From Candidatus Omnitrophota bacterium (lineage in GTDB: Bacteria > Omnitrophota > Gorgyraeia > Gygaellales > Profunditerraquicolaceae), in assembly GCA_030693145.1 (NCBI GenBank), contig JAUYBI010000054.1, positions 1-33,663 of the forward strand: a DNA stretch of 33,663 nt, in the 5' to 3' direction. Positions 1-33,663 of this stretch are shown piece by piece; positions within the stretch are counted from its first letter, which is position 1, and every line of letters begins with the position of its first letter. A model generated the notes under the pieces. That model saw only the letters and a list, made by a program, of their open reading frames with translations. It searched no databases and was not told the DNA's origin. The translations under genes were made by a program, and so were the position numbers.

Positions 1-36
1 CTGTTGATCGGTAAATCTTTTGTGTAATTGTGCCAT
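1..36 (-). CDS. Transposase N-terminus, partial (runs off the left edge)
   Basis: On the minus strand an ATG at 36-34 opens a frame reading MAQLHKRFTDQQ to the window edge. A strong Shine-Dalgarno, GGAGGT, lies 8 nt upstream (50-45). The short peptide resembles, from memory, the start of helix-turn-helix plus integrase-core transposases, but 12 residues cannot prove this. Support comes from the context: a perfect 16-bp inverted repeat around the start, and a duplicated 19-bp motif upstream that looks like an IS end. It is transcribed away from the ribosomal array. The gene may be intact outside the window. An unrelated DNA-binding protein is the alternative. Confidence 0.5.
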   Translation of the reverse strand, partial: MAQLHKRFTDQQ

Positions 37-72
37 ACTTGTAAACCTCCTTTTTCTTACAAGTATGGCACA
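29..72 (-). promoter_or_regulatory. Hairpin enclosing the Shine-Dalgarno and start codon of the leftward gene
   Basis: Positions 29-44 and 57-72 are perfect 16-bp inverted repeats separated by 12 nt (45-56). In the leftward transcript the loop holds GGAGGT and the 3' arm holds the AUG, so the start codon would be buried in a stem while the Shine-Dalgarno stays in the loop. Stem-loops that lower transposase translation from readthrough mRNA are known for several IS families. Its function here is inferred. Confidence 0.6.
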
Positions 73-125
73 AAAAACAGTGCACTTTTAAATTGTAACT
101 CCCTTTAAAAACAGTGCACTTTTAA
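73..125. repeat. Two direct copies of a 19-bp motif at the IS end
   Basis: A 19-bp sequence with core CAGTGCACTTTTAA occurs at 73-91 and again at 107-125 with no mismatch, 34 bp apart. Its core GTGCAC is itself palindromic. Direct repeats at an element's end upstream of the transposase gene are typical transposase-binding sites, so the IS boundary probably lies just after the outer copy, near 125-130. The other end of the element is outside the window. Confidence 0.55.
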
Positions 126-154
126 TTTGGAGATGACAAACCCAAAAATATAAC

Positions 155-181
155 TTGACAAACATCCTATCTTAGTATAAA
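155..181 (+). promoter_or_regulatory. Candidate sigma-70 promoter P1
   Basis: A perfect -35 box TTGACA lies at 155-160 and a TATAAA -10-like box at 176-181, with a 15-nt spacer that is shorter than the optimum. It lies next to the IS end and could drive the array from about 130 nt upstream of tRNA-Thr. Confidence 0.4.
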
Positions 182-230
182 CTCCTTTACTTAGACAAAT
201 ATCCAATGGTTCAGTAATAAAACTAAAGTA

Positions 231-260
231 TTGATTAGAGAAGAAAGAGTTTTAAATAAT
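231..260 (+). promoter_or_regulatory. Candidate sigma-70 promoter P2 for the tRNA and ribosomal array
   Basis: TTGATT at 231-236 and AATAAT at 255-260 (five of six consensus bases) are separated by 18 nt. Transcription would start near 266-268, about 50 nt before tRNA-Thr. The following G-rich stretch resembles the GC-rich discriminators of stringently controlled stable-RNA promoters. This is prediction by eye only. Confidence 0.4.
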
Positions 261-315
261 TTCTGGGGGGTTGTTTTTTGTTTTATGGCTTGACCGACAA
301 AGCGAATCCATTTCT

Positions 316-388
316 GCTGGAGTAGCTCAGTTGGCAGAGCACGTCCTTGGTAAGGACGGGGTCACGAGTCCGATTCTCGTCTCCAGCT
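316..388 (+). tRNA. tRNA-Thr (anticodon GGT)
   Basis: A full cloverleaf can be drawn. The acceptor stem is GCTGGAG with CTCCAGC (316-322 and 381-387). The anticodon stem is CGTCC with GGACG (342-346 and 354-358), around loop TTGGTAA, which gives anticodon GGT and reads ACC and ACU. The T stem is ACGAG with CTCGT (364-368 and 376-380). The discriminator is T388 and CCA is not encoded. A tRNA-Thr just ahead of secE-nusG is a classic bacterial arrangement; here tuf is not between them. Confidence 0.95.
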
Positions 389-393
389 TAAGT

Positions 394-458
394 GACGCGC
401 GAAGCGCGTCATCCCCACGAAAGTGGGGATCTAAGATTCCCGCTTTCGCGGGAATGAC
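394..458. repeat. Tandem hairpin array after tRNA-Thr (family G)
   Basis: Three perfect hairpins lie nose to tail: GACGCGC with GCGCGTC (394-400 and 404-410), ATCCCCAC with GTGGGGAT around a GAAA tetraloop (411-418 and 423-430), and ATTCCCGC with GCGGGAAT (436-443 and 448-455). GTCAT at 408-412 and ATGAC at 454-458 bracket the last two. There is no U-tract, so this is not an intrinsic terminator. It looks like a dispersed palindromic repeat, and could act in processing between the tRNA and the rpmG message. Confidence 0.6.
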
Positions 459-483
459 GGTATCTCAAGGAGCAGCAACGAGG

Positions 484-505
484 AAGCCTGCCTGACGGCA
501 GGCAG
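484..505. repeat. Palindromic repeat family F, copy 1
   Basis: AAGCCTGCCTGACGGCAGGC and two further bases form a short hairpin (GCCTGC with GCAGGC). Another copy that differs at two loop positions lies at 27730-27751, upstream of rpsM. Both are in short gaps directly ahead of a ribosomal protein gene, here rpmG. Confidence 0.6.
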
Positions 506-526
506 GGATCACAACATTAAATAAAT

Positions 527-676
527 ATGCGTGAAACTATAACTTTAGAGTGCACGGTTTGTAAAAATAGAAATTATACGACGAGTAAAAATAAAAAGTT
601 ACATCAGGATAGGCTGGAGCTGAGTAAGTTCTGTAATTCCTGTCATAAACATACCCCACATAAAGAGATAAAATAA
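527..676 (+). CDS. rpmG: Large ribosomal subunit protein bL33
   Basis: This is a 49-residue basic protein starting MRETITLEC and ending HKEIK, the usual bL33 length. It has two zinc-knuckle pairs, C9-x2-C12 and C36-x2-C39, so it is the zinc-binding (C+) form. It sits between tRNA-Thr and tRNA-Trp, upstream of secE, which is a conserved location for rpmG in many bacteria. There is no clear Shine-Dalgarno; the nearest purine run (AGGGAT, 504-509) belongs to the end of the preceding palindrome and is rather far from the ATG. bL33 sits near the tRNA exit site of the 50S subunit. Confidence 0.95.
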
Positions 677-679
677 TTT

Positions 680-750
680 AGGGGCGTCGGTTAATGGCAA
701 ACCAACGGTCTCCAAAACCGTGACTGCAGGTTCAAGTCCTGCCGCTCCTG
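680..750 (+). tRNA. tRNA-Trp (anticodon CCA)
   Basis: The acceptor stem is AGGGGCG with CGCTCCT (680-686 and 743-749), containing one G-U pair. The anticodon stem ACGGT with ACCGT holds loop CTCCAAA, which gives anticodon CCA. The T-arm carries the standard TTCAAGT loop. The discriminator is G750 and CCA is not encoded. It lies 3 nt after the rpmG stop codon and 45 nt before secE, so the tRNA must be cut out of a transcript shared with protein genes. Confidence 0.95.
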
Positions 751-798
751 TGGTTTTGAAAAAGTAAGAGCGGCTTGGCTTAAGGGGATTTTAAGGTG

Positions 799-990
799 AT
801 GAGTATTTTAGCAAAACCAATAAATTTTTTTAAGGAAGTTAGAAGTGAATTAAGCAAAGTCTCCTGGTCAACGCGAAAAGAATTATTGGCCTCTACGGTT
901 TTAGTGATTACGGTTACGGTAATTTTAACAGCTTTTATCGGGATAGTGGATCTGGGTTTATCCAGATTTCTAAGCGTGGTTTTTAAATGA
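799..990 (+). CDS. secE: Preprotein translocase subunit SecE
   Basis: This is a 63-residue short-form SecE with one membrane segment (about residues 30-52). The amphipathic, conserved stretch before it reads FFKEVRSELSKVSWSTRKE and clamps SecY in the membrane. An in-frame GTG directly precedes the ATG (796-798), and AAGGGGA at 782-788 is better spaced for the GTG (8-9 nt) than for the ATG, so a 64-residue product is equally possible. The stop codon overlaps the nusG start (ATGA), which points to translational coupling. Confidence 0.93.
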   Translation: MSILAKPINFFKEVRSELSKVSWSTRKELLASTVLVITVTVILTAFIGIVDLGLSRFLSVVFK

Positions 991-1514
991 AAAATTGGTA
1001 CGTTGTCCATACACAAACCGGCATAGAAGAAAAAGTAAAGAGATCGCTGGATAAGCGGGTTTTAGCGGCAAGTTTACAGGATTTGATTTCCAGCGTGATT
1101 ATCCCTACCGAACAAGTTTCTGAAGTACGGGCTGGAAAAAAGAAGATTACGCAGAGAAAGTTTTTTCCGGGATATTTATTAGTGGAAATGGATTTAAATG
1201 AGCAGACCTATCTTTTTGTTAAGAATTCTCCGGGGGTTACCGGTTTTATCGGATTAGGCAGGAAACCGGTGGCGCTTCCTCAGGAAGAGGTGGAGAGTAT
1301 CCTTAAACGCACCAAAGAAACCGCAGCTAAGCCGTCACCGAAAATAGTTTTTGAAAAGGGTGAACAGGTCAGGGTTAATGAAGGCCCATTCTTGAATTTT
1401 AACGGAACAATTGAAGAAGTATATCCTGAAAAAGGAAAAGTTAAGGTGAGTGTTTCTATTTTTGGCCGTTCTACGCCGGTAGAGTTAGAGTATTGGCAGG
1501 TGGAGAAGGTATAA
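987..1514 (+). CDS. nusG: Transcription antitermination factor NusG
   Basis: The product is 175 residues, the usual NusG size. The NGN domain (about 1-110) starts with KNWYVVHTQ and contains PGYLLVEM at 61-68 and GVTGF at 83-87, the face that binds the RNA polymerase clamp. A linker leads to a KOW domain (about 123-175) with GPF.NF.GTIEEV and a conserved FGR. NusG raises elongation processivity and couples RNA polymerase to the ribosome through S10, which is encoded further along this array. It overlaps secE by 4 nt and is 2 nt from rplK. Confidence 0.97.
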
Positions 1515-1516
1515 CC

Positions 1517-1942
1517 ATGGCAAAGGCAATCAAGGCACAAATTAAGTTGCACGTTCCGGCAGCACAGGCCAATCCGGCTCCTCCAGTAGGCCCGGCATTA
1601 GGCCAGCATGGCGTAAACATTATGCAGTTCTGCAAGCAGTTTAATGAACAGACTAAAGGCAGGGACGGGTTAATTCTGCCGGTAGTGATCAGTGTTTTTG
1701 AAGATAGGTCATTTACCTTTATTATAAAGAGCCCTCCATCATCTATTTTATTGAAGAGGGCAGCGAATCTGGCCAAGGCTTCGGGGATTAGCGGTAAAGA
1801 GACTATTGGTAAAGTGACTAAAAAGCAGGTTGAGGAGATTGCCAAACTTAAGCTGCCGGATTTAAATACTAATAATATACAGCAGGCAATCAAGACTATT
1901 GCCGGCACTGCCCGCAGTATGGGTATTGCCATTGAAGGATAA
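1517..1942 (+). CDS. rplK: Large ribosomal subunit protein uL11
   Basis: The product has 141 residues, exactly the usual length, from [16 protein letters not shown]. The proline-rich linker [20 protein letters not shown] (residues 19-38) is the conserved thiostrepton-site region at the GTPase-associated centre. I chose the ATG at 1517 because an upstream in-frame ATG at 1493 lies inside nusG and would add eight unconserved residues. GGAG at 1502-1505 and AAGG at 1506-1509 serve as Shine-Dalgarno. rplA follows after 3 nt. Confidence 0.97.
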
Positions 1943-1945
1943 AAT

Positions 1946-2626
1946 ATGAAAACGCAAAGCAAGAGATATAAAGAATCCGCTAAGCAGGTTGGGCCGGATA
2001 AGTTCTATCAATTGAAAGAAGCAGTAGCGATATTGAAAAAGCTGCCTAAGCCGAAATTTGACGGTTCAGTTGATTTGCATTTTAATTTGAGCGTGGATAC
2101 TAAAAAAAGCGATCAGATGGTCCGGGGTACAGTTGTGCTTCCCCATGGAACAGGGAAAAAAGTGCGGGTAGCAGTATTTTGTAAAGGGGAACATGAACGC
2201 CAGGCAAGAGAAGCCAAGGCGGATTATGTGGGGGCTCAGGAGTTAATGGATAAGGTTGCCGCCGGATTTCTTGATTTTGATTGTGCTATCGCTACCCCCG
2301 AAATGATGAAAGACTTAAGTAAATTAGGCAAAGTGTTAGGGCCGCGCGGTTTAATGCCTAGCCCTAAGACCGGTACCGTGACTAATGATATTTCCAAAGC
2401 TATCGAAGACGTAAGAAAAGGGAAGGTTGAATTTCGCGTGGATAAGCAGGGAGGGATGCATTTATCTGTGGGCAAAATTTCATTTGCTGAGGATCAGATA
2501 AATGATAATGCCTCTAAAGTTATTGAAGCGGTCAATGAGTCCAGGCCGGCATCGGTAAAAGGTAAATTTGTGAAAAGTTTAAGTATAGCCGCTTCCATGA
2601 ACCCGGGATTAAAGATTATTTGCTAA
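1946..2626 (+). CDS. rplA: Large ribosomal subunit protein uL1
   Basis: The 226-residue protein has the L1 signature [18 protein letters not shown] near residues 61-78 and the [12 protein letters not shown] motif near 136-147. uL1 forms the mobile L1 stalk and helps release E-site tRNA. In many bacteria it also represses its own operon by binding the leader RNA. No leader of that type can be recognised here, because rplK and rplA are only 3 nt apart. rplJ begins 1 nt after the stop codon. Confidence 0.97.
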
Positions 2627-2627
2627 A

Positions 2628-3158
2628 ATGAAAAAAATCGGTCAATTAGTTAAGGAAACCTCAGAGAGCCGTATCAAGGACAGCTTTAAAGCATCTTTAG
2701 GCTTAATTATCGTAAAATACTCCGGAGTATCCAGCCCCGATATGAGCGCTTTAAGAAAGACGCTCAAAGGCTCTGACGCTGATCTTTTTGTAGTTAAAAA
2801 TAGCATTGCCCGAAGGGCAATGAAGGAGTTGGGCCTGGAGAACTTAATTCCGTCTATCCAGTCGCCTTGCGGGATGATCTTTTTTAAGGATGAACCGGTG
2901 GATATCTCCAGGATATTATGCGCTTTCCGTAAAGAACATGAAAAACTGATATTAGAGGGTGGATTATTACAGGATAAACTATTAACTTTAAAAGATATTG
3001 AATTGATGAGCAAATTGCCTTCTAAGGATGCGCTGAGGGGCAAGCTGGTGGTGGTATTAAATGCTCCGATTTTAAAGTTAGTTTTTGTTTTGAATCAATC
3101 TTTGAAAAAGTTCGTGTATTGTTTAGATCAAATCAAGCAGAAAAAGTCAGTTAACTAA
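2628..3158 (+). CDS. rplJ: Large ribosomal subunit protein uL10
   Basis: This 176-residue protein is the base of the L12 stalk. The N-terminal domain binds 23S rRNA ([22 protein letters not shown], then [15 protein letters not shown]), and the C-terminal helix carries the L12 dimers. It starts 1 nt after rplA, so the autoregulatory L10 leader known upstream of rplJ in enterobacteria has no room here. Instead a 116-nt gap filled with repeats separates it from rplL, which could allow separate control of L12. Confidence 0.96.
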
Positions 3159-3198
3159 TAAAGACACCCGGTGCTAATTGGAATTGCGCCGGTGTTGT
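3157..3198 (+). repeat. Hairpin repeat family A, copy 1 (upstream of rplL)
   Basis: These 42 nt match 11637-11678 (upstream of rpsG) at 37 of 42 positions. The core folds as CACCCGGTGC with GCGCCGGTG, a 9-bp stem with one bulged C and a G-U pair. It begins within the rplJ stop codon. There is no U-tract, so it does not look like a terminator. Both known copies precede a ribosomal protein gene. Confidence 0.65.
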
Positions 3199-3204
3199 AA
3201 TCGC

Positions 3205-3269
3205 TCCCCCTCGCAGGGGCTCGGGGTCATTTTTCCCCTGGCGCCGGAGGCTGGGGAAAAATGAGGAGG
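3205..3269 (+). repeat. Palindromic repeat family C, copy 1; supplies the rplL Shine-Dalgarno
   Basis: A 65-nt element almost identical to those at 28189-28251 and 33463-33527. Its centre is a perfect 12-bp stem, TCATTTTTCCCC (3227-3238) with GGGGAAAAATGA (3253-3264), around a 14-nt GC-rich loop. GGAGG follows at once (3265-3269), 5 nt before the rplL ATG. The Shine-Dalgarno is therefore part of the repeat and sits just outside the hairpin. Confidence 0.75.
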
Positions 3270-3274
3270 AAGAA

Positions 3275-3661
3275 ATGGCAACTGAAAAATTGGAAGATTT
3301 AATTAAATCTATCGAGACGATGAGCGTGATGGAACTCGCCGATCTAGTTAAAGCTTTGGAAGAGAAGTTTGGGGTTAGTGCGAATATGCCGATGATGGCT
3401 GCTCCTGGTGCTGCCGGTGGTGCTGCTGCGCCTGCCGCGGTTGAAGAGAAAAGCGCCTTTACGGTAATGTTGGTTAGTTGCGGCGCAAATAAAATCGCGG
3501 TGATTAAAGAAGTGCGTACAATTACTAATTTAGGTTTGAAAGAAGCCAAAGATTTAGTGGATGCTGCTCCTAAAGCGATTAAAGAAGGCGTAAGTAAAGA
3601 CGAAGCTGCGGAAATAAAAAAGAAATTAGAAGCAGCGGGCGCAACCGTAGAATTGAAATAA
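3275..3661 (+). CDS. rplL: Large ribosomal subunit protein bL12 (L7/L12)
   Basis: The 128-residue acidic protein has an N-terminal dimerisation helix region (about 1-34), an alanine- and glycine-rich hinge (about 40-55), and a C-terminal factor-binding domain with [13 protein letters not shown] and the helix [15 protein letters not shown]. It recruits EF-G, EF-Tu and IF2 to the ribosome and is present in several copies, so it must be made in excess over L10. The ATG follows a strong GGAGG that belongs to a family C repeat. This is one plausible way to raise its expression relative to rplJ. Confidence 0.97.
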
Positions 3662-3711
3662 GTTTAAGCAATTTTAATTAAATAAAAGGCTTTAGTTTAG
3701 CCATCAAGGAT

Positions 3712-6700
3712 ATGATAAAACGAAAGAATTTTGCCAAGATCAAAGAAGTTTATGAGCTGCCCGACCTTTTAGATGTTCAGTTGGATACTTATCGTGAATT
3801 TCTGCAGATGGATGTACCCGTAGGAGAAAAGAAGAACCAAGGGTTACAGGAAGTTTTTGATGAAATCTTTCCGATAGAAAATTCTGACCGTTCTGTAAAG
3901 CTGGAGTTCATTAGCTATTCTTTAGGTAAGCCCAAATATACCATGGGTGAATCCAAGAATCGTTCATTAACTTACGCTGCTCCATTAAAAGTAAAATTTC
4001 GCTTAACTACTCCTCATGAAACAAAAGAGCAGGATGCTTATTTTGGCGAAATTCCTTTAATGACTGAAACCGGAACGTTTATTGTTAACGGTGATGAGCG
4101 GGTAGTGGTTAGCCAGCTGCAGCGTTCTCCGGGAGTATCTTTTGAAGAAGAGCTGCATCCCACCGGAAAGAAAATATTTTATGGCCGGGTTATTCCTTAC
4201 CGGGGTGCCTGGTTGGAATTTAAGTATGACCTCACGGAAACAGTTACCGCTTATGTGGATCGGCGCAGAAATTTTCCCGCAACCCAGATTTTAAGGATCC
4301 TGGGTTTTTCCGAAGACAGCCAGATATTTGCTGCTTTTGGTAAAGAGCATCCTGAAATAATCAACACCTTAAAGAAAGATTATACTAAAAATAAAGAGGA
4401 AGCTTATCTTGATTTTTACCGCAAAATGCGCCCCACTGAGCCGGTAACTAAAGAGGCAGCCGAAGGCTTGTTTTATAGATTATTTTTTGATCCCGCCCGT
4501 TATGATTTAGAACGCGCGGGACGTTTTATTTTAAATCGTAAATTAGGCATGGATGTATCTTTAGAGAAGAGGATATTGGATTCGGATACCGTAATTAAAG
4601 TAATTGAGTACTTGATTAAGTTAAATGCCGGCACAGGTAAAATTGATGACATTGACCATTTAGGAAATCGCCGCGTAAAAAGTGTCGGGGAATTAGTGCA
4701 AAATCAAGTGCGCATCGGCCTTTCCCGGGTTGAACGTTCAATTAAAGAAAGATTAAGTATTCTCGGTGAGTTTGATAATTTAAATGTGCATTATTTGATT
4801 AATTCCAAACTCCTGAGTAACCAGATCCGCGATTTCTTCGGGCGCAGCCAGTTATCCCAGTTTATGGATCAGATTAATCCTTTGGCGGAAATGACGCATA
4901 AACGCCGTTTGAGTGCTTTGGGCCCGGGAGGGCTCTCGCGCGAAAGAGCGGGGTTTGAAGTCAGGGATATCCATCCTTCGCATTATGGAAGAGTCTGTCC
5001 TATCGAGACACCTGAAGGGCCGAATATCGGCTTGATTGCTTCTTTAAGTTGTTTTGCGCGTATTAACGCTTTAGGGTTGATTGAGACTCCTTATCGTAAA
5101 GTAGAAGACGGACGAGTGACTAAAAAGTTTGAATATTTAACTGCTGATATCGAGGAAGATAAATATATCGCTCAGGCTGATGTTCCGCTGGACAGCGAGG
5201 GCTGTTTTGTGGATAAATTTGTTACCTGCCGTTATAAAGATGATTTTCCCAAGGTACCGGCTAAAGATGTGCAGTATATGGATGTTTCCGCGAAGCAGCT
5301 GGTTTCCGTTGCCGCCTCATTGATTCCTTTCTTAGAGCATGATGATGCCAATCGCGCCTTGATGGGCTCAAACATGCAGAGACAGGCTGTTCCTTTAATG
5401 ATTACTGAAGCTCCTTTGGTCGGTACGGATATGGAAGGCAAAGTAGCGCAAGATTCCGGAACAGTGGTTATGGCGGAAGCCGGCGGAAAAGTAACGAGTG
5501 TGGATGCCGCGGCAATTACTATCGGTAAGAAAATTTATCACTTAAAGAAATTTTTACGCACCAATGCCGATACTTCCATAAATCAAAGGCCGTTAGTAAA
5601 ATTAGGCGATACGGTGGAAGTTAATCAGCCGATTGCTGATGGCATTGCGACTAAAGAAGGTGAATTGGCTTTAGGCAAGAATGTGCTGGTGGCTTTGATG
5701 CCCTGGAGAGGTTATAATTTCGAAGATGCTATTTTGATTAGCGAAAGATTGATTAAGATCGATGCTTTCACTTCTATTCATATCGAGGAATTTGATATTG
5801 AAGCTGCCGAAACCAGATTGGGAAATGAAGAGATTACCCGTGATATTCCCAATGTCAGCGAGGAGGCTTTAAGTAACCTGGATGAGGAAGGGATTATTCG
5901 CGTGGGCGCGGAGGTTGCCGCCGGAGATATTCTCGTCGGTAAAATTACGCCCAAGACGGATTCTGAACCTAGCCCCGAAGAACGATTATTAAGGGCGATA
6001 TTCGGAGAGAAAGCCGGGGATGTGCGCGATACTTCTTTGATTGTTCCTCCGGGGGTTGAGGGGGTAGTCATTGATGTGCATGTTTTTCAGCGCAAGGACC
6101 GTGGCCGGAAGACCAAAGAAGAAAAAACTAAAGAGTTAGCCAAAATCCGGGAATTAAAAGCTTATTACAAACAAGAGATCGAGTTTTTACAAACGGAGAA
6201 AACTTTACGTTTATCCCAGATGTTAGGGTGTGACAAGAAAAAAGTTGAGAAGTTTGATTTTAGTGAAAATGAAGAGGCAAAGATCTTAGCGGCTTCTTTT
6301 GATGAGCAGATGCAGGAACTGTTGGCTGAAGAGGAGCAGGAGATCGAGAAGGTGCGCCGCGGTGATGAGTTACCTACGGGCATCTTAAAGAGAGTTGTGG
6401 TTTATGTGGCTACCAAACGTAAGCTTTCTGAAGGTGATAAGCTTGCCGGCCGCCATGGTAATAAAGGCGTGGTTGCCAGGATTATTCCTGAAGAAAATAT
6501 GCCCTATATGCCGGATGGCACGCCGGTAGATGTAGTTTTAAACCCGTTAGGTGTGCCTTCGCGTATGAATGTCGGCCAGATTTTGGAATGCCATTTGGGT
6601 TGGGCAGCCAAAGCTTTAGATATGCATGTCAGCTGTCCGGTGTTTGATGGGGCTAAAGAAGCTGAAATTAAGGAGTTACTTAAGAAAGCAGGTTTGCCGG

Positions 6701-7116
6701 AAGACGGTAAGATTACCCTTTATGATGGTTACAGCGGTGAGCCTTTTGATCAGAGAGTAACCGTAGGGTATATGTATATTTTAAAACTCATCCATTTAGT
6801 TGATGAGAAGATTCATGCCCGTTCTATCGGGCCTTATTCCCTGGTTACGCAACAGCCGTTAGGCGGTAAAGCGCAATTTGGCGGCCAGAGATTAGGTGAA
6901 ATGGAAGTCTGGGCGTTGGAGGCATATGGGGCGGCTTTTACTTTACAGGAAATGCTTACGGTGAAGAGTGATGATGTCAGCGGCAGAACGCGTATTTATG
7001 AAGCGATTGTTAAGGGTGAGCAGCGCTTAACCCATGGAACTCCGGAGTCATTTAATGTTTTAATCAAAGAGTTACAAGGCCTATGCCTTGATATCAGGAC
7101 AGAAAAGGTTAAATAA
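3712..7116 (+). CDS. rpoB: DNA-directed RNA polymerase subunit beta
   Basis: The 1134-residue product is a compact bacterial beta subunit. The rifampicin pocket reads [20 protein letters not shown], with D386, H396 and S401 matching the drug-sensitive residues D516, H526 and S531 of E. coli. It is followed by [16 protein letters not shown]. The C-terminal DNA and RNA contact motif [20 protein letters not shown] is present near residues 1051-1070. Only 50 nt separate it from rplL, with AAGGA directly before the ATG. The stop overlaps the rpoC start by one base (TAATG). Confidence 0.98.
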
Positions 7117-10100
7117 TGGAAGAGATCGTATCGTTTGATAGTATTTCAATTAAGATTGCCAGCCCGCAGGTAATTAAATCCTGGTCTAAGGGTGATGTCA
7201 AAAAAGCCGAAACCATTAATTACCGTACACTTAAGCCGGAAAAAGATGGTTTGTTTTGTGAAAAAATATTCGGGCCGGTGCGTGATTGGGAGTGTAACTG
7301 CGGTAAATATAAAGGAATAAAATTTAAAGGTATTACCTGTGACCGTTGCGGAGTTACCGTTGACCGCTCAAGCGTAAGGCGTGAGCGCATGGGGCATATT
7401 GATTTAGCTACACCGGTTACGCATATCTGGTTCTTTAAGGCCGTGCCCTCACGTATGAGCGCGCTTTTAGATATTGGCTTAAGAGACTTAGAGAGGATTA
7501 TCTATTACGAGGAGTATGTGATTGTTGATCCCGGGACTACGCCGTTAAAGAAAAAAGAGCTGCTTACTGATGAACAGTATCAGGAGGCTTTAAGCAAATA
7601 TGGAACAAATTTCAAGGCTAAGATCGGGGCGGAGGCAATCAGCGAACTATTAAAAGAATTAGATCTGGATGTGGTTTGCCGTAAATTCAGGAAAGATTTG
7701 GAAAAATCCAAAGATGCTTTAAATAATCGTAAGGCAATTAAGAATTTAAAGATCGTTGAGGATTTTAAGAAGAGCGGGAATAAGCCGGAATGGATGATCT
7801 TAGAAATTTTGCCGGTAATTCCTCCGGATTTACGCCCCTTAGTTCCGCTAGAGGGTGGAAGGTTTGCTACCAGTGACCTTAATGATTTGTACCGCCGGGT
7901 AATTAATCGTAACAACCGCCTGAAGAAGTTGATGGAGCTAAGCGCTCCTGAGATTATTATCCGTAATGAGAAACGCATGCTTCAGGAGGCAGTGGATGCG
8001 CTCCTGGATAATGGCCGTCATGGCAAGCCGGTAAATGGCGCCAATAATCGCCCGTTAAAATCTCTTTCCGATATGCTTAAGGGTAAGCAAGGCCGTTTCC
8101 GTCAGAATCTTCTGGGTAAGCGTGTCGATTATTCCGGCCGTTCAGTGATTGTGGTGGGCCCGGAACTTAAATTGCATGAATGCGGCCTGCCTAAGCAAAT
8201 GGCCCTGGAATTATTTGAGCCGTTTATTATTAAGAAATTAAGAGAAAAAGGTTTTGTGCATACCATTAAAGGCGCTCGCCGCATGGTTGAGCGCGGTAAG
8301 ATTGAGGTTTGGGATATCCTGGATGAAGTGATTAAAGACCATCCGATTATGCTTAACCGTGCGCCAACCCTGCACCGTTTGGGTATTCAGGCATTTCAGC
8401 CGTTATTAATTGAAGGAAAATCCATAAAGATACATCCGTTGGTTTGTACCGCTTTTAACGCCGATTTTGACGGTGACCAGATGGCGGTGCATGTGCCGTT
8501 ATCCCTGGAATCGCAGCTAGAGACTAAAGTGTTGATTATGGCCATTAATAATATCTTTTCTCCCGCTGACGGCCGTCCGGTAATTTCTCCTACTCAGGAT
8601 ATAATTCTGGGTGTGTCCTATTTAAGCCGGGAAAAGGCAGGGGCTAAAGGAGAAGGCATGATTTTTTCTAGTGCCGATGAACTCCTGATTGCTTATGATG
8701 ATAAAGCGGTAGAATTACACGCGAAAATTAAAATTCGTTTCAGCGGCTTGTATGATTTCGACCAGAAAAAAGTAATCGCTGGGAATCAGATGATTACCAC
8801 TACTGTCGGCCGGGTAATCTTTAATCAGGTTCTGCCCGCGGAGTTTGGATTTGTTAATTGTGATTTAAAGAAAAGCAACGTGAGCGATATTGTGGTGAGT
8901 TGTTATAAAAGATTCGGCCATACGACGACCATTAAACTGCTTGATGATATTAAGAGATTAGGTTTTGAGATGGCGACTTTAGGCGGTATTTCTATCGGCA
9001 TCGATGACATGACCGTGCCGGTGGCTAAGCCGCAAGTTTTGAAAGAATCTAAAGAAGAGGTCGCTCGCGTTGAAGATCAATACCGTAAGGGTATTATTAC
9101 GGATAGTGAACGTAAATCCAAGGTAATTGATATTTGGACGCATGCCACGGATAAAATTTCGGACCTGTTATTTAAAGGGATGGATTCATTTAATCCTATT
9201 TTTATGATGGCCGACAGTGGGGCGCGTGGTTCACGTTTGCAGGTTAGGCAGCTTGCCGGTATGCGCGGCCTGATGGCTAAACCCAGCGGCGAAATCATTG
9301 AAAACCCGATTACCGCTAATTTCCGTGAAGGGTTAAATGTTTTAGAGTATTTTATTTCTACTCACGGCGCGCGTAAAGGTTTGGCCGATACCGCGCTGAA
9401 GACCGCAGATGCAGGTTACCTGACCCGCAGGCTGGTGGATGTTGCCCAAGAGGTAATTATTTGCGAAGAAGACTGCGGCACGCTTAATGGTATTACTGTT
9501 TCGGCGATTATTGAGGGTGATGAGGAAGTAGTAGGTTTAAATGACCGGATTATCGGAAGAGTGGCTTTAGATAATGTTGTAGATATTATTACGGATGAAG
9601 TTATTATTGAACAGGGTTGTGAAATAACTGAGGAGAAAACTGACCAGATTGAAAAACTGGGAATTGAGAAAATTCGTATTCGCAGTGTTTTGACCTGTGA
9701 GAGCGGAAGAGGAGTTTGTGCTAAATGTTATGGCCGTAATCTTTCTACCGGCAGGTTAATTGAGTTAGGGGAAGCAGTAGGGGTAGTGGCTGCTCAGAGT
9801 ATCGGAGAGCCCGGTACCCAGTTGACCATGAGGACTTTTCATATTGGAGGTACAGCTTCCAGGACCATTGAGCAGTCATTTATTAAGGCTAAAAATGAAG
9901 GTTTTATTAAGTACCATAACTTAAGGGTTACGCTGAAAAATAAGGAAAACGTAGTTTTAAATAGAAACGGAGCGATTAGCGTTAATGATGCTCAAGGGCG
10001 GGAGTTTGAGCGTTATTCGCTTCCCCAGGGCGCTTTTATTACTTTTGTTGACGGGCAGGAAGTTAAAAAGGGAGTGTCTTTAGTGCATTGGGATCCGTAT

Positions 10101-11150
10101 ACCTTGCCTGTGCTTACCGAAGTTGCCGGGTTAATACGCTTTGAAGATTTACGGGAAAATATCACTATGCGTGAGGAGGTTAATCCGGTTACCAAATTAA
10201 CGGAGCGTGTAGTCGTTGAACATAAGCCGGAATATCATCCGCAGGTAGTTATCCTGGATCAGAAAAAAGAAGTTTTAGGTATTTATCCTATTCCTATTGG
10301 CGCGCACATTATGGTGCGAGACGGCGAGCAAGTAGGAGGAGGAGATCTCCTGGCGAAAATTCCGCGTACCGTGGTTAAGACGCGTGATATTACCGGTGGT
10401 TTACCGCGCGTGGCTGAGCTTTTTGAAGCCAGGCGTCCGAAGGATCCGGCGCTGATTAGTGAAATAGATGGATTTGTGGAGTTTGGCGAAACCAAGAAAA
10501 ATCAGAGGGTGATTATTGTTAAATCTGCAACCGGTATGGCTAGAGAATATATTATTCCGCATGGTAAACATCCGAATGTTTATAAAGGAGATAAGGTTGT
10601 TGCCGGTCAGCAGCTTACTGATGGGCCGGTCGTCTTGCAGGATATTTTAAGTGTTTGCGGTGATAAGGTCTTGCAGGAGTACCTGGTGAATGAGGTGCAG
10701 GAGGTTTACCGTCTGCAGGGGGTGCGGATTAATGATAAACATATTGAGGTAATTATCCGCCAGATGCTTAAAAAAGTAAGGGTCGAAGATCCGGGTGATA
10801 CGGAATTTTTGGCTACGCAACAGGTGGATAAATGGGTGTTTCAGAAAGAAAATACCCGGGTGATTAAAAAAGGCGGCAAGCCGGCTCAGGCTACACCCTT
10901 ACTTTTGGGGATAACCAAGGCTTCACTTACTACGGAGAGTTTTATTTCCGCCGCCAGTTTTCAGGAGACTACCCGCGTTTTAACGGAAGCCGCAACCAGC
11001 GGCAAGCGGGATGAATTATTCGGCTTAAAAGAAAATGTTATCGTGGGGCACTTGATTCCGGCGGGTACCGGATTCAGGGCGCATCGCGATATTGAAGTAG
11101 TAAAGATTGCCGCCCAAGACAGCGTTGAAAAGAAAGAAGAAAAGGAATAA
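7116..11150 (+). CDS. rpoC: DNA-directed RNA polymerase subunit beta-prime
   Basis: The 1344-residue beta-prime subunit has the first zinc site C60, C62, C75, C78 and the catalytic loop NADFDGDQM with the Mg-binding aspartates D450, D452 and D454. The trigger-loop region contains [20 protein letters not shown], and the second zinc site lies in [13 protein letters not shown]. The length is in the normal range for bacteria lacking large insertions. Translation is probably coupled to rpoB through the one-base overlap. rpsL follows after 3 nt with no terminator, so RNA polymerase and the str genes appear to share a transcript. Confidence 0.98.
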
Positions 11151-11153
11151 CCT

Positions 11154-11534
11154 ATGCCTACAATTTCCCAGTTAATCAGATTTGGTAGAATTTCCAAGAA
11201 AAAGAAAAGTAAGTCTCCGGCTTTAAAGGCTTGTCCTCAGAGAAGAGGAGTGTGTCTTCAGGTGCGGACGATGACACCTAAAAAACCAAACTCGGCTTTG
11301 AGAAAAATTGCCAGGGTCAGGCTGACTACGGGCTTAGAAGTTACGGCTTATATTCCGGGAGAGGGGCACAACCTTCAGGAGCACTCTATAGTTTTGGTTA
11401 GAGGCGGCAGGGTTAAGGATTTACCGGGCGTGCGCTACCATATTGTCCGAGGGACATTGGATGCTTCCGGGGTTAATGCGCGTAGAAGGAGCCGTTCTAA
11501 ATATGGAGCCAAGAGGCCAAAGGAAGGGAAATAG
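11154..11534 (+). CDS. rpsL: Small ribosomal subunit protein uS12
   Basis: The 126-residue decoding-centre protein contains [11 protein letters not shown] with K43 and K44 and VKDLPG with D89, the residue that is methylthiolated in many bacteria. The lysines altered in streptomycin-resistant mutants are present, so a sensitive form is predicted. A short ORF in another frame crosses its 3' end and is a shadow. The gene ends in TAG, followed by 169 nt of nested repeats before rpsG. Confidence 0.97.
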
Positions 11535-11540
11535 TAAAGA

Positions 11541-11624
11541 TGACCCGTTCGATGGTTCAACTTCGTTCACCATCGACACTGAGCAGGGTCGAAGTGTCGA
11601 CTTCGCTCAGGGTCATCCTGAGCA
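11541..11624 (+). repeat. Palindromic repeat family B, copy 1 (upstream of rpsG)
   Basis: An 84-nt block identical at 83 of 84 positions to 20163-20246. It contains nested inverted repeats: TGACCC with GGGTCA at the outside, GATGGT with ACCATC, and CGACACT with AGTGTCG. It ends TCATCCTGAGCA. The cassette GGAGTGTCGAAGGATGA, probably the right end of the same element, appears at 11691-11707 and includes the rpsG start codon. A family A repeat lies between the two parts. Confidence 0.75.
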
Positions 11625-11636
11625 AGCGACGAATTA

Positions 11637-11678
11637 AATAAAGGCACCCGGCGCTAAGCAGAATTGCGCCGGTGTTGT
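11637..11678 (+). repeat. Hairpin repeat family A, copy 2 (inside the rpsL-rpsG gap)
   Basis: This is the second copy of the 42-nt element found at 3157-3198, with five differences. CGGCGC (11649-11654) pairs perfectly with GCGCCG (11666-11671), and CAC with GTG extends the stem past one bulged C. It lies between the two halves of repeat B, which suggests insertion of one element into another. Confidence 0.65.
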
Positions 11679-11690
11679 GTCTATACACAA

Positions 11691-11707
11691 GGAGTGTCGA
11701 AGGATGA
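11691..11707 (+). promoter_or_regulatory. Repeat-derived translation start of rpsG
   Basis: GGAGTGTCGAAGGATGA holds the Shine-Dalgarno (GGAG, AAGGAG with the two bases before), a 9-nt spacer and the ATG at 11704. The identical 17 nt start rpmC at 20264-20280. AGGATGA is complementary to TCATCCT at 11613-11619, so a 7-bp stem could hide the start codon. The start is also supported by the S7-like N-terminus it gives. Confidence 0.7.
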
Positions 11708-12174
11708 GAAGAAGAAAAGCGCAGGAAAAAGTTATTTTAGCAGATCCCAAATATAACAGTAAAATAATAGCCAAGTTTATGAATATGGTTATGCTTGATG
11801 GCAAAAAATCAATTGCGGAAAAATTGGTTTATAGCGCTTTTGATATTGTGCTGAAGAATTTAAATGAACAGGATATTTTAAAAGTATTTTATAAGGCATT
11901 GGATAATGCCCGGCCGCGCCTGGAAGTAAAACCGCGCAGAGTTGGCGGAGCTACTTATCAGGTGCCGATAGAGGTTAGGCAGGAACGCGGTACTTCTATT
12001 GCTTTACGCTGGATCAGGGATTTTGCCCAGAATAGAAAAGGTAAACCCATGCAGGAAAAGTTAGCCGATGAAATCATTGCCGCCTACAAAGGGGAAGGTT
12101 CGGCAATTAAGAAGAGGGATGATACGCATAAGATGGCTGAATCTAATAAGGCCTACGCGCATTTTAGATGGTAA
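11704..12174 (+). CDS. rpsG: Small ribosomal subunit protein uS7
   Basis: Starting at the ATG at 11704 the product is 156 residues, the typical uS7 length, beginning MRRRKAQEKVILADPKYNSK. It contains the conserved KFMNMVMLDGKKSIAEKLVY helix region and VEVRQERG-like segment (IEVRQERGTSIALRWI). An in-frame GTG at 11677 would add nine unconserved residues (MSIHKECRR) and lacks a Shine-Dalgarno. uS7 nucleates assembly of the 30S head. In enterobacteria it controls the str operon through the rpsL-rpsG spacer; here that spacer consists of repeats. Confidence 0.96.
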   Translation: MRRRKAQEKVILADPKYNSKIIAKFMNMVMLDGKKSIAEKLVYSAFDIVLKNLNEQDILKVFYKALDNARPRLEVKPRRVGGATYQVPIEVRQERGTSIALRWIRDFAQNRKGKPMQEKLADEIIAAYKGEGSAIKKRDDTHKMAESNKAYAHFRW

Positions 12175-12179
12175 ATAGT

Positions 12180-12262
12180 TCCCGCCTCAAATTATTCGGC
12201 GGGATAAATTCACGCATTAACTTACTCACACTACCGTGTTCGTAAGTTAAGCGTTCATTTAA
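12180..12262 (+). repeat. Double-hairpin repeat family D, copy 1 (upstream of fusA)
   Basis: The first hairpin is CCCGCC (12181-12186) with GGCGGG (12198-12203), followed by ATAAATTC. The second is ACGC-A-TTAACTTAC (12212-12225) with GTAAGTTAAGCGT (12242-12254), a 13-bp stem with one bulge. It ends in TCATTTAA, whose last base is the A of the fusA start codon. The same layout lies before rpoA at 29304-29369, where the second stem has a different sequence. Confidence 0.65.
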
Positions 12263-14358
12263 TGAGAAAGATACCTTTAGATAAAATCAGGAATATCGGG
12301 ATAATTGCCCACATCGACGCCGGGAAAACTACGACCAGCGAACGCGTTTTGTTTTACACGGGTAAAAATTATAAAATCGGTGAGGTGCATGACGGCGCGG
12401 CGACCATGGATTGGATGGTTCAGGAGCAGGAAAGAGGGATCACCATTACCGCTGCTGCTACCACTTGTAAATGGAAGGAGATCACGATTAATTTAATTGA
12501 TACTCCGGGCCATGTGGACTTTACGATTGAAGTAGAAAGATCTTTAAAAGTATTGGACGGAGCGGTGGTTGTTTTTTGCGCGGTAGGCGGAGTTGAACCG
12601 CAATCAGAAACCGTTTGGCGTCAGGCAGATCGATATAGCGTGCCGCGTTTGGCATTTGTAAATAAGATGGATCGTACCGGTGCGGATTTTTTTGGGGTCG
12701 TTGCTCAGATGCACGAAAGACTAGGCGCGAATGTTGCCGCCATCCAGCTTCCGGTAGGCGTGGAAAGTGATTTTAGCGGGGTTTTGGATCTGGTGGATAA
12801 AAAATTGATTCATTATAATGATGACCTGGGGAAAGATTTTGATGTGAAGGAAATTCCGGCAGATATGGCGGCAGAATTTGAAAAATATCGCTTGATTTTG
12901 GTGGAGAAGGCTGCTGAAGCCGACGATGCGATTATGGAAGATTATCTGGCTGGTAAAATAGTTACTAATGAGAAATTGAAAGCAGGAATTCGCCGGGGGT
13001 GTATTGCTAATAAATTTATTCCGGTGCTCTGCGGTTCATCACTCAAGAATAAAGGCGTGCAAATGGTTTTAGACGCGGTAATAGATTATCTTCCTTCTCC
13101 GCTGGATGTGCCTCCGGTAAAAGGTACTAATCCGGATACGGGTGAATTTGAGGAAGTTATTGCGGATGATTCAGCGCCTTTTACTGCTTTGTGTTTTAAG
13201 GTAGCTACGGATCCTTTTGTGGGGAAAATTTATTTTACCAGGATGTATTCCGGGACGCTCACTTCGGGAACCTATATTTATAATGCTTCTAAACGAGAAA
13301 GAGAACGGGTAACTAAGATTGTTAAAATGCATGCTAACCACCAGGAGGTAACCGAGAGTATTGCTACGGGTGATATTGCCGCGCTGGTAGGCCTAAAAGA
13401 TACCAAGACTGGCGATACTCTCTGCATGGAAAAGAATCCTATTCTTATTGAAGCGATGCGTTTTCCGGAGCCGGTTATTCAGCAGGCGATTGAGCCTAAG
13501 AGTAAGGATGCCCAGGAAAAATTGGGTATGGCGATGCATAAATTGGAAGATGAGGATCCCTCATTTAGGGTTACTTATAATCAGGAAACCGGGCAGACTT
13601 TGATTGCCGGAATGGGTCAGCTGCATTTGGAAATTATTGTAGACAGAATTTTGCGTGAATTTAATGTCGAGGCTACTGTGGGCGCTCCCCAGGTTGCTTA
13701 CCGTGAAACAATTAGAAAAAGTGTTTCTAGCGTGGGAAAATTTATTTCGCAGTCCGGCGGACGCGGGCAATATGGCCACTGCGTTATTGAAATGAGCCCG
13801 CAGGAAGTTCCCGGTACCGGTATTACTTTTGAAGATAAAATTAAAAGCGGTTCCATTCCGCGTGAATTTATCCCCGCGGTAAAACAGGGTGTTATGGGGG
13901 CAGCCAAGAATGGAGTCTTAGCCGGTTATCCGGTTACCGACGTGAAAGTGGTCTTGGTTGACGGGTCATTTCATGAAGTCGATTCTTCGGAGCTGGCTTT
14001 TAAAATGGCAGGTTCTATTGCTTTTCAAGACGGGATGAAAAAAGCGCATGCGGTTTTATTAGAACCGATTATGGATATCGAGGTAATTGTGCCCGAAGAG
14101 TTTATGGGGCAGATTATCGGTGATTTAAGCAGCCGGCGCGCGAAAATAATTGCTCTTGGACAGAGATTAAATTTACGTACGATCCGGGCCAATGTTCCGC
14201 TGTCGGAAGTTTTTAATTATGCAACTATAACAAGATCCTTGACACAAGGCCGCGCATCATATACAATGGAACCTTCCTTCTACAGCGAAGTTCCCGCGCA
14301 TGTAGCGGAAAAAGTGGTTTCAGGATCAGTAAACGCAAACGCAAGAAAAACTTTTTAA
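12262..14358 (+). CDS. fusA: Elongation factor G
   Basis: The 698-residue translational GTPase catalyses tRNA-mRNA translocation and, with RRF, ribosome recycling. The GTPase motifs are AHIDAGKTT (16-24), RGITI in switch I (58-62), DTPGH (80-84) and NKMD (134-137). Domain IV contains the [11 protein letters not shown] region and domain V the [12 protein letters not shown]-like stretch (here [12 protein letters not shown]). No Shine-Dalgarno precedes the ATG; instead a long hairpin ends 7 nt upstream, so initiation may depend on RNA structure or coupling. Confidence 0.98.
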
Positions 14359-14378
14359 AAAATAGGAGGATAAAAGAA

Positions 14379-15581
14379 ATGGCTAAAGAAAAATTTGTAA
14401 GAAGTAAACCGCATGTAAATATTGGAACCATCGGACATATCGATCATGGTAAAACCACGCTTACTGCCGCCATTTGTAATGTTTTATCAAAACTCGGACA
14501 AGCTACAGCTAGAGATTACGCGGATATTGCTAAAGGTGGTACGGTCAGAGACGAGACAAAAGTTGTTACTATCTCAGTTGCTCACGTGGAATATGAAACA
14601 GTCGCGCGCCACTATGCACATATAGATTGCCCGGGCCATGCCGATTACATTAAAAATATGATCACTGGTGCTGCCCAGATGGACGGAGCAATTTTGGTAG
14701 TTTCTGCCGCTGACGGCCCGATGCCTCAAACCAGAGAGCATATACTTCTGGCGCGTCAGGTAAATGTGCCCAGTATGGTTGTATTTATGAATAAGGTGGA
14801 TTTAGTAGACGATAAAGAGCTTCTGGATTTAGTGGAAATGGAAATTAGGGATCTTTTAACTAAATATGGATACCCGGGAGACAAAACGCCGATTATTCGT
14901 GGTAGTGCCAATAAGGCTTATAAGGCGACTGATGCTACCGGCGCAGACGCTAAATGCATTATGGATTTAATGAAAGCCGTTGATGAGTTTATTCCCATTC
15001 CTCCTAGAGAGCTGGATAAGCCTTTATTGATGGCGGTCGAAGATGTTTTTAGTATTGAAGGCAGAGGTACCGTGGCTACCGGAAGAATTGAACGGGGTAA
15101 GGTAAAAGTTGGAGAAGAAGTTGAAATTATCGGTTTAAGGCCGGAAGCTAAGAAATCCGTAGTTACCGGAATTGAAATGTTCCGTAAGTTGCTGGAAGAA
15201 GGCCAGGCCGGCGATAATGTCGGACTGCTGTTAAGAGGCGTGGAAAAGAATGATATTGAGCGCGGAATGGTTATTGCTGCGCCTAAATCCATTCTACCGC
15301 ATACGAAATTTAAAGCTCAAGTGTATATTTTGACTAAAGAAGAAGGCGGGCGGCACACCCCGTTTTTTAAAGGTTATCGGCCGCAGTTCTATTTTCGGAC
15401 CACTGACGTTACCGGCGCAGCTACGCTTCCAACGGGAGTAGAAATGGTTATGCCTGGTGATAATGTGTCTTTGGACGTGGAGTTGATTACTCCCATTGCT
15501 ATCGAGAAAGAATCCCGTTTTGCTATTCGTGAAGGCGGCCATACCGTGGGCGCGGGAGTAGTTACTGAGGTAATTGCCTAA
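14379..15581 (+). CDS. tuf: Elongation factor Tu with unusual switch I
   Basis: The 400-residue GTPase delivers aminoacyl-tRNA to the ribosome. Motifs are GHIDHGKT (19-26), DCPGH (83-87, with catalytic H87) and NKVD (138-141), followed by two beta-barrel domains. Switch I differs from the common RGITI form: residues 51-66 read [16 protein letters not shown]. The Mg-binding threonine (T64) is kept, but Arg and Gly of the RGIT motif are Lys and Val. Both flanks stay in the same frame, so this is not a frameshift. A very strong Shine-Dalgarno, TAGGAGGAT, precedes the gene, in line with its abundance. Confidence 0.98.
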
Positions 15582-15584
15582 CAG

Positions 15585-15890
15585 ATGAATACGCAAAAGA
15601 TTCGGATTAAATTAAAAGCCTATGATCATCGGTTACTCGATCAGGCAGTAATTGAAATTGTGGATACCGTTAAGCGTACCGGGGCCAAGATTTCCGGCCC
15701 CGTACCGCTTCCCACAAAAAGGGAAATTTATACGGTATTACGTTCTCCGCATGTTGATAAAAAATCGCGGGAACAGTTTGATTTATCTACCCATAAGCGC
15801 CTTATTGACATCTTTGAACCCACAGCCAAGACCATCGATTCATTAAGGAAATTAAACCTGCCTGCAGGAGTGGACGTAGAGATCAAGTAG
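15585..15890 (+). CDS. rpsJ: Small ribosomal subunit protein uS10
   Basis: The 101-residue protein starts [20 protein letters not shown] and has the conserved [20 protein letters not shown] loop and [11 protein letters not shown], features of uS10 (NusE). It works in the 30S head and also binds the NusG KOW domain, linking ribosome and polymerase. It starts 3 nt after tuf, joining the str genes to the S10 genes. A 93-nt gap with a decayed repeat separates it from rplC. Confidence 0.97.
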
Positions 15891-15932
15891 CAAATCAACC
15901 TATTCGACGCACCCCACAGTAAACCCGGGCTT

Positions 15933-15968
15933 GCTCAGGGTTGACACTGAGCGTAGTTGAATGTGTTA
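15933..15968 (+). repeat. Diverged copy of repeat family B in the rpsJ-rplC gap
   Basis: GACACTGAGC at 15943-15952 followed by a GTTGAATGTG stretch matches the inner part of repeat B (GACACTGAGC, then GTCGAAGTGT) with several substitutions. GCTCAG (15933-15938) and CTGAGC (15947-15952) form a short stem; TTGACAC with GTGTTAA forms an alternative one. The rest of the 93-nt gap (15891-15983) shows no gene. I read this as an old, decayed copy. Confidence 0.5.
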
Positions 15969-15983
15969 AAACGGATAAATTAA

Positions 15984-16619
15984 ATGATTGGATTGATTGG
16001 GAAAAAAATTGGGATGACTCAGGTTTTTGCGGCAGATAATAGCCAGATTGGCGTTACCGCAATTGAAGCCGGGCCCTGTCCGGTTCTAATGGTCATGGAT
16101 AAAAATGTTCAGCTGGGATTTGATGCCGTCAAAGAAAAAAGTTTAAAGAAAGCGCAGTTGGGGCTTTATAAAAAATTAAATATTACTCCCCGCAGGGTAA
16201 TTAAAGATCTTTCCAAAGAGGTTGGCGTTGAATATAAAGTTGGGGATGAGCTTAAAGTTGACCTTTTTGCTGAAGGCGATTTTGTAGATGTAAGCGGAAT
16301 TTCTATCGGTAAGGGTTTTGCCGGCGGTATGAAGCGCTGGCATTGGAAGGGCGGCCCCCGGACGCATGGTTCAACTTCGCATCGCAGGGTCGGTTCTATT
16401 GGTTCCAGCACTACTCCCGGAAGAGTTTTTAGAGGGCATCATATGCCAGGGCATATGGGCGCAAAAAAAGCAACTGTGCAAAATTTAAAAATTATTAGGA
16501 TAGATTTAGCCAATAACCTGCTGTTGGTTGAAGGAGGGGTTCCCGGGCATAAGAACGGATATTTAGTCATCACTAAAGCCATCAAGAAGAGGCCTAAGAA
16601 AGCAGCGGTTAAGAAATAA
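15984..16619 (+). CDS. rplC: Large ribosomal subunit protein uL3
   Basis: The 211-residue protein starts MIGLIGKKIGMTQVF and contains the uL3 signature region GKGFAGGMKRWHWKGG, followed by HRRVGSIGSSTTPGRVFRG. uL3 reaches the peptidyl transferase centre and is an early 50S assembly protein. Where E. coli has the Gln methylated by PrmB (NQTPG), this protein has STTPG. No clear Shine-Dalgarno is visible in the AT-rich stretch before the ATG. rplD follows after 1 nt. Confidence 0.96.
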   Translation: MIGLIGKKIGMTQVFAADNSQIGVTAIEAGPCPVLMVMDKNVQLGFDAVKEKSLKKAQLGLYKKLNITPRRVIKDLSKEVGVEYKVGDELKVDLFAEGDFVDVSGISIGKGFAGGMKRWHWKGGPRTHGSTSHRRVGSIGSSTTPGRVFRGHHMPGHMGAKKATVQNLKIIRIDLANNLLLVEGGVPGHKNGYLVITKAIKKRPKKAAVKK

Positions 16620-16620
16620 T

Positions 16621-17268
16621 ATGTTTACTTTACCTGTTTATAATAGCGAAGGCAAAGAAGTCGATACGATAAAACTCAATGCCCAGGTGTATGACGGTAG
16701 TCAAAATCTTGAGTGTCTTCACCAGGCAATTTTAGGGTTTCAGGCTAATCAGAGAAAAGGATTAGCCTCGACTAAGACGCGGGGTGAGGTTTCCGGAGGC
16801 GGCAAGAAGCCCTGGAAACAAAAGGGAACAGGCCGTGCGCGCGTAGGTTCAACCCGTTCTCCTCTTTGGAGGCACGGGGGAGTAGTTTTTGGGCCACACC
16901 CGCGTGATTTTTCTTATGAGATTCCCCAAAAGATCAAGGCGCAGGCTTTAAAAACAAGTTTAAATGTTAAATTAAATGAAAATAATTTTATGATTTTAGA
17001 TGAATTTAAAGTCCAGGAGCCTAAGACCAAACAAGCAGTGGGGGTATTTTCTAACCTGAAATTGTTTTCGCCAAAAGATAAAAAATCAAATAAAGTTTTA
17101 TTTCTGACGCATAAATTAGACGCGCAATTAAAAAGAACCTTAAAAAATATAAGTTTCTTAACTGTAGACCTGGCTTCTGATTGCCACGCTTACGAGGTAA
17201 TGAATAATAAAAAATTGCTGATTACTAAAGCCGGTTTGGCCGTGCTTACGGAGAGGTTAAAGGCATGA
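16621..17268 (+). CDS. rplD: Large ribosomal subunit protein uL4
   Basis: The 215-residue protein has the uL4 extended-loop signature KTRGEVSGGGKKPWKQKGTG followed by RARVGSTRSPLWRHGGVVFGP, which lines the peptide exit tunnel. In enterobacteria uL4 represses the S10 operon through an upstream leader; no such leader is recognisable here because rpsJ joins directly to tuf. The stop overlaps the rplW start by 4 nt (ATGA). Confidence 0.96.
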   Translation: MFTLPVYNSEGKEVDTIKLNAQVYDGSQNLECLHQAILGFQANQRKGLASTKTRGEVSGGGKKPWKQKGTGRARVGSTRSPLWRHGGVVFGPHPRDFSYEIPQKIKAQALKTSLNVKLNENNFMILDEFKVQEPKTKQAVGVFSNLKLFSPKDKKSNKVLFLTHKLDAQLKRTLKNISFLTVDLASDCHAYEVMNNKKLLITKAGLAVLTERLKA

Positions 17269-17543
17269 GCCAGATCGCGTTGATTATCAAAGCCCTATTA
17301 ACTACGGAAAAATCCAGCACTTATTTACCCGATGGTAAATATCTTTTTCTGGTAAATAATGCTGCCAACAAAATTCAGATTAAGCGGGCGGTGGAACAGG
17401 CGTATAAAGTAAAGGTAAAGAATGTGAATACTTTTATCTCCAGGGGGAAGTTAAAGAGAGTAAGGCATCAATTGGGCCGTACGGTGGATACTAAAAAAGC
17501 CGTAGTGACATTAGCCGCTGGCCAAAAAATAGAGGTAGTTTAA
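17265..17543 (+). CDS. rplW: Large ribosomal subunit protein uL23
   Basis: The 92-residue protein starts [20 protein letters not shown], with the TEKS motif followed by the beta strand [23 protein letters not shown] typical of uL23. It sits at the tunnel exit and docks trigger factor and SRP. The 4-nt overlap with rplD and the 1-nt gap to rplB indicate translational coupling. Confidence 0.95.
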
Positions 17544-17544
17544 G

Positions 17545-18381
17545 ATGGGTATTATCAAATTTAAACCGACAACACCCAGCCGCAGGCATATGAGCGGACC
17601 GGATTTTAAAGAGATTACCAAGCATAAGCCTGAGCGCTCATTGCTGCTACCGCTTAAAAAAACCGGTGGAAGAAATGCCTATGGCCGGATTACGACCAGG
17701 CATATCGGCGGCGGGCATAAGCGGATGTTGCGTATAATTGATTTTAAACGCGATCTGCTTGATCAACCGGCAAAGGTTCTGGCCATTGAATATGATCCTA
17801 ACCGTTCCTCCAGGATTGCTTTGGTGGAATATCCGGACAAAGAAAAGCGCTATATTATTGCTCCCTTAGGCCTTAACGTCGGAGATACGATTATTGCCAG
17901 TAATCAAAAAGAAATTGAAATTAAGCAAGGCAACTGCCTCTTGATACGTAATATTCCTTCCGGAACGCTTATTCACAATATTGAAATATCCAGGGGTAAA
18001 GGTGGACAGATCGTGCGCGGCGCAGGGACGAGCGCTCAGATTATGGCTAAAGAGGGGGATCTGGCACATGTCCGGTTACCTTCCGGTGAGATAAGATTAG
18101 TAAGTTTAGATTGTCATGCCACTATTGGCCAGATCGGTAATGTTGATCATGATGCGATTATTTTAGGTAAAGCCGGAAAAAGCCGTTGGTTGGGGATTAA
18201 GCCTTCCGTTCGCGGCGCAGCGATGAATCCTTTTGATCACCCGCACGGTGGTGGTGAAGGTAAGAGCGGCCAGGGTAATCCGCATCCGGTTACTCCTTGG
18301 GGAAAACCTACTAAAGGATATCGCACGAGGAATCGTAAAAAGTACTCCAATAAGTTTATTGTTAAAAGAAGGAAGCCATAA
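17545..18381 (+). CDS. rplB: Large ribosomal subunit protein uL2
   Basis: The 278-residue protein has an OB-like domain and an SH3-like domain, then the basic tail with [19 protein letters not shown] and [17 protein letters not shown]. The His in the HPHGGGEG loop matches the conserved residue near the peptidyl transferase centre. The length is standard. It is followed by rpsS after only 2 nt. Confidence 0.97.
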
Positions 18382-18383
18382 TT

Positions 18384-18671
18384 ATGCCACGCTCACTGAA
18401 AAAAGGCCCATACGTAGAGGAAAGTTTATTAAAGAAGATTCAAAAACAAACTAAGGCCGGGTTACGCCAGGCAATTAAAACCTGGAGCCGGCGTTCAACG
18501 ATTATTCCGGATTTTGTGGGTTTAACTTTCGCGGTGCATGACGGCAAAAAACACATCCCGGTTTTTGTTACCGAGAATATGGTGGGGCATAAATTAGGAG
18601 AGTTTGCTCCTTCCAGGATTTTTAGGAAGCATGGCGGTATCAAGGCGAAGAAGGGGTTGGAGAAAACATAA
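18384..18671 (+). CDS. rpsS: Small ribosomal subunit protein uS19
   Basis: The 95-residue protein begins [18 protein letters not shown] and has the conserved [24 protein letters not shown] and [10 protein letters not shown] segments of uS19. It forms a complex with uS13 in the 30S head. The 3' end contains the Shine-Dalgarno of rplV (GGAG at about 18659), which starts 1 nt after the stop. Confidence 0.96.
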
Positions 18672-18672
18672 A

Positions 18673-19011
18673 ATGATTGCCAGTGCCCAAGGAAAATTTT
18701 TAAGGATTTCACCGAGTAAGGTACGTTTAGTATTAGATCTTATTCGCGGTAAGGATGCTCTCGTAGCGCAGAGTATTTTACTGCATTTGAATAAAAGGCC
18801 GAAAGAATATTTGATAAAAATATTAAAATCCGCAATTGCTAATGCTAAGGTCAAGGGTTTTGCGGCGGATAAATTGTATGTTTCCAAGGCTCTTTGTAAC
18901 CCCGGGCCGATGTGGAAAAGGTTTAAGGCCGCGGCTTTTGGAAGGGCTGCGTCAATAGTCAAGCGCACCGTACATATTAAAATAGAGTTGGATTTAAAAA
19001 CGGGAGATTAA
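18673..19011 (+). CDS. rplV: Large ribosomal subunit protein uL22
   Basis: From the ATG at 18673 the product is 112 residues, standard for uL22, beginning MIASAQGKFLRISPSKVRLV. The PGPMWKRFKAAAFGRA loop corresponds to the hairpin that lines the exit tunnel. A longer in-frame start at 18604 would add 23 residues encoded inside rpsS and lacks support, so I rejected it. rpsC follows after 3 nt. Confidence 0.95.
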   Translation: MIASAQGKFLRISPSKVRLVLDLIRGKDALVAQSILLHLNKRPKEYLIKILKSAIANAKVKGFAADKLYVSKALCNPGPMWKRFKAAAFGRAASIVKRTVHIKIELDLKTGD

Positions 19012-19014
19012 TTT

Positions 19015-19722
19015 ATGGGTCATAAGGTAAGCCCTTTATTATTAAGGATTGGTTTTATTAGACAGTGGCATTCGCGGTGGTTTGCTAAGCCTAAAGATTT
19101 TCCTCTGTTTATCCAGCAGGATTATAAGATTAGGAAATTTATTAAGAGCAAATTTAAGCAAGCCGCGATTTCTAAAATCGTTATTGAGAGATTAGCGGAA
19201 AGAATTAAGATTCGTATATTTTCGGCGCGTCCGGGAATCATTATCGGACGGCATGGTTCAGATATTGAGCGGTTGCGTTCAGACTTAAATGGTTTAGTGA
19301 AGAATGAGCTTTCTATTGATATTCAGGAGATAAATAATCCTACCTGGGATGCGCAGTTGGTTGCTGAGAACATTGCCTTACAGCAGGAAAAGAGAATTGC
19401 TTTTCGCCGGGCCGTAAAAAGGGCGATGGAACAATCCATGCAATCCGGGGTAAAAGGTATCCGGGTGAGTTGTTCCGGCCGTCTTAATGGCGCGGAAATG
19501 GGGCGCAAGGAAACTTATAAAATGGGTAAGGTTCCTTTACAAACCTTACGTGCAGATATTGATTATGGTTTTGCCGAAGCCCTGACTACCTATGGTTTGA
19601 TCGGAGTTAAGGTTTGGATTTATAAGGGTGATATCTTAGGAAAGCAATTTATTCAGGAAGAGACCAAGCCCGCGCAGCAATCCGGGTCTAGGGAAGCATC
19701 TCGGCCTGCTCGGCCACATTAA
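19015..19722 (+). CDS. rpsC: Small ribosomal subunit protein uS3
   Basis: The 235-residue protein starts MGHKVSPLLLRIGFIRQWHSRW. The KH domain motif GIIIGRHGSDIERL has the expected GxxG loop, and the C-terminal domain has RVSCSGRLNGAEMGRKETY. uS3 lies at the mRNA entry channel. The last 25 residues are a low-complexity tail rich in Gln, Ser, Arg and Pro, a common variable end. A clear Shine-Dalgarno for rplP follows its stop. Confidence 0.96.
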   Translation: MGHKVSPLLLRIGFIRQWHSRWFAKPKDFPLFIQQDYKIRKFIKSKFKQAAISKIVIERLAERIKIRIFSARPGIIIGRHGSDIERLRSDLNGLVKNELSIDIQEINNPTWDAQLVAENIALQQEKRIAFRRAVKRAMEQSMQSGVKGIRVSCSGRLNGAEMGRKETYKMGKVPLQTLRADIDYGFAEALTTYGLIGVKVWIYKGDILGKQFIQEETKPAQQSGSREASRPARPH

Positions 19723-19743
19723 GTAGTAGATAAGGAGTAAGTA

Positions 19744-20160
19744 ATGGCATTAATGCCCAAGAGGGTTAAATATCGAAAATTGCAAAAAGGCCAGAGGCGG
19801 GGGATAGCCACTTGCGGCTCAAGCGTTGCTTTTGGAGAATTTGGTTTAAAATGCCTGGAGAACGGATGGATTAAGAATACGCAGATTGAAGCCGTGCGCG
19901 TTATTTTGGCACGCCAACTGCATAAGGGTGGAAAATTATGGATCAGAATTTTCCCGGATAAATCGATAACCAAGAAACCGGCAGAAGTGCGTATGGGTAA
20001 AGGTAAGGGGGACTTGGATCATTGGGTTTGCGTAATCAAAAGGGGGCGTGTGCTTTTTGAATTGGGAGGCGTTCCTCAGGAATATGCCAAGGCTTGTTTT
20101 CGCCTGGCTGCCTATAAAATACCTCTGCGTACTAAATTTGTAACCAGGGTGCATAAATAA
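19744..20160 (+). CDS. rplP: Large ribosomal subunit protein uL16
   Basis: The 138-residue protein starts [20 protein letters not shown], as expected for uL16, with an AAGGAG Shine-Dalgarno 7 nt before the first ATG. A second ATG at 19753 would start at MPKRV but lacks that spacing. The conserved [19 protein letters not shown] segment is present. uL16 organises the A-site tRNA elbow and is a late assembly protein. The gap to rpmC is filled by a family B repeat. Confidence 0.96.
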
Positions 20161-20162
20161 TA

Positions 20163-20246
20163 TGACCCGTTCGATGGTTCAACTTCGTTCACCATCGACA
20201 CTGAGCAGAGTCGAAGTGTCGACTTCGCTCAGGGTCATCCTGAGCA
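20163..20246 (+). repeat. Palindromic repeat family B, copy 2 (upstream of rpmC)
   Basis: This copy matches 11541-11624 at 83 of 84 positions (one G to A change). It starts 3 nt after the rplP stop. Only 17 nt separate it from the 17-nt start cassette at 20264-20280. The whole element, 20163-20280, is therefore about 118 nt here, against 167 nt at rpsG where a family A repeat lies inside. Confidence 0.75.
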
Positions 20247-20263
20247 GGTAATGGATTTAACAG

Positions 20264-20280
20264 GGAGTGTCGAAGGATGA
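20264..20280 (+). promoter_or_regulatory. Repeat-derived translation start of rpmC
   Basis: GGAGTGTCGAAGGATGA is identical to the rpsG start cassette at 11691-11707. It includes a GGAG Shine-Dalgarno, a 9-nt spacer and the ATG at 20277. AGGATGA (20274-20280) can pair with TCATCCT at 20235-20241, closing a stem around a 32-nt loop that would cover the start codon. Confidence 0.7.
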
Positions 20281-20468
20281 AGCCGCAAGAGATAAGAAAT
20301 CTATCTAAAGAAGAGTTGTTGGAGAAAGAAAAAGGGCTGTATGCTGAATTAGCTAAATTAAATACACAGCGTTATACAGGCAATGTAGAGAAGCCGCATA
20401 AGTTTGCACTGGTCAAAAGAGATATCGCGCGCATCAGGACAATCTTAAACGAAAAGAAAGATAAATAA
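20277..20468 (+). CDS. rpmC: Large ribosomal subunit protein uL29
   Basis: The 63-residue, all-helical protein starts MKPQEIRNLSKEELLEKEKG and has the KPHKFALVKRDIARIRTIL helix of uL29. It lies near the exit tunnel next to uL23. The start codon lies in a repeat-derived cassette, so the first two residues are partly dictated by the repeat. rpsQ follows after 1 nt. Confidence 0.94.
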   Translation: MKPQEIRNLSKEELLEKEKGLYAELAKLNTQRYTGNVEKPHKFALVKRDIARIRTILNEKKDK

Positions 20469-20469
20469 G

Positions 20470-20751
20470 ATGGGTAAGCAAAAAGAATTTACTGGGGTAG
20501 TGATCAGCGATAAAATGCAGAAAACCGTAGTGGTAAAAACCATGCATTTAACCCGGCATGCTAAATATTCTAAAACGGTTAAGCTTCATAATAAATTTAA
20601 GGCGCATGATGAAAAAGGTATCGCTAAGCTTGGGGATACGGTAAGCATCGTGGAAACACGCCCTTTATCCAAAGATAAACATTTTATGGTTAAGCAGGTG
20701 CTGAAGAAGGCTGAAAATGTGCATCTGGTAAAACCTGAGGAGATTGTATAA
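20470..20751 (+). CDS. rpsQ: Small ribosomal subunit protein uS17
   Basis: The 93-residue OB-fold protein starts MGKQKEFTGVVISDKMQKTV and includes the conserved KYSKTVKLHNKFKAHDEK and GDTVSIVETRPLSKDKHF segments. uS17 is a primary 16S rRNA-binding protein. Its stop codon is adjacent to the rplN start with no gap, consistent with coupling. Confidence 0.96.
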   Translation: MGKQKEFTGVVISDKMQKTVVVKTMHLTRHAKYSKTVKLHNKFKAHDEKGIAKLGDTVSIVETRPLSKDKHFMVKQVLKKAENVHLVKPEEIV

Positions 20752-21120
20752 ATGCTGCAATTGCGTAGTATTTTAGATGTTGCGGATAATACCGGAGCGC
20801 GCAGGGCTTCGTTAATCTGCGTATTGGGTAAAATGGGTAGTTTTAATGCCAATATCGGAGATGTGGTTAGGGTGAATATCAAGGAGTCTATTCCGGGCGC
20901 GACGGTGAAAAAAGGGGAGATGGCCCGGGGAGTAGTTGTGCGTACAAGACATGACATCAGAAGGCCGGATGGTTCGATCTTGCGTTTTGACCGCAATGCC
21001 ATCGTGATTATTGACGATAAAGATAACCCCAGAGGTACGCGCGTATTCGGGCCGGTTGCCCGCGAGTTGAGAGATAAGAATTTTAATAAGATAATTTCTT
21101 TAGCACCTGAGGTACTTTAA
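20752..21120 (+). CDS. rplN: Large ribosomal subunit protein uL14
   Basis: The product is exactly 122 residues, the near-invariant uL14 length. It begins [20 protein letters not shown] and contains [38 protein letters not shown] and [18 protein letters not shown]. uL14 contacts the 30S at bridge B8 and is the docking site of the silencing factor RsfS. The stop overlaps the rplX start by one base. Confidence 0.97.
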
Positions 21121-21431
21121 TGCGAAAAATTAGGAAAAATGATTTCGTCCAAATAATTAAAGGTAGGGATAAAGGTAAACAAGGCAAAGTAATTAGCATC
21201 ATTGAAGATGGTTCGCGGGCCATCGTTGAAGGCTTGAATTTATATAAGAAACACAAGCGTCAGAGCCGCCAGGATCAAAAAGGCGGGATAATTTCAATTG
21301 AGATGCCGCTTAGTGTTTCTAATCTTATGATTTTCTGTAAACATTGTTCAAAACCTTCCCGCGTAGGATCGATGATCTTAAAAGACGGCACAAAATCCAG
21401 ATTTTGCAAGAGCTGCAAAGAGGCGCTATAA
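21120..21431 (+). CDS. rplX: Large ribosomal subunit protein uL24 with zinc ribbon
   Basis: The 103-residue assembly initiator has a KOW motif near its N-terminus (KNDFVQIIKGRDKGKQGKVI). The C-terminus carries two CxxC pairs, C73/C76 and C96/C99, which make a zinc-ribbon-like end found in some bacterial uL24 proteins but not in E. coli. It overlaps rplN by one base (TAATG) and is 1 nt from rplE. Confidence 0.96.
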   Translation: MRKIRKNDFVQIIKGRDKGKQGKVISIIEDGSRAIVEGLNLYKKHKRQSRQDQKGGIISIEMPLSVSNLMIFCKHCSKPSRVGSMILKDGTKSRFCKSCKEAL

Positions 21432-21432
21432 G

Positions 21433-21990
21433 ATGATACCTAGACTGTTAGAAAAATACCGTAATGAAATTGCCCCTAAACTTATGGCAGATTTTAAGCT
21501 GAAGAATAAAATGGCCGTGCCGGTAATCGACAAGATTGTGGTGAATATGGGTATCGGCGAGGGAACTCAGGATATTAAGTTATTGGAGAAGTCGGTTGAG
21601 GAGTTGGCTAATATCACCGGCCAAAAACCACTTATCCGCCGGGCAAAAAAAGCGATTGCTAATTTTAAAGTTAGAGAAGGCCAGTCGGTAGGGGCTAAGG
21701 TTACCTTAAGAAGAGCGATGATGTATGAGTTTATCGATCGCTTATTGAATATTGCCTTACCCCGTATCCGTGATTTCCGCGGGGTTTCCCGGGATTCTTT
21801 TGACCAAGGCAACAATTATACTTTGGGTTTAAGCGAGCAAATTATTTTTCCGGAGATTGAATACGACAGAATCACCCGTACTCAGGGTATGGATATTACT
21901 TTTGTAATTAAAAATGCCAAGAATGTTGATCAGGCAAGGGCTTTGTTAAAATATTTTGGCATGCCTTTTAAAGAAAAGGAAGAAAAATAA
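21433..21990 (+). CDS. rplE: Large ribosomal subunit protein uL5
   Basis: The 185-residue 5S rRNA-binding protein starts MIPRLLEKYRNEIAPKLM and contains KIVVNMGIGEGTQD, GQKPLIRRAKKAIANFKVRE and RDFRGVSRDSFDQGNNYTLG, conserved in uL5. The protein joins 5S rRNA to the 50S central protuberance. rpsZ starts 3 nt after the stop. Confidence 0.97.
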   Translation: MIPRLLEKYRNEIAPKLMADFKLKNKMAVPVIDKIVVNMGIGEGTQDIKLLEKSVEELANITGQKPLIRRAKKAIANFKVREGQSVGAKVTLRRAMMYEFIDRLLNIALPRIRDFRGVSRDSFDQGNNYTLGLSEQIIFPEIEYDRITRTQGMDITFVIKNAKNVDQARALLKYFGMPFKEKEEK

Positions 21991-21993
21991 AAA

Positions 21994-22179
21994 ATGGCAA
22001 AGAATTCGCAAATCGCAAGATGGAAGAGGCCGGCGAAGTTTTCCACCCGTAAATATAACCGTTGTTCAATCTGCGGAAGAAGCGGTGGGTACCTTAGAAG
22101 ATTTCAACTCTGTCGTATTTGTTTCAGGGAGTTGGTTTGGCAGGGGTTGATTCCCGGTGTTAAGAAAGCTAGCTGGTAA
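21994..22179 (+). CDS. rpsZ: Small ribosomal subunit protein uS14, zinc-binding type Z
   Basis: The 61-residue protein is the short zinc form of uS14, with C24-x2-C27 and C40-x2-C43, compared with about 100 residues for the zinc-free long form. The sequence [20 protein letters not shown] is typical. It occupies the normal uS14 slot between rplE and rpsH. An overlapping ORF in another frame starting at 21956 is a shadow. Its presence shows that this locus depends on zinc for the 30S head. Confidence 0.97.
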
Positions 22180-22260
22180 AGAGACACTTGCCGGATTAGA
22201 AAAAAAGCGTTAGGCAGGACAAATTTTTAAGGAAGTGGATTATAACAATTTGGGGGTAGA
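22180..22260. other. 81-nt rpsZ-rpsH gap without a clear repeat
   Basis: No gene is visible. TTGCC near 22189 and GGCAGG near 22213 might be the remains of a palindrome, but the pairing is too weak to claim. GGGGGT at 22252-22257 is a usable Shine-Dalgarno for rpsH. This is the only long gap in the array where I could not place a convincing repeat. Confidence 0.5.
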
Positions 22261-22656
22261 ATGTCTAGAACAGATTTAATTGCAGATGTTTTTACGATCA
22301 TACGTAATGCCATAAGGATTAAGAAGGATACCGTGGATCTTCCGGCCTCCGGTAATATAAAATCGATTATGGCTATTCTTAAAAAGAATGAATATATTGA
22401 TAATTTTAAACTGATTGAAGATAAAAAGCAGGGAATCGTCAGGGTTTATTTAAAATATGTTGCGGGTAAATCTGTGATTCGTAATATTAAACGAGTTTCC
22501 AAGCCCGGTTTAAGGGTTTATGTTAAAGGAAAGAAAGTCCCAATAGTTTTACGCGGCAGGGGGCTGGCGATTGTTTCTACTTCTAAGGGCGTAATTACCG
22601 ATAAGGAAGCCAGGGAGTTAGGCGTGGGTGGAGAAGTTATCGGATATATCTGGTAA
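22261..22656 (+). CDS. rpsH: Small ribosomal subunit protein uS8
   Basis: The 131-residue protein starts MSRTDLIADVFTIIRNAIRI and ends with STSKGVITDKEARELGVGGE and VIGYIW, the uS8 C-terminal signature. uS8 binds 16S helix 21 and, in enterobacteria, represses the spc operon by binding near rplE. I saw no mimic of that site in the gap before rplE (1 nt). A family E hairpin follows its stop at once. Confidence 0.97.
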   Translation: MSRTDLIADVFTIIRNAIRIKKDTVDLPASGNIKSIMAILKKNEYIDNFKLIEDKKQGIVRVYLKYVAGKSVIRNIKRVSKPGLRVYVKGKKVPIVLRGRGLAIVSTSKGVITDKEARELGVGGEVIGYIW

Positions 22657-22657
22657 A

Positions 22658-22701
22658 TCCCGTTAAAAATGGCGCCTCGCGCCGCGGGATTTTTAACGGA
22701 A
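22658..22701 (+). repeat. Covarying hairpin family E, copy 1 (upstream of rplF)
   Basis: The outer stem is CCGTTAAAAAT (22660-22670) with ATTTTTAACGG (22689-22699). The inner stem is GGCGC (22671-22675) with GCGCC (22679-22683) around a CTC loop. A five-base joint, GCGGG (22684-22688), lies on the 3' side. The copy at 30961-31007 has the same geometry, with four compensated base-pair changes. No U-tract follows, so a terminator is unlikely. Confidence 0.75.
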
Positions 22702-22714
22702 TAAAGGAAAATAA

Positions 22715-23260
22715 ATGTCTAGGTTGGGAAATAAATCAGTAGCGATACCTAAAGATGTGAAAATTGAAGTTAAAGATGGGGCTGTTTGCGTAGAGGGGCC
22801 AAAAGGAAAGCTTGCGCGTAAACTATGCGGCGGGATAAGCGTAGAGATTAATGCGGGTACTCTTTTGGTAAAAAGGGCCGCGAATACTAAGATCGATAAA
22901 TCTTTGCATGGATTATTTCGCGCGCTTATCGTAAATATGATTGTGGGAGTAACTCAGGGCTATCTTAAGGAATTGGAGATTCAGGGGGTAGGTTTTAAGG
23001 CTGCGGTAGCTGGGGATAAATTGAATATGGCCTTAGGTTTTTCGCATCCGGTAAATTATGTAATTCCCGCGGGTATTAAAATTGAAACTCCTAAGCCGAC
23101 ACAGGTAGTGATTAAAGGTATTGATAAAGAGCTGATTGGAAAAGTGGCAAGTGAAATCCGCGCTTTTTATCCTCCGGAACCTTATAAAGGAAAAGGGATT
23201 CGTTATTTAGGGGAGCATGTGAAGAAGAAGATAGGAAAGGCGCAAGCAACCGGTAAATAA
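22715..23260 (+). CDS. rplF: Large ribosomal subunit protein uL6
   Basis: The 181-residue protein has two similar alpha/beta domains. It begins MSRLGNKSVAIPKDVKIEV and ends with the conserved FYPPEPYKGKGIRYLGEHVKKK-type segment (read in two parts: PPEPYKGKGIRY and LGEHVKKKIGKA). uL6 stabilises the sarcin-ricin loop region. An AAAGGA Shine-Dalgarno lies before the ATG, just 3' of the family E hairpin. rplR follows after 1 nt. Confidence 0.97.
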   Translation: MSRLGNKSVAIPKDVKIEVKDGAVCVEGPKGKLARKLCGGISVEINAGTLLVKRAANTKIDKSLHGLFRALIVNMIVGVTQGYLKELEIQGVGFKAAVAGDKLNMALGFSHPVNYVIPAGIKIETPKPTQVVIKGIDKELIGKVASEIRAFYPPEPYKGKGIRYLGEHVKKKIGKAQATGK

Positions 23261-23261
23261 A

Positions 23262-23621
23262 ATGAGAAAAAAAGAAGAGTTAAGGCTTAAGAGGCATAAA
23301 AGAATCAAAATGCGGATGTTGGGCACTCAAGAGAAACCGCGTTTGGTTGTGCACCGCTCGTTAAAGAATATTTCGGCGCAGGTATTAGATGATACCGTGG
23401 GGAAGGTTTTACTTTCTCTTTCTACTAAAGATAAGGCAATCAAGCAAAGGTTTGCCAGCGCGGGGAATCTTAAATCCGCGATACTCTTTGGTGAATTATT
23501 TGCTAAAGAAGCCAAGGAAAAAGGTGTAAGCAAAGTAATTTTTGACCGAGCAGGATATCTTTATCACGGCAGGGTTAAATCTTTTGCCGAGGCATTAAGA
23601 AAAGGTGGAATGGAGTTTTAA
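23262..23621 (+). CDS. rplR: Large ribosomal subunit protein uL18
   Basis: The 119-residue basic protein starts MRKKEELRLKRHKRIKMRML and contains KPRLVVHRSLKNISAQVLDD and VIFDRAGYLYHGRVKSFAEA, typical of uL18. It binds 5S rRNA with uL5. It sits between rplF and rpsE as in most bacteria and is 3 nt from rpsE. Confidence 0.96.
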   Translation: MRKKEELRLKRHKRIKMRMLGTQEKPRLVVHRSLKNISAQVLDDTVGKVLLSLSTKDKAIKQRFASAGNLKSAILFGELFAKEAKEKGVSKVIFDRAGYLYHGRVKSFAEALRKGGMEF

Positions 23622-23624
23622 ACT

Positions 23625-24077
23625 ATGCGTGAATTAAACATTGGACAGCAGTCAGATTTAATTGAAAAAGTTATCAGTATAAATCGCGTGACCAAGGTAA
23701 CCAAGGGCGGAAAGAAATTACGTTTTAGCGCTTTGGTGGTGGTCGGTGATACTAAGGGCAGAGTAGGTTTTGCCCTGGATAAAGCCAATGAAGTTGCCGA
23801 AGCGATTCGCAAATCTTTAACTAAGGCCAAGAAGAGCCTGTTTAAGATTCCTTTGGAGGGCTCAACTATTCCTCACGAAATAATCGGGAAATTTGGAGCG
23901 GCTTCGGTAATGCTTAAGCCGGCAAGCGAAGGTACGGGGGTTATTGCGGCAGGTCCGGTGCGCGCAATTTGTGAAGCCGCCGGGATTAAGGATATACTTA
24001 CTAAATGTTTAAAATCTAATAATCCGATTAATGTTATTAAAGCTACGATGCAAGGTTTAATGAACCTGAAGGCTTAA
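23625..24077 (+). CDS. rpsE: Small ribosomal subunit protein uS5
   Basis: The 150-residue protein has the double-stranded-RNA-binding fold, with [20 protein letters not shown] and [20 protein letters not shown], and a C-terminal domain with [18 protein letters not shown]. It is slightly shorter than E. coli uS5 and helps decoding fidelity and mRNA unwinding. In the ancestral order rpmD would follow; here rplO starts only 4 nt later. Confidence 0.96.
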
Positions 24078-24081
24078 GAAA

Positions 24082-24639
24082 ATGAAAGAAAAAAAATCTG
24101 CAGCAAAGACAGCGGTTAGTAAAAAACCAGTAACCAAGAAAACTGCCAAGAGCCTAGCGCCTAAAAAGGTTAAAGAGGAATCTTCTGTCAACGTGGTTTC
24201 CTTGTCTAATCTTAAGAGCCCTCCTGGTTCGCATAAAAAGAGAAAATATCTGGGCCGCGGTTCCAGCTCCGGGCATGGTAAGACTTCTACCCGGGGAAGT
24301 AAGGGGCAGACTTCTCGTGCCGGCCGGCATTTTTATTTAGGTTTTGAAGGAGGCCAGTCTCCGTTGATCCGTAGAATGCCCAAGCGCGGATTTGTAAGTA
24401 ATTTTAAGAAAGTTTATCAGATTGTCAATCTTGGCGATTTGAATTCAATTAAAGAAACTATGATTACACCTTTTCTTTTAAAAGCAAACGGTTTAATTCG
24501 TAATGAGTCTGCCTTAATTAAAATATTGGGGAAGGGTTCAATTTCGAATGCGGTGACGATTCAGGCACATGCATTTTCAAAACGTGCATCCGTAGAGATT
24601 GCCAATGCCGGTGGTAAAACAGAAATCATAAATGTTTAA
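24082..24639 (+). CDS. rplO: Large ribosomal subunit protein uL15 with basic N-terminal extension
   Basis: The uL15 core starts near residue 39 (VVSLSNLKSPPGSHKKRKYL), followed by GRGSSSGHGKTSTRGSKGQT and the usual C-terminal domain. The 185-residue frame is about 40 longer than usual because of a Lys- and Ala-rich extension (residues 1-37). A GTG at 24193, with GAGGA upstream at 24175-24179, would give a normal 148-residue protein. The ATG at 24082 has no good Shine-Dalgarno but sits at the expected place after rpsE. The two starts cannot be separated by eye. The stop overlaps secY by 8 nt. Confidence 0.93.
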   Translation: MKEKKSAAKTAVSKKPVTKKTAKSLAPKKVKEESSVNVVSLSNLKSPPGSHKKRKYLGRGSSSGHGKTSTRGSKGQTSRAGRHFYLGFEGGQSPLIRRMPKRGFVSNFKKVYQIVNLGDLNSIKETMITPFLLKANGLIRNESALIKILGKGSISNAVTIQAHAFSKRASVEIANAGGKTEIINV

Positions 24640-25978
24640 CGCGCTGGTTAATGCTTTTAAGATTCCGGATTTAAAAAGGCGTTTAATTATTACCGGCGCT
24701 CTGATTGCGGTTTATCGGGTGGGTTGTTATATTCCTACCCCCGGCATTGACGGAGCAGCACTGGCGGATTTTTTTAACCGCATTTCTAAAACCCAAGGTG
24801 GTACGCTCTTTGGCATAATTAATATGTTTTCCGGTGGCGCTATGGAACGCTTAACTATCTTTGCCCTGGGGATCATGCCTTACATCTCCAGCTCGATTAT
24901 CATGCAATTACTTACGGCAGTTATACCGGCTTTTGAGAAAATGGCCAAAGAGGGTAAATCCGGATATGAGAAGATTAATCAAATTACGCGTTACGGGACA
25001 GTTTTACTTTCGGTGGTGCAATCCTACTTTATCGCTTTATGGCTTGAAAATCCGGCGCGTTTTGAAGGACTGCAGATTGTTATGCATCCGGGGTGGGGAT
25101 TTAGGATCTTAACGGTTCTAACTCTAACTACCGGAACAATCTTTATTATGTGGCTGGGTGAACAGATCCAGGAGCGAGGTATCGGCAACGGTATTTCTTT
25201 GGTCATTACCGCCGGTATTATTTCGCGGATTCCCACAGCGCTCAATCAACTTTGGGTTTTGATTTCACCTTTTGCCGCCAGCCGCAGGCAGATTCAGCCG
25301 GTTACCTTGTTAATTATGGCTGTTTTATTAGTGGCGGTAGTTTTCTCGGTAATTCTGATTACGCAGGGTTTAAGAAAGATACCGGTGCAGTATGCCCGGC
25401 GTATCGTGGGGCGTAAGATTTATGGCGGTCAAAGTACTTATATACCGCTGAAAGTAGATACTTCCGGAGTTATCGCCATTATCTTTGCCCAGTCAATTAT
25501 TTTGTTTCCGGCAACTCTGGCATCTTTTATTCCAAATCCGGGTTTTCAGCGTTTTGCTCAGAGTTTAATCCGGGGACAGGTTCTTTATTCGGTAGTCTAT
25601 GCTCTTTTGATAATTTTCTTTTGTTATTTTTATACCGCCATTGTTTTTAATCCGAATGATTTAGCCGAGAATATGAAAAAGTACGGGGGTTTTATTCCCG
25701 GAATTCGGCCCGGGGCACCCACGGCGGAATTTCTGGATTTTGTAATGACCAGGATTACTTTGGCGGGCGCAAGTTTTATTGCCATTATTGCTATTTTTCC
25801 GGACTTTATTATGGCTTGGTTAAAGGTGCCCTATCTGGTGGCCTCATTTTTCGGAGGGACCGGTGTTTTGATTATAGTCGGTGTGATGCTGGATACTTTA
25901 AAGCAGGTGGAATCACATTTATTGACACACCATTATGAAGGTTTTATTAAAAGTGGACAGATTAGAGGAAGAAGATAA
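24632..25978 (+). CDS. secY: Preprotein translocase channel subunit SecY
   Basis: The 448-residue membrane protein has about ten transmembrane segments. Conserved parts include RVGCYIPTPGID after TM1, the plug region with GGAMERLTIFALGIMPYISS, the cytosolic loop GLRKIPVQYARRIVGRK, and GTGVLIIVGVMLDTLKQVES near the end. It forms the SecYEG channel with SecE, encoded at the other end of the array. It overlaps rplO by 8 nt, and adk by one base. Confidence 0.98.
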   Translation: MFNALVNAFKIPDLKRRLIITGALIAVYRVGCYIPTPGIDGAALADFFNRISKTQGGTLFGIINMFSGGAMERLTIFALGIMPYISSSIIMQLLTAVIPAFEKMAKEGKSGYEKINQITRYGTVLLSVVQSYFIALWLENPARFEGLQIVMHPGWGFRILTVLTLTTGTIFIMWLGEQIQERGIGNGISLVITAGIISRIPTALNQLWVLISPFAASRRQIQPVTLLIMAVLLVAVVFSVILITQGLRKIPVQYARRIVGRKIYGGQSTYIPLKVDTSGVIAIIFAQSIILFPATLASFIPNPGFQRFAQSLIRGQVLYSVVYALLIIFFCYFYTAIVFNPNDLAENMKKYGGFIPGIRPGAPTAEFLDFVMTRITLAGASFIAIIAIFPDFIMAWLKVPYLVASFFGGTGVLIIVGVMLDTLKQVESHLLTHHYEGFIKSGQIRGRR

Positions 25979-26625
25979 TGTATTTGGTGCTTTTAGGCCC
26001 TCCGGGGGCAGGTAAGGGTACTCAGGCAAAAAGGCTGGCAGAAAAATTAGGAGTGCCGCATATTTCAACCGGGGATATTTTAAGGCAAAATGTTTTGCTG
26101 GATACGGATTTAGGCAGGCAGGCCAAAGGTATCATGGAAAAAGGATTGCTGGTGCCGGATGATTTAGTTGCCAAAATGCTTGATGAGCGTTTTAGTAATC
26201 CGGATATAAAAAAAGGTTTTATTTTAGATGGTTATCCCCGGACATTGGCTCAGGCCCATTCTTTAGATGCAATTTTGGCGTCCAAGGGTTTAGCCGTAGA
26301 TCTGGTTGTTTACCTGGACACTAGTGACCGGGTAATTATCAAGCGGCTTACGGGAAGATTAGTCTGTTCTAAGTGTGGAGCTAATTTCCATACTACGAAC
26401 ATGCCCCCTAAAGTAAAAGGTTTATGCGATAGCTGCCAGGGGCCTTTATATCAGCGTTCTGATGATAATGAAATAACGGTGGTCAAGCGCTTGGAAGTTT
26501 ATAAACAGCAAGTTGCTTCTTTGATAGAGTATTATAAAAAAGCAGAAAAACTACATAGCTTGAACGCAGATTTGGAAGCGAAAGTGGTTTTGCAGCAGAT
26601 TATTGAGTTAAGCGCCAAAGTTTAA
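25978..26625 (+). CDS. adk: Adenylate kinase with zinc-binding LID
   Basis: The 215-residue enzyme interconverts ATP plus AMP and two ADP. The P-loop GPPGAGKGT is at 7-15 and the AMP-binding DGYPRT at 84-89. The LID contains C130-x2-C133 and C150-x2-C153, the structural zinc form seen in Gram-positives and many other phyla. The order secY-adk-map-infA-rpmJ is widely conserved. It overlaps secY by one base and is immediately followed by map. Confidence 0.97.
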   Translation: MYLVLLGPPGAGKGTQAKRLAEKLGVPHISTGDILRQNVLLDTDLGRQAKGIMEKGLLVPDDLVAKMLDERFSNPDIKKGFILDGYPRTLAQAHSLDAILASKGLAVDLVVYLDTSDRVIIKRLTGRLVCSKCGANFHTTNMPPKVKGLCDSCQGPLYQRSDDNEITVVKRLEVYKQQVASLIEYYKKAEKLHSLNADLEAKVVLQQIIELSAKV

Positions 26626-27375
26626 ATGATTCTCCTGAAGTCGCAAAAAGATTTAACTATGCTTAAGCGTTCAGGAGTTATTTTGGCTTTTGTGATGCAA
26701 AAATTGCAAGCTGCCTTGCGGCCGGGAATGACTACTCTGGATATTGATTTTTTGAGCGCGGAGTTAATTCGTAAAGAAAAGGCGTTGGCAGCTTTTAAAG
26801 GTTATAAAGGTTTTCCGGGGACAGCTTGCGTTTCGGTGAATGAAGAGATTGTCCATGGTATTCCGGGTTCAAGAGTAATTTTAGAAGGGGATATCGTAAG
26901 CATAGATTTAGGAGTAAATTACGAGGGTTTTTTTTCGGATATGGCAGTGACTTTACCGGTAGGTAAAGTAGATGTTGACAGGTTAAAATTAATTGCCGTA
27001 GCCAAACAGTCTTTAGATATCGGGATCAAACAGGCGCAAGTTGGAAATTATTTAACTGATATTTCTCATAGCATTCAAAGTTTTGTAGAGGCACAGGGTT
27101 TTTCAGTAGTCCGGCAGTTTGTGGGGCATGGGATCGGTATTGCCTTACATGAGGAACCGGAAATTCCTAATTTTGGCAGGCCGGGTTTAGGGCCGCTTTT
27201 AAAAAACGGAATGGTTTTAGCTATTGAACCCATGATTAATCTTGGTAGTTGGGAGTGTGAAGTTATGGCGAATGGCTGGACGGCGGTGACTAAGGATGGT
27301 GCTCCCTCAGCGCATTTTGAACACACGGTTGCGGTTACGGATAAAGGGCCGCTAATATTAACTAAATTAAATTAA
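26626..27375 (+). CDS. map: Methionine aminopeptidase, type I
   Basis: The 249-residue enzyme removes the N-terminal methionine from nascent proteins. The dinuclear metal ligands are visible: D94, D105, H168, E201 and E232, with the catalytic-site H77 in VHGIP. There is no N-terminal zinc finger, so this is the plain bacterial type Ia form. The ATG directly follows the adk stop codon. Confidence 0.97.
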   Translation: MILLKSQKDLTMLKRSGVILAFVMQKLQAALRPGMTTLDIDFLSAELIRKEKALAAFKGYKGFPGTACVSVNEEIVHGIPGSRVILEGDIVSIDLGVNYEGFFSDMAVTLPVGKVDVDRLKLIAVAKQSLDIGIKQAQVGNYLTDISHSIQSFVEAQGFSVVRQFVGHGIGIALHEEPEIPNFGRPGLGPLLKNGMVLAIEPMINLGSWECEVMANGWTAVTKDGAPSAHFEHTVAVTDKGPLILTKLN

Positions 27376-27385
27376 CGCTGATTAA

Positions 27386-27604
27386 ATGGCAAAAGAAGAA
27401 TTAATTGAAACAGAAGGAAAAATTATTGAGGCATTGCCTAATGCCATGTTTAAGGTCCAGCTTGAAAATGGGCATGTAGTATTGGCGCATGTTTCAGGAA
27501 AGATGCGCATGAATTTTATTAGGATTATTCCGGGTGATAAAGTTAAATTAGAACTTTCTCCTTATGATTTAAGCCGAGGGAGAATTACTTTTCGGGTGAG
27601 ATAA
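27386..27604 (+). CDS. infA: Translation initiation factor IF-1
   Basis: The 72-residue OB-fold protein matches the usual IF-1 length and sequence: [40 protein letters not shown] and [15 protein letters not shown]. It binds the 30S A site during initiation. It lies between map and rpmJ, with 1 nt to the latter. Confidence 0.98.
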
Positions 27605-27605
27605 A

Positions 27606-27719
27606 ATGAAAGTAAAAGCTTCGATTCGAAAAATTTGTGATAAGTGTAAAATAATCAAAAGAAGAGGGGTGGTGCGGGTTATTTGCGTTACCGCTAAACA
27701 TAAACAGAGACAAGGTTAA
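27606..27719 (+). CDS. rpmJ: Large ribosomal subunit protein bL36
   Basis: The 37-residue protein starts [20 protein letters not shown] and has the zinc ligands C11, C14, C27 and H32, making it the zinc-binding (C+) form. It is one of the smallest ribosomal proteins and is easily missed by gene finders. It lies in its standard place between infA and rpsM, 1 nt after infA. Confidence 0.97.
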
Positions 27720-27729
27720 ATTATTTTTT

Positions 27730-27751
27730 AAGCCTGCTTGATGGCAGGCAG
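27730..27751. repeat. Palindromic repeat family F, copy 2 (upstream of rpsM)
   Basis: GCCTGC (27732-27737) and GCAGGC (27744-27749) form a small stem. The 22 nt match 484-505 except for two C-to-T changes at the loop edge. The AAAGAG that follows acts as a weak Shine-Dalgarno for rpsM. Confidence 0.6.
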
Positions 27752-27760
27752 AAAGAGATT

Positions 27761-28168
27761 ATGCCAAGAATTATCGGTGTGGATATACCTAAAGAAAAAA
27801 GAATTGAGATTGCGCTTACTTATTTATATGGGATAGGCCGGTCTCTGTCTAATGTTGTACTTAAAGAGGCTGGGATTAATCCGGATAAGCGGGCCAAAGA
27901 TTTAAGCGAAGAAGAAGTTTCGCGGATTACTCAAATCCTGCAAAAAGGGCCTTTGAGGATTGAGGGTGACCTGCGGCGTGATATAGCTCAGAATATTAAG
28001 CGCCTGATGGATATTGGTTCTTGGAGAGGAATGCGGCATAAAAAAGGCCTGCCGGTTAGGGGGCAGCGTACACGTACAAATGCGCGCACTAGAAAAGGAA
28101 AAAAGAGAACAAATCAAGCGCCAATCAAAAAAGCTGAAGCGCCAAAAGCCAAGGCTCCAGCAAAATAA
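27761..28168 (+). CDS. rpsM: Small ribosomal subunit protein uS13
   Basis: The 135-residue protein starts [20 protein letters not shown] and contains the helix-two-turn-helix [16 protein letters not shown] and the C-terminal [20 protein letters not shown]. It contacts the 50S and the P-site tRNA. The last 20 residues are an Ala-, Lys- and Pro-rich tail slightly longer than in E. coli. A family C repeat occupies the gap to rpsK. Confidence 0.96.
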
Positions 28169-28188
28169 GATATCGGTGTTAGTTCGCT

Positions 28189-28251
28189 TCCCCTCGCGGG
28201 AGCTCGGGGTCATTTTTCCCCAAGCGCCGGAGGCTGGGGAAAAATGAGGAG
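28189..28251 (+). repeat. Palindromic repeat family C, copy 2; supplies the rpsK Shine-Dalgarno
   Basis: A near-identical copy of 3205-3269. The perfect stem is TCATTTTTCCCC (28210-28221) with GGGGAAAAATGA (28236-28247), and GGAG follows (28248-28251), 12 nt before the rpsK ATG. That spacing is longer than at the other two copies. The preceding CGGTGTT (28174-28180) also occurs before copy 1, so the element may extend about 15 nt further left. Confidence 0.75.
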
Positions 28252-28263
28252 ATATAAAATAAA

Positions 28264-28653
28264 ATGGCAACAAAAGAAAAGGCAAAAAAGAAAAAAATCG
28301 CTCGGGGTGTAACCAGTGGAATTGCGCATATTCAGGCAAGTTTTAATAATACGATCATTACGATAACCGATAAACAAGGTAATGTATTAGCCTGGAGCGC
28401 TCCGGGTTCCGTCGGTTACAGCGGTTCTAAAAAATCTACCCCTTTTGCCGCTCAAGTGGCAGCTACTGATGCTGCGCGTAAGGCTAAAGAGGTGGGGGTT
28501 AAAGAATTGGAAGTTTATGTGAAGGGCCCGGGTTTTGGCAGAGAGTCAGCAATCCGCGCGCTTCAGGCAGCGGGTTTGGTGGTAACTTTAATTAAGGATG
28601 TAACGCCCATTCCTCATAACGGTTGCCGTCCTAAGAAGAAAAGGAGAGTCTAA
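28264..28653 (+). CDS. rpsK: Small ribosomal subunit protein uS11
   Basis: The 129-residue protein includes the uS11 core [20 protein letters not shown] and ends with the signature [20 protein letters not shown]. It forms part of the 30S platform by the E site. The ATG is preceded by a GAGGAG from a repeat. rpsD follows after 3 nt. Confidence 0.97.
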
Positions 28654-28656
28654 TTT

Positions 28657-29286
28657 ATGGGCCGCTATATTGGTGCAGTTTGCAGATTATGCCGTAGACA
28701 AGGCGAGAAGCTGTTTTTAAAAGGGACTAAATGTCAGACTGAAAAATGCGCAGCAGCTAAAAGAGCGTATCCGCCGGGCCAGCATGGACAGGGCCGCAGA
28801 CAGAAGCTCTCTAATTACGGAGTACAGTTAAAAGAAAAACAAAAGGTTAAAAGAATTTACGGGGTGCTGGAAAGACAGTTCCGTAAATATTTTAAAATTG
28901 CCTCTAAGACTAAGGGGGTAACCGGTAAGGTGCTCTTACAATTATTAGAGCGCAGGCTCGATAATGTGGTTTTTCGTATGGGGCTGGGTATTTCACGTTC
29001 ACAGGCACGCCAGATTGTCAGGCATAATTTGATCGCGGTTAATTCCCGGCGGGTTAATATTCCATCGTATTCGGTGGATAAGGACGATGTGATTGAAATT
29101 AAGGCTAAGGATAAGGTTAAGATCAAGATTAAGGATAATCTGGAGCTCTCTAAGGATAGGACCGTCCCCAGTTGGCTGGAATTTAGCGCCGCGGAAATGA
29201 AGGGGAAGGTTTTGAGGCTTCCGGAGAAAACCGATATTCAGCAACCGATACAAGAGCAGTTGATCGTTGAGTTATATTCCAAGTAG
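28657..29286 (+). CDS. rpsD: Small ribosomal subunit protein uS4, zinc-binding form
   Basis: The 209-residue protein has an N-terminal zinc site, C9, C12, C26 and C31 (CRLCRRQ and KCQTEKC), then the S4 RNA-binding domain with RRLDNVVFRMGLGISRSQAR and QIVRHNLIAVNSRRVNIPSY. uS4 starts 30S assembly and affects decoding accuracy; in enterobacteria it represses the alpha operon. The gap to rpoA carries a family D double hairpin. Confidence 0.97.
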   Translation: MGRYIGAVCRLCRRQGEKLFLKGTKCQTEKCAAAKRAYPPGQHGQGRRQKLSNYGVQLKEKQKVKRIYGVLERQFRKYFKIASKTKGVTGKVLLQLLERRLDNVVFRMGLGISRSQARQIVRHNLIAVNSRRVNIPSYSVDKDDVIEIKAKDKVKIKIKDNLELSKDRTVPSWLEFSAAEMKGKVLRLPEKTDIQQPIQEQLIVELYSK

Positions 29287-29303
29287 TAATTATTAAGGGA
29301 TGC

Positions 29304-29369
29304 TCCCGCCTCATATTTATTCGGCGGGATAAATTCGTCCGCCACTAAATCAATGGCGGACTCATTTAA
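29304..29369 (+). repeat. Double-hairpin repeat family D, copy 2 (upstream of rpoA)
   Basis: The first hairpin is CCCGCC (29305-29310) with GGCGGG (29323-29328), then ATAAATTC as in copy 1. The second is a perfect 8-bp stem, GTCCGCCA (29337-29344) with TGGCGGAC (29354-29361), followed by TCATTTAA. A misleading ATG (29353-29355) in frame with rpoA begins at the edge of the second stem. Confidence 0.65.
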
Positions 29370-29379
29370 GGGGGGAAAG

Positions 29380-30372
29380 ATGGGAATAAAATGGAGAGAT
29401 TTTCAGTTTCCTAAAAAGCTTGAATGTGACGAGTCAACCTATACTGATACTTACGGAAAGTTCCAGGCGGCTCCTTTTGAAAGAGGATATGGCGTAACTT
29501 TGGGCAATTCTTTAAGAAGGGTCCTGCTTTCTTCTATCGAGGGTAGTGCGGTTACCGCGATTAAAATTGCCGGAATCTCTCATGAGTTCTCGACTATCCC
29601 CGGTATTCTGGAGGATGTCCCGGAACTTATTTTGAATATTAAAAGTATAGTTTTAAATTCTCATTCCAAGATTCCTAAAACAATTTATCTAAAAGCGGAT
29701 AAGAAGGGCATCATTAAAGCTAAGGATATCCAGGCAGATGAGACAATTGAGATCATTAATCCCGAATTGCATATTGCCACGCTTACTAAAGATACCAAGC
29801 TGAATATTGAGATGGAGGTAGCGCGCGGCCGGGGTTATGTCGCCGGCGAGTTGAATAAAAGAGAAGATAAAGCTGCCGGTTTTATTGCCATCGATTCAAT
29901 ATTTACACCGATTAAGAAGATTAATTATTTTGTGGAGAATACCCGTGTAGGCCAGCGTACGGATTATGATAAGTTGATCCTTGAAATTTGGACCAATGGC
30001 AGCATTAATCCTAAAGATGCCTTGCTTTATGGCTCTAATATTCTGCAAAGGCATTTGGATATCTTCGTAAGTTTTGGCCAGCTACCTGAGGATATCGTAG
30101 AAGAAGAACCGGAAATGACCAAGGAAGATGCAGCCTTATATGAGAAATTAAAGCTGCCGATTTCGGAGCTTGAACTTTCAGTCAGAAGTTCCAATTGTTT
30201 AAGGGAAGCAGGGATTAAGACGATTGCCGACTTAGTTAAGAGAAGCGAAGAGGAGATGCTTAACTTTAAGAACTTTGGTAAAAAATCTCTTACCGAGATT
30301 CAGGAGCTCCTGGTGGGCATGGGAGTTACTTTAGGAATGCAGGTTGATCCTAAGAAAATAAAGAAGGGTTAA
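29380..30372 (+). CDS. rpoA: DNA-directed RNA polymerase subunit alpha
   Basis: The 330-residue alpha subunit starts MGIKWRDFQFPKKLE. The N-terminal dimerisation domain contains FERGYGVTLGNSLRRVLLSS, and the C-terminal domain has VRSSNCLREAGI, which keeps the arginine that contacts UP elements, and NFGKKSLTEIQELL. I chose the ATG at 29380 because AAGGGGGG lies just upstream; an in-frame ATG at 29353 lies in a repeat and would add nine residues. rplQ follows after 15 nt. Confidence 0.97.
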   Translation: MGIKWRDFQFPKKLECDESTYTDTYGKFQAAPFERGYGVTLGNSLRRVLLSSIEGSAVTAIKIAGISHEFSTIPGILEDVPELILNIKSIVLNSHSKIPKTIYLKADKKGIIKAKDIQADETIEIINPELHIATLTKDTKLNIEMEVARGRGYVAGELNKREDKAAGFIAIDSIFTPIKKINYFVENTRVGQRTDYDKLILEIWTNGSINPKDALLYGSNILQRHLDIFVSFGQLPEDIVEEEPEMTKEDAALYEKLKLPISELELSVRSSNCLREAGIKTIADLVKRSEEEMLNFKNFGKKSLTEIQELLVGMGVTLGMQVDPKKIKKG

Positions 30373-30387
30373 CGGAGGCTTAGTAAA

Positions 30388-30957
30388 ATGAGACACGCAA
30401 AGAAAAGGCTGCAATTAAGTCGTTTTTCTAGTTGGCATGATGCAACGATCAGGAGTTTGGCTAGGAATATGGTCATCTGCCAAAGTATTAAAACTACTTT
30501 AACTAGGGCTAAAGCCAGTAAGCAGATGATTGAAAAACTCATAACTTTGGGTAAGAAAAATACGCTTTTTGCCCGCAGGCAAGCGCAAAAAGTTTTGGGT
30601 GAGCATAAGTTAGTGAATCTGCTTTTTAATGAAATTGCGCCGCGTTTTGCCAAACGCAGTAGTGGTTTTACCAGGATTATCGGTTTAGGTAAGCGCCGCG
30701 GGGATAATGCCGAAATGGTTATTTTTGAGCTTACCGAATTAAAGATTAAAGAAGCCAAGAAATCAAAGCCGGCTAAGGAAGCAAAACCGCAAGCAGTTGT
30801 CGAGGATATTGAGACTGGCGAGAGTAAATCTTTACCGGAACCCAAAAAGGAATCCAAGATAACGGTTAAAGATAAACCGATTGACGAAAAAAAGCCGCAG
30901 AAGAAGTTTATGGGCGGCTTAAGGACGATATTTAAGAAGAAAAGTGATTCTTTATAA
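30388..30957 (+). CDS. rplQ: Large ribosomal subunit protein bL17 with long C-terminal tail
   Basis: Residues 1-118 are a standard bL17, with RHAKKRLQLSRFSSWHDATI, KTTLTRAKASKQMIEKLITL and FTRIIGLGKRRGDNAEMVIF. About 70 further residues form a Lys-, Glu- and Pro-rich tail ending in MGGLRTIFKKKSDSL, a possible amphipathic end. Variable bL17 tails exist in several phyla. A GGAGG Shine-Dalgarno overlaps the end of rpoA. This is the last gene of the ribosomal array. Confidence 0.96.
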   Translation: MRHAKKRLQLSRFSSWHDATIRSLARNMVICQSIKTTLTRAKASKQMIEKLITLGKKNTLFARRQAQKVLGEHKLVNLLFNEIAPRFAKRSSGFTRIIGLGKRRGDNAEMVIFELTELKIKEAKKSKPAKEAKPQAVVEDIETGESKSLPEPKKESKITVKDKPIDEKKPQKKFMGGLRTIFKKKSDSL

Positions 30958-30960
30958 ATT

Positions 30961-31008
30961 CACCCCGTTAGAAGTGACACCCCGTGTCACGGGACTTCTA
31001 ACGGGGTA
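30961..31008 (+). repeat. Covarying hairpin family E, copy 2 (between rplQ and the aminotransferase)
   Basis: The outer stem is ACCCCGTTAGAAGT (30962-30975) with ACTTCTAACGGGGT (30994-31007), 14 bp and perfect. The inner stem is GACAC (30976-30980) with GTGTC (30984-30988) around CCC, with a five-base joint ACGGG. The fold is the same as at 22658-22701. It sits where the ribosomal transcript might end, but AAAGAAAAAC follows rather than a U-tract. Confidence 0.75.
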
Positions 31009-31021
31009 AAGAAAAACTTTT

Positions 31022-32203
31022 ATGAAAATAGATACAAGGCTTGCTGAGCGCCTGAAAAAAATAAATCCATCTTCAACATTAGCAATCACCTCTAAAGCCA
31101 AAAAGCTTAAAAGCGCAGGTAAGGATATTATTAATTTTGCCGCCGGGGAGCCGGATTTTGATACCCCTGATTTTATCAAGGAGGCGGCAATTCAGGCAAT
31201 TCAGTCAGGATTTACCAAGTATACTCCTACCACCGGCACCGCGGAATTAAAAAAGCTCATTTGTCAGAAATTTAAAAAAGATAATTCTTTAGAATACGCG
31301 CCCGACCAAATTATTGTTTCTAACGGGGCAAAGCATAGTATTTATAATGTGCTGATGGTGCTCGCCAACCGCTCTGATGAGGTGCTCATTCCCTTGCCCT
31401 ACTGGGTGAGCTATCCGGAGATGGTTAACCTTTGTGAGGCAATCCCGCGTTTTATCAAGACAACTGCGGCAAATAATTTTAAAATCTCCGTTAAAGACCT
31501 GCTCAGGCAGATTACTCCTAAAACTAAAATTTTGATTCTGAATAGTCCGTCAAACCCCACGGGTTCGGTTTACAATAAAGAGGAATTATCCGGAATTGCT
31601 AAAATCTGTGTAGAGAAAAATATCTTTGTGATCAGTGATGAGATTTATGAAAAGATTACCTTTGACGGCTTAAAACATGAATCCATTGCCAGTTTTAATA
31701 AAGATATCTATGCTTTAACGATCACGGTTAATGGTTTATCCAAGAGCCATTCGATGACCGGTTGGCGTATCGGCTATCTTGGCGCTCCCCCTGACGTAGC
31801 GGCCGCTATTTCAAACCTGCAGGATCATTCAACCTCTTGTCCTAATTCTATCGCCCAGAAAGCAGCCGAGGCTGCCTTAAGCGCCCCGGATGATTTTTCG
31901 AATAAATTGCGCCAGGAATTTTCCAAACGCCGAGATTATTTAGCCGCCAGGATTAAGGGGATTAAGGGTTTGGGTTTCTGCCTGCCGCAGGGAGCATTTT
32001 ATATGTTTTGCAATATTTCTAAAACCGGCTTGGATGCAATGACTTTTGCCAAGAGATTACTGGAGGAAGAGTATGTTAGCCTTATTCCGGGCAGCGCCTT
32101 TGGAATGGATGATCATATCCGAATAAGTTTTGCCACCAGTATGGATGAATTGGAAAAAGGAATGGATAGAATACAGAAATGGATAGTTAAAATCAATAGT
32201 TAG
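31022..32203 (+). CDS. PLP-dependent aspartate aminotransferase (class I, AspB type)
   Basis: The 393-residue protein has the class I fold-type I motifs. These are INFAAGEPDFDTPDF near residues 37-51, N174-x-P-S-N-P-T-G ending at G181, D206 and Y209 in SDEIYEK, and the PLP lysine K241 in LSKSHSMTGWRIGY. The expected reaction is aspartate plus 2-oxoglutarate to oxaloacetate plus glutamate. Related enzymes accept other substrates, such as prephenate, so the exact donor is uncertain. It is separated from rplQ by a family E hairpin and is 4 nt from leuC, with which it is probably co-transcribed. Confidence 0.9.
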   Translation: MKIDTRLAERLKKINPSSTLAITSKAKKLKSAGKDIINFAAGEPDFDTPDFIKEAAIQAIQSGFTKYTPTTGTAELKKLICQKFKKDNSLEYAPDQIIVSNGAKHSIYNVLMVLANRSDEVLIPLPYWVSYPEMVNLCEAIPRFIKTTAANNFKISVKDLLRQITPKTKILILNSPSNPTGSVYNKEELSGIAKICVEKNIFVISDEIYEKITFDGLKHESIASFNKDIYALTITVNGLSKSHSMTGWRIGYLGAPPDVAAAISNLQDHSTSCPNSIAQKAAEAALSAPDDFSNKLRQEFSKRRDYLAARIKGIKGLGFCLPQGAFYMFCNISKTGLDAMTFAKRLLEEEYVSLIPGSAFGMDDHIRISFATSMDELEKGMDRIQKWIVKINS

Positions 32204-32207
32204 AAAG

Positions 32208-33461
32208 ATGCCAAAGACAATAGCCGAGAAAATTTTAAGTAAACACGCTGGTAAAGATTTAGCTGCGGGTGATTTTGCCATTTGTAAAATAGATTTTGCT
32301 TTTGGCCAGGATGGCACTTCATCAATAATCATTGACCAGATTAAGGAACTAGGAGTAACAAAAATAAAGGCCGCATTTTGTATGGTTATTGACCATAGTG
32401 CCCCCAGTCCCAGTGAAGGGGTATCCCGGGTGCATCAGAAGATGCGCGATTTTTCGAAAAATTTTAAAACAGAAATTTTTGATATTGGCTGCGGAGTTTG
32501 TCATCAGGTAATTCCGGAATCCGGCAGGATTCTGCCGGGAGATTTAGTTTTAGGCGCGGATTCCCATACCTGTACTTACGGGGCAATTGGCGCATTTTCT
32601 ACCGGTGTTGGTTCTACGGATTTAGCTATTGCTCTGGCTACCGGAAGAAATTGGTTTAAGGTGCCCGCGACTATAAAAATTGTCGTTAAAGGCAAGCTGT
32701 CCAGCGGCGTTTTTGCCAAGGATATTATCCTGTATATAATCGGTAAACTAAAAAGCGATGGGGCAACCTATAAAGCTGTTGAGTTTTCCGGGCCGGTGAT
32801 TGATAGTTTAGGAATGGACGGCCGCTTTACCATAGCGAATATGTTAGTGGAAATGGGCGCTAAAGCCGGTTTTATGCCGGTGGATAAAAAAACTGTTTCC
32901 TGGTTAAAACTTAAGGGCGTTAAGCGCGAGAGGATTAAAAATATCTCTGCAGATAAAGGGGCTCTTTATGAGAGCGTTTATGAATTTGATATTTCTAAGC
33001 TTAAGCCGATGATTTCTATGCCACATAGTGTAGATAATGTTGCCCAGGCCTCTTCTTTAAATAAGGTTAAAATTAGCGAAGCTTTTTTGGGTACCTGTAC
33101 TAACGGCCGTATTGATGATTTTAAGGCGGCGGCAAAAGTTTTAAATAAACGCAAAATTAGCCCTGAGGTTAAGTTGATTATTGCCCCCAGTTCGCGGCAG
33201 GTTTATCTGGAGGCTTTGCGGCTGGGCCTGGTTGAAATATTTATTAAAGCGGGCGCAGTTATTGTTGGGCCCGGTTGCGGCCCTTGCGTGGGCACGCACA
33301 ATGGTATTCCTAGTGACGGCGAAGCCGTGATCTCAACTGCCAATCGTAATTTTAAAGGTAGAATGGGCAATCCCGCGGCGTTTATTTATTTAGCTTCTCC
33401 GGCAACAGTGGCGGCTTCGGCAATTAAGGGTTACATTAGCGATCCCAGAGGTTATTTCTAG
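32208..33461 (+). CDS. leuC: 3-isopropylmalate dehydratase large subunit (LeuC, aconitase family)
   Basis: The 417-residue protein matches the shorter, archaeal-type LeuC/HacA class. The [4Fe-4S] ligands are C297 in GTCTNGR and C357 and C360 in GPGCGPCVGTHNG; GADSHTCTYGAIGAFSTGVG near residues 119-138 is the substrate-side motif. The expected reaction is isomerisation of 2- to 3-isopropylmalate, with a separate small subunit. No leuD follows here, because pilT comes next, so the partner must be encoded elsewhere. Homoaconitase or another aconitase-family activity cannot be excluded. Confidence 0.85.
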   Translation: MPKTIAEKILSKHAGKDLAAGDFAICKIDFAFGQDGTSSIIIDQIKELGVTKIKAAFCMVIDHSAPSPSEGVSRVHQKMRDFSKNFKTEIFDIGCGVCHQVIPESGRILPGDLVLGADSHTCTYGAIGAFSTGVGSTDLAIALATGRNWFKVPATIKIVVKGKLSSGVFAKDIILYIIGKLKSDGATYKAVEFSGPVIDSLGMDGRFTIANMLVEMGAKAGFMPVDKKTVSWLKLKGVKRERIKNISADKGALYESVYEFDISKLKPMISMPHSVDNVAQASSLNKVKISEAFLGTCTNGRIDDFKAAAKVLNKRKISPEVKLIIAPSSRQVYLEALRLGLVEIFIKAGAVIVGPGCGPCVGTHNGIPSDGEAVISTANRNFKGRMGNPAAFIYLASPATVAASAIKGYISDPRGYF

Positions 33462-33462
33462 T

Positions 33463-33527
33463 TCCCCCTCGCGGGTGCTCGGGGTCATTTTTCCCCAAGC
33501 GCCGGAGGCTGGGGAAAAATGAGGAGG
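33463..33527 (+). repeat. Palindromic repeat family C, copy 3; supplies the pilT Shine-Dalgarno
   Basis: This copy starts 1 nt after the leuC stop codon. The perfect stem is TCATTTTTCCCC (33485-33496) with GGGGAAAAATGA (33511-33522), and GGAGG (33523-33527) lies 6 nt before the next ATG. Its presence ahead of a non-ribosomal gene shows that the family is not specific to ribosomal protein genes. Confidence 0.75.
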
Positions 33528-33533
33528 TGTTTT

Positions 33534-33663
33534 ATGGAAATTCGTGATTTACTTCTGATGTGTATTGAAAAAAACGCTTCGGATTTACACGTTACGGAAA
33601 GTGAACCACCGATTTTAAGGATTGATGGCAGGTTGCTGCGCACTAATCTGGAGACATTAAATA
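33534..33663 (+). CDS. pilT: PilT-like twitching motility ATPase, N-terminus (runs off the right edge)
   Basis: The 43 visible codons give MEIRDLLLMCIEKNASDLHV, then a PPILRIDGRL segment, the typical N-terminal (PAS-like) start of PilT/PilU hexameric type IV pilus retraction ATPases. The Walker motifs would lie beyond the window, so PilB/GspE-type or other PilT-family members cannot be excluded. The Shine-Dalgarno comes from the family C repeat. It is on the same strand as leuC. Confidence 0.75.
   Translation, partial: MEIRDLLLMCIEKNASDLHVTESEPPILRIDGRLLRTNLETLN

Follow-up and report, generated by a model that had tools for sequence, protein, structure and literature searches.

An IS1202-type insertion sequence of Omnitrophota that appears to target sigma70-type promoters and to hide its transposase start codon in an RNA hairpin

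According to Harmer, Pong and Hall (2023, PMC10132070), the IS1202 family comprises insertion sequences with TGT...ACA ends, imperfect TIRs of about 24-26 bp and, near each end, a further repeat that resembles a transposase-binding site. Their single transposase (394-507 aa) has two N-terminal HTH domains, an RNase H fold and a beta-barrel, with a Q at +7 from the catalytic E (PMC10132070). Within the family, a long-duplication group (IS1202 itself, ISCARN53/62/63, ISTde1 and others) generates target site duplications of 16-28 bp, for which no target had been found (PMC10132070). A separate paper states that there is no clue as to how the longer duplications of related eukaryotic elements arise.

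The DNA analysed here (the window, i.e. the whole stretch of 33,663 nucleotides of contig JAUYBI010000054.1 from a Candidatus Omnitrophota bacterium) begins inside an element with the features of this group. Comparison of its sequence with other copies and relatives leads to one joint reading, to which we give a probability of roughly 0.7, namely that a hairpin over the transposase start serves as translation control of a promoter-targeting IS1202-type element.

The element and its family

Bases 1..138 of the window (minus strand) form the transposase-start ('A') end of the IS, the outer tip of which lies at 138, where the minus strand reads 5'-TGTCATCTCC and where all 16 copies in the genome stop at the same base. 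Base 1 is the end of the contig and lies inside the element, the remainder of which falls beyond it. The first 12 codons of the transposase (MAQLHKRFTDQQ; 1..36, minus strand), cut by the contig end, resemble the N-termini of the transposases of relatives, and two subterminal copies of AAAAGTGCACTGTTT (75-89 and 109-123, minus strand), with a similar pair at the other IS end, are likely to be binding sites of the transposase. This IS end is present on 16 contigs of the same MAG (1.81 Mb, 75 contigs) and the opposite (B) end at 15 places, both types sitting close to contig ends, which is the pattern expected of a multicopy repeat that was left unassembled. For the same reason the full transposase is known from relatives only, its interior being found nowhere in the MAG itself. 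A sequence-only reading of the first 72 bases had taken them to be the transposase start of an IS, and the 16 contigs, together with complete elements in relatives, bear this out.

One such complete element, encoding a 420-aa transposase, was found in a genome of the same genus (L045), and two overlapping genome sets, searched with different cut-offs, yielded matches in 14 of 285 members of the phylum and 11 of 384 members of the class. A scan of named genomes returned five loci (three titled Omnitrophica, one Omnitrophota and one 'bacterium'), one of which is the L045 element. The 13 complete elements measure 1393-1433 bp and encode transposases of 406-423 aa; 12 of them have TGT...ACA ends (L085 has TGA at one end), and a AAAAGTGCAC-type motif occurs twice at each IS end. 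E268 and Q275 are invariant in all ten aligned transposases, the Q lying at +7 from E268, which, by its position, is presumed to be the catalytic E. Duplications are 15-16 bp long in 14 insertions of the own genome and nine of relatives (none in L076, L078 and L079), i.e. at the lower edge of the published 16-28 bp. For all eight proteins searched, the best NCBIfam model was NF033594 (transpos_ISNCY_2), at 122-161 bits against a curated cut-off of 250, with IS481 next, and formal membership of NF033594 was rejected on these scores. The predicted structure of the transposase (mean pLDDT 63) has helices, core strands and C-terminal strands in the published order, and its best fold matches, standing among retroviral integrases, were IstA (Z 7.2) and TnsB of ShCAST (Z 6.2-6.6), all below Z 8; a sequence search of solved structures gave a weak phosphodiesterase match only. 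Judged by the published description of the named members, the features of the element match those of the IS1202 long-duplication group.

Outside the phylum, no long-duplication copy was recognised among the tblastn matches listed for plasmids (the best 40-60 of thousands) or among those listed for phages (17 records), and three viral contigs (L110-L112) gave 23-28% identity. Two of five plasmid loci (L113 and L116, with 5-bp duplications) served as short-duplication controls; L114 and L115 were dropped because of broken frames, and L117 fell outside the analysis.

The insertion target

In the window, the tip is followed by a 16-bp target site duplication (AACCCAAAAATATAAC, 139..154), an exact copy of which flanks the opposite IS end on contig C62, and the duplication is abutted by TTGACA (155..160, plus strand), the -35 hexamer of what would be the targeted host promoter, with its -10 region (TATAAACT) at 176..183 (plus strand). 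The first gene downstream is tRNA-Thr (316..388, plus strand), after which comes tRNA-Trp (679-751). The site was compared at 23 loci of other genomes of the genus, 22 of which aligned; none of these shows the IS (by eye), and while their surroundings drift, TTGACA is kept in all 22 and TATAAACT in 21 (L126 has GATAAACT). In another family of the class (L088), the promoter of these tRNA-Thr/tRNA-Trp genes is occupied by a different element, and contig C22 of the own genome and L043 carry different elements at the same tRNA-Met promoter, with tips 15 and 16 bases from the -35, which points to independent, repeated use of these apparent promoters.

The stretch that follows the targeted promoter (316-11150) contains, besides the two tRNA genes, a short rpmG-like frame between them, a nusG-like frame after them and more frames, of which those of 1134 and 1344 aa, up to 11150, resemble rpoB and rpoC by eye and by length; the promoter beside the IS in the window may thus be that of the host's RNA polymerase operon. 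At about 390-462 lies a REP-like palindromic repeat (GCGCGTCATCCCCACGAAAGTGGGGATCTAAGATTCCCGC...) with many copies in the own genome and in relatives. Short palindromic elements (e.g. GTAGGGGAGGTTTAAACCTCCCCTAC, and others of a GTGTAACAAACCTT...TAGGGTGGGTTTAAACCCACC type) also occur beside several duplications, in the B-end flanks of C1, C60, C15, C17 and C21/C24 (L054, L092, L057, L089 and L058), and are perhaps small non-autonomous elements.

Within the own genome, exact duplications of 15-16 bp link each of the 15 opposite-end flanks to one of 14 distinct transposase-start flanks (C21 and C24 share one flank, and C22 and C71 are without a partner), so that the other flank is available for 14 of the 16 insertions, all 14 being exactly duplicated. 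Scored with a promoter matrix that was built from E. coli frequencies, the 16 own flanks average 10.6, whereas random positions average 2.5 and AT-rich gene-upstream windows 3.2 (p = 8.5e-11), and the far flank, with a mean of 3.1, is not enriched (p = 0.48). Fourteen insertions have scores that no more than 1.6% of random positions attain; C44 and C25 score low (10% and 21% of random positions, respectively, do as well) and both keep a -10 at the same place, which in C25 is a perfect hexamer accompanied by no recognisable -35. In 14 of the 16 flanks, 15 or 16 bases separate the tip from the best -35 (that of C24 is in another register, with a weaker alternative at 16). In all insertions except C14 the available stretch contains an ORF of at least 90 aa (mechanically called) or a tRNA that is directed away from the IS, and it is usually the transposase-start end that faces the promoter. 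The duplication ends at the -35 and sits directly upstream of this hexamer, and therefore the -35, the -10 and 15-16 bp of upstream DNA stay in place. As far as can be judged from these sequences, the site of insertion is a do-no-harm one, at which the target gene keeps its predicted core promoter.

Since the offsets were chosen after inspecting the own-genome flanks, the relatives are the only independent test. With the offsets fixed beforehand, 20 of 21 insertions in relatives have a promoter on one flank (background fraction at most 0.004), which is on the transposase-start side in 17 and on the other side in three (L067, L078 and L079, in which the promoter flank was picked as the better of two). 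In L078 and L079 the two end types have swapped places with respect to the transposase gene and the TGTC-type end still faces the promoter, which suggests that end identity, rather than gene direction, sets the orientation of insertion; L067 is a true exception, with its promoter at the opposite end. (The elements of L078 and L079 come from outside the window's class.) In L081 no promoter is present on the only intact side; its start-side end is truncated, and the other flank was the one that could be scored. For the 12 relatives with both flanks, the second flank is ordinary (0.098-0.979), and in nine of them the duplication, 15 or 16 bp long, has the same length as the stretch between tip and -35 (that of L077 has an additional base at its far end), the others being the three without duplication mentioned above. 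An additional site, L109, has a perfect -35 and a weaker -10.

When all sites are pooled, 33 of 37 match both hexamers at four or more of six positions (the -35 in 34, the -10 in 36; C14, C24, C25 and L067 fail one hexamer), against a background of 3.9% per one flank, and the -35 lies exactly one duplication length from the tip in 20 of the 23 duplicated sites (11/14 own, 9/9 relatives). The element almost certainly targets, on this sequence evidence, sigma70-type host promoters at a fixed offset, with its 15-16 bp duplication placed just upstream of the -35.

This regularity bears directly on how the target is chosen. If the IS landed anywhere and harmless insertions beside promoters merely persisted, insertions upstream of genes with the promoter left in place would indeed be found, but such survivorship predicts spread, whereas the -35 stands at 15 or 16 bases in nearly all own flanks and at precisely the duplication length in most duplicated sites, and different elements recur at the same tRNA promoters in different genomes; we consider it very improbable. 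A transposase that reads the promoter DNA itself, without RNA polymerase, is a real possibility at somewhat less than even odds. Elements of 1.39-1.43 kb leave little space for a second gene, and in the family paper target specificity is placed probably in the transposase, although contact with bound XerC is suggested for the dif group (PMC10132070). Recognition of nothing but a TTGACA-like hexamer fits the pooled sites less well: among sites with a -35 matching at five or more positions, 22 of 28 have a -10 matching equally well at 16-18 bp, whereas 304 kb of the own genome yielded 255 intergenic -35 matches, 22 of them with such a -10, and seven of nine weaker -35 sites have a strong -10 at the fixed place (background 4%). 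The target is therefore the promoter, not the hexamer, and TTGACA alone was rejected as a target because the -10 is enriched far above its frequency at intergenic -35 matches. Another possibility, at slightly less than even odds, is that the transposase is captured by promoter-bound sigma70 RNA polymerase (sigma region 4 or the alpha C-terminal domain). Its cuts would then fall at the upstream border of the -35 and, 15-16 bp farther from the promoter, in the UP-element zone.

The start-codon hairpin

The sequence-only reading had described a perfect 16-bp hairpin with the Shine-Dalgarno in a 12-nt loop and the AUG in the 3' arm. Sequence and fold agree with this arrangement, but the stem has 17 bp instead of 16: positions 28-44 (TTGTGCCATACTTGTAA) and 57-73 (TTACAAGTATGGCACAA) are exact reverse complements, and in RNA one G-U closing pair is added. 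In the leftward RNA (minus strand), the 5' arm is formed by 57..73, the loop with its Shine-Dalgarno AAGGAGG by 45..56 and the 3' arm by 28..44, which holds codons 2-3 and the AUG (36-34) that opens MAQLHKRFTDQQ. For the minus strand of 1-160 the predicted folding energy is -42 kcal/mol (z -4.3), a stability reached by none of 200 shuffles, and when the 5' arm alone is shuffled the native energy is reached in none of 300. The whole palindrome is present, identical by eye, in 15 of the 16 contigs that bear the IS end, the remaining one (C44) beginning inside it.

Conservation was followed in 19 distinct leaders, i.e. that of the window and 18 of relatives. Duplicates were dropped (L072, L073, L074, L075 and L044, being equal to L071, L067, L070, L069 and L080), as were L047 (an internally deleted copy without flank) and the fragments L083, L084 and L087; L041 and L042, cut by contig ends, were excluded, and so was L048, the leader of which is the same as that of L043, though it was retained as an insertion site. 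The decayed copy L039 was kept in the counts, and L082, with a tip one base off TGT, was placed by alignment. Two of these copies deserve mention in their own right: L039:1500-1620 (G068) is a decayed IS end that still has the hairpin and a promoter beside its tip, and in L047:1-130 the transposase-start end joins, just past the Shine-Dalgarno, an apparent 3' portion of the transposase, resembling an incipient MITE.

The AUG is folded into a stem in all 19 leaders, and likewise in L109 (in L043, L081 and L085 only two of its three bases are paired), and the weakest hairpin is that of L088, for which five of 300 shuffles are as stable. Energies of the arms with their own partners sum to -360.8 kcal/mol versus -211.3 +/- 15.2 kcal/mol after re-matching, and none of 20,000 re-matchings pairs as well. 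The leaders of the short-duplication controls L113 and L116 are no more stable than their shuffles (z -0.03 and -0.86), but in their minimum-energy folds the AUG is nevertheless paired, wholly in L113 and partly in L116. Some members (the window, L068 and L070) have their Shine-Dalgarno in the loop, and in others (L067, L071 and L086) it is paired; hence it is the hiding of the start codon that is the common feature.

Covariation was assessed in 18 aligned leaders (17 of the 19, omitting L080 and L085, plus L109), with counts that are lowered by the poor MAFFT alignment of the 5' arms of L040, L078, L079, L081, L082 and L086. In this alignment, 69% of cells pair (59.5 +/- 1.7 when shuffled) and in 31 cells both partners have changed (17.2 +/- 3.3 after shuffling), neither being equalled in 500 shuffles, and covariation is 0.265 in register versus 0.086-0.206 when slid. 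The number of pairs with a double change (8 vs 8.0 shuffled) and of further pair types (27 vs 24.0; 81/500 shuffles) is unexceptional. The third base of codon 2, a synonymous site in members with GCN (Ala), pairs in all four Watson-Crick ways (AU 4, CG 3, GC 2, UA 2, besides GU 1, UG 1 and five unpaired), and the base facing the G of AUG is U in ten leaders and C in eight, never A or G. Such paired changes had been proposed earlier as a check on the hairpin, and they were found among elements with transposases 48-89% identical to the reference L045, and in the more distant L085; neither a copy that lacks the palindrome nor a transposase that starts elsewhere was encountered among the copies seen. 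Judged by these changes, the RNA hairpin very probably co-evolves across elements.

The palindrome had also been suggested to bind transposase as DNA, and a site for transposase or for a repressor would be consistent with the perfect dyad in the window. It is missing from the other IS end (by eye), however, and in relatives the dyad is broken by bulges and G-U-type changes that preserve RNA pairing, such as the U or C opposite the G of AUG, which suits an RNA stem and not a DNA dyad. A mainly DNA-level role is accordingly improbable. The dyad was rejected as a DNA binding site, a role that on sequence grounds better suits the AAAAGTGCAC-type motif, which recurs at each of the two ends.

With respect to RNA, the earlier suggestion of a built-in brake holds in so far as the start codon is hidden by conserved pairing; its opening by a bound protein would not be required, since the best -10-like hexamer lies in the 5' arm, opposite the AUG (-30 to -32), in 12 of the 19 leaders. 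In the window this proposed -10 of a transposase promoter is CATACT (62..67, minus strand, preceded by TGC), with a predicted start at about base 55, in the loop; it scores 2.4, under the chance median of 3.3, and has no good -35. For the 12 leaders, the predicted start is at -18 to -20, at the loop start or within 4 nt of it, none has a -35 scoring above 1.7, and seven of the hexamers exceed the 90th percentile of chance (5.1), while those of L076 and L077 (2.4) are under the chance median and those of L078 and L079 (3.5) near it. In six of the 19 the best hexamer is elsewhere, among them L043, where a fair promoter (TTTACC-17-TAAAAT) would start at -30, inside the arm; in L086, the remaining leader, it is at -35, also opposite the AUG. 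The AUG of the own-start transcript is predicted to be unpaired with a mean probability of 0.45-1.0 in 11 of the 12 (0.01 in L040), and that of a transcript starting upstream with at most 0.05 in 16 of the 19. With U opposite the G of AUG, the hexamer is TATACT instead of CATACT, which improves the -10 at the cost of a wobble pair, and this exchange of a C-initial for a T-initial hexamer, with G-U for G-C, looks as if promoter and pairing were both kept.

These features could be combined as follows. The 5' arm would double as the -10 region of the transposase promoter, and the element's own mRNA would start near the loop, without the 5' arm, leaving AUG and Shine-Dalgarno exposed. Transcripts from outside, e.g. 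reverse ones from the neighbouring promoter, would carry the 5' arm, fold and stay untranslated, a brake that would limit over-production of transposase by an element living beside active promoters. We lean slightly towards the hairpin being such a read-through filter on transposase translation, and not more than slightly because of the chance-level -10 scores among the leaders. The hairpin might instead be present on every transposase mRNA, including the element's own, to be opened by melting, antisense RNA or protein. Its strength and conservation would suit this general brake, as would the weakness of the internal promoter (no good -35, and a chance-level -10 in five of the 12 leaders), and a precedent is given by ISPpu9, where a structured leader buries the ribosome site and is opened by antisense RNA. 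It accounts less readily for the 12 leaders (of 19) with their best -10-like hexamer in the 5' arm and a start predicted close to the loop, or for the G-U that replaces G-C where the hexamer starts with T, and it seems unlikely, if by no means negligible.

Comparison with known systems

The element resembles the IS1202 long-duplication group in having one DDE transposase of similar size, a length of about 1.4 kb, duplications of 15-16 bp, TGT...ACA ends with a second subterminal motif, and a Q seven residues after the presumed catalytic E. It differs from the group as published in that a target, sigma70-type promoters, can be proposed here, and the start-codon hairpin goes unmentioned in the consulted part of the family description (PMC10132070). 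The ISAjo2 group, according to the same source, has a related transposase and also inserts at a constant spacing from the binding site of a host protein, but with duplications of 3-5 bp and at dif sites (PMC10132070). IS1202-type elements may thus use a host machine bound to DNA as their landmark, i.e. XerC at dif (as others have proposed) and perhaps RNA polymerase.

The published question as to the target of long-duplication IS1202-type elements thereby receives a testable answer, the upstream edge of sigma70-type promoters, and with such a target many copies can accumulate without breaking genes. It also suggests a natural promoter-seeking integrase, which might serve to label active promoters in uncultured bacteria. 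A literature search that covered titles and the starts of abstracts (with few subscription papers, and preprints outside its scope) brought up nothing that was recognised as a report of promoter targeting by the IS1202 family.

In IS10, IS50 and IS200, read-through RNA folds over the translation start of the transposase. Read-through RNA is predicted to hide the translation start here as well, by analogy with IS10 and IS50, with the differences that the 5' arm may double as a -10 and that the pairing partner is the start codon itself. The hairpin shows how an element may stay quiet beside strong promoters; taken alone it would be a new example of a known control, and together with the promoter target it would make up a coherent, testable lifestyle.

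The yeast elements Ty3 and Ty1 integrate at a fixed distance upstream of host transcription starts. The present element shares with them the fixed distance and the repeated use of tRNA promoters, but it is a bacterial DNA transposon at sigma70-type promoters, for which tethering by RNA polymerase is hypothetical. If capture by RNA polymerase is true, the start-codon hairpin would be a safety device against reverse transcripts from the captured promoter, and the element would be, as far as the literature search shows, the first prokaryotic one with promoters as its specific target, i.e. a bacterial counterpart of Ty3.

Follow-up and report, generated by a model that had tools for sequence, protein, structure and literature searches.

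The window analysed here, the whole 33,663-nt stretch of contig JAUYBI010000054.1 from a Candidatus Omnitrophota bacterium (GCA_030693145.1), is contig 46 of a 1.81 Mb genome and contains the gene pairs rplP-rpmC and rpsL-rpsG. A 102-nt repeat lies upstream of both rpmC and rpsG, is 92% identical between the two sites, and embraces a pairing between TCATCCT and AGGATGA, the second of which includes the start codon. A preliminary description had drawn attention to this pairing, and its account of the letters at rpmC, of the identical pair before rpsG, and of a family A hairpin within the rpsG loop is borne out by the features below, in which X is a terminal sequence, X′ its reverse complement, and H1 and H2 the two hairpins. 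A lone 7-mer match is weak evidence, and the weight comes from the surrounding 102-nt repeat.

20162–20280, forward strand: complete X-H1-X′-H2-X element at rpmC, including both ATGA copies, with an empty site in many same-genus genomes
20162–20165, forward strand: left X = ATGA (putative duplicated target), 1 nt past the rplP TAA stop
20175–20222, forward strand: nested 48-nt general element, X = TCGA, missing from the orthologous element of genome G006
20235–20238, forward strand: X′ = TCAT, reverse complement of the putative duplicated target, within TCATCCT 20235–20241
20262–20267, forward strand: AGGGAG, Shine-Dalgarno-like, in the hairpin-2 loop at rpmC
20274–20280, forward strand: right arm AGGATGA at rpmC, with ATG 20277–20279 the rpmC (L29) start codon
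11540–11707, forward strand: complete element at rpsG, including both ATGA copies, with an empty site in G006
11540–11543, forward strand: left X = ATGA at rpsG, 5 nt past the rpsL TAG stop
11553–11600, forward strand: nested 48-nt element, X = TCGA, matching that in the rpmC copy
11613–11616, forward strand: X′ = TCAT at rpsG, within TCATCCT 11613–11619
11637–11678, forward strand: family A hairpin repeat inside the rpsG hairpin-2 loop, also at 3157–3198
11689–11694, forward strand: Shine-Dalgarno AAGGAG in the hairpin-2 loop at rpsG
11701–11707, forward strand: right arm AGGATGA at rpsG, with ATG 11704–11706 the rpsG (S7) start codon
15895–15969, forward strand: third, decayed general element, X = TCAA/TTAA, between two genes of the ribosomal-protein region

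The decayed copy carries an additional palindromic repeat within its hairpin 1. A separate palindromic repeat, TCATTTTTCCCC..GGGGAAAAATGAGGAG, occurs at 3201–3275, 28184–28258, and 33459–33533 of the window, and all three copies end in GGAG(G) a few bases upstream of an ORF start.

Further copies of the repeat are present elsewhere in the source genome, where GTCGAAGGATGA has five exact matches compared to none for the reversed control. Aligned in register, the copies follow the general plan X-N3-[TTCGACnnnGCTCA]-N3'-X'-M3-[TGAGCnnnGTCGAA]-M3'-X, in which the cores [TTCGACnnnGCTCA] and [TGAGCnnnGTCGAA] are mutually inverted copies, a 4-nt X stands at either end, and X′ lies between both hairpins. 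X itself varies across general-element copies (ATGA, TCAA, TTGA, TTAA, TAAT, TTGG, TCGG, CATAG, and TCGA), and the left X nevertheless equals the right X in 27 of 42 distinct copies (mean 5 and maximum 13 in 2000 shuffles), while 18 of the 42 have perfect pairing in both 7-nt arms, compared to a maximum of two in 2000 shuffles. Among the 27 canonical copies, the inner three base pairs of hairpin 1 are never identical to those of hairpin 2, and X reads YYRR in all but one; X = ATGA departs from this pattern. When a single genome was scanned for each species, copies of the 48-nt form were recovered from Omnitrophota, Cyanobacteria, Planctomycetes, Patescibacteria, and others; matches in Chloroflexales MAGs represent a single fixed, different repeat and were excluded from these counts. 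Copies of the 48-nt form (34/48) and random positions (753/960) fall within open frames of 150 codons or more at similar rates, so a 48-nt insertion preserves the reading frame. Tandem arrays of two or three 48-nt units were also observed inside coding genes (L324, L325, L039, L101, and L110; genomes G000 and G006). Each of the pairings before rpmC and rpsG thus very probably represents the right-hand hairpin of one copy of a double-hairpin element that is mobile and dispersed in Candidatus Omnitrophota. Copies with X = ATGA make up a subfamily, distinguished by a longer second loop in which a Shine-Dalgarno sequence is found.

Empty and filled versions of the same sites could be compared at several genes. 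Between rplP and rpmC, many same-genus genomes read cataaaTAAT-ATGAAA, and the filled site of the window reads cataaaTAAT-ATGA-CCC...AAGG-ATGAAG. G006, whose S7 is 99% identical, has an empty rpsL-rpsG site (GGGAAATAGTAAAG-ATGAGAAG, or in short form TAGTAAAG-ATGAGAAG), as well as empty sites at gcvPB (GCAGTCTT-ATGAAA, where the vacant site is a TTATGA stop/start overlap) and gyrB (AAGTTTC-ATGAAG). At rpmC, G006 and G023 carry a simple 67-nt version of the element; the gap is 116 nt in the window and 68 nt in G006, 67 of 67 positions align outside the 48-nt insert, and the extra 48 nt of the window copy are a general element inserted at TCGA. Since the rpsG copy shares this inner insert with the rpmC copy, the composite has travelled as a unit. 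These comparisons indicate insertion accompanied by an ATGA duplication, and the sequences would fit equally well a duplicated target or an element that itself ends in ATGA and needs ATGA at its target. In other species, an unrelated hairpin repeat, CCCGCACCTTC..GAAGGTGCGGG, is found at the start codons of rpmC (L203, L208, L217, and L226) and gcvPB (L364), where it likewise follows ATGA and has AAGGTG ahead of the start; remnants of it were seen at L219, L220, and L225.

The left part alone (GGGTCATCCTGAGC), used as a query, had matches in 43 of 384 Omnitrophota genomes. We collected 46 complete ATGA copies from up to 384 Omnitrophota genomes, variants included, together with same-genus genomes, and in 45 of them a frame of 60 codons or more begins at the right ATG; the sole copy off a start has a short 3-nt loop without a Shine-Dalgarno sequence and a 9-codon frame. 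As background, start codons account for 15 of the 254 ATGA occurrences in the window. The downstream genes are unrelated and number in the dozens (gyrB, trpS, rplM, nusG, dapF, gcvPB, ruvA, atpH, and others). All 20 downstream proteins checked against family libraries matched known families, with the match to a named family beginning within the first six residues in at least 11 of the 20. At the other end, the left ATGA contains the TGA stop of the upstream gene in 18 of the 36 copies for which an upstream gene was identified, and overlaps the stop by one base in three more of the 36. The ATGA copies thus sit at start codons, and with a TGA stop held in the left ATGA of these 18 copies, the element has split a stop/start overlap while both codons are retained. 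The ATGA cassette with exact arms was not found in viral contigs. In the gyrB genes of G006, G009, and G013 (L345–L347 and L353–L355) we observed an intein-like, in-frame interruption of roughly 400 codons after residue 444.

In nearly all ATGA copies, the hairpin-2 loop contains an AGGAG-like sequence ending 3–10 nt upstream of the ATG, and 41 of 45 copies match AGGAGG at four or more of six positions. The loop sequence probably serves as the working initiation signal. Most orthologous copies have also been constrained after insertion, differing less than the four-fold degenerate sites with which they were compared. The rplM element shows no differences over 69 positions between G000 and G006 (four-fold sites 11/56), and between G000 and G023 the differences amount to 4/67 in the rpmC element (four-fold sites 7/17) and 11/104 in the gyrB element (29/88). 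The gyrB element is not clearly slower between G000 and G014 (9/93 compared to 20/122 at four-fold sites), and the trpS copies of G000 and G210 (6/69 compared to 51/76) could be independent insertions.

By the most probable mechanism, the ATGA subfamily inserts at start codons that are followed by A, often within ATGA stop/start overlaps. The left ATGA then retains the TGA stop of the upstream gene and the right ATGA the downstream ATG, while the loop would provide a new ribosome-binding site 3–10 nt ahead of the ATG, replacing the original one displaced upstream. Movement may take place through the hairpins as single-stranded DNA, and X′ may aid target choice by base pairing with the target. 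In its most far-reaching form, with an element that carries its own initiation region, actively homes to start codons with a preference for ATGA overlaps, duplicates four bases so that both genes are kept alive, and has an X′ that pairs with the target or is copied from it, we regard this proposal as tentative, and possible rather than probable.

A variant of the mobile-element explanation dispenses with homing: copies would land at random at any ATGA and last where they are costless or helpful, for instance at starts that use the loop Shine-Dalgarno sequence. The conservation of most orthologous copies beyond four-fold sites indicates selection once in place, and Shine-Dalgarno-bearing loops are common to several copies. 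An insertion at an intergenic ATGA away from a start should, however, be harmless under this account, yet only one of the 46 complete copies is found off a start. We consider random landing followed by selection a plausible account that falls somewhat short of an even chance. Regarding the machinery behind the mobile element, Y1 transposases are present in all 27 same-genus genomes, and copy number correlates weakly with Y1 gene number (rho 0.39, p 0.04). The core hairpin flanked none of the 17 Y1_Tnp loci examined in G000, G006, and G014, although a single core hairpin was located roughly 2.6 kb away from one of these loci; with core hairpins not flanking these genes and the correlation weak, a RAYT was rejected as the mobiliser.

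The preliminary description had proposed that the RNA stem could hide the AUG and control initiation at both genes, rpmC and rpsG, either through coupling to translation of the upstream gene or through binding of S7. As a conserved structure with covarying arms the stem stands, since the fifth arm position across ATGA copies comprises 35 C-G, 6 G-C, 2 A-T, and 1 T-A pairs and a single T-G wobble, and the outermost pair has changed once. With the recurrence of the element and all four Watson-Crick pairs at this position, the pairing goes far beyond chance, and the covariation of the arms indicates that the hairpin has been preserved, at the level of either DNA or RNA. An in-place change is seen in the orthologous gyrB copies, from G-C in G000 and G023 to A-T in G014, and predicted folding at rpmC favours the start-codon stem (P 0.59); both points, like the occurrence of all four pair types, would suit a masked AUG. 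The predicted folds nonetheless do not support masking as the prevailing state. Across 30 copies, the TCAT:ATGA stem has a mean probability of 0.13, staying at or below 0.06 in 24 of them and exceeding 0.2 in only six, and at rpsG it is 0.00, with competing hairpins winning, an outcome that the preliminary description itself had named as refuting its proposal. The left arm TCATCCT doubles as part of a rival stem, ATGACCC:GGGTCAT, and its CCT also takes part in a third, GCTCAGG:CCTGAGC, which forms a rival fold in short copies. The presence of the same element on dozens of unrelated genes and its absence from rpsG in the sister genome G006 further argue against gene-specific control by S7, and an Rfam search of the window returned one tRNA only and no ribosomal leader. 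Regulation by S7 is thus unlikely, and S7/L29 autoregulation as the main reading is rejected on account of the unrelated host genes together with the absent rpsG fold; masking of the AUG as a general explanation we consider improbable. That the element is not mobile at all, with similar initiation hairpins having evolved in many genes or arisen as assembly artefacts, is scarcely credible given the exact empty sites, the nested 48-nt insert with an empty site of its own, and the shared rare loop sequences, since the empty/filled pairs refute it unless the assemblies are wrong.

The mobile double-hairpin element has partial counterparts among known systems. REPINs are short, dispersed, inverted hairpin pairs that lack a gene of their own and show compensatory stem changes (PMC3116915), and the mobile unit of REP/BIME/REPIN systems with RAYT (TnpA_REP) is likewise built of two inverted imperfect hairpins. 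The present element differs in lacking the GTAG/CGTC tag, its consensus ending instead in X = ATGA, TCAA, TTAA, and so on; in having direct-repeat ends with a central X′; in residing on start codons or in-frame within genes; and in a core that does not lie beside the RAYT-like genes examined. The 48-nt general form, which adds 16 codons net, is often found in-frame within coding genes, a likeness by position to Rickettsia palindromic elements and other in-frame palindromic inserts. The Rickettsia elements measure about 150 nt (PMC10969869), and the ATGA subfamily is not intragenic but occupies start codons and includes a ribosome-binding site. A possible likeness to IS200/IS605 elements such as IS608, which transpose as single strands, is that X′ complements X and so could, by analogy, act as a guide; here, however, a hairpin stands on either side of the guide-like X′, and its complementarity is complete. 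Target duplication is not known for IS608. That element pairs its tetranucleotide target with a guide adjacent to a hairpin and selects it in this way (PMC5934647). MITEs (ERIC, Correia, BOX, and RUP) are similarly small, palindromic, and non-autonomous, with target duplication and effects on host mRNA, and dispersed copies, target duplication, and empty sites are found here as well; the present element differs in its exact location on start codons and in the Shine-Dalgarno sequence of its loop, and no parent transposon or autonomous version came to light among the copies examined. PARCEL repeats, a 25-residue tandem protein motif (PMC2996958), were set aside as being of a different kind. Searches of the open literature, with subscription journals outside their scope, returned only unrelated papers for the core sequences and no match for such elements at start codons.

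The element points to a route by which selfish DNA could inhabit operons without harm, reusing the four bases with which genes end and start and bringing along a ribosome-binding site. The rule X..X′..X, holding for many different X, opens two ideas to direct testing, namely that targets are chosen by base pairing or that the target is copied into the element. The element would also imply that a transposable part can replace the initiation regions of essential genes, among them those for S7, L29, and L13 as well as gyrB and trpS.
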